Origin: an uncultured Gallionellaceae bacterium
GTDB taxonomy: Bacteria; Pseudomonadota; Gammaproteobacteria; Burkholderiales; Gallionellaceae
Length of the DNA: 64,000 bases
NCBI GenBank assembly: GCA_903847155.1
Contig: CAINCU010000014.1
Coordinates: forward strand, 62,001 to 126,000
Direction: 5' to 3'
Within the stretch, counting starts at the first letter, position 1. Each line of letters opens with the position of its first letter. The notes under the pieces were generated by a model. The model did no database searches. It was not told the DNA's origin and was given only the letters and a program-made list of their open reading frames with translations. Shown here one piece after another: positions 1-64,000 of this stretch. The position numbers and the translations under genes are program-made.

Positions 1-22
1 GAATCCATTCTATGTGTGCCAT
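1..22 (-). CDS. 5' end of a CDS leaving the window (MAHIEWI...), possibly bacteriohemerythrin-like
   Basis: Reverse strand CAGGAGGTAAT-ATG: strong Shine-Dalgarno and start; only 7 codons visible. Confidence 0.35.
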
Positions 23-188
23 ATTACCTCCTGTTTATATGTGCTTGTTGGTTCAAGCTGCAGTGTAACGATCAGCAGCCAACATCATGTGGAAGATACC
101 TGAATTAGTGCCAATTATCCAACTCATATTGTCGCGTCAAATGGCATGAAATTGGAAATTTCTTTTCGAGTTGCGCAGCATTTACTAA

Positions 189-1094
189 TTAGCGTGGCTC
201 GATCCGCCACAGATGTTGCGATACCGAAAACCAAGCACCCATCCATCCCAAGTAGGCCGAAAATCCCAGCAGCGTCATACTGTCGCCGAGTGAGAGGCGT
301 TGCAGGCTGAAGCTGCTGGCATAGAGTTGGGTAAGTGTACTGACCTGATAGTTAAGCAATTGCAGGCTACCTGCTACTAATAGCCAAGCGGCGATGCCGC
401 CCAGTAGGCCTTGGATAAGGCCGAAATAGAGGAAAGGGCGGCGGATGAAAGCATCTGTCGCACCGATAAGTTTCGCAACTTCAATTTCTTCGCGGCGCGT
501 AAGTATTTGCAAACGAATGGTATTAAAGGTGATGGCGATGAGGGCGAAACTCAATAACGTAGCGAGGATAGCTACCGCCATGCGTCCGAAATTCAGCAGA
601 GCCTGCAACTTTTGTACCCAGGCTGAATCAAGTTGCACATGTTCGAGGTGTTGCCATGTTTTTAGTTCATCACGCAAAACTTCCAGTGAGGCAACGTTAT
701 TTTCTTTGGGATAGATGACAAACGCATCAGGCAATGGGTTTTGCGACAGGCCGTCAATCATGTCTGAAAGCCCCGTGGTTTGCTGTAACTTCTTCAAGGC
801 AAGTTCGCGCGATACGAATTCGATGCGTTTGATTGCGGCGTGCTGCTTGAGTTTTTCACCAATACGTCCGATCTCGCTGTCACTTGTACCGGTAGTAAGG
901 AACACGCTGATCTGCGGTGTGCCTGCGATTTGCGAACCAAGTGACTGTACGCTTTTCAACAACACATAACCGCCGACCGGCAGACTCAGTGCGATGCCGA
1001 TGATGAGAATGTTAAGCAACGATGCGTTGGGCGTGAGCAACAGATGGCGCAGGGTGTGGTGCAACACGCGCAGGTGTTCAATGAGGAATCTCAT
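189..1094 (-). CDS. ftsX: Cell division protein FtsX
   Basis: [19 protein letters not shown]..., FtsX permease-like protein overlapping FtsE; start trimmed from the 1307 ORF, which runs into ftsE. Confidence 0.92.
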   Translation of the reverse strand: MRFLIEHLRVLHHTLRHLLLTPNASLLNILIIGIALSLPVGGYVLLKSVQSLGSQIAGTPQISVFLTTGTSDSEIGRIGEKLKQHAAIKRIEFVSRELALKKLQQTTGLSDMIDGLSQNPLPDAFVIYPKENNVASLEVLRDELKTWQHLEHVQLDSAWVQKLQALLNFGRMAVAILATLLSFALIAITFNTIRLQILTRREEIEVAKLIGATDAFIRRPFLYFGLIQGLLGGIAAWLLVAGSLQLLNYQVSTLTQLYASSFSLQRLSLGDSMTLLGFSAYLGWMGAWFSVSQHLWRIEPR

Positions 1095-1744
1095 ACCAGC
1101 AACTCCCCTCTTTTCAGGTGCAGCGCGCGCGCCGGATACTGGCGCAAGATGCATTCGTCGTGGGTGGAAATGAGCAATGTCACGCCGACCTGATGGAACG
1201 ATTTGAAGATGTTCATGATCTCGTTCGAATACTCGCTGTCGAGGTTGCCGGTAGGCTCGTCCGCCAGCAGCATGGTGGGACGATTCACTATGGCGCGCGC
1301 GATGCACAGCCGTTGCTGCTCGCCACCAGAGAGCGCAATGGGGTAAGCTTTTTCGCGGTCGAGCAAACCAACCTTGTCCAGTGCGGCGCGTACACGCTTG
1401 GCCGCCTCGCGATGATCGAAGCCGCAGATCTGCAACGGCAGCACCACATTGTCGAAAGCGTTGCGGTCGAACAGTAGTTTGTGATCCTGAAAGATCAACC
1501 CGATGTTGCGACGCAAATGAGGAATTGCAGCGGGCTTGATGGAGCGGATGTTCTGACCTTTGACCAGTACCGTGCCGCTGGTCGGGCGTTCAATAGCAGC
1601 GATGAGCTTGAGCAATGTGCTCTTGCCCGCACCGGAGTGTCCGGTGAGATACACCATGTCGCCCTCGGCCACGTCGAAGCTCAGGTTCTTCAGCGCTTCA
1701 TGCCCGCCCGGATAACGTTTATAGACCTGATTGAACTTGATCAT
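1091..1744 (-). CDS. ftsE: Cell division ATP-binding protein FtsE
   Basis: Walker [18 protein letters not shown] signature, adjacent ftsX/ftsY. Confidence 0.95.
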
Positions 1745-2694
1745 TGTTCGAGCCCAAGCAACGCCGCCACAAAATCCTCCGCCGCAAACGGTCGCAGATC
1801 ATCCAGTCCTTCGCCCACGCCGATGAAGCGCACCGGAATCGGATGAGCCTTGGCGATGGCAGCGATGACACCGCCTTTGGCAGTGCCGTCGAGTTTGGTC
1901 AGCACCAGACCGGTCACGCCAAGCGCATCATCGAAGGCTTTGACTTGCGACAGCGCATTTTGTCCGGTGTTGGCATCCAACACTAGCAGTACTTCATGCG
2001 GTGCATCGGGCAAGGCTTTGGCGATAACGCGCTTTATTTTTTTAATCTCTTCCATCAGGTGCGCTTGCGTGGTCAGGCGACCGGCAGTATCCGCCAGCAC
2101 TACATCAATGCTGCGCGCCTGGGCGGCTTGTACGGCGTCATAGATCACCGCAGCGGCATCGCCGCTTTGTTGCGCGATGACGGTGACATCGTTGCGCTTG
2201 CCCCATTCCATCAATTGTTCGCGCGCGGCGGCGCGGAAGGTGTCGCCTGCTGCCAGCAATACTGACTTGCCCTGAGTCTGAAAATATTTGGCCAGCTTGC
2301 CGATGGAAGTGGTTTTGCCTGCGCCGTTCACGCCGCACAGCATGATGACGAAGGGTTTGTGCGAGCTAACATCCAGCGGCTTGGTGAGAGGTTGCAACAG
2401 TTTGAGTAGTGCCTGCGCCAATGCATCTTTCAATTGACCGGCTTCGGTCAGGTGTTGTTCTTTCACGTGACGGCGCACATCGGCAAGCAGCGAACGCGTG
2501 GCATCCATGCCCACGTCGGCAGTTATGAGAATGGTCTCCAATTCTTCATAAAGCTCTTCATCGATCTTGCCGCCGGGAACCAGCAGGGCAGTGAGTTGTC
2601 CACCTGTGCGCGCCAAGCCGGATTTCAGGCGGGCTATCCAGCTTGTGTCGGGAGCATTGGTTGGGGTTGAATTCTTTTTCAGGAAACTGAACAT
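1741..2694 (-). CDS. ftsY: Signal recognition particle receptor FtsY
   Basis: GVNGAGKTTSIGKLA, DTAGR, TKLDGTAKGG motifs. Confidence 0.96.
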   Translation of the reverse strand: MFSFLKKNSTPTNAPDTSWIARLKSGLARTGGQLTALLVPGGKIDEELYEELETILITADVGMDATRSLLADVRRHVKEQHLTEAGQLKDALAQALLKLLQPLTKPLDVSSHKPFVIMLCGVNGAGKTTSIGKLAKYFQTQGKSVLLAAGDTFRAAAREQLMEWGKRNDVTVIAQQSGDAAAVIYDAVQAAQARSIDVVLADTAGRLTTQAHLMEEIKKIKRVIAKALPDAPHEVLLVLDANTGQNALSQVKAFDDALGVTGLVLTKLDGTAKGGVIAAIAKAHPIPVRFIGVGEGLDDLRPFAAEDFVAALLGLEQ

Positions 2695-2767
2695 GTAGGT
2701 GCGAAATATCTGCCGGGAAATGTTTTAAGGAATGTCGGATAATGCGCGCGCATTTTAACGTTTTGGG

Positions 2768-4132
2768 ATGATCCAGATGAGATTTTATTCGCTGTTGTTG
2801 TGCTTGTTAGCTATCGGCGTAGCGCAAGCCGATGTGTTCGAGAAAGATCTATCCAACGGTTTGAAAGTCATCGTGAAGGAAGATCACCGTGCGCCCACCG
2901 TGGTGCAACAAATCTGGTATCACGTTGGCAGTATGGACGAAAAAACCGGAACGACCGGAGTGGCACATTTGCTGGAACACATGATGTTCAAAGGCACAAA
3001 GTCGGTGCCTGCAGGAGAGTTCTCGCGCCGCATCGCAGCGGCAGGCGGGCGCGAGAACGCCTTCACCAGTTACGACTACACTGCCTATTTTCAGCAATTG
3101 CACAAATCCAAACTGCCACTGGCGATGAAGCTGGAAGCTGACCGCATGCACAATCTGGATATCAGCGATAAGGAATACAACAAAGAAATCAAGGTGGTGA
3201 TGGAAGAACGTCGCTGGCGAACGGACGACGAGGCGCACTCGCTCATGGACGAGCGCCTGATGGCAACGGCATTTCAGGAACACCCATACCATAACCCGGT
3301 GATCGGCTGGATGAATGACCTGGTAAACATGACCCCCGCCGATGCACGGGATTGGTACAAAGCCTGGTATGCACCCAACAATGCGACACTGGTGATCGCT
3401 GGCGATGTCAATGCAAAAGAAGTCTTTGCGCTGGCGCAGCGCTATTACGGCGGCATTCCCGCAGTCAAGTTGCCGCAACGTAAAACGCTTGACGAGCAAC
3501 CGCAACTGGGCATCCAGCGCATCGTGGTCAAAGCGCCCGCCGAATTGCCTTACCTCATCATGGCCTACCATGCGCCGAGATTGCGCGATGTGGAAAAAGA
3601 CTGGAAGCCCTACGCATTATCCGTACTGTCTGGCGTACTGGACGGAAACGAATCGGCGAGGCTGAACAAATCCCTGGTACGCGAACAACAGGTGGCGATG
3701 GACGTGGGCGCCGGTTATGACAGCACCTCGCGCGGGCCGTCAATGTTTACCGTGGAAGGCACGCCAGCTCCCGGTAAAACGGTGGCCGAGTTGGAAGCAG
3801 CTATCCGTCAGCAACTACAGCTCTTGGTGCGCAACGGGGTGAGCGAGGAAGAGCTGAAACGGGTGCGAGCACAAGTCACCGCAGCCGAAGTTTATAAACT
3901 TGATTCGGTGTTCTTTCAGGCGATGCAGATCGGGCAAATGGAAAGCATCGGTCTGACCTATCAGGACATTCCGCTAATGCTGAAAAAATTGCAAGCCGTC
4001 ACCGCGCAACAAGTGCAGGACGTGGCGCGCGAGATATTACAGGACGATCAATTGACGGTGGCGATACTCGATCCGCAACCGCTTGCCGAAAAGAACAAGC
4101 ATGCAAAAGGAGATGCAACTCATGTGCACTAA
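2768..4132 (+). CDS. M16 family zinc peptidase (HLLEHM type)
   Basis: HLLEHMMFKGT active-site motif, signal peptide. Confidence 0.93.
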   Translation: MIQMRFYSLLLCLLAIGVAQADVFEKDLSNGLKVIVKEDHRAPTVVQQIWYHVGSMDEKTGTTGVAHLLEHMMFKGTKSVPAGEFSRRIAAAGGRENAFTSYDYTAYFQQLHKSKLPLAMKLEADRMHNLDISDKEYNKEIKVVMEERRWRTDDEAHSLMDERLMATAFQEHPYHNPVIGWMNDLVNMTPADARDWYKAWYAPNNATLVIAGDVNAKEVFALAQRYYGGIPAVKLPQRKTLDEQPQLGIQRIVVKAPAELPYLIMAYHAPRLRDVEKDWKPYALSVLSGVLDGNESARLNKSLVREQQVAMDVGAGYDSTSRGPSMFTVEGTPAPGKTVAELEAAIRQQLQLLVRNGVSEEELKRVRAQVTAAEVYKLDSVFFQAMQIGQMESIGLTYQDIPLMLKKLQAVTAQQVQDVAREILQDDQLTVAILDPQPLAEKNKHAKGDATHVH

Positions 4133-5437
4133 GCTGATTTCTATTATGGCGCTGTGCTGCATTGCAGGCAGCGCTTTTGCCTCGCCGCATATCCAGCATT
4201 GGCAAGCCGCCAGCGGAGCGCAAGTGTATTTTGTGGAAGACCATGATCTACCGATGCTGGATGTGGCGGTGAATTTCGCCGCAGGGGCCGGATACGATGT
4301 CGCTGACAAAACAGGAGTGGCCGGGCTGACGCAAGGCTTGCTGGATTCTGGATCTCAGGGTTTGAACGAGGATGACATCGCGCGCAAGATGGCCGACATC
4401 GGCGCGCAGATGGGCGGCAGCTTTGATGCGGATCGTGCTGCAATCACGTTACGTACCTTGAGCAGCGCAGCAGAGCGCGATGTCGCGCTTGGTATTATGG
4501 CGAGCGTGTTGCAGCAACCGCTGTTTCCGGAAGCCGTCTTGGCACGAGAAAAAAACAGCATGATTGCCAGTCTAAAAGAATCGGCAACCAAACCCGAATA
4601 TTTGGCCGAAAAGGCTTTCAACAAAGCGGTATTTGGCACGCATCCCTACGGCTGGCGAATTAAAGTGGAAGATGTGGAAAAAATCCAGCGCGCCGATCTG
4701 GTGAATTTCTATAGCGCACATTATGGCGCGAAAAATATAGTGGTTGCGTTGATGGGCGATGTGACGCGGCCGCAGGCGGAAGCCATTGCGCAGCAATTGA
4801 CTGCCAGTCTACCGCCCGGCGGTGCATCGGCGTTGCTGCCTCCGGTGAACAGCAAGATCGTCGCTAGCGAACAACGCATCGCGCATCCCGCCAGCCAGAG
4901 CCACATTTTGATCGGCGCGCCGGGCATCGCACGCAATGACCCGGATTACATCCCGCTGTATGTTGGTAATTACATTCTGGGTGGTGGCGGTTTCGTATCT
5001 CGCCTGATGAATGAAGTGCGCGAAAAGCGCGGCATGGCTTATAGCGTCTACAGCTATTTCATGCCGATGCAACAGCTGGGCGCGTTCGAGATCGGCTTGC
5101 AGACCAAAAAGGAACAGGCGGATGAATCGCTGCGCTTGGTGCGCGAAACATTGCGCACCTTTGTGGATAAGGGTGTAACTGAGCAAGAGTTGCGAGCGGC
5201 CAAACAAAACATTATTGGCGGTTTCCCGCTGCGCATCGATAGCAACAAAAAGATACTGGATTACCTGAGCATGATTGGTTTCTACGGATTGCCGCTGACT
5301 TATCTGGATGACTTCCCCAAAAAGGTGGACAAGGTCACCGTCAAGCAGATAAACGACGCATTCAAACGCCGTGTCAATCCGGATGCCATGGCGACAGTGA
5401 TCGTCGGTGCGCCGGAAGAAACAACAGGGGCAACGAA

Positions 5438-5441
<4 letters not shown>
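4122..5441 (+). CDS. M16 family peptidase-like protein lacking HxxEH (partner subunit)
   Basis: M16 fold sequence (GVAGLTQGLLDSGS); SD AAGGAGA 8 nt before ATG 4122. Confidence 0.85.
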
Positions 5442-6717
<1,276 letters not shown>

Positions 6718-6740
6718 AGAAGCAAGGCCGGCACATCCAC

Positions 6741-6767
6741 AACCCGCCCGACAAGGCGGGTTTTTTT
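6741..6767 (+). terminator. Rho-independent terminator after ferredoxin
   Basis: AACCCGCC-cgacaa-GGCGGGTT followed by T-run. Confidence 0.85.
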
Positions 6768-7002
6768 ATGCCTGGCATAACGACAATGACAGAACAAACA
6801 GAACAAGCCAGAAAGCCAATATGTATTTCCCCGTATTCCTTTAGTTACAGAGCTGCAGTAGTTTTATACTGTACAGATATTTTCTACTAGTTAGGTCAAG
6901 CAGTTAGGTGATAAACTTGCGGCAATTGTTCAAGAAGAAAGCAGCATTACTGGAATATCGGGGAAGTTACTGTCACGCGATTGGGCGTGATCTAAATCAA
7001 TT

Positions 7003-7022
7003 TGAACCTGACCCTTTGTTTA
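7003..7022 (+). repeat. Isolated copy of the GAACCTGACCCTTT module
   Basis: gaacctgaccctttgttt; same module at about 9421, 10392, 10703 and 10813. Confidence 0.5.
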
Positions 7023-7041
7023 ATATTCAAGGAGCAGAACA

Positions 7042-7737
7042 ATGACTCACGAGAACAACCAACACGAAATTCAACAGCGTCAACTGCGCCCAGCCAAAAC
7101 ACAGAAGAGCCCCGGGTTGTGGACAGATATCGGCGAAGCGCAAATCATAGAAACTATTTTCGGTAGAGCAAAGGTTCGCGTCATCCACCAACACAGCAAA
7201 ACACGCAACGCTTCGTTGCTGACGGCGATGCTGCTATTGGTGATGTCAGCCGCAGCTTGGCAGGAATTGACCGCGCCGCACCGAACCGAGCCGCAGCAGA
7301 GTGTGGAACTTGCATCCGTATTAAGCGCAAAGCAGCAGGTGAGTGATGCGGCTTTTCAGCCTGAAGATCACCCGCACGCCACTCCTTATGCAGTGATGAG
7401 CTCGCCGGGCATCTCGTTACCAGCCAAAATCAACAGCCCAACTTCCATCCAGAAGAACGCGCTAAATCAACCCCAGATTTTGAAGGGCACCGTGCAAATG
7501 GAGGCAAAGCCGGTAATGCTTAATCCGCTGATGCCAGGCAAACCGCAGATAGAGCCACTGGCTCCACAAAACGCATTGAAGAGCCAAACGAACAACCAGT
7601 TGCCCGCTAAACCGTTACCACCGAACCAATCAGTAGTAATCAATGTAGAATTACCTGCCGCGCAGCACTCGGCAAACAGTAAGGAGAGCGTTTCCCCGCT
7701 CGTCAATCCTTTGCTCAAGGCAGCTGTAACTGAATGA
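7042..7737 (+). CDS. Hypothetical protein with one central TM segment and Pro/Gln-rich C-terminal half
   Basis: ORF with SD AAGGAG; ASLLTAMLLLVMSAAAW hydrophobic stretch. Confidence 0.65.
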   Translation: MTHENNQHEIQQRQLRPAKTQKSPGLWTDIGEAQIIETIFGRAKVRVIHQHSKTRNASLLTAMLLLVMSAAAWQELTAPHRTEPQQSVELASVLSAKQQVSDAAFQPEDHPHATPYAVMSSPGISLPAKINSPTSIQKNALNQPQILKGTVQMEAKPVMLNPLMPGKPQIEPLAPQNALKSQTNNQLPAKPLPPNQSVVINVELPAAQHSANSKESVSPLVNPLLKAAVTE

Positions 7738-8044
7738 AATATTGAATCAATAGTTTTTTTGCAGTCAAAACTATTTTTTACTCGATTGGTACTGGTCGGC
7801 ATAAGGGTGGCTCTTAATGGTTTATTCGAGTTAACTTTTCTCATAGCCATGAAAAAACTTTGGCGATCTTGGAATATCCCTGACCAACCCAATATTGTTT
7901 GTAAATAGATTGGATGAATTTTCGCTTCATGGCCTAGTGACCAAAAGCAGGATGACAGCACACTGCATGTGTTGTCGCAATGTGATTGGAGATGGCTGGC
8001 GAAGCGATACTTCAGTTCAATCAATATCCCAAGCAGGAGGTTCT

Positions 8045-8530
8045 ATGTCAAACGAAGACTTCGATGCGAGAGAGAAATTTATTTACACGCTGGAATGGTT
8101 GCTGGCAGTTACAAAGCGTTACTCCGGTGGTCTGCAATTTGGTCTGGCTCATATCGATTATGATTCGCCAAAAATCCTGGCTGAGACTTACGGGGCTCAA
8201 CAAACAGCGCATAAGCTGAACGAGGTTTTGCACATTTTGCGCAAATCTTTTCGCAAGACGGACTTGTTGGCGCGCGTTAGTGCTGACTTCTGGATTCTGG
8301 TGCCATTTGCTCCTGACGAGGAAACGCTGGTCGATAGAATTAAATACCTCATTGAAGCTGCGTCGGTAAGTGGCCTTCAGATTGTTGAGCACGACATTTC
8401 TATTTTCGTGTTGCCTAACGCTGCGGCTGGACTGGACGCAAACGTCACGGCTCTGGAGTTTCTTGCCTACCTCAAGAAAAATCATATTGCCTTGGCGAAA
8501 CGTGAACTCTTGTTGCCGGCCAAGGAATAG
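8045..8530 (+). CDS. Hypothetical, degenerate GGDEF/nucleotide-cyclase-like protein
   Basis: QFGLAHIDYDSPKILAETYGAQQTAHKLNEVLHILRKSFRKTDLLARVSADFWILVPF resembles the GGDEF fold with the signature lost. Confidence 0.55.
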   Translation: MSNEDFDAREKFIYTLEWLLAVTKRYSGGLQFGLAHIDYDSPKILAETYGAQQTAHKLNEVLHILRKSFRKTDLLARVSADFWILVPFAPDEETLVDRIKYLIEAASVSGLQIVEHDISIFVLPNAAAGLDANVTALEFLAYLKKNHIALAKRELLLPAKE

Positions 8531-8576
8531 CCGCGCCGTATTGCGCTGGAAGCCTTAATTCACGAGAATAAGCATC

Positions 8577-9179
8577 ATGGAAGATATAACATTAAAACTT
8601 CATGCCTATCCCGGTGCCGCCAAACGCGATGTCGTGCAAGACAATCGTGTTGAAGAAAAAAATACAACTCAGGATATGGCAATAAAAGCTGCCCAGCTTG
8701 AAGAGGAGAAGAGCAGATCGCTCGAACATTTGAAGACGATCGTGCAGCTACGCGAAAGCCTCAAGCAGGAAAAGGCAAAAACGGCAGAGCTGGAAGCCAA
8801 ATTAAACAAACTGGATGTGCTGGAAGAGAATCAGCGCGGTCAAAAAAATGTCCAGCTTGAAGAAGCGCGAAAACAGTCCCTGGAATTTATGCGGACGATC
8901 GAGCAGCTCAGGGAAACCATCAAACAGGATCAGGCAAAAATATCTGCGATAGAAAACAAGTCGGCCGAGCTGGAAGCTAAAACAAAAGAACTCGCTGTCG
9001 AGTTGGAAGCTAAAACAAAAGCACTCGCCGTGCTGGAAGCCAAAACAAAAGAACTCTCCGTGTTGGAAGCTAAAGCAAAAGAACACGCCGTGCTGGAAGC
9101 GAAGTTAAAAGACTTGTCTGGAGTGCTCAACAAAATTTCAAGTATCGCCGCCACGGGCAAGATAGTCGGCGACGACTGA
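8577..9179 (+). CDS. Coiled-coil protein with tandem LEAKxKELAV repeats
   Basis: Five consecutive ELEAK-type units; partial second copy at 10424-10621. Confidence 0.75.
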   Translation: MEDITLKLHAYPGAAKRDVVQDNRVEEKNTTQDMAIKAAQLEEEKSRSLEHLKTIVQLRESLKQEKAKTAELEAKLNKLDVLEENQRGQKNVQLEEARKQSLEFMRTIEQLRETIKQDQAKISAIENKSAELEAKTKELAVELEAKTKALAVLEAKTKELSVLEAKAKEHAVLEAKLKDLSGVLNKISSIAATGKIVGDD

Positions 9180-9325
9180 TTCGCGTGGGCACTTGAGCTC
9201 ACTTGGTATAGCCAATCGAGTCTGAGATTCCCGAGGCGGAAACCGTGGTACATCTCCAACTATCCGCCATCTTTCTATGTGGCGGCACAGGCAAACACGA
9301 AACCGCTCCTGTTGACCTAATCCTT

Positions 9326-9440
9326 GTACAAGCCAGTAAATACGGCTATCTCCAGCTTGTGCATGTTGTAGATCGCCTATTGACAGGCGTTTCCATGAGG
9401 TATGGTAGTGTAAACTAATGCGAGCCTGGCCCCTTTAGTT
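9326..9440 (+). repeat. Dispersed repeat family copy R1
   Basis: caagccagtaaatacggctatctccagcttgtgcatgttgtagatcgcctattgacaggcgtttccatgaggtatggtagtg...cctggcccctttagtt. Confidence 0.8.
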
Positions 9441-9708
9441 CATGGAGATCGCCGAAACAAAATCCACAATGTGCTGCATCAAAGAAACAAGGTGTAGAAC
9501 TTCAACACGACTACACCATCTTATGCCGTAATTTTGAACATGCTACACCTGCCGGAATGCTCCTGTTGGCAGTGATATTGATGGGTTCTGTTCCACAATG
9601 AACGTATGTTCGCCAGCGGACAGAACGATTCCTAGTCATTCACTACTCTTCGAAATATGAATAACAGCATGCACAAAATCAGCAACAGAATTGTTGAAGC
9701 GAAAGGTG

Positions 9709-10308
9709 ATGGAGATGAGTGAAAAGACAGATGTCCGGGCAAAGGATTTCCCCATAGTCTGTGTCGGCGGATCGGCGGGTGGCCTTGATGCCTATATTCG
9801 CCTATTGCAAAATCTACCGGCTGATATGGGAGTGGCTATCGTCATCGTCAACCACATCACAGAAATGCCTACCCACCTGCATGAAGTGCTTCCTCGCTTC
9901 ACAACCATGCCGGTAACGCTCATCACGGAAAGATTGGAAATCGAACCGAACTGCGTATTCATCATCCCCGAAAATCGCGACCTGCACGTCCTCGATGGCG
10001 AGTTCCTGCTCAAGCCGATATCAAAGCCACGCGGCTGGCCTGATGTCATTACTGTTTTTTTGCGCTCGCTCACTCATTACTGGGACGGCAAACTGGTTGC
10101 CGTGATCGTCTCCGGCTACGATGGCGATGGCGCAGCGGCAATGTGCGGCATCCAACAAGTTGGCGGCATCACCATCGCGCAAAAACTCAGTACCGCAAAA
10201 CAGCCAGACATGCCTGCAAGCGCAATCGAAAGCGGCTGCATTGACTTCATCCTGTCGCCGGAAGATATTGCCAAAGAGATCATACGAATTGCACGGGTTG
10301 AAGCCTGA
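9709..10308 (+). CDS. Stand-alone CheB-type methylesterase domain protein
   Basis: VCVGGSAGGLDAYIRLLQNLP, IVSGYDGDGAAAMCGIQQVGGITIAQ, MPASAIESG. Confidence 0.85.
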   Translation: MEMSEKTDVRAKDFPIVCVGGSAGGLDAYIRLLQNLPADMGVAIVIVNHITEMPTHLHEVLPRFTTMPVTLITERLEIEPNCVFIIPENRDLHVLDGEFLLKPISKPRGWPDVITVFLRSLTHYWDGKLVAVIVSGYDGDGAAAMCGIQQVGGITIAQKLSTAKQPDMPASAIESGCIDFILSPEDIAKEIIRIARVEA

Positions 10309-10324
10309 GTGATCAGCTCTTGCG

Positions 10325-10413
10325 GGCAAGCCAGTGGCCTGTAGATTGCCTATTGACGGGCATCTTCACTGGGGTTATTTGTGAAAACTAATGCGAACCT
10401 GACCCTTTTAGCT
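10325..10413 (+). repeat. Dispersed repeat family copy R2
   Basis: gcaagccagtggcctgtagattgcctattgacgggcatcttcactgggg...aactaatgcgaacctgacccttttagct. Confidence 0.78.
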
Positions 10414-10423
10414 ACTTGAATAC

Positions 10424-10621
10424 ATGCGGATGATCGAGCAGCTCAGGGAAACCATCAAACAGGATCATGCAAAAAAATCTGCGATAGAAAACAAGTCGTC
10501 CGAGTTGGAAGCTAAAACAAAAGAACTCGCCGTGCTGGAAGCGAAGATAAAAGACTTGTCTGGAGCGCTCAACAGGATTTCAAATATCGCCGCTGCGGGC
10601 AAGATAGTCGGCGACGACTGA
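10424..10621 (+). pseudogene. Truncated duplicate of the coiled-coil gene at 8577
   Basis: MRMIEQLRETIKQDHAKKSAIENKSSELEAKTKELAVLEAKIKDLSGALNRISNIAAAGKIVGDD matches the C-terminal part of the 8577 ORF with fewer repeat units. Confidence 0.8.
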
Positions 10622-10655
10622 TCCGCGTGGGTGCGCGCAGCTTGCTTTCATTAGG

Positions 10656-10686
10656 AAGAAGCCCGCGAGAGCGGGCTTCTTTTTTT
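10656..10686 (+). terminator. Rho-independent terminator
   Basis: AGAAGCCCGC-gaga-GCGGGCTTCT + T7. Confidence 0.9.
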
Positions 10687-10720
10687 CGCAAAGTATTTCG
10701 ATGCTGACCCTTTAATTCGC

Positions 10721-10835
10721 GTGCAAGCCAGTAAATACGGCTATCTCCAGCTTGTGCATATTGTAGATCGCCTATTGACGGGCGTTTCCATGAGGTATGG
10801 TTGTGGAAACTAATGTGAACCAGACCCTTTTAGCT
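10721..10835 (+). repeat. Dispersed repeat family copy R3
   Basis: Near-identical to R1 over more than 100 bp: caagccagtaaatacggctatctccagcttgtgcatattgtagatcgcctattgacgggcgtttccatgaggtatgg. Confidence 0.82.
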
Positions 10836-10856
10836 GGTTCTGCGAAGTTGACTCCT

Positions 10857-11492
10857 TTAGCTGGCGCCATCACGTTTTTCGATGGCCTTTCTTGCGCCCT
10901 CAGGGAGTTTGTCGTACAAAGATTGAATATGTTTCGGTCTAGATATTCTTTCCTCAACAATGAGATTCATCATGACAAACAAATTGTGAGCAATTTCTGG
11001 AGTGTCGTTTATTTCGATTTCACCAGGATGAACTGCGTTGTTTCCTACGACACGACAGAAATCAAGGGCCTGTTGTACTAAAACTGGTAATCCCTTCTTA
11101 ACAAGCTCTCCAATATCATCATTAATATTTCTCCCTTTCTCCCCAAGGACAGTCATTAATTTTTGGAGAGCGAGTCGTAACAAAGCTGATGCTGCCCTAG
11201 GCGATATTGCAACAATATCTCTTGCTTCATCATAGTCTGCAAGACACTCTTGTGGCATATCAACATGCGGTGGTGGGACGGGAGCAGATGAGGGAACTAT
11301 CATCTGTTTCTTGTACCAATAAGACCATTTATGACAATGTCCACAAACGCAGAAATCCCAATCATCTGCCACCGTAAAGCCACCATGTCCAGAGCTATAA
11401 TAAAAATTATGCCACGATTGAGTAGCATAAACGGCACACTGAATGCAGTGGAACTGATGACTCTTATACACTGGCGGATAGTACTTCTGCAT
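10857..11492 (-). CDS. DUF4145-like protein with N-terminal Cys-rich segment
   Basis: ARDIVAISPRAASALLRLALQKLMTVLGEKGRNINDDIGELVKKGLP...ALDFCRVVGNNAVHPGEIE. Confidence 0.7.
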   Translation of the reverse strand: MQKYYPPVYKSHQFHCIQCAVYATQSWHNFYYSSGHGGFTVADDWDFCVCGHCHKWSYWYKKQMIVPSSAPVPPPHVDMPQECLADYDEARDIVAISPRAASALLRLALQKLMTVLGEKGRNINDDIGELVKKGLPVLVQQALDFCRVVGNNAVHPGEIEINDTPEIAHNLFVMMNLIVEERISRPKHIQSLYDKLPEGARKAIEKRDGAS

Positions 11493-11550
11493 ATAGTGTC
11501 CCCTTAAGTATTTGTGACTGTGTTTGTCGGGCTATCAGACGTTTTTTTCC

Positions 11551-14349
11551 TTACATCAGCTTCTTCAACTTATAAATCTTCTCCAACGCTTCCTTCGGAC
11601 TCAACTCATCCGGCTGCAATTCACGCAGCGCCTGCAATAGCGGATGCTCTTCCGGTTCTTTCTCAATCACCACTGGTCGCTGGTCGAACAGATCGCCCTG
11701 CGGATTCTGTGCGGCGCTGTTCTGTTCGAGTTTGAGCAGTTGTTTTTTGGCAGTGCGGATGACGTCGTTGGGTACGCCCGCCAACGCGGCGACTTGCAGG
11801 CCGTAGCTTTGGCTGGCGGCGCCTTCGTTGACGCTGTGCAGGAACACGATGCTGTGCTGGTGTTCGATGGCGGCGAGGTGGACGTTGGCGAGCTGGGTGA
11901 ATTCTTCGGCCAGCCGCGTGAGTTCGAAATAGTGGGTGGCGAACAGCGTGTAGCTGCGGTTCTTTTCCAGCAGGTGGCGCGCGATGGCGTAGGCGAGGGC
12001 GAGGCCGTCGAAGGTGCTGGTGCCGCGCCCGATCTCGTCCACCAGCACCAGACTTTTTTCGGTGGCGTTGTGCAGGATGTTGGCGGCCTCGGTCATCTCG
12101 ACCATGAAGGTGGAACGTCCGCTGGCGAGGTCGTCCGATGCGCCGATGCGCGTGAAGATCTGGTCGATTTCGCCCAGCACCGCCGCTTGTGTGGGGACGA
12201 AGCAGCCGACATGCGCGAGCAGCGCGATGATGGCGACCTGGCGCATGTAGGTGGATTTACCGCCCATGTTGGGGCCGGTGATGAGCAGTGTGCGGCGCGC
12301 GTCGTTGAGCGCGGTGTCGTTCGGCGTGAACTGATCGACTTGCGCTTCCACTACCGGATGCCGACCTTTGATGATATTGATCTGCGCATCGTCGGCGAAT
12401 TGCGGCGCGCTGAAATTCAGCGTGGTGGCACGTTCGGCGAAGGTGGCGAGCACGTCCAGTTCGGCGATGGCGGCGGCGATGTTTTGCAGTTGCGGGATGA
12501 ACGGCGCGAGCTGGTCGAGCAATTGTTCGTACAGAAATTTCTCGCGTGCCAGTGCGCGCTCGTTGGCGGAGAGCGCCTTGTCCTCGAAGGTTTTCAGTTC
12601 CGGCGTGATGTAGCGCTCGGCATTCTTCAGCGTCTGGCGGCGGCGGTAATCGTCCGGCACGTTGACGGATTGCGCTGCGCTCACTTCGATGTAGAAACCA
12701 TGCACGCGGTTGTATTCCACTTTCAGTGTGGTGATGCCGGTGCGCTGGCGCTCGCGGGTTTCCAATGCCAGCAGGAAATCGCCGCAGTTGGTTTGGATGC
12801 CGCGCAACTCATCTAACTCTGCATCGAAGCCGTCGGCGATTACGCTGCCTTCGCGCAGCACTGAAGAGGGTTCGGGTTTGAGGGTTTTTTGCAGCAACTC
12901 TACTAACTTAATTCCCGTTCGCCCTGAGCTTGTCGAAGGGTGAACGGGCGCGCCGGTCTGCACGTCGCTGCGCGACGATCCTTCGACAGGTTCAGGACGA
13001 ACGGGCTGGTGAGGTTCAAGAGAGTCAATTGTCTGGAGTGCATCGGCCAGTTGCTGGATGAGCGGCGCATCGCATTGCGCCAACGAGGCATGCAGTTGCG
13101 GCAAAGTGAGCAGCGTGTCGCGCAAGCCGGAAAGGTCGCGCGGCCTGGCACTGCGCAGGGCGATGCGGGCGGTGATACGCTCTACATCGACGCAGGGTTT
13201 CAGGTGATCGTGCACGTCTTTGTATAGCTCCCTCTCCCGCAGGCGGGAGAGGGTTGGGGTGAGGGTCTGTGAGGTGAGCGCTTTGTTGTGCAACCCCTCA
13301 CCCCCAGCCCCTCTCCCGCCTGCGGGAGAGGGAAGTAGTTTGGAGACCGCATCCAGCCTTGCACTCAATACATTTCGATCCCGCAACGGATGATGCAACC
13401 AGTTCGCCAGCAAGCGGCTGCCCATGTTGGTGGCGCAAGTGTCGAGCAGCGAGAGCAGCGTCGGCGCGGGTTCGCCGCGCAGGGTTTGGGTGATCTCTAG
13501 GTTGCGCCGCGTGCTGGCATCCATGCGCACATAGCGATCCGCGCTGTACACCTGCACGCTGCGGATGTGGCTGATGGCTTGGCCTTGGGTGAGTTTGGCG
13601 TAGCCGAGTAATGCGCCTGCGGCTTCCAAGCCGACGCTGAAATTGTCGCAGCCGAATCCGGCGAGATCGAGGGTGGCGAACTGCTGGCATAGCGCGCGGC
13701 GCGCGCTTTCCACATCGAAATGCCAATCGGGCAATGCCCGAAGAGCCGCATGAATACTGGCTTGCGGGGCAGTGCTTTCGGCGTGCAGAATCTCGGAAGG
13801 TTGCAGTCGTTCCAGTTCGGCAGGCAGATTTTCGGTGGTGGTTTCGCAGATGACGAATTGGCCGGAGGCCAGGTTCAACCAAGCCAAACCAACTCCTCCC
13901 GAACTGCCCTTGGCCGGGGAGGCGATGGCGAGCAACAGGTTGTCGCGCTTCTCTTCCAGCAATGCGGAATCGGTGACGGTGCCCGGCGTGACGATGCGCA
14001 TCACTTTGCGTTCGACAGGGCCTTTGCTGGTGGCGGGGTCGCCGATCTGTTCGCAGATGGCGATGGATTCGCCCATCTTCACCAGGCGCGCCAGATATTG
14101 CTCTGCCGCGTGATACGGCACACCCGCCATCTTGATCGGGTTGCCGTTGGATGCGCCGCGCTGGGTGAGCGTGATGTCGAGCAGCTTGGCGGCGCGAACC
14201 GCGTCGTCATGGAACAGTTCGTAGAAATCGCCCATGCGGTAGAACAGCAGCATATCGGGATGCTGCGCTTTGATGGCCAGATACTGCTGCATCATGGGCG
14301 TGTGGTTAGCTTGTTGGGCCACTCCGTTGTTGGATGCGTCGGCAGACAT
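11551..14349 (-). CDS. mutS: DNA mismatch repair protein MutS (with two in-frame repeat insertions)
   Basis: [50 protein letters not shown]. Confidence 0.96.
12914..13005. repeat. Inverted repeat (CGTTCGCCCTGAGCTTGTCGAAGG / CCTTCGACAGGTTCAGGACGAACG) inside mutS
   Basis: Direct reading of both arms; encodes PVRPEPVEG...PSTSSGRTG in MutS. Confidence 0.9.
13230..13332. repeat. Inverted repeat (CCCTCTCCCGCAGGCGGGAGAGGGTTGGGGTGAGGG...) inside mutS
   Basis: Two arms 13230-13266 and 13294-13332; encodes [13 protein letters not shown]...[12 protein letters not shown] in MutS. Confidence 0.9.
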
Positions 14350-14358
14350 TGCTTGCTA

Positions 14359-15156
14359 TCAGCCTATTAGCCCCGGAGTCAGATGTGGCGAAATGATATG
14401 CAACAGTTGCTGGTGGATGTCGGGGTTACCCGCGCAGATGTGGCCGCTCTTAAGGAACGTGTCCGTGCCGTGCAGGTCGCTGACCATGCCGCCTGCCTCG
14501 GTGATGAGCAAGGCTCCTGCCGCGATGTCCCATGGCTTGAGTCCGGTCTCGAAGAACGCATCGTAACGGCCTGCGGCAGTCCAGGCGAGGTCGAGCGAGG
14601 CGGCGCCGGGGCGGCGTATGCCTGCGCTTTTTTGCATGACATCGCGCACGATGTCCATGTAGGGTTCAAGGTGATCGAAATTGCTATAGGGGAATCCGGT
14701 GCCGATCAGGCTGTCGGCCATTTCCTTGCGCTTGCTCACGCGCAGGCGCTTGTCGTTGAGATAGGCGCCGCGTCCGCGCGTGGCGGTGAACAGGTCGTTA
14801 CTGGTCGGGTCGTACACCACGGCCTGGGTCAGGATGCCGTTGTGTTGCAGGCCGATGGACACGGCGTATTGCGGCACGCCATGCAGAAAGTTGGTGGTGC
14901 CGTCTAGCGGGTCGATGATCCACACGTATTCCGACTCGCCTTGGGCGCCGCTCTCTTCTGCTAGAATCGCATGGTCGGGATAGGCCTGCTTCAGGGCTTC
15001 GATGATGATGCGCTCGGCGGCGCGATCCACTTCGCTGACGTAATCCGCGTGGGATTTTTTGGTCACGGTGAGGTGGTCGAGGTTGTCGGCGGCACGGTGA
15101 ATCAGATTGCCGGCGCGACGCGCGGCCTTCACCGCGATGTTGAGCATGGGGTGCAT
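14359..15156 (-). CDS. suhB: Inositol-1-monophosphatase family protein
   Basis: [39 protein letters not shown]. Confidence 0.93.
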
Positions 15157-15194
15157 ATCAGTACGACCTTTTTAATGAGCTGGGGAAATCCGGC

Positions 15195-15992
15195 GTGCAT
15201 TTTAGTTGGTATTGCGTTTTGAATAAACCAAATCCTTTCGAACATATTCGGGTAGTCCTTAGTCACACCACCCATCCGGGCAACATCGGCGCGGCGGCGC
15301 GGGCGATGAAGACCATGGGCTTGCGCCATCTTTATCTCATCAATCCGCGCTATTTCCCAGATGCGCAGGCCACGGCGATGGCGGCGGGGGCGGACGATGT
15401 TTTGTCCAATGCGGTGGTGTGCAGCTCCATCGACGAGGCGCTGCGCGATGTGGTGTTTACCGTGGCGATGACGGCGCGGCTGCGCGACATATCCATTGCG
15501 GTGAAGACACCACGCGAGGCGATGCCCGAGGTGTTGCAGCAAGCGGCTACGCAGCCTGTGGCCTTGCTGTTCGGCACCGAGATGTCGGGCCTGACCAACG
15601 AGGAAATGGGCAAGGCGCAACTGGGTGTGAACATTCCGTCGCATCCCGATTTCTCCTCGCTCAACATTGCGGCATCGGTGCAGGTGATCGCTTACGAACT
15701 GAGTGTGGCGGCGGCTTCATTCACGCGGGTAGCCGCAGAAACTCAGCCTGCCTCGCACGAACGACTGGAGGGCTTGTACGCGCATCTGGAAAAGACGCTG
15801 TTCGAGATCGGCTTTTTCAACACGCAAAATCCGGCGCGGCTGATGCAGCGCTTGCGCCGTTTGTACTCGCGCACGCGGCTGGAGGATGAGGAGGTCAATA
15901 TCCTGCGCGGTATCCTGACTGTGACAACCGGTTACAATGCGCGCCTCAAAAAACGTTATCTGGAAGAACACCCGGATGTTCAACAACATTAG
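15195..15992 (+). CDS. trmJ: tRNA (cytidine/uridine-2'-O-)-methyltransferase TrmJ
   Basis: [40 protein letters not shown]. Confidence 0.92.
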
Positions 15993-16707
15993 AGAAGACA
16001 TTGCCAGCGTATTTGCCCGCGACCCGGCGGCGCGCACCACGTTCGAGGTGCTGACCTGCTACCCCGGTTTGCACGCGCGTATCCTGCACCGTCTGTCAAA
16101 TACGCTGTGGCACGCTAACTTTAAATGGCTGGCGCGATTTACTTCGCATTTTGCGCGCTGGATCACCGGCATCGAGATTCATCCTGGCGCGACGATTGGT
16201 AAAAGATTTTTCATTGACCACGGCATGGGTGTGGTGATCGGCGAAACTGCCGAGATCGGCGACGACGTGACCATGTATCACGGTGTGACCTTGGGCGGTA
16301 CTTCGTGGCGCGAAGGCAAGCGCCACCCGACTTTGGGCAACGGCGTAGTGGTTGGCGCGGGTGCGAAAGTGTTGGGGCCAATTCATATTGGCGACGGTGC
16401 GAAGATTGGTTCCAACGCGGTGGTGGTGAAGGATGTTCCGGCGGGTGCGACAGCAGCGGGTATCCCGGCGCGTATCCTCGATGAAGAGAAGAAAACCGCC
16501 CCCATTTTCAATGCTTACGGTATCGGCAACGACAAGGATGATCCGCTCTCCAAGGCCATCCACGGCCTGTTGGGGCATAGCGTTACTGTTGATCAGCGCA
16601 TCAATTTTATCTTGCAACAATTGGAGAAGATGGGCGTGCCGGTAGAAGAGGAACGTGCCACTGCCGACAAGTTCGACCCGAATCATTTGAATAAGATTGT
16701 TGATTAA
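15976..16707 (+). CDS. cysE: Serine O-acetyltransferase (isc-linked copy)
   Basis: Hexapeptide repeat: [34 protein letters not shown]. Confidence 0.94.
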
Positions 16708-16805
16708 AAGAATCAAGTATTCTATTATCTCCATAGCGATAGTGTTATTTAAGGGTGTGGCAGATGTTTACGGTTACGCCGGTCTGAATTTATTGGAGAA
16801 ATATT

Positions 16806-17288
16806 ATGAGACTTACAACTAAGGGACGGTTTGCGGTGACTGCGATGGTCGATCTGGCGATGCGCGGTGGAAAAGGTCCGGTGACGCTGGCGGGTATTAG
16901 CGAGCGTCAGAAGATTTCGTTGTCATATCTGGAACAGTTGTTCGGCAAGTTGCGCAGGAGCAATGTGGTGGCAAGTGTGCGTGGTCCGGGCGGCGGTTAT
17001 TGTTTGGCGCGTCCAGCGAACAAAATATCGGTGGTCGAAATCATTTCCGCAGTGGATGAGCCGCTGGATGTCACCAATTGCAGCAGTAAGGGCGATTGCC
17101 AGGATGGCAAGCCGTGCATGACGCATCAACTGTGGTACGGTCTGAACGTGGTGATCTATGAGCATCTGAGCAAGATCAATTTGCAGCAACTGGTGGACGG
17201 TCAAAGCAATGCCGAGAAAAACAACGTCGAGTTGAGTTCCGCGATGCTGAAAAATATGCACCACTCCCTCCAGCAAGCTACGGTCTGA
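16806..17288 (+). CDS. iscR: Fe-S cluster regulator IscR
   Basis: MRLTTKGRFAVTAMVDLA; CSSKGDCQDGKPC. Confidence 0.95.
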   Translation: MRLTTKGRFAVTAMVDLAMRGGKGPVTLAGISERQKISLSYLEQLFGKLRRSNVVASVRGPGGGYCLARPANKISVVEIISAVDEPLDVTNCSSKGDCQDGKPCMTHQLWYGLNVVIYEHLSKINLQQLVDGQSNAEKNNVELSSAMLKNMHHSLQQATV

Positions 17289-17303
17289 TTCTCGAGAGTT
17301 TAT

Positions 17304-18518
17304 ATGGCACTCCATCTTCCTATTTATCTGGATTACTCGGCGACCACTCCGGTTGATCCGCGCGTGGCCGAGATGATGATTCCCTATCTCACCGAAAAAT
17401 TCGGCAATCCCGCCTCGCGTTCGCATTCATTTGGCTGGACTGCAGATGAGGCGGTGGAACGCGCTCGAGAGCAAGTGGCGGCGCTGGTGAATGCCGACCC
17501 GAAAGAGATCGTGTGGACATCCGGCGCAACTGAATCCAACAATCTGGCGTTGAAGGGCGCGGCGCATTTTTATGCCGACAAAGGTAAGCACATCATCACC
17601 GTGCAAACCGAACACAAAGCCATTCTCGACACCGTGCGTGAATTGGAACGTCAGGGTTTCTCTGCGACTTACCTCGATCCCGAGCCGAATGGTTTGATCG
17701 ATCTTGAAAAACTCAAAGCCGCCTTGCGTCCCGACACCACCATCGTTTCGGTGATGCTGGTGAACAACGAGATTGGAGTGATTCAGGACATAGCGGCTAT
17801 CGGCGAAATCTGCCGTGCCAAAGGCATCCTGTTCCATGTAGATGCGGCGCAGGCCACCGGCAAGGTAGTGATCGACCTGCAAAAGCTCAAAGTTGACCTG
17901 ATGTCGTTCTCCGCGCACAAAACCTACGGCCCGAAAGGCATTGGCGCGCTGTACGTGCGGCGCAAACCGCGTGTGCGTCTGGAAGCGCAGATGCACGGTG
18001 GCGGCCATGAGCGCGGCTTCCGCTCCGGCACCCTGCCAACACATCAGATCGTCGGCATGGGCGAAGCGTTCCGCATCGCCAAGGAAGAAATGGCTACCGA
18101 GAACGAACGCATCCGCATGTTGCGCGACCGTCTGTGGGCGGGGCTGTCGAACATGGAAGAGGTGTATCTGAATGGCGACCTGGAACATCGTGTGCCGCAC
18201 AACCTGAACGTGAGCTTCAACTTCGTCGAAGGCGAATCGTTGATCATGGCGGTGAAAGACATCGCGGTATCCAGCGGCTCGGCCTGCACCTCGGCCAGTC
18301 TGGAGCCATCCTACGTGTTGCGCGCTTTGGGACGCAACGACGAATTGGCACACAGCTCGATTCGTTTTACCATTGGACGTTTCACAACCATTGAAGAAGT
18401 GGATTACGCAGTGAAACTATTGCATGAAAAAATTGCCAAATTGCGCGAGCTCTCTCCTTTATGGGATATGTTCAAAGAGGGGGTGGATTTGAATAGCGTG
18501 CAGTGGGCAGCCCACTAA
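17304..18518 (+). CDS. iscS: Cysteine desulfurase IscS
   Basis: [35 protein letters not shown]. Confidence 0.96.
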
Positions 18519-18528
18519 GGAGAACATC

Positions 18529-18945
18529 ATGGCTTATAGCGAAAAAGTTTTGGATCATTACGAGAATCCGCGCAACGTCGGGGCGCTGGACAAGAACGAT
18601 GCATTTGTTGGCACCGGCATGGTCGGTGCACCTGCTTGCGGTGACGTGATGAAGTTGCAGATCAAGGTGGGCAAGGACGGCATCATCGAAGATGCCAAGT
18701 TCAAGACCTACGGCTGCGGTTCCGCGATAGCGTCCAGTTCGCTCGTTACCGAATGGGTAAAGGGTAAGACGGTGGATCAGGCGCTGGCGATCAAGAACAC
18801 GCATATCGCCGAAGAACTGGCCTTGCCTCCGGTGAAGATTCACTGTTCCATCCTGGCGGAAGATGCCATTAAGGCGGCAGTTGCGGATTACAAGGCGAAG
18901 AGCGGGGCGATGGTGGAGACCGCCGCCTGCAACGGAAATAAATAG
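18529..18945 (+). CDS. iscU: Fe-S scaffold IscU
   Basis: [29 protein letters not shown]. Confidence 0.96.
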   Translation: MAYSEKVLDHYENPRNVGALDKNDAFVGTGMVGAPACGDVMKLQIKVGKDGIIEDAKFKTYGCGSAIASSSLVTEWVKGKTVDQALAIKNTHIAEELALPPVKIHCSILAEDAIKAAVADYKAKSGAMVETAACNGNK

Positions 18946-18954
18946 GAGGAAGGC

Positions 18955-19278
18955 GTGTCGATCTCATTGACTGAAAATGCGGCGAAACATGTGCGAAATT
19001 TTTTGGCTAAACGCGGCAAAGGTGTAGGGCTGCGTGTTGGTGTGCGCACCAGTGGTTGTTCCGGCATGGCGTACAAACTGGAATTCGCCGATGCCGTGGA
19101 TTGCGAGGATTTGCAATTCACCAGCAACGGTGTGGTGGTGCTGGTCGATCAGCAGAGCCTGCCCTACATTGACGGCATGGAACTGGATTACACGCGCGAG
19201 GGTTTAAACGAAGGTTTCAAGTTCAATAATCCGAACGTGAAAGATTCCTGCGGCTGCGGCGAAAGCTTCAAGGTTTGA
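18955..19278 (+). CDS. iscA: Fe-S assembly protein IscA
   Basis: [18 protein letters not shown]...CGCGESF; GTG start. Confidence 0.95.
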
Positions 19279-19286
19279 AAAAACCA

Positions 19287-19357
19287 TTAGCCATGGAAGA
19301 ACACCGATGACCACTGATAAAACATCCGTGAAATTTCGTGTTCATCTGTGGCTAAAT
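19287..19357. repeat. Imperfect inverted repeat between iscA and hscB
   Basis: ttagccatggaagaacaccgatga ... tttcgtgttcatctgtggctaa. Confidence 0.75.
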
Positions 19358-19385
19358 TGTTTTACCTTATGATAAGAATCTATTG

Positions 19386-19928
19386 ATGCAACCCATCAGC
19401 TTTGATCTTCAGCAGGATTTCTTCTCCCTCTTTTCGCTTCCTCATCGTTTCCAATTCGATATCACCTTGCTTGAGCAGAATTACCGCTCATTGCAAGCGC
19501 AAGTCCATCCCGATAAATTCGTGCACCTCTCCGAGGCTGAACGCCGACTATCCATGCAATGGGCGACGCACGTTAACGAGGGCTACCAGACGTTGCGCAA
19601 TCCACTGAACCGCGCGCGCTATCTGTTGACGCTGCAAGGTGTGGATACGCAGGAAAACAGCAACACCGCAATGCCTGTTGAATTTTTGATGCAGCAAATG
19701 GAATGGCGCGAGGCACTGGAAGAAGCTAGACAGGCGAAAGACAGTGCAGTGCTGGATGAGTTGGAGCAGCGCGTGCAGCATGAGATGCGTGCTTTGCAGC
19801 ACGATCTCGCGCGCGATCTCGATGAGATGCACGATTACGCCGCCGCTTCCGGTATAGTGCGCAAACTTAAATTTCTTGAAAAGATTGCGGAGGAAATTGG
19901 CTCCGCATTCGACGAACTCGATACTTAA
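19386..19928 (+). CDS. hscB: Co-chaperone HscB
   Basis: J-domain HPDKF, isc context. Confidence 0.93.
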
Positions 19929-20005
19929 AGGGAATCGCTGATTTTGTGGTTGCACTATCCCGCAAGGGCACACAAAACGGTTTACCCTACCAACGAATAA
20001 ATCAA

Positions 20006-21874
20006 ATGGCTCTACTCCAAATCGCAGAACCCGGCCTTAGCGCCGCCCCCCACCAACACCGCTTGGCAGTCGGCATCGACTTGGGAACGACCAACTCACT
20101 CGTGGCCACGGTTCGCAACGGTGTCAGCACCGTGTTGAATGATGCACACGGCAGGGCGCTACTGCCTTCGGTAGTGCGTTACGCTGAGGAAGGCAGCGTG
20201 CAGGTGGGCGAGGATGCGCAAGCGTTACAGAGCCAGGATCCGCACAACACCATCGTTTCGGTGAAGCGTTTCATGGGGCGCGGCCTCAAGGATGTGGGCG
20301 ATGTAAGTAATTTGCCGTACCGCTTTGTGGATGCTCCGGGAATGTTGCAACTGCGCACCGCGGTTGGCGTGAAGAGCCCGGTTGAAGTGTCTGCAGAAAT
20401 CCTCAAGGTGCTGCGCGAACGTGCGGAACTTTCCCTGGGCGGTGAACTGGTCGGTGCGGTCATCACTGTTCCCGCTTATTTCGACGACGCGCAACGCCAG
20501 GCCACCAAGGATGCGGCGAAGCTGGCCGGCATCAACGTGCTGCGCCTGCTCAACGAACCGACAGCCGCCGCCATTGCCTATGGGCTGGATAACGCTGCCG
20601 AAGGTGTCTATGCCGTGTACGACCTTGGCGGCGGCACGTTCGATGTGTCTATCCTGCGCCTTTCCAAAGGCGTGTTCGAGGTGCTGGCAACCAACGGTGA
20701 CTCTGCACTGGGCGGCGACGATTTCGACCATCGCGTCTATTGCTGGCTGCTGGAAAAAAACGAACTCTCTGCACTGTCCGCACAAGACATTCGCACCCTG
20801 TTGACCCATGCGCGTGCAGGCAAGGAGCTGTTGAGCGAACATAGTGAAACGAAGATCACCGCCGTGCTTTCCGGCGGCGAGCTGATTGACAACACGCTGA
20901 CGCGCGACGAATTCCACGTCATGTCGCAGAATCTGGTACAGCGCACCGTGCAGGCGCTGCGCCGTGCATTGCGCGATGCCAAGCTCACCGCGCAGGAGGT
21001 CAAGGGCGTGGTGATGGTGGGCGGTGCAACGCGCATGCCGCACATCCAGCAGGCCGTCGGCGACTTCTTCGGGCAGAACCCGCTGAACAATCTCGATCCC
21101 GACAAGGTGGTGGCACTGGGCGCGGCGATACAGGCCAATGTGCTGGCGGGCAACCGCAGTAGTGATGACTGGTTGTTGCTTGATGTCATTCCGCTCAGTC
21201 TTGGCATCGAGACCATGGGCGGCTTGGTGGAAAAGATCATCCCGCGCAATAGCACCATCCCCAGTGCACGCGCGCAGGAATTCACCACTTACAAAGACGG
21301 ACAGACCGCGATGAGCATCCACGTGGTGCAGGGCGAGCGCGAGCTGGTGAGCGATTGCCGTTCGTTGGCCAAGTTCGAGTTGCGCGGCATTCCGGCCATG
21401 GTGGCGGGTTCGGCGCATATTCGCGTTACCTTCCAGGTGGATGCCGACGGATTGCTTAGCGTCTCGGCACGCGAGGCCGTCAGCGGCACAGAAGCGAACA
21501 TCGTGGTCAAACCTTCATACGGTTTGAGCGACGAAGAGATTACGCGCATGCTGCAAGAATCCACGCAACATGCGCGAGACGACATGCTGGCGCGCGCACT
21601 GCGCGAGCAACAAACCGAGGCGGGGCAATTGCTGGAGGCGGTGGAGAATGCCTTGCAGCAGGACGGCGACGCCTTGCTGGATGCCGCAACGCAGGTGCGC
21701 ATCCGCAGCAGCATGGATGCATTGCGCGCGGTATTGACCGGCAGCGAACATCAGGCGATCAAGCGAGCAGTGGAAGCTTTGAACCTCGCCACCACCGACT
21801 TCGCGCAACGCCGCATGGATAAAAGCGTGAAGCATGCGCTGGCGGGCCATAAACTATCCGAACTGGAGGGTTGA
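20006..21874 (+). CDS. hscA: Fe-S chaperone HscA
   Basis: [53 protein letters not shown]. Confidence 0.96.
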
Positions 21875-21875
21875 G

Positions 21876-22220
21876 ATGACGCAGATTATTGTGTTGCCGC
21901 ACGAAGAGTTGTGCCCCAAGGGCGCGTTGTTCGATGTGGCACCCGGCACTTCGATTTGTAATGCGCTATTGGAGCACGACATCGAGATCGAACATGCGTG
22001 CGAGAAATCCTGTGCCTGCACCACCTGCCACGTCATCGTGCGCGAAGGGTTTGACAGTCTGGAAGAAGCCACGGAACTGGAAGAGGATATGCTTGACAAA
22101 GCTTGGGGACTTGAATCCAGATCGCGTTTGGGTTGTCAGGCTATTGTCGGCGAGCAGGAGCTGGTAATCGAGATACCCAAGTACACTATTAACATGGCAA
22201 AGGAAGGACACAACAAATGA
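21876..22220 (+). CDS. fdx: ISC-type 2Fe-2S ferredoxin
   Basis: CEKSCACTTCHV...LGCQ. Confidence 0.95.
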   Translation: MTQIIVLPHEELCPKGALFDVAPGTSICNALLEHDIEIEHACEKSCACTTCHVIVREGFDSLEEATELEEDMLDKAWGLESRSRLGCQAIVGEQELVIEIPKYTINMAKEGHNK

Positions 22221-22411
22221 AATGGATAGATGTGCGCGACATCGCGATTGCGTTGAGCGAAAAACATTCAGACGTTGATCCGCGCGCAGTGCGGTTTGTC
22301 GATTTGCATAACTACGTGGTCGAACTGGACGGGTTCGATGACGATCACCACCACGGCGGCGAGAAAGTGCTGGAAGCTATTCAAGCGGCCTGGATAGATG
22401 AGGTGGAATAA
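22217..22411 (+). CDS. iscX: IscX (Fe-S assembly)
   Basis: MKWIDVRDIAIALSEKHSDVDPRAVRFVDLHNYVVELDGFDDD. Confidence 0.94.
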   Translation: MKWIDVRDIAIALSEKHSDVDPRAVRFVDLHNYVVELDGFDDDHHHGGEKVLEAIQAAWIDEVE

Positions 22412-22916
22412 TATGTTGAAGCTATGGCAAAACATTTCCCGTCGCTGGTTGTATCTTATCGGCGCATTAGCGGTAGCAGCCATGTTTGGCTCGGCCCTGT
22501 ATCTGCAATACATACTGCACCAGGAGCCCTGTCCGCTATGCATGATCCAGCGCGTCATTTTCATCGCCATCGGCGTGCTGTTCGCCGTTGCGGCGCTGCA
22601 TAATGCAAAACTGATCGGCGCCAGGATATATTCCATATTGATTGCGCTCTTCGCAGCGGGGGGTGTGGCAGTCGCCTCACATCACATCTGGCTGCAACAC
22701 CTGCCCAAAGATCAGGTACCCGGTTGCGGCCCCGGGCTGGATTTCATGCTGAAAAATTTCCCGATGTCCGACGTGTGGCAAGAACTGATGCACGGCTCCG
22801 GCGAATGTGCCGTCAAAGGCTGGACATTTCTGACGTTGAGCATCCCCGAGTGGTCGCTGGTCAGCTATGTGTTACTGGGTGTGTTTGCGCTAATGGTTGG
22901 CTGGAAGAAACGCTGA
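22398..22916 (+). CDS. dsbB: Disulfide bond formation protein DsbB
   Basis: EPCPLCMIQR, four TM segments. Confidence 0.93.
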   Translation: MRWNNMLKLWQNISRRWLYLIGALAVAAMFGSALYLQYILHQEPCPLCMIQRVIFIAIGVLFAVAALHNAKLIGARIYSILIALFAAGGVAVASHHIWLQHLPKDQVPGCGPGLDFMLKNFPMSDVWQELMHGSGECAVKGWTFLTLSIPEWSLVSYVLLGVFALMVGWKKR

Positions 22917-23099
22917 TTACTCGGTAATCCTGGCCACTACGCGCCGCACAAAAGGCGCGACCACCAGCACCGTGGGAAATGCGACAGGCCACGCCGTAGC
23001 AAAACCCTTGAACCATGCCACGAAAAATTCGTCACCAAAACTCCGGCTGATGAGCAGTACCGTGCCGGAATCTTCATCAGTTTGTCGCGCCTTGATCCC
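22917..23099 (-). pseudogene. DUF2798-like membrane protein fragment (no proper N-terminus)
   Basis: Reverse-strand reading GTVLLISRSFGDEFFVAWFKGFATAWPVAFPTVLVVAPFVRRVVARITE*. Confidence 0.6.
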
Positions 23100-23106
23100 T
23101 AATCCA

Positions 23107-23209
23107 TAAAACGCTTGATCATGATGCGGCGCAGCAGGCCGTCCTTGATCACGAACTGGTGGTATAGCGCGGCAACAAAATGCAACGCAACCAGCAATAA
23201 GAAGATCGC
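23107..23209 (-). pseudogene. C-terminal remnant of a cytochrome b561 family protein
   Basis: Reverse-strand reading IFLLLVALHFVAALYHQFVIKDGLLRRIMIKRFMD*; ends exactly at repeat R4. Confidence 0.7.
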
Positions 23210-23234
23210 CTATTGACGGGCATCTTCAGCGGGT
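23203..23234 (+). repeat. Dispersed repeat family partial copy R4
   Basis: agatcgcctattgacgggcatcttcagcggg. Confidence 0.75.
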
Positions 23235-24481
23235 GGACTGAACCATTCCAACACGCCTTTACCAGCGGCGTGCCCGCTGGCAAAACAGGCGCTGAGCAGA
23301 TAGCCGCCGGTGGGAGCTTCCCAATCCAGCATCTCGCCTGCGCAGAAAATGCCGGGCGCGGCTTTCAGCATCAGCTTGGCATTCAGCGCTTCAAACGTCA
23401 CACCGCCAGCGGTGCTGATCGCTTCGCTCAACGGGCGCGGTGCGATGAGGTTTAGCGGCAAGGCTTTGATGGTGAGCGCCAGCAATTCCGGGTCGTGCAT
23501 TTGCTCTGTAGTCAACGCTTCACGCAGCAAATTGGCTTTCACGCCATGCAAGCCGAGGCGGCTGTGTAGATGGCTGGACAGCGAGCGTGCGCCGCGCGGA
23601 TGCGCCACTTCATTTTGTACGCGTTGCAATGACCAGTCCGGTAGCAGGTCGAGCCGCAATGTTGCGTGGCCGTTGCGTTCGATCTCGTCGCGCAGCACGG
23701 CGGAGAGGGCGTAGATCAAGCCACCTTCGATGCCGTGTTCGGTGATGACGCATTCGCCTAATTTGCGCACATCGCCGAACGTGGCGGCGACTGACTTCAA
23801 CGGTTCACCGGAGAAACGTTGGCGGAAGTGCGCGCTCCATGCCACGTCGAAGCCGCAGTTGGCCGGGCGCAACGGTGCGATGTCTATGCCGCGCTGCGCG
23901 AGCAGCGGCACCCATGCCCCGTCCGAACCCAATTGCGGCCAACTGCCGCCGCCCAGCGCTAGCACCAGCGCATCGGCATTCACTGCGTGTTCGCCATCCG
24001 GCGTAGCAAAGCGCAATGCGCCGTGCTCATCCCATCCGCACCAGCGATGCCGCGCATGGAATTGCACGCCGCTTTCGCGCAAGCGATGCAGCCAGGCGCG
24101 TAGCAGCGGAGCGGCTTTCATGTCGGCGGGAAAGACGCGGTTGGAAGTGCCGACGAAAGTTGCTATGCCGAGGTTGTGTATCCATGCGCGCATAGCATCG
24201 GGCGGAAAGGCGCGCAACAGCGGTTCGATGCGGTCGCGGCGTGCGCCGTAGCGCGTGAGGAAAATATCAAACGCTTCGGCGTGGGTGATGTTCATGCCGC
24301 CTTTGCCCGCCATCAGAAATTTGCGCCCCACGCTGGGCATCGCGTCATATACCGCGACGCGTACACCGCCACGTGCAATCACCTCTGCTGCCATCAATCC
24401 CGCCGGGCCGCCGCCGATGACGGCGACGCAAGGCTTATTCGGGCTCGCTTGCAGGGAGTTGCTATTAGAGGAAGAGTTCAT
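23210..24481 (-). CDS. NAD(P)/FAD-dependent oxidoreductase (HI0933/BaiN-like)
   Basis: VAVIGGGPAGLMAAEVIARGGVRVAVYDAMPSVGRKFLMAGKGGMNITHAE. Confidence 0.9.
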   Translation of the reverse strand: MNSSSNSNSLQASPNKPCVAVIGGGPAGLMAAEVIARGGVRVAVYDAMPSVGRKFLMAGKGGMNITHAEAFDIFLTRYGARRDRIEPLLRAFPPDAMRAWIHNLGIATFVGTSNRVFPADMKAAPLLRAWLHRLRESGVQFHARHRWCGWDEHGALRFATPDGEHAVNADALVLALGGGSWPQLGSDGAWVPLLAQRGIDIAPLRPANCGFDVAWSAHFRQRFSGEPLKSVAATFGDVRKLGECVITEHGIEGGLIYALSAVLRDEIERNGHATLRLDLLPDWSLQRVQNEVAHPRGARSLSSHLHSRLGLHGVKANLLREALTTEQMHDPELLALTIKALPLNLIAPRPLSEAISTAGGVTFEALNAKLMLKAAPGIFCAGEMLDWEAPTGGYLLSACFASGHAAGKGVLEWFSPPAEDARQ

Positions 24482-24667
24482 CGCGACAATTTTGAAAAAG
24501 AAATGCGCCGCAGTTGACGGCAGCAGTCACGATATAGAAAAACGTGGCAATTACCAAGCGCTGCAACGCAAAAAACATCACTCGGTCTACCATCCGGCGA
24601 GTGGCGCGAGTATCAGGTTAAGGTGGCTAATGTATAATGCGCCCCTTTCCGAATTTGAGAGTAAATC

Positions 24668-24913
24668 ATGCCTATCTATGAATATCGTTGCAGCAGTTGT
24701 GGTGCGCAAAAGGACGTGATGCAAAAAATCAGCGATGCGCCGCTGACCGTCTGTCCCGAGTGCAGTAAAGAAACGTTTGCCAAGCAAATCAGCGCGGCGG
24801 GTTTTCAGCTTAAAGGTAACGGTTATTACGCTACTGATTTCAAGAACAAACCAGCACCCGCATGCGAACCATCGGCCTGTGCAAGCTGTCCGTCGGCGGG
24901 TACGCATTCGTGA
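24668..24913 (+). CDS. FmdB-family zinc ribbon protein
   Basis: MPIYEYRCSSCGAQKDVMQKISDAPLTVCPEC. Confidence 0.92.
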   Translation: MPIYEYRCSSCGAQKDVMQKISDAPLTVCPECSKETFAKQISAAGFQLKGNGYYATDFKNKPAPACEPSACASCPSAGTHS

Positions 24914-25527
24914 AGAAATACCTGATCACCGGCTTGCTGGTGTGGGTTCCGTTGGGCATCACTTTGTGGGTGCTCGATTTAATCATCGGCATGCTGGATA
25001 TGTCGCTGAGTCTGTTGCCTGCTCAGTGGCAACCGGACGTTTTGTTGGGAATTCATATTCCCGGTTTGGGCGTCATTCTGACTGTGGTGGTGGTGCTGAC
25101 TACCGGCTTGCTGGTGCGCAATGTATTCGGTCAGCGTCTGCTGCGCTACTGGGATGAAATATTGCGCCGTATCCCGTTCGTCAACGCCATCTACAACAGC
25201 GTCAAGCAGGTCAGCGACACCTTGTTGTCGGGAAGCGGCAATGCTTTTCGTAAAGTATTGCTGGTGCGTTATCCGCATGCGGATGCATGGTCGCTGGCGT
25301 TTCAAACCAGCACTCCGTCCGAGGTGACACGCAAGCTGCACGGCGACGAATACGTCGGCGTGTTCGTGCCGACCACGCCCAGCCCGGTGAACGGATTTTA
25401 TTTCTACGTGAAAAAATCCGAGACCATCGAGCTGGACATCAGTGTGGACGCGGCTTTCAAGGCCATCATTTCCATGGGCGTGGTGGTTACGCCCGAAGCT
25501 GTAGCCAAGTTCAACCAATCCATTTAA
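24910..25527 (+). CDS. DUF502 family membrane protein
   Basis: VKKYLITGLLVWVPLGITLWVLD; VFVPTTPSPVNGFYFYV; GTG start overlapping the fmdB stop. Confidence 0.9.
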   Translation: MKKYLITGLLVWVPLGITLWVLDLIIGMLDMSLSLLPAQWQPDVLLGIHIPGLGVILTVVVVLTTGLLVRNVFGQRLLRYWDEILRRIPFVNAIYNSVKQVSDTLLSGSGNAFRKVLLVRYPHADAWSLAFQTSTPSEVTRKLHGDEYVGVFVPTTPSPVNGFYFYVKKSETIELDISVDAAFKAIISMGVVVTPEAVAKFNQSI

Positions 25528-25563
25528 GTTATTTTTTGTAATTTTCTGTTTCACTATCTCACT

Positions 25564-27360
25564 ATGCGAACTCATTACTGCGGACAACTCAACGTTACCA
25601 ACCTCGGCCAGACCGTTACTTTGTGCGGCTGGGCTCATCGCCGCCGCGACCACGGCGGGGTGATCTTCATCGACCTGCGCGACCGTGAAGGTCTGGCACA
25701 AGTGGTGTGCGACCCGGATCGCGCCGACATGTTTGCCGTCGCCGAATCGGTGCGCAACGAATACGTGCTGAAGATCACCGGGCGCGTGCGTCGCCGTCCC
25801 GAAGGCACCGAGAACAAGAACCTTCCCAGCGGCGAAATTGAAATCCTGTGCCACGAGATCGAAGTGCTGAACGTCGCGGTCACACCGCCGTTCCAGTTGG
25901 ACGACGAGAACCTGTCCGAGAACGTGCGCCTGACCCATCGCGTGATAGACCTGCGCCGTCCGCAGATGCAAAACAACATGATGCTGCGCTACAAGACGAC
26001 ACGCGCTTTCCGCCGCTTCCTCGACGACAAGGGCTTCATCGACATCGAAACGCCGATGCTGACCAAGTCCACGCCGGAAGGTGCACGTGATTACCTGGTG
26101 CCGTCGCGCGTGCATGCCGGAGAATTCTTCGCGCTGCCGCAGTCGCCGCAGTTGTTCAAGCAGATGCTGATGGTGGCGGGCTTCGACCGTTACTACCAGA
26201 TCACCAAATGTTTCCGCGACGAAGATTTGCGCGCCGATCGCCAGCCCGAATTCACCCAGGTGGATATTGAAACTTCGTTCATGGGCGAAGAGAAGATCAT
26301 GGTGATGATGGAAGAAATGATCCGCGTCGTGTTCAAGGAAGTGCTCAATGTGGCGCTGCCCAATCCGTTCCCGCGCATGAGCTATGCTGAGGCGATGGGC
26401 CGTTACGGTTCGGACAAGCCGGACATGCGCGTCACACTGGAAATTACCGATGTTACTGATGCCGTGAAAGACGTGGCGTTCAAGGTGTTCGCTGGTGTGG
26501 CCAATTCCGAAAACGGCCGCGTGGCCGCATTGCGCGTGCCGAACGGCGGCGTGTTTACGCGCGGCGAGATCGACGACTACACCAAGTTCGTCACCATCTA
26601 CGGCGCTAAGGGCTTGGCCTACATCAAGGTTAACGACATCACGAAACTGAACGAGACCGGCCTGCAATCGCCCATCGTCAAGAACCTGAACGCAACGGCA
26701 TTGAAAATCATCATCGAACGCACTGGTGCGCAAAACGGCGACATCATTTTCTTCGGCGCGGACAAGACCAAGATCGTCAACGACGCACTGGGCGCATTGC
26801 GCAGCAAGATCGGTCACGAAAAAGGTTACCTCAATGGCAAGGCTTGGGAGCCGCTGTGGGTAGTGGACTTCCCCATGTTCGAGTACGACGAAGAAGGCAA
26901 ACGCTGGAACGCCTGCCATCACCCGTTCACCGCGCCCAAAGACGAACACCTCGCGCTGCTGGAAAGCGATCCCGGCAAGTGTCTGGCCAAAGCCTACGAC
27001 CTCGCTTTGAACGGCTCCGAAATCGGCGGCGGCTCGGTGCGTATCCACAAGGAAGAAGTGCAGAGCCAGGTGTTCCGCGCGCTCAACATCGGCGTGGAAG
27101 AAGCGCAACTCAAATTCGGCTTCCTGCTCGACGCGCTGCAATACGGCGCACCGCCGCACGGCGGGTTGGCCTTCGGTCTGGATCGCATCGTCGCCATGAT
27201 GACCGGCTCCGAATCCATCCGCGACGTGATCGCTTTCCCCAAGACCCAGCGCGCACAATGTCTGTTGACGCAAGCGCCTAGCCCGGTGGATGAGAAGCAG
27301 TTGCGCGAACTGCATATCCGTTTGCGTCAACCGGCAGCGGTCGAGGCACCGAAGGAATAA
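25564..27360 (+). CDS. aspS: Aspartyl-tRNA synthetase
   Basis: [53 protein letters not shown]. Confidence 0.97.
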
Positions 27361-27361
27361 T

Positions 27362-27745
27362 ATGCGGCGCATTACTCAAGCACGGTGGTGGCTGTTGGTT
27401 GGCTTGCTGCTGTGCTTGCCACTCGCCCAGGCACGCAGCCATCACGCGCATGCTGCTGCCACCGTTTCAACCATCGCCGTTGCCGAGTTGCCGCCTGAAG
27501 CGCGCGACACTCTGCAGCTCATCAAACGCAACGGCCCGTTTCCGTTTTCGCGCGACGGTGTGGTGTTCGGCAACTACGAACATGCCCTGCCGCAACAAAC
27601 GCGCGGCTATTACCACGAATACACGGTGAAGACGCCGGGTGCACGCAATCGCGGCGCGCGGCGCATCGTGTGCGGCGTGGTGCCGGAGTGTTATTACAGC
27701 GCCGATCATTACCGCAGTTTTTTCCGTATCCGGGAAGGACGTTGA
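27362..27745 (+). CDS. Secreted guanine-specific ribonuclease (barnase/N1 family)
   Basis: Signal peptide; NGPFPFSRDGVVFGNYEHALPQQTRGYYHEYTVKTPGARNRGARRIVCG...YYSADHYRSFFRI. Confidence 0.88.
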   Translation: MRRITQARWWLLVGLLLCLPLAQARSHHAHAAATVSTIAVAELPPEARDTLQLIKRNGPFPFSRDGVVFGNYEHALPQQTRGYYHEYTVKTPGARNRGARRIVCGVVPECYYSADHYRSFFRIREGR

Positions 27746-28119
27746 TGGAAGATCTGTGCTATCTGCTGAAAGATGTGAATGGCGCGGGCGAGTATCGCTT
27801 GAACTGTTCGCTGGAAGCGTTGCATGAATCGGTGCAGCGTGCGGGCTTTGCTTTGTTCGAGGTGGACATGGCGACCGCGCACGGCAAGGGCGAAGTGCTG
27901 GCCGAGCTGGCGCGCGCGATCAAAGCGCCAGATTGGTTCGGCCACAATTGGGATGCGCTGGCCGACGCGCTGGGCGACCTTTCCTGGTGCAAAGTGCCGG
28001 GCTACGTCTTGTTGTTGCGCGGAGAACATCCGCGTGAAGGGGTGCTGGATGATATTCTCGACGCCACGGTCAAATTCTGGCGCTTGCAGGGCAAACCGTT
28101 CTGGGTGTTCTACGCCTGA
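27745..28119 (+). CDS. Barstar-family ribonuclease inhibitor
   Basis: APDWFGHNWDALADALGDLSW; TGATG overlap with the RNase gene. Confidence 0.9.
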   Translation: MEDLCYLLKDVNGAGEYRLNCSLEALHESVQRAGFALFEVDMATAHGKGEVLAELARAIKAPDWFGHNWDALADALGDLSWCKVPGYVLLLRGEHPREGVLDDILDATVKFWRLQGKPFWVFYA

Positions 28120-28565
28120 TGCAATCCTTCAAGCAGCCGATCTCCGCGCTTGTCGTCATTTACACTGCCGCGCTTGACGTGCTGGTGATGGAGCGCGCCG
28201 ATTCTCCCGACGCGTGGCAATCGGTCACCGGCAGCCGCGAAGGCAACGAGACCCTGCGCGAGACTGCGATCCGCGAAGTGGCCGAAGAAACCGGGCTGGA
28301 TGCGACGCGCTACCCGCTCAGCGATTGGCAGCAGCAGAATGTTTACAACATCTATCACAAATGGATTCACCGTTTTCCTCCCGGCACTATCCACAACACC
28401 GAGCACGTGTTCGGCCTGCAACTTCCACAACAAATGCCAGTCAAACTTGCGCCGCGCGAACATGTGAAATATCTGTGGCTGCCTTGGCAAGAGGCGGCGG
28501 AAAAAGTGTTTTCACCGAGCAACCGCGCGGCGATCTTGCAGCTGCCGCAACGGGTGAAAGCCTGA
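28119..28565 (+). CDS. nudB: Dihydroneopterin triphosphate diphosphatase (Nudix)
   Basis: GSREGNETLRETAIREVAEETGLD Nudix box. Confidence 0.9.
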   Translation: MQSFKQPISALVVIYTAALDVLVMERADSPDAWQSVTGSREGNETLRETAIREVAEETGLDATRYPLSDWQQQNVYNIYHKWIHRFPPGTIHNTEHVFGLQLPQQMPVKLAPREHVKYLWLPWQEAAEKVFSPSNRAAILQLPQRVKA

Positions 28566-28620
28566 ATCCAGTTCGCCTTCAAGTATCACCCGATTCTAAA
28601 TAATCGTCTGCCCCGAAAGC

Positions 28621-28684
28621 CGCGCCAATAGGCGATCTACAAACAGTGCATCATGGAGATGCCTGTATTTACTGGCTTGCGCGC
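28621..28684 (-). repeat. Dispersed repeat family copy R5
   Basis: Reverse strand: gcaagccagtaaatacaggcatctccatgatgcactgtttgtagatcgcctattggcg. Confidence 0.82.
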
Positions 28685-28795
28685 ATGGTGGTATTGCCGG
28701 AAATGCATCCAAAATACTAGTAAAGCACATGTGGCATCAGGCCAAGTTTGTGCGAGATTCTGGTAAAGTCAGCGGACGAAAACGGAGAGAATTTG

Positions 28796-29893
28796 ATGTC
28801 ACAAGTAAGGATCCAGATCGACTACGACCAACCCGATGCGACTCAGACAAGTTGCAGCACGGCGCATGCCTGGGCGAAGAAGCCGCGCGAGCCGGAGGCG
28901 GGCGAGAAGGCCGAGTTGATTGCGCGTATCAAGCGTTTGCTGAAAGAGCAGGATGCGTTGCTGGTGGCGCATTATTACGTGCACCCGGACTTGCAGGATT
29001 TGGCGGAGCAGACCGGCGGCATCGTTTCTGATTCGCTGGACATGGCCAACTATGGTCACCAGCATGCGGCCACGACTATCGTGGTGGCGGGCGTGCGTTT
29101 CATGGGCGAGACGGCGAAGATTCTGAATCCTGAAAAACGGATTCTGATGCCCGATCTGGAAGCGGAATGTTCGCTCGATCTGGCGTGTCCGGCGCGTGAA
29201 TTCATTCCGTTCTGCGACGCGCATCCCGACCGTACCGTGGTGGTGTATGCCAACACCAGCGCGGAAGTGAAGGCGCGTGCCGACTGGGTGGTGACCAGTT
29301 CCATCGCCTTGCCGGTGGTCAAACATCTGAAAGAGCTGGGCCAGAAAATCCTGTGGGCGCCGGATCGCCATCTGGGCAATTATGTGCAGGAGCAGAGCGG
29401 CGCGGACATGCTGCTGTGGCAAGGCTCGTGCATCGTGCATGACGAATACAAGGCCAAGGAACTCATCGCGCTGAAAGCGCAATATCCAGGCGCGATGGTG
29501 CTGGTGCACCCGGAATCGCCGCGCGCCATCATTCAACTGGCGGACGCAGTCGGCTCTACCACGCAGCTCATTACTGCCGCGCAAAAATCGGCTGCGAAAG
29601 TGTTCATCGTCGCTACCGACAACGGCATCCTGCACAAGATGCGCACCTTGTGCCCGGACAAGATTTTCCTCGAAGCGCCCACCGCCGGAGCTGGTGCAAA
29701 CTGCACCAGTTGCAGCCACTGCCCGTGGATGGCGATGAACGGTTTGCTCAATCTGGCGGAAGTGCTGGAAACTGGCAACAACGAGATCCATGTCGATCCG
29801 GCCATCATCCCGCGCGCCGTGCTGCCGATCCAGCGCATGCTCGACTTTGCCAAACAAATCAAATTACCGACGCGGGGTATTGGGAATGCTTGA
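28796..29893 (+). CDS. nadA: Quinolinate synthase A
   Basis: [43 protein letters not shown]. Confidence 0.96.
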
Positions 29894-29987
29894 TGAGGTT
29901 CGTCTGATTGGGGTTATTAGCAGAAGTTAGCTTGTTGCCGTTTGACGCAGCATCATCCCGCCCCGCCAATTGGGTAGAATGCCAGCT

Positions 29988-30722
29988 ATGACTACCCTCA
30001 AGATCGCCACCTACAACATCCACAAAGGTTTCTCGCAGTTCAACCGGCGCGTGGTGTTGCACGAATTGCGCGAACATTTGCGCGGACTGGATGCAGACAT
30101 AGTTTTTTTACAGGAAGTGCAAGGCGCGCATATGACTCATGCGGATAATCATGCCAACTATCCCCTTGCGCCGCAGTATGAATTTCTTGCTGAAGAATAT
30201 TGGGCGCACCAAGCTTATGGCAAGAACGCGGTGTACGAAGAAGGGCATCACGGTAATGCCATTCTCAGTCGTTTTCCTATCGTGGAGTCGAATAATAAAG
30301 ATGTCTCCGCACACCGCTTTGAAAGTCGCGGACTGTTGCACAGTGAGGTGGAGATTGCCGGGCAACGGGTGCATTGTTTGTGCGCGCATTTTGGTTTGTT
30401 CGCCAAGGGCAGGCGTGCGCAGGCTCTTGCCTTGGTCGAACATGTATTGAGCGAGATACCTCTGGACACACCGCTGATTATCGCGGGCGATTTCAACGAT
30501 TGGCGCAATAAGTTGAGTCATACGCTGGAGAATAAGTTGGGCGTGCAAGACGTATTCGATATGCATGAAGGCAAGCCCGCGCGCAGTTTTCCGGCGTCGT
30601 TCCCGCTATTTAAACTTGACCGCATCTACGTGCGCGGTTTTGATGTGGTGAGTTGTCAGGTGCATGGCGGGCGGCGCATGTCCGATCATGCGGCGCTGTT
30701 GGCGGAGTTGAAAAAAACATGA
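29988..30722 (+). CDS. Endonuclease/exonuclease/phosphatase family protein
   Basis: TLKIATYNIHKGFSQF...DIVFLQEVQG; IIAGDFNDWRN; SDHAAL. Confidence 0.9.
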   Translation: MTTLKIATYNIHKGFSQFNRRVVLHELREHLRGLDADIVFLQEVQGAHMTHADNHANYPLAPQYEFLAEEYWAHQAYGKNAVYEEGHHGNAILSRFPIVESNNKDVSAHRFESRGLLHSEVEIAGQRVHCLCAHFGLFAKGRRAQALALVEHVLSEIPLDTPLIIAGDFNDWRNKLSHTLENKLGVQDVFDMHEGKPARSFPASFPLFKLDRIYVRGFDVVSCQVHGGRRMSDHAALLAELKKT

Positions 30723-31891
30723 GCCGCACTTTCCAGATCGGCCGCAACAAACTGATGCTGCTGAGAAACGGCACGCGTTATTTTCCGCTGCTGTGTGCAG
30801 CCATTGATGCGGCGCAGCATACGGTTTATCTGGAAACCTATATCTTCGCCGTGGACGAAACTGGGCGCATGGTGTCGCAAGCCTTGCAGCGCGCCGCTTT
30901 GCGCGGTGTGGCAGTGCATCTGTTGCTGGACGGCTTCGGCTCGGCAGAGTTGCCGCAGTCGTGGGTGGATGAGTTGCAAAAGGCTGGGGTGGACGTGCAG
31001 TGGTTCCGGCGCGAGATTTCTCCGTTTACCATGAGCCCCAGCCGCAAGCGCCGCCTCTATCGCATGCATCGCAAAATGGCGGTGATGGATGGCGAGGTCG
31101 CTTTCGTCAGCGGCATCAACATCATCAACGATATTCCGGTAGATGAAGATTTTGATGCGCCGCGTCTGGACTATGCGGTGCGCGTGCAGGGCCCGCTTGC
31201 GCATCAAGTGCTGGAAGAAACGCGGCAACTGTGGGAGACCGTCAAATGGGCGACCCTGCGCAAGCGTATCGGTCGGTGGCGTGCGCGTTTGCGCCGTCTG
31301 CGCAAGAAGAAAGCCGGCACCTCTCAAGTTCAACTCATGTTGCGCGACAACCTGCGCCATCGGCACGACATCGAGTACGAATATCTGCAAGCTATTGCCA
31401 ATGCGCAACGCCAGATCATCATCGCCAATGCCTACTTTCTTCCCGGACGCGTGTTTCGTCAGGCGCTGAAAGATGCCGCCAAGCGCGGCGTGCGCGTGGT
31501 GCTGCTGTTGCAGGGCAAAGTGGAATACCTCATGCAGCATTACGCCACGCTGGCATTGTACGGACAGATGCTGGAAGCGGGCATCGAAATCTACGAATAC
31601 CGCGACAGCTATCTGCACGCCAAAGTCGGCGTGGTGGATGGCGAGTGGGCGACGGTGGGATCGTCCAACCTGGAGCCGTTCAGCATGTTGTTGGCGCGCG
31701 AAGCCAACCTCGTGGTGCGCGACGAACAATTTGCCGAAGCGCTGCGCAACAGCCTAATGCGCGCCATCAAATCCGGCGGACATCGCGTCGAGCCTTCCGG
31801 CGTGCCGCCATTCACCCTGTTGTTGGCGCGCATCAGTTACGGATTGGTAAGGTTGCTAGTCGGGGTGCTGGGGATTTCCAGAGAGCCTTAG
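30719..31891 (+). CDS. clsB: Cardiolipin synthase ClsB-like phospholipase D family protein
   Basis: Two HxK motifs (MHRKMAVMDG, LHAKVGVVDG). Confidence 0.88.
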   Translation: MSRTFQIGRNKLMLLRNGTRYFPLLCAAIDAAQHTVYLETYIFAVDETGRMVSQALQRAALRGVAVHLLLDGFGSAELPQSWVDELQKAGVDVQWFRREISPFTMSPSRKRRLYRMHRKMAVMDGEVAFVSGINIINDIPVDEDFDAPRLDYAVRVQGPLAHQVLEETRQLWETVKWATLRKRIGRWRARLRRLRKKKAGTSQVQLMLRDNLRHRHDIEYEYLQAIANAQRQIIIANAYFLPGRVFRQALKDAAKRGVRVVLLLQGKVEYLMQHYATLALYGQMLEAGIEIYEYRDSYLHAKVGVVDGEWATVGSSNLEPFSMLLAREANLVVRDEQFAEALRNSLMRAIKSGGHRVEPSGVPPFTLLLARISYGLVRLLVGVLGISREP

Positions 31892-31920
31892 CGAAGCGGA
31901 TGCGCTGCATCAACTGCCGC

Positions 31921-32005
31921 GCAACGCCCGTCAATAGGCGATATACATAATGTGCATTGCACAGAGCGCCTATTGACGGGCATCTCCATGAGGTATGTAT
32001 TTATA
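31921..32005. repeat. Dispersed repeat family copy R6 in inverted (head-to-head) arrangement
   Basis: acGCCCGTCAATAGGCGatatacataatgtgcattgcacagagCGCCTATTGACGGGCatctccatgagg. Confidence 0.85.
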
Positions 32006-32115
32006 AATTTGGGCTGTGCGCACACTTCTGTGTCCGCGCGGCTAGCCGGGCTTTACCAAGTGGCATCAGGCGTTGCGGCTATAATGCGCCCTCGTTAAAT
32101 TTCACTGACTACACC

Positions 32116-33900
32116 ATGCGTCACTCGCATTCCGATCATTCTCCTTCTGCCATTACACGCACCGACTGGCGCGTAATCAAAAGTCTGGTTCCCTATCTGC
32201 TTGAATTCAAATGGCGTGTGGCGGCGGTGGTGGTGTTGCTGATTCTGGCGAAGCTGACCAACGTGGCCGTTCCGCTGGTGCTCAAGGAAATTGTGGATGC
32301 GATGAGCAAGCCGAAGGCGATGCTGGTGATTCCGGCGTTTCTGATTGCGGGTTACGGTTTGCTGCGTTTGTTCAGCACTTTGTTCGGCGAGTTGCGCGAT
32401 GCGTTGTTTGCCAAGGTGACGCAGCGCGCCATTCGCCGCGTGGCGTTGCAGGTGTTCGAGCATTTGCACAATCTGAGTTTGCGTTTTCATCTGGAGCGGC
32501 AGACCGGCGGCGTGTCGCGCGACATCGAGCGCGGCACGCGCGGCATCAGTTTTCTGCTGACTTTTTTACTGTTCAATATTCTGCCGACACTGCTGGAGAT
32601 CGGCCTGGTGGCGGCGATCCTGTTCGTCAAATACAACCCGTGGTTCGCCATCATCACTTTCGCCACGCTGGTGCTGTACATCGCGTTCACACTGATGATT
32701 ACCGAATGGCGCATGGTGTTCCGGCGCACCATGAACGAGATGGATTCCAAGGCCAACACGCGCGCCATCGACAGCCTGATCAATTACGAGACGGTGAAAT
32801 ACTTCGGCAACGAGTGCTATGAAGTCGAGCGCTATGACGATCAAATGCAGGGCTGGGAAGTGTCTGCGGTGCGCAACCAGACCTCGCTGGCCGCGCTCAA
32901 CGCCGGGCAGAGCGTGATCATCGCCATCGGCGTAACCTTGCTGATGCTGCTGGCGGCGGACGGCGTGGCGAAAGGCACGATGACCGTGGGCGATCTGGTG
33001 CTGGTCAACGTGTACATGATCCAGTTGTATATGCCGCTGCATTTTCTGGGTTTCGTTTATCGCGAGATCAAGAATGCGCTGGCCGATATGGAACGGATGT
33101 TCCGCCTGCTGGATGCGCACCGTGAAGTGGAAGATGCGCCAAATGCCCAGCCGCTACAGTTGGATAGAGCAGCGGTGCGTTTCGATAAGGTGAAGTTTTC
33201 CTACGATCCGGCGCGCGAGATTTTGCACGAGGTGAGCTTCGAGATTCCAAGCGGGCACACCGTGGCAGTGGTCGGTGCGAGCGGCGCGGGCAAGTCCACT
33301 TTGTCGCGTTTGCTGTTCCGTTTCTATGACGTGAATGCGGGCGGTATTTTTATCGATGGGCAGGATATTCGCAGCGTCACGCAAGCCAGCCTGCGCGCCG
33401 CCATCGGCATCGTGCCGCAGGATACAGTGCTGTTCAATGACACCATCTATTACAACATCGCCTACGGCAGGCCTGGTGCCACGCGCGATGAAGTGCTGCG
33501 CGCCGCGCAGTCGGCGCACATTCACCATTTCATCGCTTCCTTGCCGCTCGGCTACGACACCATGGTGGGCGAGCGCGGCCTGAAACTGTCCGGCGGCGAG
33601 AAACAGCGCGTGGCCATCGCGCGTGCCATCCTGAAAAATCCTGCTTTGCTGATTTTCGACGAGGCCACCTCGGCGCTGGATTCCAAATCGGAAAAAACCA
33701 TCCAGGACGAATTGCACAGCATCGCGCAGAACCGCTCAACGCTGGTCATTGCGCACCGGCTATCGACCGTGGTGGATGCGCAACAGATACTGGTAATGGA
33801 CCAAGGCCGCATTATCGAACGCGGCACGCACCGCGAATTGCTGGCGCAGCAAGGGGTGTATGCGCAGATGTGGGCGTTGCAGCAACAGGAAGAACATTAG
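32116..33900 (+). CDS. Atm1/HMT-type ABC exporter (permease-ATPase fusion)
   Basis: [55 protein letters not shown]. Confidence 0.92.
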   Translation: MRHSHSDHSPSAITRTDWRVIKSLVPYLLEFKWRVAAVVVLLILAKLTNVAVPLVLKEIVDAMSKPKAMLVIPAFLIAGYGLLRLFSTLFGELRDALFAKVTQRAIRRVALQVFEHLHNLSLRFHLERQTGGVSRDIERGTRGISFLLTFLLFNILPTLLEIGLVAAILFVKYNPWFAIITFATLVLYIAFTLMITEWRMVFRRTMNEMDSKANTRAIDSLINYETVKYFGNECYEVERYDDQMQGWEVSAVRNQTSLAALNAGQSVIIAIGVTLLMLLAADGVAKGTMTVGDLVLVNVYMIQLYMPLHFLGFVYREIKNALADMERMFRLLDAHREVEDAPNAQPLQLDRAAVRFDKVKFSYDPAREILHEVSFEIPSGHTVAVVGASGAGKSTLSRLLFRFYDVNAGGIFIDGQDIRSVTQASLRAAIGIVPQDTVLFNDTIYYNIAYGRPGATRDEVLRAAQSAHIHHFIASLPLGYDTMVGERGLKLSGGEKQRVAIARAILKNPALLIFDEATSALDSKSEKTIQDELHSIAQNRSTLVIAHRLSTVVDAQQILVMDQGRIIERGTHRELLAQQGVYAQMWALQQQEEH

Positions 33901-34002
33901 TATTTTTGCTACGAACAACATAATCTTTGATTATTTTGATTTTTTTGGGGTATTCTTGCGCCCGTTTTATTGTTTGTAGTTTGATTGCGGTCAGGGGAAA
34001 TT

Positions 34003-34890
34003 ATGCGTAACACAGTTTTTGCGGTGCTATTGGCAAGCTACGTGCTATTCGCACAAGCGGCTGGCAATGAACAAATTGCCGCGTTCAGTCAGGGCGAAGG
34101 ATTCGGTGCCATCAATATGGCGCACTCACCCAGATTGAGTTCGGCCATCGCGTTGATCTACGACGAACAAACGCAGCGCCCGCTGTATGCCAAGAATATC
34201 GACAATGTGGTGCCGATTGCCTCGATCACCAAACTGATGACGGCCATGGTGATTCTGGATGCGCACCTGCCGCTGGATGAGCCGATCACCATCACCGCTG
34301 AGGATAGAGATCTGTACAAGCGCAGCCATACGCGCATGCGCAAGGGCATGCTGCTGACCCGTGGCGAACTGTTGCAACTGGCACTGATGGCTTCGGAAAA
34401 TTCCGCCGCCGCCGCATTGGCGCGCACTTATCCGGGCGGCACTCAGGTGATGCTATCGATGATGAACGCCAAGGCGCACGAACTGGGTATGGATGCCACG
34501 CGCTTCGACGATCCCACCGGATTGCACTGCTCTAATGTGTCGACGGCGCAGGATCTGGTGAAGATGGTGCAGGCGGCACGGGGCTATGAAGACATCCAGC
34601 GCATTACCACTTCGCGCTCTTATACCGTCAATGTTTCCGCCAGACGCTCCCTGCACTACGTCAATACCAATCCGCTGGTGCGCAACGCCTCATGGGATAT
34701 CGGTCTGAGCAAGACCGGCTACATCAGCGAGGCAGGACGTTGTCTGGTGATGCAAGCCAATATTTCCAATCGTCCGGTGGTCATCGTGCTGCTGGATTCC
34801 TGGGGTAAACACACCCGGGTGGGCGATGCCAATCGCATCAAACAGTGGATGGAAGGCGGGCATACCCGCACCCGCAGTCGGCGCGGATAA
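34003..34890 (+). CDS. pbpG: D-alanyl-D-alanine endopeptidase/carboxypeptidase (S11 family)
   Basis: PIASITKLMTAMV (SxxK), SENSAA (SxN), KTGYI (KTG). Confidence 0.9.
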   Translation: MRNTVFAVLLASYVLFAQAAGNEQIAAFSQGEGFGAINMAHSPRLSSAIALIYDEQTQRPLYAKNIDNVVPIASITKLMTAMVILDAHLPLDEPITITAEDRDLYKRSHTRMRKGMLLTRGELLQLALMASENSAAAALARTYPGGTQVMLSMMNAKAHELGMDATRFDDPTGLHCSNVSTAQDLVKMVQAARGYEDIQRITTSRSYTVNVSARRSLHYVNTNPLVRNASWDIGLSKTGYISEAGRCLVMQANISNRPVVIVLLDSWGKHTRVGDANRIKQWMEGGHTRTRSRRG

Positions 34891-34920
34891 TTCGCACAGC
34901 CGCGTCATTGCATGGCAAAA

Positions 34921-34956
34921 CAAACGGGCGCGGTTACAGACCGCGCCCGTTTGCAT
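34921..34956. terminator. Bidirectional hairpin between pbpG and lipA
   Basis: AAACGGGCGCGGT-tacag-ACCGCGCCCGTTT. Confidence 0.75.
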
Positions 34957-35081
34957 TTCAACCTGGCATGGAAATATTTAGAAATAAAAATAACATTGGC
35001 CCGCAAGGCGCGTTCATGCTGGATGTGCAAAGTATGTGCTTGAAGACAAAGCAAAGACGGCAATCTTCGGAAATCTATGTG

Positions 35082-35112
35082 ACTAAGCCAGTAAATACGA
35101 GCTTCTACAGGC
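35082..35112 (+). repeat. Dispersed repeat family partial copy R7 (left module only)
   Basis: ctaagccagtaaatacgagcttctacagg. Confidence 0.5.
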
Positions 35113-35151
35113 GGTGTGGTAATTTTTTTGCTGTGGAAATTTTATCCGCAA

Positions 35152-36105
35152 CTAAACACCGGCTTGTTGCGCCTGCTCATCTGCGAAATAACTTGATCGC
35201 ACAAGCGGTGCGCACGCCGCATGCGAAAAGCCCATTTCCTTCGCGGCATCCTCGAACATCTTGAAGGTTTCCAGCGGCACGTAACGCAGCACCGGCAGGT
35301 GGCCGTCGGAGGGTTGCAGGTATTGGCCGATGGTGAGCATTTCGACATTGTGCGCGCGCAGATCACGCATCACTTGCAGCACTTCTTCGTCAGTTTCACC
35401 CAAGCCCAGCATCAGCCCGGATTTGGTGGTGACTTGCGGGAAGCGCGTCTTGAATTGCTTGAGCAGTTTGAGCGAGTGCACATAGTCGGCGCCGGGGCGC
35501 GCCAACGGGTACAGGCGCGGCACGGTTTCCAGATTATGGTTGAGCACGTCGGGCAAGCTACTGCCTAAAGCACCCAGCGCAATGTCGAGGCGCCCGCGAA
35601 AATCCGGCACCAGTATCTCCAGCTTGGTGGCAGGTGAATCGACGCGGATAGCGGCGAGGCAATCGGCGAAATGTTGCGCGCCACCGTCGCGCAGGTCGTC
35701 GCGGTCCACGCTGGTGATGACCACATACTTGAGTTTGAGAATGCCGATGGAGCGTGCCAGATTTTGCGGCTCGTCGGCATCGGGCGGCAACGGTTTGCCG
35801 TGCGCCACGTCGCAGAACGGGCAGCGCCGCGTGCAAACATCGCCCAGAATCATGAAGCTGGCCGTGCCTTTGCCGAAGCATTCACCGATGTTGGGACAGG
35901 AGGCTTCCTCGCATACGGTGTGCAACTGGTTCTCGCGCAACATGCGTTTCACTTCGTGGTAACCCGCGCCGCTGCCGGGTTTGACGCGTATCCATTGCGG
36001 CTTGCGCAAACGCTCAGTCAAGGGGATGATCTTGATGGGATTGCGTGCAGTTTTGGCAGCGCCGGTTTGTTTGCTGGTATCGTCCATGTCTGAATTGTAA
36101 AACAT
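35152..36105 (-). CDS. lipA: Lipoyl synthase
   Basis: [36 protein letters not shown]. Confidence 0.97.
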
Positions 36106-36247
36106 CCGCTGGCGTTGCCCGGTTCAAAAACTCCAAAAGCCACGCGAGTCGCAAGGATAAATAATACCCAACCAGAAAGCTATGGTATATTACGCACCAA
36201 TGGTTACGCCATTTCCACCGTTACGAACAATACATTAGGAGACTGCT

Positions 36248-36829
36248 ATGGAACACAAATTGCCCGCGCTGCCTTATCCGAGGGAGGCGCTCGCGCCGCA
36301 CATGTCTGCCGAGACTTTCGATTACCACTACGCCAAACATCATCAGGCATACATCACCAACCTGAATAACCTGATCAAGGGCACGGAATACGAGAACGCC
36401 AGTCTGGAAGACATCATCAAGAAATCTACCGGTGGTATCTACAACAACGCGGCACAAGTTTCCAATCACACTTTCTTCTGGAGCTGCATGAAGCCACAAG
36501 GCGGTGGAGAACCGGCCGGCGCGCTGGCTAGTGCCATCAACAAAAAATGGGGTTCGCTCGATGACTTCAAGAAAGCCTTCCAGACTTCCGCCGTGGGAAA
36601 TTTCGGTTCCGGCTGGACCTGGCTGGTGAAGAAGGCCGACGGTTCGCTCGACATCGTTAACATGGGTGCAGCCGGTACACCGTTGACCACTGCCGACAAA
36701 GCCTTGCTGTGTGTGGACGTGTGGGAACACGCTTACTACATCGATTATCGCAACATGCGTCCCAAGTACGTTGAAGTATTCATGAATCATCTGGTGAATT
36801 GGGATTTTGTGGCAAAGAACTTCGCTTGA
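36248..36829 (+). CDS. sodB: Fe-superoxide dismutase
   Basis: [53 protein letters not shown]. Confidence 0.97.
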
Positions 36830-36868
36830 TTACGATTGTTGTTTCGTTAGAATAAAGTTGTGAAAAGC

Positions 36869-36898
36869 ACGGGGAAGCTTCGGTTTCCCCGTTTTTTT
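36869..36898 (+). terminator. Rho-independent terminator after sodB
   Basis: ACGGGGAA-gcttcgg-TTTCCCCGT + T-run. Confidence 0.9.
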
Positions 36899-37140
36899 GT
36901 CAAAAAATACGCTGCAATATCAAAATATTCGTTTTGTGTCATTTTTAAACTAGGTGGGTATAGTTTTACCACCCATTGAAAATGGGGCGAGGCTGAGTTT
37001 TCACACAACCTCGATAATCTGAAGATGGTCGGTGCGACTGCAATGACCGACTTTTCTTCGGCCATAGATAGTGACGAGTGGCGACCGTCAGCTTTCGAGC
37101 AATGTAAATTTACTTAAGCGCAAAAACTGAGCTGCCAGAC

Positions 37141-37643
37141 AGCGGACATTGGCGAATTCACACAATCGCCCCCTTGCAGGTGAAAAACGGTAGCTTCCGG
37201 CAGGATCTTTACTTCCGGCTCAATACATTTCCGGTCGAGTTGCCAGCCTTGCGGGTGCGATTGTCCGACATCCAGCTGCTGGCGAAATCCCTCTTGTCTC
37301 ATGTTGCAGCGGATCGGAATCTAGTTATTTCCGACGATGCCATCGGTTTGCTGCGCCGCTACGACTATCCAGGCAATGTGCGTGAGTTGCGAATATCATT
37401 GAGCGTGCCTGCCTGTTATGCGATGGCGGAACGATCCAGCCTATGCATCTGCCCGAGGAGGTTCGCAACGGTCACGAGATGCGAACAACCAGCACTGGTA
37501 AACCGGCAAGTTTGGAAGAACAAGATCGCCAAACTCTAGAAACTCGGCTTGCGCATCATCGCGGCAGTCGGAAAAAATTGGCGGCTGAGCTCGGTATTAG
37601 CGAAAGAACGCTTTATCATAAACTCAAACAGCTTGAAGAATAG
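37141..37643 (+). pseudogene. Remnant of a sigma54-dependent activator (bEBP): C-terminal AAA+ part plus Fis-type HTH, frameshifted
   Basis: VKNGSFRQDLYFRLNTFPVELPALRVRLSDIQLLAKSLL...YDYPGNVREL | frameshift | GGTIQPMHLPEEV...KKLAAELGISERTLYHKLKQLEE. Confidence 0.9.
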
Positions 37644-37650
37644 AGCGTTC

Positions 37651-37684
37651 TGCCAACATGGCGCATACTCTGCCACTTCTGGCA
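37651..37684. promoter_or_regulatory. Two phased palindromes, candidate enhancer (UAS)
   Basis: TGCCAacaTGGC (37651-37662) and TGCCActtcTGGCA (37671-37684), centres 21 bp apart. Confidence 0.6.
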
Positions 37685-37786
37685 GAGAAGCTAACTTCTT
37701 TCGTCAACACCGACCTGTGACATTTCGCCGCAAGCGACTCTGGAAACGACAACGGACTTAAGCTGTTACGTTTTTAACTCCAGGCA

Positions 37787-37802
37787 TGGCATAAGCCTTG
37801 CA
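37787..37802 (+). promoter_or_regulatory. Sigma54 -24/-12 promoter
   Basis: TGGCATAAGCCTTGCA (GG-N10-GC). Confidence 0.8.
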
Positions 37803-37933
37803 TTGCATAACGCTTGGAAGCGGCGTAGTCTTTGCTACCAGAAACAGTCAGGGTGCGCTCCTCTCGCAAACAGTACTTGCCCGCTGCTTCAACGCTCGTC
37901 GCTTCCTCCCAACTAAATAGTCAGGAGATTTTC

Positions 37934-38329
37934 ATGCGTATAGCAGTCACCAGCCAGAATTATCGTGCTGTCACCGGCCACGCCGGAAAGGCGCGCCGTT
38001 TCATCGTATTTGAAGCCACTGTTCAAGATCAGCCACGGGAAATTGAGCGATTCGATCTTGATGCCAACATGGCCATCCACGGCTTCGATCATCGCGCCGG
38101 CCACCCCCTCGACAGCGTGAACGTACTAATAACCGGCGGAGCCGGTGAAGGCTTTATCCGCCACTTGGCTGCACGCGACGTATTGGTGGTTGCAACTGAA
38201 GAGAGCGATCCCTGCATGGCGGTGGAAGCGTTTATCGCAGGCCGTGTGAAATCGGCCAGCGAAGGTTGCAATCACGACCATAGCAATCTCGGCGACGAAC
38301 AAGGTCACACATGCAGCTGCCACGGCTGA
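37934..38329 (+). CDS. NifX/NafY-like dinitrogenase Fe-Mo cofactor-binding family protein
   Basis: MRIAVTSQNYRAVTGHAGKARRFIVFEA...VLITGGAGEGFIRHLAARDVLVVATEESDPCMAVEAFIAG. Confidence 0.85.
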   Translation: MRIAVTSQNYRAVTGHAGKARRFIVFEATVQDQPREIERFDLDANMAIHGFDHRAGHPLDSVNVLITGGAGEGFIRHLAARDVLVVATEESDPCMAVEAFIAGRVKSASEGCNHDHSNLGDEQGHTCSCHG

Positions 38330-38544
38330 AACGCAACGCTGGCGGCGCGAGAAAGACGCTACGCCGCGAGATCACCATTGCCTTGGCGATCAAACTGCTG
38401 GTGCTCTATGGCCTTTGGTATGTCTTCTTCAGCCATCCGTCGATTCACGGCATGACTGAGGGCATGGATCCCGATCGCGTAGCCGCCGCCCTCATCGCCC
38501 CGCCGCCAATAAACACAATTGAACGTCATGAGGAGAAACACTGA
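38311..38544 (+). CDS. cydP: Cytochrome bd oxidase small subunit CydP
   Basis: [26 protein letters not shown] directly before cydA. Confidence 0.85.
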
Positions 38545-40115
38545 TGATTACCCAAGAAGTCGTTGACCTGTCGCGGCTGCAGTTCGCCGCCACAGCTTTC
38601 TATCATTTCCTGTTTGTGCCGCTGACACTGGGCCTTTCTTTCCTGCTGGCCATCATGGAGACGGTGTTTGTCATAACTGGCAAGGAAATATACCGGGACA
38701 TGACCAAGTTCTGGGGAAAGTTGTTCGGTATCAACTTTGCACTGGGTGTCACCACCGGCCTCACCATGGAGTTTCAATTCGGTACCAACTGGGCATATTA
38801 CTCGCACTATGTTGGTGACATCTTCGGCGCACCGCTGGCCATCGAGGGATTGATGGCGTTCTTCCTCGAGTCCACTTTCATCGGCCTGTTCTTTTTCGGC
38901 TGGGACAAACTTTCCAAGCGCAGGCATTTGTTGATTACCTATCTCACCGCCATCGGCTCCAACCTGTCGGCGGTGTGGATTCTCGTCGCCAACGGCTGGA
39001 TGCAGAACCCGGTGGGTTCCCACTTCAGCTACGTGACCATGCGTATGGAGATGACGTCGTTCTGGGATGTGGTATTCAACCCGGCAGCCCAGGCCAAGTT
39101 CGTACACACCGTGTCGGCCGGTTATGTCACCGGCTCCATGTTCGTCCTCGGCATCAGCGCTTGGTATATGCTGAAGGGCAGGGATATGGAGTTCGCCAAA
39201 CGCTCCTTCCGCATTGCTGCCGCATTTGGTTTTGCCTCGGCCATGTCAGTTATTGTTTTAGGCGACGAATCCGGCTATGCCGTCACGGAGCACCAGCAAA
39301 CCAAGCTCGCCGCGTTGGAAGGTATGTGGAAGACTGAGCCAGCACCTGCATCTTTCACCTTGTTCGCCATACCCGACGATGAGAAGCGCGAGAATCATGC
39401 CGAGATCAAGATTCCTTACGCCCTTGGCCTAATCGCGACCCGCTCTGCGAACAAGGAGATTCCCGGTATCGACCAGCTCGAAGCGCGCGCTGCTGAACGT
39501 ATTACTAGCGGCATCATCGCTGTCAAGGCACTCGAACAATTGCGCGCCAAGACGGCCGACGATGCGACCAAAGCCGCCTTCGAAGCGCATAAGGACGATC
39601 TGGGCTTTGGCTTGCTGCTAAAGAAATACACGGCCGACGTCTCTCTGGCGACACCGAAAATGATTGCGCAGGCGGCAAGAGATTCGATTCCCAAGGTTGC
39701 CCCGATGTTCTGGACATTCCGCGTCATGGTGCTTCTGGGCTTCTCCTTCGCGCTCCTGTTAGCAGTCTCCTTCTGGTACTCGGCCAAGAACACCTTCCAC
39801 GAGAAGCGCTGGCTTTTGCGCTGGGCGCTGTGGTTTATCCCGCTACCGTGGATCGCTTCGGAGATGGGGTGGTTCGTAGCGGAATACGGCCGCCAGCCGT
39901 GGACCATATTCGGCATCCTGCCGACGCATCTTTCCACCTCGACCTTGTCGGTCAACAACCTGTACGGTTCGATCGCGGGCTTCATGTTCTTCTATACCGG
40001 CCTGCTGGTGGTGGAAATGTACCTGATGTTCAAGTACGCACGCCTTGGCCCCTCCAGCTTGGGTACCGGTCGTTATGCGGGTGAAGCTGCTCCCGCTTTG
40101 AAAACTGCACATTGA
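38544..40115 (+). CDS. cydA: Cytochrome bd ubiquinol oxidase subunit I
   Basis: [44 protein letters not shown]. Confidence 0.97.
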
Positions 40116-40125
40116 GGAAAATACC

Positions 40126-41265
40126 ATGCTCGATTATGAAACCCTGAAAATCATCTGGTGGCTGCTAATCGGTGTTCTGTTGCTCGGCTTTGCCGTCATG
40201 GACGGCCACGATATGGGCGTCGGCACGCTGCTGCCTTTCGTCGGCAAAAACGACGTGGAGCGCCGAGTCGTCATCAACACCGTCGGCCCGCACTGGGACG
40301 GCAACCAGGTCTGGTTCGTTACTGCTGGCGGCGCTATCTTCGCCGCTTGGCCGATCGTTTATGCGGCAGCTTTCTCCGGCTTCTACTGGGCCATGCTGGT
40401 GGTACTGTGGGCACTGTTCTTTCGGCCGGTAGGCTTCGACTATCGTTCCAAGGTGTCAAATCCCACTTGGCGTGAAATCTGGGACTGGGGCTTGTTCGTC
40501 GGAGGAACAGTGCCGGCGCTAATCTTCGGCGTCGCATTCGGTAACCTGCTGCTGGGGGTACCCTTCCACTTCGAAGACAACATGATGCCGGTCTACACGG
40601 GCACTTTCTGGGGACTGCTCAATCCGTTCGCGTTGCTGGCCGGTGTCGTGAGCCTGTCCATGCTCACGTTTCACGGCGCCAACTATCTGATGATTCGCAC
40701 CGAAGGTGACGTCTATGCACGTGCCAGAACTGCTTCGCTGATCTTTGGAACGCTGATGCTGGTGGCATTTGCGGGTGCTGGTGTTTGGGTTTCTTCAGAC
40801 ATGCCGGGTTATATCATCACTTCGGTGGTCGATCCCGGCGCCTTGCCCAATCCACTGGACAAGACAGTCGAGATTCAGGCGGGTGCATGGATGGGTAATT
40901 TCGCCAGACATCCGATGCTTTGGGCAGTGCCGGGCGCAGCCTTCGTTGGCGGCCTGCTGGCATTGCTGTTCGCTTGGGCGAAAAAGCCGGTGCTGGCTTT
41001 CATAGCCAGCGGCGTGGCTGAATTTGGCGTCATCGGCACTGCGGGTGTCGCCATGTTCCCCTTCATCATGCCTTCGTCCAGCGATCCGCGCTCAAGCCTG
41101 ACGGTGTGGGACAGCGTGTCCAGTCACCTGACGCTGGAAGTGATGTTCTGGGCGGCGTTGATTTTCACGCCTATCGTCATTACTTATACTGGTTGGGCGT
41201 ACAAAATGATGGCGGGCAAGATCACCAACGCGTACATCGAGTCCAACGACCATTCCGCTTACTAA
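40126..41265 (+). CDS. cydB: Cytochrome bd ubiquinol oxidase subunit II
   Basis: MLDYETLKIIWWLLIGVLLLGFAVMDGHDMGVGTLLPF. Confidence 0.97.
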   Translation: MLDYETLKIIWWLLIGVLLLGFAVMDGHDMGVGTLLPFVGKNDVERRVVINTVGPHWDGNQVWFVTAGGAIFAAWPIVYAAAFSGFYWAMLVVLWALFFRPVGFDYRSKVSNPTWREIWDWGLFVGGTVPALIFGVAFGNLLLGVPFHFEDNMMPVYTGTFWGLLNPFALLAGVVSLSMLTFHGANYLMIRTEGDVYARARTASLIFGTLMLVAFAGAGVWVSSDMPGYIITSVVDPGALPNPLDKTVEIQAGAWMGNFARHPMLWAVPGAAFVGGLLALLFAWAKKPVLAFIASGVAEFGVIGTAGVAMFPFIMPSSSDPRSSLTVWDSVSSHLTLEVMFWAALIFTPIVITYTGWAYKMMAGKITNAYIESNDHSAY

Positions 41266-41284
41266 AATACATAAGGAGATTCGC

Positions 41285-41371
41285 ATGTGGTATTTCACCT
41301 GGATGTTGGGACTGGCCATGGCCATCCTGTTTGCCGTGGTCAACGCACTCTGGCACGAGTTTCACGAATGA
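41285..41371 (+). CDS. cydX: CydX, 28-aa bd oxidase subunit (not in ORF track)
   Basis: MWYFTWMLGLAMAILFAVVNALWHEFHE* with SD AAGGAGA, 19 bp after cydB. Confidence 0.93.
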   Translation: MWYFTWMLGLAMAILFAVVNALWHEFHE

Positions 41372-41699
41372 TGTCGCGCAGGTAGCGTCATCCATGACTA
41401 TAGATTCGACACGAATAAAGTATAGGTTCAATGTATAGTTTGCTGTCTGAAAATGCATGTAAAAAGACGATGGAAGAAAGCTCACTGTGCTGGAATTAAA
41501 AGAGAGGCGCAACCAGGTGATTCGAGCCAACAAGCGAGGGTCAAAAAAATAAATGAGCCGAGATATGGGATTGAGCTATCCAGCGGTGTGGTAGACCATT
41601 AATCCAACAGAACTGTCCAAAATCAACAACCGCAGCTGCAACTTCTTAGGCCCAAGAAGGGTTTAGGAAAAATGGCCTTAACATTGCACTAATAAAACA

Positions 41700-41737
41700 A
41701 TTGGTTAGATCGTAATTGGTCTAACCAATTTTTTTGA
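41700..41737. terminator. Hairpin terminator between cyd operon and integrase remnant
   Basis: ATTGGTTAGA-tcgtaa-TTGGTCTAACCAAT + T-run. Confidence 0.75.
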
Positions 41738-42045
41738 TGGGGACTTTTGGGTGACTTTTCTCACCAAGCTGTTCTCGCCGAATCATTGCAAGACTGCGAT
41801 TCACTCGACGGCCTTTGTCTGTGGTGTGATTTAACGCCCCCACTAGCTCATCAATCTGTACTACTGAGTAATGAGCCATCATACCTTGGCGCCGTGAGCC
41901 ACAAAATGTCAGCAATCGTTTCTTCATGTGCTTCAGTCTCCCGTAATCGCATTCCCACCGTATGACGCAGATCGTGAATGTGAAGGTCTGGAATTCCGGC
42001 CTTCTTTCTCGCCCGTTGCTATGCGCTGTTGTTCATGGTTTCAAT
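41721..42045 (-). pseudogene. Tyrosine recombinase/phage integrase C-terminal remnant with a frameshift
   Basis: Reverse strand: DLHIHDLRHTVGMRLRETEAHEETIADILWLT | frameshift | RRQGMMAHYSVVQIDELVGALNHTTDKG. Confidence 0.85.
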
Positions 42046-42121
42046 CCGGCGCCCTTGGACAGGGGAATACATACTCAATCATCTTTGCCTCTTTGTGTTT
42101 CGATGATGAAGCATTATTCAT

Positions 42122-42137
42122 TGTCACAATCCTTACA
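42122..42137 (+). promoter_or_regulatory. NifA-type upstream activator sequence
   Basis: TGT-CACAATCCTT-ACA (TGT-N10-ACA). Confidence 0.75.
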
Positions 42138-42231
42138 ACACTCTTTGGCCGTCTTGTTCCACACACGCGAGTTGAGCGTGGTGTTTCTACAAGCTTCTAA
42201 TTAAACATCAGCTTGAGTCTGCTATCAGGGC

Positions 42232-42247
42232 TGGCATGCAGTTTGCA
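42232..42247 (+). promoter_or_regulatory. Sigma54 -24/-12 promoter of the nif-iscA operon
   Basis: TGGCATGCAGTTTGCA (GG-N10-GC). Confidence 0.85.
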
Positions 42248-42283
42248 AATATACAGGCACAGATACCCTCATAGGAGCGAACC

Positions 42284-42604
42284 ATGATCATCATGACACT
42301 CAACGCGATCTCCGCCGTGGAGAAATTTATCAAAGGAGTAGACACGCCTGCCGAGCTGCGCATCGCAATTGCAAGCGGCGGCTATTTCGGCTTCCAGTAC
42401 GGCATGTCTCTGGAGGAAGTGAAGAACGATGACAGCATCGTGCTGAAATACAGTGCAGTGACCTTGCTTGTCAATCCTTTGTTCGCTCCGCTACCGGAAG
42501 GCGTCTCCGTCGATTTCGTCGACAGACTCACCGGCAGTGGCTTTAAATTCGAAAACTCGAACGCTAGCTCCAGCTGTGCGTGCGGTTTATCTTTCTCAGC
42601 ATAA
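42284..42604 (+). CDS. Nif-associated IscA/HesB Fe-S protein
   Basis: [21 protein letters not shown]...[13 protein letters not shown], upstream of nifU. Confidence 0.92.
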
Positions 42605-42615
42605 GGAGCAACACC

Positions 42616-43512
42616 ATGTGGGACTACTCGGAAAAAGTTAAGGAACATTTCTTTCAGCCGCGCAACGCGGGCGTGCTGGAAGGCGCGAACGGCGTGGGCG
42701 ATGTCGGCTCGATCTCCTGTGGTGACGCGCTACGGCTGATGCTCAAGGTCGAACCGGACACCGACGTCATCCTCGCCGCCAACTTCCAGACCTTCGGCTG
42801 CGGTTCGGCCATCGCATCAAGTTCCGCGCTGACCGAGATGGTTATCGGCAAAACACTGGATGAGGCGCTGAAGGTGAGCAATCAGGACATCGCCGATTAC
42901 CTCGACGGTCTGCCGCCGGAAAAGATGCACTGCTCGGTGATGGGGCGTGAAGCGTTGCAAGCCGCCGTGGCCAATTATCGCGGCGAAGTGTGGAGCGACG
43001 ACCACGAAGAAGGCGCGCTGGTGTGCAAGTGTTTCGCCATCGACGCGGTGCTGATCGAAGACACCATTCGTGCCAACAACCTGACCACGGTGCAGGACGT
43101 GACCAATTACACCAAGGCCGGCGGCGGCTGTTCGTCTTGCCACGAAGGCATCGAAGAGATTCTGGTGAAGGTTATGGTTGAGCGCGGCGAGACGTTCAAA
43201 CCTAGCGCGGCCGCGCAAGAGCAAGAGGAAGCCAAACCGGCAGGCATGACCAACCTGCAACGCATCCGCAAGATCGAAGCCGTGCTGGATGCGGTGCGCC
43301 CGCAACTGAAACGCGACGGCGGTGACATCGAGCTGGTGGATGTTGAAGGCAAGACCATCTACGTCAACATGAAAGGCGCGTGCTCCGGTTGTCAGATGGA
43401 AGCGCTCACGCTGCAAGGCATCCAGCAAAAGCTGATGGACGAGTTGAAAGAATTCATCAAGATCGTGCCGACCAAGGCGGGTGCGTTGAGCCGCGCATCT
43501 TGCCACCCCTGA
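42616..43512 (+). CDS. nifU: Fe-S scaffold NifU (three-domain)
   Basis: IscU-like + BFD-like CKC...CSSC + Nfu GACSGC domains. Confidence 0.97.
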
Positions 43513-43516
43513 GGAG

Positions 43517-44731
43517 ATGAACATGCAAGGCATCTATTTCGACAACAACGCAACCACCCGCGTGGATGAAGCGGTAGTGGAGGTTATGCTGCCGTATTTC
43601 ACCGAGCAGTTCGGCAATCCGTCGTCTATGCACAGCTTTGGCAACAAGGTTGGCCTGGCGATCAAGAAGGCGCGCATGCAAGTGCAGGAGTTGCTCGGTG
43701 CGGAACTCGATTCCGAGGTGATCTTCACTTCCTGTGGCACCGAGTCCGATTCCACCGCCATCCTTTCCGCGCTGAAAGCACAACCGGAGCGCAAGGAGAT
43801 CATCACCACCAACGTCGAGCATCCGGCCATTCTCACGCTGTGCTCCTGGCTGGAAAAGGATGGCTATAAAGTGCATTACCTCAAGGTGGATGGCAAAGGC
43901 CGCCTCGATCTAAGCGAATACAAAAAACTGCTGACTGACCAAGTGGCCGTGGTATCGGTTATGTGGGCCAACAACGAGACGGGCACATTTTTCCCGGTGG
44001 TGGAAATGGCAGAGATGGCGCACGCGGTCGGCGCGATGTTCCACACCGACGCGGTGCAAGCCGTGGGTAAAGTACCGATGAATCTAAAGGACACCATGAT
44101 CGACATGCTGTCGGTGTCCGGCCACAAGCTGCATGCCCCCAAAGGCATCGGCGTGCTGTACCTGAAACGCGGCACCCGTTTCCGTCCGCTTTTGCGCGGC
44201 GGACATCAGGAACGCGGGCGGCGCGCGGGCACCGAGAACAGCACGTCAATCGTTGGTCTCGGTAAAGCCGCCGAGATGGCGATGGAGGCGATGACTTTTG
44301 AGAATACTGAAGTGGCGCGGTTACGCAACAAACTGGAAGCTGGCATCCTGGCTAAAGTGCCACGCGCATTCGTTACCGGCGACCCGAGTAACCGTCTGCC
44401 CAACACCAGCAACATCGCGTTCGAGTTCATCGAGGGCGAAGCGATACTGTTGCTGCTGAACAAGTTCGGTATCGCTGCCAGCTCGGGTTCCGCCTGCACT
44501 TCAGGCTCGCTGGAACCGTCGCACGTGATGCGCGCAATGGGCATTCCCTACACCGCCGCACACGGCACCGTGCGTTTCTCGCTGTCGCGTTACAGCACCG
44601 AAGCCGAAGTGGAGCGCGTGATCCAGGTTGTGCCGGAGATCATCGCGCAACTGCGCAAACTGTCGCCGTACTGGGATGGCGATGCACCGAAGGCTGAACC
44701 GGAGAAGGCGTTCGCGCCGACATACGCATGA
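43517..44731 (+). CDS. nifS: Cysteine desulfurase NifS
   Basis: MQGIYFDNNATTRVDE; SVSGHKLHAPKGIG. Confidence 0.97.
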   Translation: MNMQGIYFDNNATTRVDEAVVEVMLPYFTEQFGNPSSMHSFGNKVGLAIKKARMQVQELLGAELDSEVIFTSCGTESDSTAILSALKAQPERKEIITTNVEHPAILTLCSWLEKDGYKVHYLKVDGKGRLDLSEYKKLLTDQVAVVSVMWANNETGTFFPVVEMAEMAHAVGAMFHTDAVQAVGKVPMNLKDTMIDMLSVSGHKLHAPKGIGVLYLKRGTRFRPLLRGGHQERGRRAGTENSTSIVGLGKAAEMAMEAMTFENTEVARLRNKLEAGILAKVPRAFVTGDPSNRLPNTSNIAFEFIEGEAILLLLNKFGIAASSGSACTSGSLEPSHVMRAMGIPYTAAHGTVRFSLSRYSTEAEVERVIQVVPEIIAQLRKLSPYWDGDAPKAEPEKAFAPTYA

Positions 44732-44835
44732 AAGCCGCCGCCAAAAATTTTGTTGCTGCTTCCGATTTGACCCTAGTCGCAATCGTCTGGTATTCACTGT
44801 GGATGCTGTGTGCCGTATTGATAATTTTGAACTAA
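44728..44835 (+). CDS. 35-aa putative single-TM small protein between nifS and nifV (not in ORF track)
   Basis: [39 protein letters not shown] overlap with nifS stop. Confidence 0.65.
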
Positions 44836-44845
44836 GGCAACCATC

Positions 44846-45991
44846 ATGACTTGCAATATCACCATCAACGATACCACCCTGCGCGACGGCGAGCAGACCG
44901 CCGGGGTGGCATTTTCGTTGGAGGAGAAGCTGGAGATCGCTCGCCAGATCGACGCGCTGGGTGTGCCGGAAATGGAAATTGGCATTCCGGCGATGGGGCC
45001 GGTGGAATGTGAAAGCATTAACGCCGTGGCTGCGCTGGGTTTGAATGCCAAGCTCATCGTGTGGGGGCGTATGTGCAAAGCGGACATTGCGGCCAGTGAG
45101 CAACTCGATGTTTCTATGGTCAACCTATCCATTCCGGTGTCGGATATTCATCTCGCCAAAAAATTGAAACGCGACCGCGCTTGGGTTCTGGATACCATTT
45201 TCGAAATGGTGCCGTATGCCTGCGATCACGGTCTTGAAGTCAGCGTCGGTTGCGAGGACTCATCGCGCGCCGATCCCGAATTCCTGTTGCAAGTGGCCGA
45301 GGCGGTGCAAGCCGCCGGCGCACGCCGCATACGCTATGCCGACACGTTGGGCGTGATGGAACCGTTCGGTGTTCACAAGGCGATCAGCGCACTGCGCGGC
45401 GCGGTGGACATCGAGATCGAAATGCACGCGCACGATGACATGGGATTAGCCACCGCCAACAGCCTCGCTGCTGCCGTGGCCGGGGCGACGCACATCAACA
45501 CTACGGTGAATGGTCTGGGCGAGCGCGCGGGCAACGCACCGCTGGAAGAAGTCGCGCATGGTTTGAAAAAACTTTACAGCATGCACACCGGCGTTGATCT
45601 CGCGCATTTCCCCGTGCTGTCCAAGCTGGTTGCCTCCGCTTCGGGCCGTCCCGTGCCGTGGCAGAAAAGCATAGGCGGCGCTGGAGTATTCACGCACGAA
45701 GCGGGCATTCACGTCGATGGTCTGCTCAAGGACCCCAACACCTATCAAGGTTTCGATCCCGCCGAAGTCGGCCGCCGCAACAAACTGGTGGTCGGCAAAC
45801 ATTCCGGCGCGCACGGCATCATCGCCGCTTACGCCACCATGGGACTCAGCCTGAGTCAGGCCGAAGCGCGCGCGCTGCTGCCCGATATCCGCAGCTTCGC
45901 CGAGCGCGCCAAACGTTCGCCCGCCGACCAGGAGCTGCTGTTCCTTTATCAACGCTACATCGGGCGCATCCAGCCTGGTGCTGCGCACTAG
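44846..45991 (+). CDS. nifV: Homocitrate synthase NifV
   Basis: [42 protein letters not shown]. Confidence 0.96.
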
Positions 45992-46000
45992 GAGTGCATC

Positions 46001-46783
46001 ATGGAAAACGTGATGGCTACCGAAACCGTGATCAGCAAACCGGCGCAACCCTCGCTGTTGCGCTTGCTGCGCGAAGACGTGAACTGCGTGTTCCAGCGCG
46101 ACCCCGCCGCACGTTCCCATTTTGAAGTGCTGACCACCTATCCCGGCGTGCATGCCATCCTGCTGCAACGCATCGCGCATAGGCTGTGGAAATTCAGGCT
46201 ACGCTATCTGGCACGCTTGCTCTCATGGTTCGCGCGCCTGCTCACCAACATCGATATCCATCCCGGCGCCACCATCGGCAGACGTTTCTTTATTGACCAC
46301 GGCGCAGGTGTGGTGATCGGCGAAACAGCAGAGATCGGCGACGACGTGACGCTGTATCACGGCGTGACGCTGGGCGGCACCACCTGGAACAAAGGCAAGC
46401 GCCATCCCACGCTGGGCGATGGTGTAGTGGTCGGCGCGGGCGCCAAGATTCTGGGCGCGATCACTCTCGGCAACCAAGTGCGCGTCGGCGCGAATTCGGT
46501 AGTGGTGAAAGATGTGCCGTCGCACCGCACCGTGGTCGGCATCCCGGCCAAGGTCGTGCTGCTCAGCGAGGAGGCGGGCGCCGACAACATCTACGGCATC
46601 AACCTTGACCATCACCTGATCCCCGACCCGGTAGGTCGCGCCATCGCCTGCCTGATGGAGCGCATCGAAATTCTGGAAGCGCAGTTGAGTAAGCAGGGCG
46701 TGCCGGTGGACGGACAATGCCGCCTCTGCGACGCGGACGAACTATGCGGCACGGAAGTGGCGCGCATGGCAAGAAGCAAATAA
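46001..46783 (+). CDS. cysE: Serine O-acetyltransferase (nif-linked copy)
   Basis: [43 protein letters not shown]-terminal [10 protein letters not shown] extension. Confidence 0.94.
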
Positions 46784-46793
46784 CGGGAAAGGA

Positions 46794-47333
46794 ATGAACA
46801 TGGACATGCTCGATTTCGACCAGTCGGAACTGTACTTCGAGGAAGCACTTGATCCCGCGATTGCGCGCCTGCTTCTGTCTGCGGCGGACAACTACGGCAG
46901 CGACGAAGCCGAAAAGCTGCTGCTTCGCGCCAGTTTCATGGCGCCGCAACACCTGATGGTGCTGGTCGCGCTGTACCGCTACTACTTTTACCAGCACCGT
47001 CTGGAAGATGCGCTACTGGTCGGCGAAAGTGCGCTGGCGGTGGCCGGGCGGCGGCTGGGCTTTCCCGATAGCTGGACTTATCTGCGCGTGGCCAATCTCG
47101 GTGCTGGCGTGATGCGTTCGATGGGGCTGGCGCGCTTCTACCTGATGGTGTTGAAGTCGTGCGGCTACCTCAACTTGCGCCTCGGCCATTTCGAGAGCGG
47201 ACGCGCCATGCTGGAAAAACTCATCGAGCTGGACAGCCACGACCGCATGGGCGGCAAGGCGCTGCTCGACGTGCTGCAACAGACGATGCCCCATGAAGAC
47301 ACTGAAGAAAGGAACACAAGATGGACACACTAA
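46794..47333 (+). CDS. Helical (TPR-like) nif-cluster protein of unknown function
   Basis: ORF embedded in nif operon, overlaps nifW start; LLRASFMAPQHLMVLVALYRYYFYQHRLEDAL... Confidence 0.8.
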   Translation: MNMDMLDFDQSELYFEEALDPAIARLLLSAADNYGSDEAEKLLLRASFMAPQHLMVLVALYRYYFYQHRLEDALLVGESALAVAGRRLGFPDSWTYLRVANLGAGVMRSMGLARFYLMVLKSCGYLNLRLGHFESGRAMLEKLIELDSHDRMGGKALLDVLQQTMPHEDTEERNTRWTH

Positions 47334-47656
47334 CCCTAGATGAGGCGCTGGAAGAACTGGAATCCGCCGAGGATTTTCTGAACTACTTCGGCATCGAATA
47401 CGAGCCTGCGGTGGTGCATGTGAACCGCCTACACATCTTGCAGCGCTTCCACAACTATTTGGGCAAGGCCACCCTACCCGACGTGGAAACCGCGCGGCGC
47501 ATGCTGTACGCCACGTTGCTGCAACAGGCGTATCAGGATTTCGTAAAGTCCGACGCGCAGACTGAAAAAGTGTTCAAGGTTTTTCACATGCACGAACCGC
47601 AAGTGAAGTTCGTGCCGATCAGTGCTATCACGGTGACCAAGAGAGATGCTGCCTAA
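47321..47656 (+). CDS. nifW: Nitrogenase-stabilizing/protective protein NifW
   Basis: LESAEDFLNYFGIEYEPAVVHVNRLHILQRFHNYL. Confidence 0.93.
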   Translation: MDTLTLDEALEELESAEDFLNYFGIEYEPAVVHVNRLHILQRFHNYLGKATLPDVETARRMLYATLLQQAYQDFVKSDAQTEKVFKVFHMHEPQVKFVPISAITVTKRDAA

Positions 47657-48122
47657 ATTTCAATTCGGCGAAGAAGTGCGCATCATCCGTAACGTGCGCA
47701 ACGATGGCACCTATCCGGGCTTGCCCACCGGGCAGTTGCTGATCCGGCGCGGCTGCACCGGCTTCGTGATGAACGTCGGCACCTTCCTGCAAGACCAGCT
47801 GATCTACAGCGTCAACTTTCTGGAGCAGAACAAAATCGTCGGCTTTCGCGAGGAAGAACTCATCGGCATCAACGAGCCGTGGATCCCCAGCAAATTTGAA
47901 AGCCGCGAAAAAGTGCGCAGCAGGATCACGTTGACCGTACGCGGCGAAGTGCGCGTCACGCCGGGCATGGACGGCGAAATTTTGAAAGTGTTGCGCGATG
48001 AAAATGACGGCGTGCAATACCAAGTCATCTTCCACGACCACGTGCTGCAAGTGCCGGAGTCGGCGCTGGAAGCGGTACATGTTTATCTCGACGAGGAGAA
48101 CAGCGATGCCACAACTTATTGA
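47646..48122 (+). CDS. nifZ: NifZ
   Basis: FQFGEEVRIIRNVRNDGTYPGLPTGQLLIRRGCTGFVMNVGTFLQDQLIYSVNF. Confidence 0.93.
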   Translation: MLPKFQFGEEVRIIRNVRNDGTYPGLPTGQLLIRRGCTGFVMNVGTFLQDQLIYSVNFLEQNKIVGFREEELIGINEPWIPSKFESREKVRSRITLTVRGEVRVTPGMDGEILKVLRDENDGVQYQVIFHDHVLQVPESALEAVHVYLDEENSDATTY

Positions 48123-48954
48123 AGCAAACGCGGCCTACCTCGCGCTCAAAGCCGCGCAAAAACTTTACAGCAAAGCCACAGCCGCCTTGCAGCCGGAAGA
48201 ATTTGAGCGCGTGCAAAATCTGGCGCAGCACCAGCTTGATCTCGAAGCGCGCATCCTTTCCACAGCCGAAGCGCGCGATGCCATCGTGCCACCCGCGACA
48301 CTTGAAGCCGCGATGCAGGAGATACGTGGTCGTTATCCGAGCGAAGAAGAATTTATTGAAGATCTGGCGCGCAATGGATTGGACGAAACCAGCTATGTCA
48401 GCGCGCTGGAGCGCGAAATGAAAGTTGAAGCCATCCTCGAAAAAGTCGGCACGCGCGCAGAGCGCGTCAGCGACATGGACGTGGAACTGTATTATCAATA
48501 CCACCCCGAACAATTTCGCCGCCCCGAGACGAGGCTGTCACGCCACATCCTCATCACTATCAACGACACCATCGCCGACAACACGCGTTCAGAAGCGAGC
48601 AAGCGCATAGAAACCATCCGGGCAAGATTGGCGAAAGAGCCGCAACGATTCGAGGAGCAGGCACTCAAACATTCCGAATGCCCCACCGCGCTGGATGGCG
48701 GCAAACTGGGCGACCTGCCGCGCGGCAAGCTGTTTCCACAACTGGATAAAGTGTTGTTCGAATTGAAAGCGGGCGAGGTCAGCGGGGTGTTGGAATCTGA
48801 GCTCGGTTTCCATGTGCTGCGCTGTGACGTGATCACCGAGGCTGAGGTACTCAGCTACGAACAAGCCAAACCGTACATCCGAAAACTGCTGGAACAAAAA
48901 CGCAAGCGCGTTGACAAGCAGGCGTGGGTCAAGCAGTTGTTAGCGGGGAAGTAG
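48106..48954 (+). CDS. nifM: NifM, peptidyl-prolyl isomerase
   Basis: SRHILITIND...EQALKHSECPTALDGGKLGDLPRGKLFPQLD parvulin domain in nif operon. Confidence 0.93.
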   Translation: MPQLIEANAAYLALKAAQKLYSKATAALQPEEFERVQNLAQHQLDLEARILSTAEARDAIVPPATLEAAMQEIRGRYPSEEEFIEDLARNGLDETSYVSALEREMKVEAILEKVGTRAERVSDMDVELYYQYHPEQFRRPETRLSRHILITINDTIADNTRSEASKRIETIRARLAKEPQRFEEQALKHSECPTALDGGKLGDLPRGKLFPQLDKVLFELKAGEVSGVLESELGFHVLRCDVITEAEVLSYEQAKPYIRKLLEQKRKRVDKQAWVKQLLAGK

Positions 48955-49861
48955 TGCGGAGTCGATTCTGGCAATTTGGTTGGCTTGCCAATTTGATCAG
49001 CGCTCTTGCCTGAACTGTACATGCAAGGCTCGTTCTTGCATCAAGCTTGTTCAGCCACGCCTCCGGAATCTCTTCCAATCCATATAACGCACCCGCCAGC
49101 ATGCCTGCAATCGCGCCAGTCGTATCGGCATCGCCGCCGCGATTGACCACGTCGATCAGGCAGCTACTGAAATTGTCGGTATCGAAAAAGCTCTGGAACA
49201 CGGCCTGCAGCGTGTCGACGACATAGCCGCTGGGGTTGCTGTTCTGGCGTACTGCGCGGAACTTGAATACCGGGTAACGTACCGCAAGCGGGTGGGCATA
49301 CTGGTGCAGCAGTTGGTTCTTGTTCACGCCGCGCAGTGCATCCTGCACCATGAACACCAGACATTCGCAAGCGGCATCGGAGAGCGTACTGTGGTGGGTG
49401 ACATGAGCCTGTGCGCGGCAGGCTGCGCGCACCGCATCTTCGGATTGATCCAGTGTGGCGAGCGCCACCGGCAGCACGCGCATCGCTGCACCGTTGCCCG
49501 CATCGTGGTCGGAATAAGGCGATTCCGGGTTGCCGGTCTTGCGGAATTGCAGCAAGTTGCGGCGCACGGTGTTGCCAATATCGATGGGCTTGGCGCGCAT
49601 CCAGCCATCAAATGCCTGCGCTGAGGAGAGTGCATCGACCTTGCCTTGCGTGAGAATGGCATTGCCTAACGCGAGCGACATAGTGGTGTCGTCGGTGACT
49701 TGCCCTAGTTTCAGGTGCAGCCAGCCGCCGCCGCACAAGGTGTCGTGTGTGCCATATTTCACAGCGATCTCGCGCGGAGTCATGAATTCCACCGTCGCAC
49801 CGAGCGCGTCGCCAATAGCGAGGCCGAGGTAGGCGGCGATGGCGTGGTCGGTGGTGATCAT
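48929..49861 (-). CDS. draG: ADP-ribosyl-[dinitrogenase reductase] hydrolase DraG
   Basis: AIAAYLGLAIGDALGATVEFMTPREI; VTDDTTMSLALG; GGDADTTGAIAG. Confidence 0.93.
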   Translation of the reverse strand: MITTDHAIAAYLGLAIGDALGATVEFMTPREIAVKYGTHDTLCGGGWLHLKLGQVTDDTTMSLALGNAILTQGKVDALSSAQAFDGWMRAKPIDIGNTVRRNLLQFRKTGNPESPYSDHDAGNGAAMRVLPVALATLDQSEDAVRAACRAQAHVTHHSTLSDAACECLVFMVQDALRGVNKNQLLHQYAHPLAVRYPVFKFRAVRQNSNPSGYVVDTLQAVFQSFFDTDNFSSCLIDVVNRGGDADTTGAIAGMLAGALYGLEEIPEAWLNKLDARTSLACTVQARALIKLASQPNCQNRLRTTSPLTTA

Positions 49862-49868
49862 GAGGTGG

Positions 49869-50450
49869 TTAGTCTTCAGGCCCGAAGCATTTCTGGTAAT
49901 CGATGCATACCTCGCAGCTTGGTGCGCGGCACGTCTTGATGTCTTCTTTCTCGCACAATTGCTTGTAGAGGAATTTCTTCCACTTCATGTCTTTTACGTT
50001 TCTGGCCGCAAGCGAGGGGAAGTTTTCGGTCATCAGGCGGCTGAGATATTGGCGCGACCACAGGCCAAGGTCTTGCCACAAGTGGTCGTTAGCCATGCAG
50101 GCGGCAGTGACGATGCCGGCCATCCAAACTTCGGAAACGTCCATGTTTGCGCGATGTTCAATCAGCAATCCGAACACGTCGTCGCGCTCGAGTGTGCGCG
50201 GATCGTCATTGTCGCTGGTGCAGCGTATAAACAGCACGACACCCGGGAAGTGTCGTGCCAGCAATACAGAGAAATCGTTCTCGTCCAACCCCAGCCCGGG
50301 CGGCAGCGCACCTGTGCCGTCGATCTGGCTAGCGATCATCTGCGCGAACAGTTCATCGTTGGGCAGCCCGGCGGCATGCTCCATCAACTCGCCATGCAAG
50401 CCGTTTGGCTGTACCAGAGATTTCTGCTGATGCATGACGTCGGTTTGCAT
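49869..50450 (-). CDS. nifQ: NifQ, molybdenum donor protein
   Basis: C-terminal C-x4-C-x2-C-x5-C (CRAPSCEVCIDYQKCF). Confidence 0.94.
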   Translation of the reverse strand: MQTDVMHQQKSLVQPNGLHGELMEHAAGLPNDELFAQMIASQIDGTGALPPGLGLDENDFSVLLARHFPGVVLFIRCTSDNDDPRTLERDDVFGLLIEHRANMDVSEVWMAGIVTAACMANDHLWQDLGLWSRQYLSRLMTENFPSLAARNVKDMKWKKFLYKQLCEKEDIKTCRAPSCEVCIDYQKCFGPED

Positions 50451-50458
50451 GATGCACT

Positions 50459-50818
50459 CTATTTGCTTGGGTACTCGATCAGCAGGTCTTCATCGCGCAA
50501 CACCATCTGGCAGGCCAAGCGCCATTCGGTGGTGACGACATCGTTCACTTTCATCGCTTCGATCTGCGCCGCAGTGATCTTGCCGGAGTCTTTGAGTACC
50601 GTGATCTCGCGGTCGGTCAGCGGACCGCCCATTGGGCCTTTGTTGGAGAGGTTGGTGATCTTCACCAGACAGGTCGAGCATTCGCCGTTCTGGCAGCCGA
50701 AGTCGATGGGGATATGGTTCTCCTTGGCGAGCGCAAGCACGGTCATCTTGTGACTGCCGGCGACGGCATACACCGTCTTGTCTTTGTGCATCGGGCTGGA
50801 AAAAGTGATGTTAGGCAT
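50459..50818 (-). CDS. 2Fe-2S ferredoxin
   Basis: FGCQNGECSTCLVKI...ACQ. Confidence 0.9.
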   Translation of the reverse strand: MPNITFSSPMHKDKTVYAVAGSHKMTVLALAKENHIPIDFGCQNGECSTCLVKITNLSNKGPMGGPLTDREITVLKDSGKITAAQIEAMKVNDVVTTEWRLACQMVLRDEDLLIEYPSK

Positions 50819-50850
50819 TGCGATGACTCCTACAGTGATTAATAAAATCC

Positions 50851-51135
50851 TTAAGCCTTGACGGTGATGTCGCCGCCGAGAACCTGCGCCTGGCAGGCGA
50901 GACGGTCGCTGCTTCCCGCCATGTTCTCTTGCAGTACTTTGTCTTCCAGCACCGAACGTTCGCTCATGTTCTCCATGCCTGATCTGATCTTCATCATGCA
51001 GGTGCCGCATTCGCCTTCGCGGCAGCCGTAAGTGATGCTGGCGCCGACCTTTTCCGATATCTCGATCAGGCGAGTGCCGGCCGGTACGGAAATGGTGATG
51101 CCAAGTTTTTCAAAGGTGACGTTTGCCTTAGGCAT
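50851..51135 (-). CDS. 2Fe-2S ferredoxin
   Basis: GCREGECGTCMMKI...RLACQAQV. Confidence 0.92.
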   Translation of the reverse strand: MPKANVTFEKLGITISVPAGTRLIEISEKVGASITYGCREGECGTCMMKIRSGMENMSERSVLEDKVLQENMAGSSDRLACQAQVLGGDITVKA

Positions 51136-52405
51136 GAGATTGCTCCTGTGCGAGTAGTTCAGACATGGGAATGACACGGTTCTCGATAGTGCCGGTCAGG
51201 TGTTGGGCGAGCTGTTTGCCGAGGTCGCGGCAACGGTCAAGCTCATCCTCGGTGGGTATCAATCGTGCGCGCACGCCTTTGATCGGCACCCGCAACTTGA
51301 GTCCGCGCAAACGGTCTTCGATCATGTTGATGGCTTCGCCGCTCCAGCCGTAGGAGCCGAACGCGGCACCCAGCTTGTCGCTAACCTTGATGGCGACCAG
51401 CGAGGACAGCAGATCCCACACCGGCTTCACCGCATCGCCGTTGATGGTCGGCGAGCCGATGGCCAGTCCGTCAGCCTCCTCGATCAGGTCCACGAAGGGT
51501 AGGTCGCTACACACCTGTAAGTCATACAACGATACGCGTACGCCGGCTATGCTCTCGGCACCTTCCACCACGGCTTGAGCCATCAGCGTGGTGTTGCCGT
51601 ACGAGGAAATGTAAAAAACCAGCAGCGATTTATTGTTGGCGCCGACTTCGTTATGCAGCAGCGGGGAGGCCAGTTGGCGATAGCGTTGCATGTAGCTGTG
51701 CGGCGCTTCGCGCAGGACAGGGCCGTGCGCCGGTGCAATGAGCTTGAGCGGCAGCGGTTCGAGCAATTCCAGTGCGTCCAGCACATGCTCTCGAAACGGG
51801 CGCATGATGTGCGCGTAGTAATAATCGAACGAGAAACGGAAATCGCCGACCTGGTCGTTGAACAGGCGCGCATCGCAGAAGTGGCAACCGAATACGTCAC
51901 CACTGAACAGGATGCTTTGCTCTTCGACTAACGTGCATTGCGTGTCCGGCCAGTGCAGGAACGGTGTGTTGAAGAAGCGCAATGTGCGTCCACCCAGATC
52001 GACGGTATCACCGGTCTTGACGATGTTGAAATTCAGATCGGTACTTTTGACCAAAGCCTTCAGCATTAATTGCGCTTTGGGTGAAATATATAGCTTCGCT
52101 TGTGGTGCGCGCCGCATCAATTCCGGCAATGCGCCGCTATGGTCTGGCTCCAGGTGGTTCAGTACGATAGTGCTGATCTCATCGTAGCGGGCGACTTGTT
52201 CGAGTCGCTTGAAGAACTCATCTGCGTGTGATGCTTTCACGGTGTCGATCACCGCCACGCCATCGCTGCCGCGCACACAGTACGAATTGTAGGTTGTGCC
52301 ATTGGCCGTCTTGAGGATGATGTCGAATTCGCGCAAATCCGGATCAAGTGCACCTATCCAGTGGGTGCCTGGTGCGATCTCGATAGCGTCAGGTGAGCGA
52401 TTCAT
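51128..52405 (-). CDS. A-type flavodiiron protein (FprA-like)
   Basis: NHLEPDHSGALPEL, FSGDVFGCHFCDARLF, flavodoxin part VFYISSYGNTTLMAQ. Confidence 0.93.
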   Translation of the reverse strand: MNRSPDAIEIAPGTHWIGALDPDLREFDIILKTANGTTYNSYCVRGSDGVAVIDTVKASHADEFFKRLEQVARYDEISTIVLNHLEPDHSGALPELMRRAPQAKLYISPKAQLMLKALVKSTDLNFNIVKTGDTVDLGGRTLRFFNTPFLHWPDTQCTLVEEQSILFSGDVFGCHFCDARLFNDQVGDFRFSFDYYYAHIMRPFREHVLDALELLEPLPLKLIAPAHGPVLREAPHSYMQRYRQLASPLLHNEVGANNKSLLVFYISSYGNTTLMAQAVVEGAESIAGVRVSLYDLQVCSDLPFVDLIEEADGLAIGSPTINGDAVKPVWDLLSSLVAIKVSDKLGAAFGSYGWSGEAINMIEDRLRGLKLRVPIKGVRARLIPTEDELDRCRDLGKQLAQHLTGTIENRVIPMSELLAQEQSHA

Positions 52406-52836
52406 GTTGCTGCTTCCAGCGACGAGCAGGAGTTGGAATGATGACCGTTCGGACAGGCTTCGAGGTCGCCATCCGGTATGGCATGGTTGAGGCCGATCCA
52501 TGCGCGTACCGCAGCGGCATCGAAGCCGACGCGGCGCACGCCATCCACTTCCATCAGCGGGCGGCGAACCAGCAAAGGATCGGCAAGCATCATGGCGAGT
52601 GCAGTTTGTGCATCAAATGCAGCAGGGTTTACCTCGCCGGATTTGATGCGCGGCGCGGCAGGATTGAACCACTGAGCTACCGCCAATTCGCAGAAGAATG
52701 CGCGCAAGTTTTCCGCACTCCATTTTTCGGTGAGCAGGTTCTTCGCCAGCACAGTGTGTCCTGATGCCGCCAGCCAAATCTTCTGTTTGGTGTTGTTAAC
52801 GCAGCCGGGCTTTTCGTAAAAGAAAATCGTTGCCAT
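52402..52836 (-). CDS. Nitrogenase-associated ArsC-like thioredoxin-fold protein
   Basis: MATIFFYEKPGCVNNTKQKIWLAASGHTV in nif operon. Confidence 0.9.
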   Translation of the reverse strand: MATIFFYEKPGCVNNTKQKIWLAASGHTVLAKNLLTEKWSAENLRAFFCELAVAQWFNPAAPRIKSGEVNPAAFDAQTALAMMLADPLLVRRPLMEVDGVRRVGFDAAAVRAWIGLNHAIPDGDLEACPNGHHSNSCSSLEAAT

Positions 52837-52837
52837 A

Positions 52838-53092
52838 TCAGGCTGCCAATCTGTGCACAGGAATGCAGGTGAGCGAACCGGGCGGATTCAACGGCACGCC
52901 GTCTTCGTTGAGGATTGCGCCTTCGATCGGGCAGATGCTGGCGCATTGCGAATCTTCGAAATCGCCGGAGCATTCGTTGCATTTGTTCGGATCGATCAGA
53001 AAATGCGGTTTCGCCTCGTAGATCGCCTTGCTCGGGCAAAGCGACATGCATGCCCAGCAGTTGGTGCAGGATTCGATGATTTCCAGTGCCAT
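52838..53092 (-). CDS. fdxN: FdxN-type 2[4Fe-4S] ferredoxin
   Basis: CTNCWACMSLCPSKAI...CNECSGDFEDSQCASICPIEGAI, next to nifB. Confidence 0.93.
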   Translation of the reverse strand: MALEIIESCTNCWACMSLCPSKAIYEAKPHFLIDPNKCNECSGDFEDSQCASICPIEGAILNEDGVPLNPPGSLTCIPVHRLAA

Positions 53093-53104
53093 GGCGATAT
53101 CTCC

Positions 53105-54610
53105 TTAAGCGACCTTCTGTTGTTCGTCTGCTTTGGTATCCAGCTTGCCAGCTTCGCGCATTTCTTCATAAACCTTGAGAATGGCGTCTTCGATGGTTTC
53201 CATTGCATGTTCGCCGTTTGGCTGGATGCCTGCGGCTTGCAGCGGCCCCCACGGTTCGTAGCCGACCTTGCTGCACAACACCACTTCGCAACCGGCCAGC
53301 ACGCGTAGCGTGGTATCCAGCGCGCTCTCACCGTCGCCGCAGGTGTCGCCGCCTTCGCAATAAGGCTTGGTCTTGCGGTGACCGATGAAGCGCACGCCTT
53401 CCGATGAAGCTTCGTAAATCAGAAACTCGCTGGCGTGGCCGAAGTGTTCGTTAATGAGTCCGCTGCCTTTGGTGGCGACGGCCATCAATACTGGACGGGC
53501 GCTTTTTTTCTTCTTCAGCCCCTGAATGCTGACCACCTGCACCTTGTTTTCCTTAGCCAGACGCTTAGCTTCCAGCTCCGCGTTGATCGCCGCATGCACC
53601 CCGGCGCGCATCTTCATCGCCTCGGGATAGTTAATGTCCATTGCCTCGATCTTGTCCATGGTGAATTCCGCGCCGCGATCTTCGCCCAGCATGCCCACCG
53701 CATCGGCGCGGCACTGGCGGCAATGGCGCATCATGTTCATGTCGCCCGCACAGGCATCCTGCAAGGTTTGCAGTTCTTCATGCGTCGGCCCGCGCTGTCC
53801 GGTGAGTCCGTAATACGTGCCATGTTCGGCCTCGGAAATCAGCGGCATCACGTTGTGCAAAAACGCGCCTTTGGCCTTGACGATCTTCGACACTTCTTCC
53901 AGATGCTTGTCGTTCACGCCGGGGATCATCACCGAATTCACCTTGACCAGAATGCCCTTGGCCACCAGCATCTCCAGCCCTTTTTGTTGCTGCTCAATGA
54001 GGATGGCTGCGGCTTCGCGCCCCTTGATGCGCTTGTTCTTCCAGAAAATCCACGGATAGATTTGTGCGCCCACGTCGGGGTCCACACAATTGATGGTGAT
54101 GGTCACGTGGTCGATGTTGTACTTGGTCAATTCTTCAATGTTTTCGGGCAGCGATAAACCGTTGGTCGAAACGCACAGCTTGATGTCCGGCGCTTGCTCG
54201 GACAACATGCGGAACGTCTCGAATGTGCGCGAAGGATTAGCCAAAGGATCGCCCGGCCCGGCGATGCCCAGCACCGTCATCTGCGGAATATTCGCCGCCA
54301 CCGCCAATACCTTCTTCACCGCCTGCAGTGGATGATGCAGCTCCGACACCACGCCGGGACGCGACTCGTTGGCACAATCGTATTTGCGGTTGCAGTAGTT
54401 GCACTGGATATTGCAGGCAGGTGCCACCGCCACATGCATGCGCGCGAAGTAGTGGTGCGCCTCTTCGGAATAACACGGATGGTTGAACACCTTCTGCCGG
54501 ATATGCTCCGGCAAATGGCTCATCTGCTTGTCGGTCGACCCGCACGAACCGGCAGCGCAGCCTGATTTCGGTGCATCGGCTGCTGCGATAGTGATGACGG
54601 GAATTGGCAC
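53105..54610 (-). CDS. nifB: Nitrogenase cofactor biosynthesis radical SAM protein NifB (GTG start)
   Basis: HPCYSEEAHHYFARMHVAVAPACNIQCNYCNRKYDCANESRPGVVSE; SD GGAGG before GTG 54610. Confidence 0.96.
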   Translation of the reverse strand: MPIPVITIAAADAPKSGCAAGSCGSTDKQMSHLPEHIRQKVFNHPCYSEEAHHYFARMHVAVAPACNIQCNYCNRKYDCANESRPGVVSELHHPLQAVKKVLAVAANIPQMTVLGIAGPGDPLANPSRTFETFRMLSEQAPDIKLCVSTNGLSLPENIEELTKYNIDHVTITINCVDPDVGAQIYPWIFWKNKRIKGREAAAILIEQQQKGLEMLVAKGILVKVNSVMIPGVNDKHLEEVSKIVKAKGAFLHNVMPLISEAEHGTYYGLTGQRGPTHEELQTLQDACAGDMNMMRHCRQCRADAVGMLGEDRGAEFTMDKIEAMDINYPEAMKMRAGVHAAINAELEAKRLAKENKVQVVSIQGLKKKKSARPVLMAVATKGSGLINEHFGHASEFLIYEASSEGVRFIGHRKTKPYCEGGDTCGDGESALDTTLRVLAGCEVVLCSKVGYEPWGPLQAAGIQPNGEHAMETIEDAILKVYEEMREAGKLDTKADEQQKVA

Positions 54611-54645
54611 AGTTTTATCCTCCGGCTTTGGTATGCCTAGGAATG

Positions 54646-54661
54646 AGCAAACTGTGTGCCC
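54646..54661 (-). promoter_or_regulatory. Sigma54 -24/-12 promoter of the nifB operon
   Basis: Reverse strand GGGCACACAGTTTGCT (GG-N10-GC). Confidence 0.88.
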
Positions 54662-54723
54662 GACCAATGAGGGTTGTTAACTCATTGTTTAGTTGTGCGA
54701 GAATTTATTTTGTTGCGCTCTGC

Positions 54724-54739
54724 TGTTGCAAACAGCACA
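54724..54739 (-). promoter_or_regulatory. NifA UAS (promoter-proximal)
   Basis: TGT-TGCAAACAGC-ACA. Confidence 0.8.
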
Positions 54740-54756
54740 AGGAAATAAAAGAGGCT

Positions 54757-54772
54757 TGTGGCGAAAGCGACA
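54757..54772 (-). promoter_or_regulatory. NifA UAS (promoter-distal)
   Basis: TGT-GGCGAAAGCG-ACA. Confidence 0.8.
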
Positions 54773-55065
54773 AATAGGTCTTTATATTATTTTTAATGTG
54801 GATACGGTATTTGTCAGGCTGGATTCTGTTTTGGATGATTGCTAACAATGTGAAGCGGTCTGTCATTTCGGTGAAGTGGACCTGCAGCGTTAAGTAGATT
54901 TCAATGTCCGGTTTCGTGACATTGCTATGGCCGCATGACTCAGGGGTTTGAGCTTCTCGAAAACGGACGCTCATTTTGAGCTTGAAATTAGTTCTGGCTC
55001 TACTGCTGTTGAATGTATGATTGAAAAAAGGGGAAGTGGCGTCTAAAGGCTAATCAGCAATTTGT

Positions 55066-55938
55066 CTAATGTCCTGTGATCTGCTGAAATAATTTCAATC
55101 TTCGTTCGTCTATATTTCCATCAGCCGTCGCTTTGCGTATCGCGCAGTCCGGTTCGTGCGAGTGGCTGCAATTGGCGAAGCGACAGTGGCCGAGGTAGGG
55201 CAGGAATTCGGGGAAGCTTCTTTCGATGGCGGCAAAATCCAGATGGTGCAGGCCGAACAGTTGTACGCCGGGACAGTCGATCAGGTGGCTGTTGCTGTTG
55301 AGGTGATACAGCTTGGCGTGGGTGGTAGTGTGTTTGCCGGAATCGAGTACGGTGGAGATTTCGCGCGTGGCGGCATGTGCTTCGGGGATGAGAGCGTTGA
55401 TGAGGGTGGATTTGCCCATGCCGGATTGGCCGACAAGTACGCTGGTGTGGCCTTGCAAATAGGGCAGCAACGGTGCTACGTCTTGCTTAGCAGAAAGTTC
55501 CAGCAGGCGGTAGCCGATCTTGCTATAGGGTGCGAGTTGCGCGCGTGCGGCGGCAGTTTGCGGCAGGTCGCATTTATTCAACACGATGAGCGTATCCAGA
55601 TTTTGATCGTGCGCGGCGAGCAGGCAGCGCGCCAATAATTCGTCATTGAAAGAAGGCTCGGTGGCGACAACGACGATGATTTGCGTAACGTTGGCGGCAA
55701 TGAGTTTTTGTTTGAAAGCATCGGAGCGATAGAGCAGTGTCTTTCGCGGCGCGATGCGGTCGATGACCCCTTGATCCGTTCCGGTACGTGCAATTTCTAC
55801 GTTATCACCGCAAGCGACTTCGCTCTTCTTGCCGCGCGGCACGCATTCCAGAATCTCGCCGCCGGGCAGTTCTGCCAAATAGTGTCGCCCGAAGGCGGCG
55901 ATGATTTGGCCTTGCAGTTTTTCACTCAAAGCTTGAAC
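55066..55938 (-). CDS. rsgA: Ribosome small-subunit GTPase RsgA
   Basis: VGQSGMGKSTLINALIP; HTTTHAKLYHL; CRFANCSHSHEPDCAI. Confidence 0.95.
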   Translation of the reverse strand, partial: VQALSEKLQGQIIAAFGRHYLAELPGGEILECVPRGKKSEVACGDNVEIARTGTDQGVIDRIAPRKTLLYRSDAFKQKLIAANVTQIIVVVATEPSFNDELLARCLLAAHDQNLDTLIVLNKCDLPQTAAARAQLAPYSKIGYRLLELSAKQDVAPLLPYLQGHTSVLVGQSGMGKSTLINALIPEAHAATREISTVLDSGKHTTTHAKLYHLNSNSHLIDCPGVQLFGLHHLDFAAIERSFPEFLPYLGHCRFANCSHSHEPDCAIRKATADGNIDERRLKLFQQITGH

Positions 55939-56264
55939 AGCGCGTCCACTTTCGCGGCGCAGATGAAATCGTTTTCGGACAGACCGCCGATGGCGTGGGT
56001 GGAATATTCCACGCGGCATTGGTTATAGCTGACGGACATATCGGGGTGGTGGTCTTCCTGGTGGGTCATCCAGGCCACGGCGTTGACGAAGGCGAGTACC
56101 TGATAATAATTCTTGAACTCGAAAGTCTTGCTGATGCGGTTGTCGCTCAGCGTCCAGCTATCGAGTTGTTGCAGCAGGTTTTTCGCTTCATCCTGAGATA
56201 GTGGCGGCACGCCGCCTTCGCAGGGTTTACAGTTCTTGTTGGTCAGATCGCAGACAGTTGCCAT
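55926..56264 (-). CDS. phhB: 4a-hydroxytetrahydrobiopterin dehydratase (PCD/PhhB)
   Basis: FEFKNYYQVLAFVNAVAWMTHQEDHHPDMSVSYNQCRVEYSTHAIGGLSENDF. Confidence 0.95.
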   Translation of the reverse strand: MATVCDLTNKNCKPCEGGVPPLSQDEAKNLLQQLDSWTLSDNRISKTFEFKNYYQVLAFVNAVAWMTHQEDHHPDMSVSYNQCRVEYSTHAIGGLSENDFICAAKVDALFKL

Positions 56265-56271
56265 GATAGCC

Positions 56272-56607
56272 TCACTTGAAGTGGTAGTAGGTTTGGTTCA
56301 GATGTGCCGCGAGGTCTTGCTCTTCCTGCGCGGAAAGGTGTGCTCCCACAGCACCGGAGCAGAATTTGATGCGGGGTATGAGTTCGCCAGCACTACGCAC
56401 GATGCGATCCGGGCGGGTGAAAATGGCACTGCCGTCACCGCCCACTTTGCCTTTGTGGCAGCTATCGCATTCGTATTGGGCGAACAGTTTCTTGCCGTGG
56501 TTGGCATTGCCGCTGGCGAAGGGGGTTGCCTGTGCGGTGCTGGCGGCGACCAGCAACAGAAAAAATATTTTCTCATTTGCTCGTTCCCAGTTGTTGCAGA
56601 TGCGCAA
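56272..56607 (-). CDS. Periplasmic c-type cytochrome
   Basis: Signal peptide, CDSCH heme motif. Confidence 0.88.
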   Translation of the reverse strand: MRICNNWERANEKIFFLLLVAASTAQATPFASGNANHGKKLFAQYECDSCHKGKVGGDGSAIFTRPDRIVRSAGELIPRIKFCSGAVGAHLSAQEEQDLAAHLNQTYYHFK

Positions 56608-57829
56608 TGCGGATCGGTGCGGGCGGATGAGATTCGTAGAAGGTGGCGTACAGGGGGTCGGGGGTCAGTGTCTTGGCGTTGTCCTGAAACAGCTTGACCA
56701 GCGCGCTCACCAGTTCGTTGGCATCGGTTTGTTGCGCTGCATATTCATCAGCCTCGAACTCGTGTTTGCGCGAATAGGCGGAGACGATGGGTTGCAGCAG
56801 GAAGGTGAATACCGGCAGTACCATGAAGAACAGCAGCAGCGCTATTGCGGTTGAGAGGGTGGTAACACCCAAGCCGACGAAGAACCAGTCGGTGTGCAGC
56901 AACTGCGCCAGCAGCCACAGAAAGCCCAAGCTGATTACAAAAGTGTAAGCGATGCGCTTGACTACATGGCGGCGCTTGAAATGGCCCAGTTCGTGCGCGA
57001 GAACAGCATCGACTTCGCCCGGGGTCAGGCGTTGCAGCAAGGTATCGAAAAATACGATGCGTTTGGTTTTGCCGAAGCCGGTGAAATAGGCGTTGCCGTG
57101 CGTGCTGCGTTTGCTGCCGTCCATCACGAACAAACCGCTGGCGGCAAAGCCGCATTTCTTCAGCAGCGCTTCGATACGTGATTTTTGCGCTTCGTCCTGC
57201 ATCGGTTCGAACTTGTTGAACAGCGGCGCGATGTATGTGGGGTAAATGAACAGCAGCAATAAATTGAAGGTGACCCACACGCCCCATACATACAGCCACC
57301 ACCAATCGCCCATGCGTCCCATCAGCCACAGTACGCCAAGCAGCAGCGGCAAACCGAGCACAATGCCGAGCAGCAGGCCTTTGAGCGCATCGAGCGCGTA
57401 CAGCTTGAGCGTCATTTTGTTGAAGCCGAAGCGCACTTCGATGTTAAAAGTGCGATAAAGATCGAATGGCATTTCCAATACCGATTGCAGAAGCAGTACC
57501 GCGACGATCAGGATCGTACCCTGCAGTAGCGCGCCGTTGAACGTGGCGAATGACCAGTTGCTCAACCACTGGATACCACCGCCCAGCGTGAAAGCCAGCA
57601 ACAGCGCAGCGTTGAATATTATCGTCAAAATGCCGAGATGGAGCAGGGCGCGGGTGTAGTCTGCAGCTTTCTGGTGGGCGGCAAGGTTGATCTGATCGCG
57701 GAAAGCGGCGGGCACTTCGGCACGATGTGCAGCGACATGGTCGAGTTGGCGGTATGCCAACCAGAGTTTGAGAGTCGTGTTTGAGAGCAGGGTGGCGACA
57801 AACAAGATGGTGAATTGGGATGTGGTCAT
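56573..57829 (-). CDS. M48 family (Ste24-like) metalloprotease
   Basis: HELGHFKRRH, multiple TM segments. Confidence 0.93.
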   Translation of the reverse strand: MTTSQFTILFVATLLSNTTLKLWLAYRQLDHVAAHRAEVPAAFRDQINLAAHQKAADYTRALLHLGILTIIFNAALLLAFTLGGGIQWLSNWSFATFNGALLQGTILIVAVLLLQSVLEMPFDLYRTFNIEVRFGFNKMTLKLYALDALKGLLLGIVLGLPLLLGVLWLMGRMGDWWWLYVWGVWVTFNLLLLFIYPTYIAPLFNKFEPMQDEAQKSRIEALLKKCGFAASGLFVMDGSKRSTHGNAYFTGFGKTKRIVFFDTLLQRLTPGEVDAVLAHELGHFKRRHVVKRIAYTFVISLGFLWLLAQLLHTDWFFVGLGVTTLSTAIALLLFFMVLPVFTFLLQPIVSAYSRKHEFEADEYAAQQTDANELVSALVKLFQDNAKTLTPDPLYATFYESHPPAPIRIAHLQQLGTSK

Positions 57830-57897
57830 GGTCGTTGGTTACCCGGCGTGGCTGTGCGACAATGCGCCCCACTTTTAATTGAGAACTAGCGCAGATT

Positions 57898-58443
57898 ATG
57901 GCACAAAATCAAAACAACCTCGTCTGGATAGACATGGAGATGACAGGGCTTTTGCCCGACACGGATCGCATCATCGAAGTGGCGCTGGTGATTACCGATG
58001 GCGACCTCAACACTGTTGCCGAAGCGCCGGTGCTGGTGGTGCATCAGCCCGACAACGTGCTCGACGGCATGGATAACTGGAATAAATCCACCCATGGTAA
58101 ATCCGGTCTGATCGACAAGGTTAAAGCTTCCACGCTGGATGATGTGATAGTGGAAGCGCAAATGCTGGAATTCCTTAAAGAGTATGTGCCGATCCGCACC
58201 TCGCCGATGTGCGGCAATTCCATCTGTCAGGATCGACGCTTCCTTGCGCGCTGGATGCCGAAGCTGGAGGATTATTTCCACTACCGCAATCTGGATGTGA
58301 GTACGCTCAAGGAATTGGCGAAACGCTGGAAACCGGAAGTGGCAAGCGCGCTGAAAAAACACGGCAAGCACGAGGCTTTGGCTGACATCTACGAATCGAT
58401 CGCCGAGATGAAGCATTACCGCGATAACTTTCTTAAACTTTAA
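57898..58443 (+). CDS. orn: Oligoribonuclease
   Basis: [29 protein letters not shown]. Confidence 0.97.
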
Positions 58444-58478
58444 TTTCAGTAACCCACCACTTTGCCGATCACCGCCAG

Positions 58479-58721
58479 ATGAAACGAATTTTGCTCAAGC
58501 GCTGGAATCACTTGGGCGTGCAGGAAAAACTGCATATCCTGATTCAGGGTTCGCTGATCGTTATCTTCGTGGTTTCCACCAACTGGGTGATTGGTCGTTT
58601 CGAAAAACAGATTATCGCGCATGCCGAGCAACGTGCTTACGAAATGGCGGACGAGGCCATGTATCAGGCCAAGGAAAGCGGGCGCAACACCTTCAGATTG
58701 TATCAGCGCGTCGCATCTTGA
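58479..58721 (+). pseudogene. Internally deleted diguanylate cyclase: N-terminal TM sensor joined to C-terminal tail of GGDEF domain
   Basis: MKRILLKRWNHLGVQEKLHILIQGSLIVIFVVSTNWVIGRFEKQIIAHAEQRAYE + MADEAMYQAKESGRNTFRLYQ. Confidence 0.75.
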
Positions 58722-59788
58722 AACATCTGCTAGTCGATATTTCCGCGCACGGTTTCGGTCATGTCGCGCAGACCGCGCCAGTGGTAAATATAGTGGCGCA
58801 CGCGAATCCCGATCTGCGCATCACGCTGCGCTCCGCCGCACCGATTGCGCTCCTTAAGCAACGTTTCACCTGCGAATTCGATCACGTTCCGCTCGCACTC
58901 GATTTCGGCATGGCGATGGTCAATGCGGTGGAAGTCGATGTGCCGCGCAGCATCGCGGCTTACCGCGAATATCATACCGATTGGCAAACCAAAGTGGCTC
59001 GTGCAGCAGAGCAGATGAGCACGCTGCAACCCGATCTGCTGCTTGCCAACGTGCCTTATCTTTCGCTGGCGGCGGCGCATGCCGCGCAAATTCCCGCCGT
59101 GGCGATGTGCTGCCTGAACTGGGCGGACATCTACCGACACTATGCGCCGCAGGATGCCGAGAGCCGCACCATTCATGGTCAAATGCTGACTGCCTACCGT
59201 AGCGCGCAAACTTTCCTCAAAGTGCAACCGACCATGCCTATGCCTGAACTGGGCAATACGCAGGAGATCGTGCCGATTGCCCAGTTGGGATGCAATCGGC
59301 GCGAGCAGATCGAAGTGCAATGCGGATTGAACGCTGGCGAAAGATTGGTATTGATTGCACTGGGTGGCATCGAATTCCGCTTGCCAATGCAGCACTGGCC
59401 GCGCCTTCCCGGCGTACGTTGGCTGATACCGCAAGCGTGGCACACTCAGCGCGAAGACATGATTGCGTTCGAGTCGCTGGATATGAGTTTCAGCGATGTG
59501 CTGGCATCTGCCGATGCCGTGCTAACCAAGCCTGGTTACGGCACGTTTGCCGAAGCCGCCTGTGGCGGCATTCCCGTGTTGTATGTATCGCGCGGCGAAT
59601 GGCCGGAACAGCCGTATCTGGTGGCGTGGTTGCAGCAGCATGGTGTGTGCCGCGAAGTGACGAATGAACAGTTCATGAACGGTGATTTGACGGAGGCGTT
59701 AAGGCTGTTGTGGAACCAGCCCAAGCCGCAAGTGCCGGATGCGAGTGGCGCTGCCGAGGCAGCCGCGATCATTGCCAAATATTTGTAA
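58718..59788 (+). CDS. Glycosyltransferase family 28/1-like protein
   Basis: DISAHGFGHVAQTAPVVNIV; VLTKPGYGTFAEAACGGIPVLYVSRGEWPEQ. Confidence 0.75.
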   Translation: MKHLLVDISAHGFGHVAQTAPVVNIVAHANPDLRITLRSAAPIALLKQRFTCEFDHVPLALDFGMAMVNAVEVDVPRSIAAYREYHTDWQTKVARAAEQMSTLQPDLLLANVPYLSLAAAHAAQIPAVAMCCLNWADIYRHYAPQDAESRTIHGQMLTAYRSAQTFLKVQPTMPMPELGNTQEIVPIAQLGCNRREQIEVQCGLNAGERLVLIALGGIEFRLPMQHWPRLPGVRWLIPQAWHTQREDMIAFESLDMSFSDVLASADAVLTKPGYGTFAEAACGGIPVLYVSRGEWPEQPYLVAWLQQHGVCREVTNEQFMNGDLTEALRLLWNQPKPQVPDASGAAEAAAIIAKYL

Positions 59789-59799
59789 TTATTGCGTAG

Positions 59800-60888
59800 C
59801 TAGCGCTTTGCGCCCAACGCCAGCGCACGCAATCTGCCTTGCTCCGACTCCGTCGCATCCGACTCGATTAGCCAGCCGTGCAGATTGTCCATCACCAGAT
59901 CGGTCAGTGCGTGTATCCAGTCGGCACGCTGGTTGAGGCAGGGGATGTAGCGATACTCGCCGCCGCCCGCGTGCTGAAAATCTTCGCGGCCTTCCATTGC
60001 AATCTCTTCCAGCGTTTCCAGACAATCGGCCACGAAGCCGGGGCACACCACATCCACACGTTTAACTTTCTGCGCGCCCCATGCCTTGAGCGTGGCGGTG
60101 GTATAGGGTTTCAGCCATTCGGCCTTGCCGAAGCGTGATTGAAAGCTGATGCCGAATTGTGTTTCGTCCAAGCCCAATGCCTGCGTCAGCAAGCGTCCCG
60201 TTTTTAGACATTCGCAATGGTAGGGGTCGCCTTTGTCCAGCGTGAATTGCGGCAGACCGTGAAAGCTCAGCAGCAGCTTTTCTGGTCTGCCATGCTGCGT
60301 CCAGTAATCGCTGATGTTGTTCGCCAGCGCCTTGATGTAGCCGGGGTGATCGTGAAAGTGCTTGATGGTGCGCAGCGCGGGTGTGTTGCGCATCTGCTGC
60401 ATTTCACTGAACACGATGTCATTCACCGTGGCGGTGGCGCTGGCGGCGTATTGCGGATATAGCGGCACGACGAGGATGCGCTGGCAGTTCTGTTCTTTTA
60501 ACTTGCGCAACACGCTGGGTATCGACGGATTACCGTAACGCATGGCGTACTCGATCACCAGCGGCGCTTGCGTGCGCTGACTGAGCGCGCTTCGCAGCAA
60601 CGCGGTTTGCTGCTCGGTATGGACGCGCAACGGCGAACCTTCCGGCAGCCAAATAGTGGCATATTTTGCGGCGGATTTCTTCGGGCGCGTATTGAGGATG
60701 ATGCCGTTGAGGATCAGCCACCAGATGGCGCGCGGAATTTCCACCACGCGCGGGTCGCTGAGGAATTCTTTCAGATAAGCGCGCACCGCTTGCGGCGTGG
60801 GCGCATCCGGTGTGCCGAGGTTGATCAGCAGGATACCGGTTTTCGCTAGTGTGTCGTGGGAATGGGTAGGTTCAGTCAGATAGCGCAT
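59800..60888 (-). CDS. hemH: Ferrochelatase
   Basis: [44 protein letters not shown]. Confidence 0.96.
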
Positions 60889-60895
60889 TATCGAT

Positions 60896-61915
60896 TCAGT
60901 ATTGTGAGAGCGCATTGCTCAACAGTTTTGCGGTGATATCCACAATCGGCACCACGCGCTCGTAGTTCATGCGTTTCGGGCCGACTACGGCGAGTGTACC
61001 GATGATCTTGCCGTCGGATGTATAAGGCGCACTCACCACGCTGCATTCGTCCAGCCCGATCAAACCGGATTCGTTGCCGACGAAGATATGCACACCCGGG
61101 GCATGCCTTCCGGCATCCAGCAATTGCAGTAATTCGGTCTTCTGCTCGAACATATTGAACAGATTACGCAACTGATTCATGTTGGCGGAAAGGTCGTTGA
61201 TGTGCAACAGGTTGCGCTCGCCGCTGATGACGTAATCCTCGCTCTTGCGCGCGATGGCTTCGTCGCTGGCCGCCATCGCCGCACTCATCAGCGCGGTCAT
61301 ATCGTGCTGCAGCTGGCGCAGCTCGTTTTGCATGCGCCGATGGATATCGCCGAACCCGAGGTCGGCGTAATGCTGGCTCAGGAAGTTTCCTGCCTCAGTG
61401 AGTTGCGTCTGGCTGTATTCCTTGTGTGTCACCAGCACGCGGTTCTCCACCTCGCCGTCCGGCATCACGATGATAAGCAGCACCCGTTTTTCCGACAGGC
61501 GCAGAAACTCGATCTGGCGCACGGTGATGGCGGCGCGTTTGGGGGTGGCGACCACTCCGGCGAACTGGGTGAGTTCGGATAACAGATTGGAAGCTTGGGT
61601 CAGCAAACGCGTCGGGTTGCTCGGCTGCAACTGGTTTTCCAGTTGTTGTACACGCGCTTCGGACAGCGGCTGCACCACCATCAAGGTGTCGATGAACAGG
61701 CGGTAGCCCAACGCCGTCGGCACGCGCCCGGCAGAAGTATGCGGACTGGCGACTAGTCCCATTGCTTCCAGATCGGCCATCACATTGCGGATGGTGGCCG
61801 GGCTGACTTCCAGACCGGAGAACTGCTGCAAAGCGCGCGAGCCCACCGGCTGACCGTCGCTGACATAGCGTTCCACCAGAGTTTTCAGCAGGATTTGTGC
61901 GCGATCATTGAGCAT
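60896..61915 (-). CDS. hrcA: Heat-inducible transcription repressor HrcA
   Basis: [52 protein letters not shown]. Confidence 0.96.
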
Positions 61916-61992
61916 GGCGTGGATTCTAGCATCCAGAATAAATCCGCATTGTTGAATAGCCGCAAAACGTGATTTTTAAAGTCGCCTGCTCC

Positions 61993-62062
61993 GCAACGCC
62001 CGTCAATTGGCAATCTACGCCATAGGTGCGATGGAGATGCCCGAATTAATTGGCTTGCAGGC
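61993..62062 (-). repeat. Dispersed repeat family copy R8
   Basis: Reverse strand: gcaagccaattaattcgggcatctccatcgcacctatggcgtagattgccaattgacgggcgttgc. Confidence 0.8.
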
Positions 62063-62275
62063 AAGTGGTGTTTTGTAAAATGAGTTTATTTTCGCCGCAA
62101 CGCCGCATTGATTTGCTATCCGGTTCGCAAGTCGCAGTCCGCAAGCATAATTATGGGAATCTAATCATTGACTAAGTTATACACCAGCAATACATTGGGG
62201 GTAGCTTTCCGCGTCAATTTATGGGGAAACGTTCGATTGCACAGTCCTTTGAACCAAATTGACTAAATACGCACC

Positions 62276-64000
62276 TATGAAATTTTTCAGCGTTTATGGA
62301 TTTGCATTCATTTTCCTTGGCTGGTTTACCTCGGCCATTGCGGGTACGGCACAGCAAGAAAACCTGATCGATCTCCAACTTCGCTGGCATCACCAATTTC
62401 AGTTTGCGGGCTACTACGCGGCCGTGGAAAAGGGCTTCTATCAAGAAGAGGGACTGACCGTCCGACTGCATGCGGGCGACCCGGCACATCAACCTGTTCC
62501 AGAAGTGTTGTCCGGCCGTGCGCAGTATGCCGAAGGCAACAGTGAAGTTCTTTATCAGCGACTGCAGGGCAAGCCTCTTGTAGCACTCGCAGCAATATTT
62601 CAGCATTCTCCTTCGGTACTGCTGACACTTAAGGATTCTGGAATCAATTCGGTGCAAGACCTCATCGGCAAGAAAGTAATGCTGATGAACGTGACAGAAG
62701 ATGCAGACTTTCTGAGTATGTTCCTGAGCGAAGGCGTATCGCTCTCACAGCTGCACGTTTTGCCCAGCAGTTATGACCTGAATGATCTTACCTCAGGAAA
62801 AGTCGATGCTTTCAATTCCTATCTCACCAATGAGCCGTACTTTCTTACGCAGCGCAAAATCGCCTATAACGTAATCGACCCGAGCAACTACCGGATAGAT
62901 TTTTACAGCGATATTTTGTTCACCTCCGAGGCTGAACTGAGAGACAACCCGAAACGTGTCGCAGCTTTACGCCGTGCCACGCTTAAGGGTTGGCGCTATG
63001 CCATGGATCACCCGAATGAAATCATCGATCTGCTGATCAATAAATATCATGTCGAAAAGACCAGGGAGCATTTGGAATTTGAAGCGGCTGAGATGCGGAA
63101 GCTGATCTTTCCCGACCTGGTCGAAATTGGCCACATGAATCCCGGGCGCTGGCAGCATATGGCGGACACCTTCGTGAAGGTGGGCTTGAGCAAGGCGGAC
63201 TACTCACTTGACGGATTCATCTATGACCCTACACCCAGACACTTGCCTGACTGGGTGCTGGATATTCTGGTTGCGGTAGCCACCGTACTTATTGCCGTTT
63301 CATTTTTTACATATTACTTGCAGCGGTTGAATCGCCACCTTGCAAGCGCCCAAAACACGCTAGGGAAGAGTGAGGAACGTCTCCGCCTTGCACTTAGTGC
63401 AGCTAACCAAGCCTGGTTTGACCTCACTGTTCCGACTGGAGAAGTTTCCATCAGCCCGGAATTTCCAAAAATGCTGGGCTATGATCCTGATGAATTCCAC
63501 GCCAGCTTGCAGGATTGGCAAGACAATTTGCACCCTGATGATAAAGAAGCTGTCCTAACAGTATTTCGTGAAGGTCTGCGGAGTGGTGGTCCGGCGACCA
63601 TGGAATATCGGAGGCGAAAAAAAGATGGAGGCTGGATCTGGTTAAGTTCGATTGGCAAGATTACCGAGTGGGGGCCACAGCACCAGCCACTCAGGATGAT
63701 CGGTATTCATACCAACATTAATGATCGCAAATTGCTGGAGCTTGAGCTTGAGCGCCAAGCCCACATTGATTACCTGACTGGGGTTTGCAATCGAGGTCAC
63801 TTTATGGAGAAGGCCGAACAAGAGTTCAGCCGTGCGGCACGTTACGGTAATCCACTTTCCATTCTTATGCTGGATATCGACTTCTTCAAGCAGGTCAATG
63901 ATTCACACGGACACAAGGTTGGTGACTTCGTACTTAAGAAGCTGGCAGAAGTTTGCAAGAAAACCTTGCGTGAGGTTGATGTCATCGGTCGCGTGGGCGG
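62276..64000 (+). CDS. NMT1/THI5-like periplasmic binding - TM - PAS - GGDEF protein (runs off window end, so missing from ORF track)
   Basis: LRWHHQFQFAGYYAAVEKGFYQEEGL; PAS/PAC; HIDYLTGVCNRGHFMEKAEQE...LDIDFFKQVNDSHGHKVGD. Confidence 0.92.

Follow-up and report, generated by a model that had tools for sequence, protein, structure and literature searches.

Predicted FisR-type operators and a conserved sigma54 promoter precede a NafY-like and bd oxidase operon in Gallionellaceae

Introduction

Which activator controls the bd oxidase operon that lies between sodB and a nif cluster in an uncultured Gallionellaceae bacterium? The window analysed here comprises 64,000 nucleotides of its genome (GenBank assembly GCA_903847155.1, contig CAINCU010000014.1, positions 62,001 to 126,000). 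An earlier note on this DNA described a paired palindrome and a -24/-12 promoter ahead of the operon, and proposed an activator other than NifA, of unknown kind, with a role in nitrogenase protection or in the response to NO or low oxygen. We conclude that a FisR-type activator very probably uses the two palindromes as its operators, and thereby places the NafY-bd oxidase operon under sigma54 control (probability about 0.82). Comparison of sequences establishes the predicted sites, the promoter, the activator family, its linkage to the operon and the remnant of the activator gene in the window.

Results

Architecture of the control region and operon

The control region contains the following elements.

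37651..37663, no strand: UAS 1, predicted FisR-type operator, TGCCA-ACA-TGGCG (TGCCAACATGGC(G), of which TGCCAACATGGC is 37651-37662)
37671..37684, no strand: UAS 2, predicted FisR-type operator, TGCCA-CTTC-TGGCA (TGCCACTTCTGGCA)
37716..37736, no strand: third conserved inverted repeat, downstream of the boxes and ahead of the promoter; the best copies read TGCGGCA-TTT-TGCCGCA, and the copy in the window is degraded
37787..37802, plus strand: -24/-12 sigma54 promoter TGGCATAAGCCTTGCA, GG at 37788-37789 and GC at 37800-37801 (GG-N10-GC)

The palindromes and the promoter are located as described before, except that the centres of UAS 1 and UAS 2 are 20.5 bp apart, not 21. From these centres to the -24 GG the distance is 131 bp (UAS 1) and 110 bp (UAS 2), in agreement with the earlier estimate of about 110-130 bp. 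The promoter is near-perfect, scoring 14.35 of 14.5 against TGGCAC-N5-TTGC with GG-N10-GC, and transcription is expected to start near 37812. Two matches to the sigma54 pattern occur in the window (0.48 expected), the other, at 42232, belonging to nif; a search of 37640-37940 gave no sigma70-like promoter. One palindrome alone is unremarkable because the window has eight single TGCCA-N3/4-TGGC sites versus 2.6 expected, but the spaced pair occurs once in the window and in none of 100 shuffles. In a whole-genome scan the strict TGCCA-N3-TGGCA gives 13 sites versus 5 for the reversed pattern, too common for a regulon to be called from single boxes. Paired, helically phased and conserved inverted repeats some 100-150 bp upstream (20-21 bp apart in the relatives) have the geometry of a bEBP enhancer, and the UAS reading of the earlier note holds for a pair that is unique in the window and conserved in relatives. 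A conserved AACG..CTTAAG..GTTAC-TTTTT block at 37753-37776 may serve the activator gene as a weak terminator.

Downstream lie the genes of the operon, all on the plus strand.

37934..38329, plus strand: NifX/NafY-like gene (Nitro_FeMo-Co), 131 aa; PF02579, 22.7 bits, weak, below the cut-off of 26.3
38311..38544, plus strand: cydP; NF045611, 58.9 bits
38544..40115, plus strand: cydA; PF01654, 584.7 bits
40126..41265, plus strand: cydB; TIGR00203, 508.5 bits
41286..41372, plus strand: candidate cydX, 28 aa (MWYFTWMLGLAMAILFAVVNALWHEFHE), identified by eye

The profile matches agree with the genes that had been named, the NifX/NafY-like assignment being weak here (the protein of one relative reaches 28.9 bits with PF02579). 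CydX had also been claimed; the 28-aa frame can be read but it matches no family. CydA and CydB are intact and form the only bd oxidase of the genome, which has this cydA as its sole cydA match. A second NafY-like gene (76%; G000:C49:29201-29614, L041, L121) adjoins an octaheme cytochrome operon, and no such sigma54 promoter or control region was found upstream of this paralogue (L041).

Conservation in Gallionellaceae

Across the family comparison set of 159 genomes the palindrome-pair pattern is present in 13, with a single match for the reversed control pattern; nine matches (the window genome counted) are upstream of a NafY-cyd operon and one precedes an octaheme-cytochrome operon. Conservation of the TGCCA-N3-4-TGGCA pair and of the -24/-12 element before the cyd operons of relatives had been suggested as a check, and both elements are kept in nine Gallionellaceae relatives. 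Over ten aligned sequences the mean column identity is 0.93 for the promoter and 0.83 and 0.88 for the palindromes, versus 0.62-0.64 for the neighbouring spacers. Between the activator and NafY-like genes the alignment consists of conserved islands separated by variable spacers, the islands being the two boxes, the third repeat, the promoter and the greater part of the leader. The UAS 2 spacer is 4 in the window and 3 in all nine relatives. In another genome of the set (L118:3560-5572, G085) an operon for an octaheme cytochrome of the tetrathionate-reductase family has tandem FisR-type boxes and a perfect -24/-12 ahead of it.

A broken activator gene adjoins the palindromes

Directly upstream of the palindromes, and overlooked in the earlier note, is the end of an activator gene.

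37174..37643, plus strand: remaining 3' part of a fisR-type gene for a sigma54 activator, covering residues ~280-433 of 433, with the AAA+ lid and Fis-type HTH

The remnant matches PF25601 and PF02954 and carries one -1 frameshift (a one-base deletion) near 37392; tblastn with the activators of L050 and L055 accordingly gives matches at 37180-37392 and 37392-37640 in two frames. It has no PAS domain, Walker A or GAFTGA motif, so this activator gene is not intact, and a protein lacking Walker A and GAFTGA cannot work. The relatives (MAGs of Sideroxydans, Gallionella and other Gallionellaceae) carry an activator gene at exactly this place, complete in most and ending at the contig edge in L054 and L056.

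The relatives' activators combine PAS_4, Sigma54_activat (with GAFTGA present) and HTH_8, which is the architecture of FisR, and their PAS domain carries the motif CFDISHHFxVPCDQAGETCP. The search with this PAS domain covered the family and 398 genomes sampled from the order, and about 90 loci were taken for study; the linkage survey, seeded from one PAS domain, is not an unbiased census. Cys-x10-Cys-x6-Cys is present in 95 of 95 activators carrying the motif, in a search that already demanded the cysteines, though at looser spacing. Sulfane sulfur gives rise to a Cys53-Cys64 tetrasulfide in Cupriavidus FisR (PMC9495516), and by these published positions the Cys pair of the activators has the same spacing. 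Sensing through these cysteines is not universal, since Acinetobacter baumannii FisR has no such cysteines and is still sulfide-responsive (PMC7315123). No clear solved relative of the PAS domain was found. By domain content and cysteine spacing the activator of the cyd-linked relatives matches the FisR type, a sulfane-sulfur sensor class. The proposal of a non-NifA activator is consistent with the paired enhancer, but an activator of unknown kind is not supported, the linked one matching the FisR type.

The predicted operator pattern accompanies FisR-type genes

In a held-out Burkholderiales set, which leaves out the loci that suggested the operator pattern, exact TGYCA-N3/4-TGRCA occurs upstream of activator genes at 35 sites versus 0.5 in shuffles. 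By spacer the counts are 7 versus 0.2 for N3 and 28 versus 0.3 for N4 (dinucleotide shuffles); spacers of 1, 2, 5, 6 and 7 give 0-2 sites and a spacer of 8 gives 6. A search restricted to spacer 3 missed most sites, which were recovered by allowing spacer 4. Spacer length follows clade: the type that accompanies the window's operon has 3 and most others have 4. In Cupriavidus metallidurans CTGCCAACTTGGCAG lies between pdo and fisR, which connects the box with the FisR/pdo arrangement. The palindrome therefore accompanies FisR-type genes, including one pdo-fisR locus.

For 88 activator loci the sequence extends over 7 kb or more. Of these, 32 have cyd genes in reach; elsewhere the neighbours are NafY-like, octaheme tetrathionate-reductase-family, PDO or TDT-type transporter genes, and about a third (30 of 88) lack every linked gene that was tested. 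At 35 of the 39 linked cyd/NafY loci a strong sigma54 promoter points away from the activator, versus 3.65 expected (mononucleotide shuffles). In L189 and L202 a PDO gene lies behind cydAB on the strand that runs divergently from the activator, several Burkholderiales having PDO in such a cyd cluster, and on a Pseudoalteromonas replicon the activator is divergent from cydP-cydB-cydX-ybgE (as annotated). In the relatives examined the operon lies beside PDO-like, SQR-like and cbb3-oxidase genes. The linkage to pdo and sqr is uneven: pdo is found in several Burkholderiales loci and in C. metallidurans, whereas the closest relatives have only a PDO-like neighbour without the HxHxDH motif and an SQR-like protein far below the curated SQR cut-off. 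The PDO-like MBL-fold protein, divergent from fisR in L051 (2615-3229, minus strand) and relatives, has HxHxDH apparently replaced (LLTGAYPTAGRS) and is possibly a non-catalytic relative of PDO.

A conserved leader between promoter and NafY start

37803..37933, plus strand: conserved leader, whose outer stem pairs 37816-37825 with 37898-37907 in ten sequences

The leader of ~120 nt, from the promoter to the NafY start, is in places as conserved as the promoter, most strongly in the segments CUCCUCUCGC and GUACYUGCCCGC. Its outer 10-bp stem is found in 10 of 10 sequences, the last two pairs failing in a few; one pair changes from C-G to U-A (a double compensatory change) and another occurs as three types. 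The whole structure exceeds slid versions, ten related sequences being few for this comparison, and the fold of the single sequence is not unusually stable (z -0.7). A model of the leader matches once in each of the ten genomes, in no other of the 159 searched and nowhere outside the NafY-cyd operon; no Rfam leader or riboswitch family matches it above gathering score. The leader RNA is probably structured.

Alternative readings of the locus

Two alternatives deny that the palindromes serve a FisR-type activator. Palindrome 2, with an 8-bp perfect stem and a 4-nt loop about 25 bp past the fisR stop, could be a terminator hairpin of the upstream activator gene and no enhancer. We reject this reading, the least credible of all: no T-run follows, a terminator scan does not list it, and the same box recurs ahead of activator genes as well as at divergent promoters, where a terminator would be out of place. 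Control by NifA or another nitrogen or low-oxygen activator, for respiratory protection of nitrogenase, is suggested by the nif genes that start at 42284 in the present genome. The nif operon has its own TGT-N10-ACA box and -24/-12, but no TGT-N10-ACA was seen on reading 37640-37787 ahead of the cyd promoter, as the earlier note had also reported, and this interval has no NifA-type UAS; moreover, the palindromes track the FisR family. Adjacency to nif is specific to this genome and absent from the relatives examined, where the neighbours are the PDO-like, SQR-like and cbb3 genes, and the proposed roles in nitrogenase protection or the NO/low-oxygen response are not borne out. NifA control, very improbable on these grounds, was likewise rejected. 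Upstream of the hesB/nifU/nifS/nifV cluster, 42122-42247 contains the NifA-type box (42122-42137) and the -24/-12 element TGGCATGCAGTTTGCA (42232-42247). A degraded tyrosine-recombinase-like reading (HDLRHT..., by eye) is found at 41720-42060 on the minus strand; lying between cydX and nif, it suggests an insertion or rearrangement. Control by NorR and NO was rejected too: the box has a core like that of the NorR site, yet the activators linked to it are PAS-Cys proteins whose neighbours are in many cases sulfur genes.

The two other alternatives concern the present state of this genome. With fisR broken, the sigma54 promoter may be unused here, the palindromes drifting and cyd expressed otherwise or not at all; such a relic, which is compatible with the FisR reading of the sites, is a serious contender at somewhat less than even odds. 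The activator without Walker A and GAFTGA is in its favour, as are the UAS 2 spacer that went from 3 to 4, the third inverted repeat degraded relative to the relatives, and a genome in which PDO-like was not found and SQR-like has only a 26% relative elsewhere. Against decay, the UAS 2 arms, the -24/-12 element and the leader are intact, as is the genome's only bd oxidase (CydA, CydB), and no sigma70-like promoter that could replace it was found in 37640-37940. It is less probable, though still plausible, that the remaining FisR-family paralogue (G000 contig C58) took over the operon. This paralogue is intact, with the Cys triad and GAFTGA, and has an N4 site of its own upstream (TGCCACAAATGACA); the sites of its family have spacer 4, which the changed UAS 2 matches. 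UAS 1, however, keeps spacer 3, and a one-base insertion in UAS 2 can be drift.

Discussion

The FisR-type reading of the palindromes suggests the following mechanism. Sulfane sulfur (persulfide or polysulfide) would modify the paired cysteines in the PAS domain of an activator that sits on the TGCCA-N3-TGGCA boxes, on one helix face. The bound activator would loop to RNA polymerase-sigma54 at the -24/-12 element and start transcription near 37812, and the product, the NafY-like protein and a complete bd oxidase, would respire while sulfide poisons the haem-copper oxidases. We infer binding, sulfane-sulfur activation and looping from the FisR literature and general knowledge of bEBPs. With only a broken piece of the linked activator gene left, the operon of the present genome would be silent, or driven by the FisR-family paralogue (contig C58) or by another promoter. 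An extended scheme, which we regard as doubtful, is a two-layer control, in which the FisR/sigma54 sulfane-sulfur switch is joined by the structured leader RNA (37803-37933) acting after initiation and the FisR paralogue has replaced the broken activator by way of the operator-spacer change; the leader is previously undescribed in the sense of having no Rfam match and no description found among open-access literature.

The evidence points to sulfide/persulfide-induced, sulfide-resistant respiration as the probable role of the operon, not nitrogenase protection, because sulfide induces bd oxidase, which is itself refractory to it (PMC7315123), and sulfur genes surround the operon. In Cupriavidus necator the wild-type region upstream of cydA2B2 gives a reporter signal 500-1000-fold below that of a point mutant in which a sigma70 promoter is predicted to arise (PMC10164946), and this region might be a FisR/sigma54 promoter.

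The short repeated inverted repeats recall those of another bEBP, NorR, whose UAS, GTCA-N3-TGAC, has a similar core. Here the linked activators differ in having PAS and a Cys triad with no GAF among their Pfam matches, and their targets are cyd, PDO and octaheme genes, not norVW. The NifA UAS (TGT-N10-ACA) is likewise a bEBP enhancer before a -24/-12 promoter but differs in sequence, and a NifA-type box is found here at the separate nif promoter (42122). Closest are the FisR systems of Cupriavidus pinatubonensis JMP134 and A. baumannii (PMC9495516, PMC7315123), where FisR, a sigma54 activator, is sulfide-responsive and drives sqr-pdo (PMC7315123). A regulatory domain with AAA+ and Fis HTH and a sigma54 promoter at the linked operon are shared with both, and the Cys53/Cys64 spacing with Cupriavidus FisR, the C. 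metallidurans pdo-fisR locus having the same palindrome. In contrast to these systems the target here is the NafY-like protein and bd oxidase, the activator is co-directional instead of divergent and it is broken in the present genome; A. baumannii FisR differs further in lacking the cysteines of the relatives' activators. Induction of cydAB by sulfide, to which the oxidase is refractory, is known from E. coli, M. tuberculosis and A. baumannii (PMC7315123), and our operon would resemble these in having a bd oxidase that is raised under sulfide. The A. baumannii paper reports the induction of cydAB and shows FisR control only for the sqr-pdo operon (PMC7315123), and no paper linking FisR directly to cydAB was found among open-access literature. 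With sulfide induction and resistance already known, what the present linkage and sites predict is a direct switch, a FisR-type activator acting through the operator TGYCA-N3/4-TGRCA at cyd operons across Burkholderiales, and the definition of one operator sequence and one activator family makes this prediction testable.
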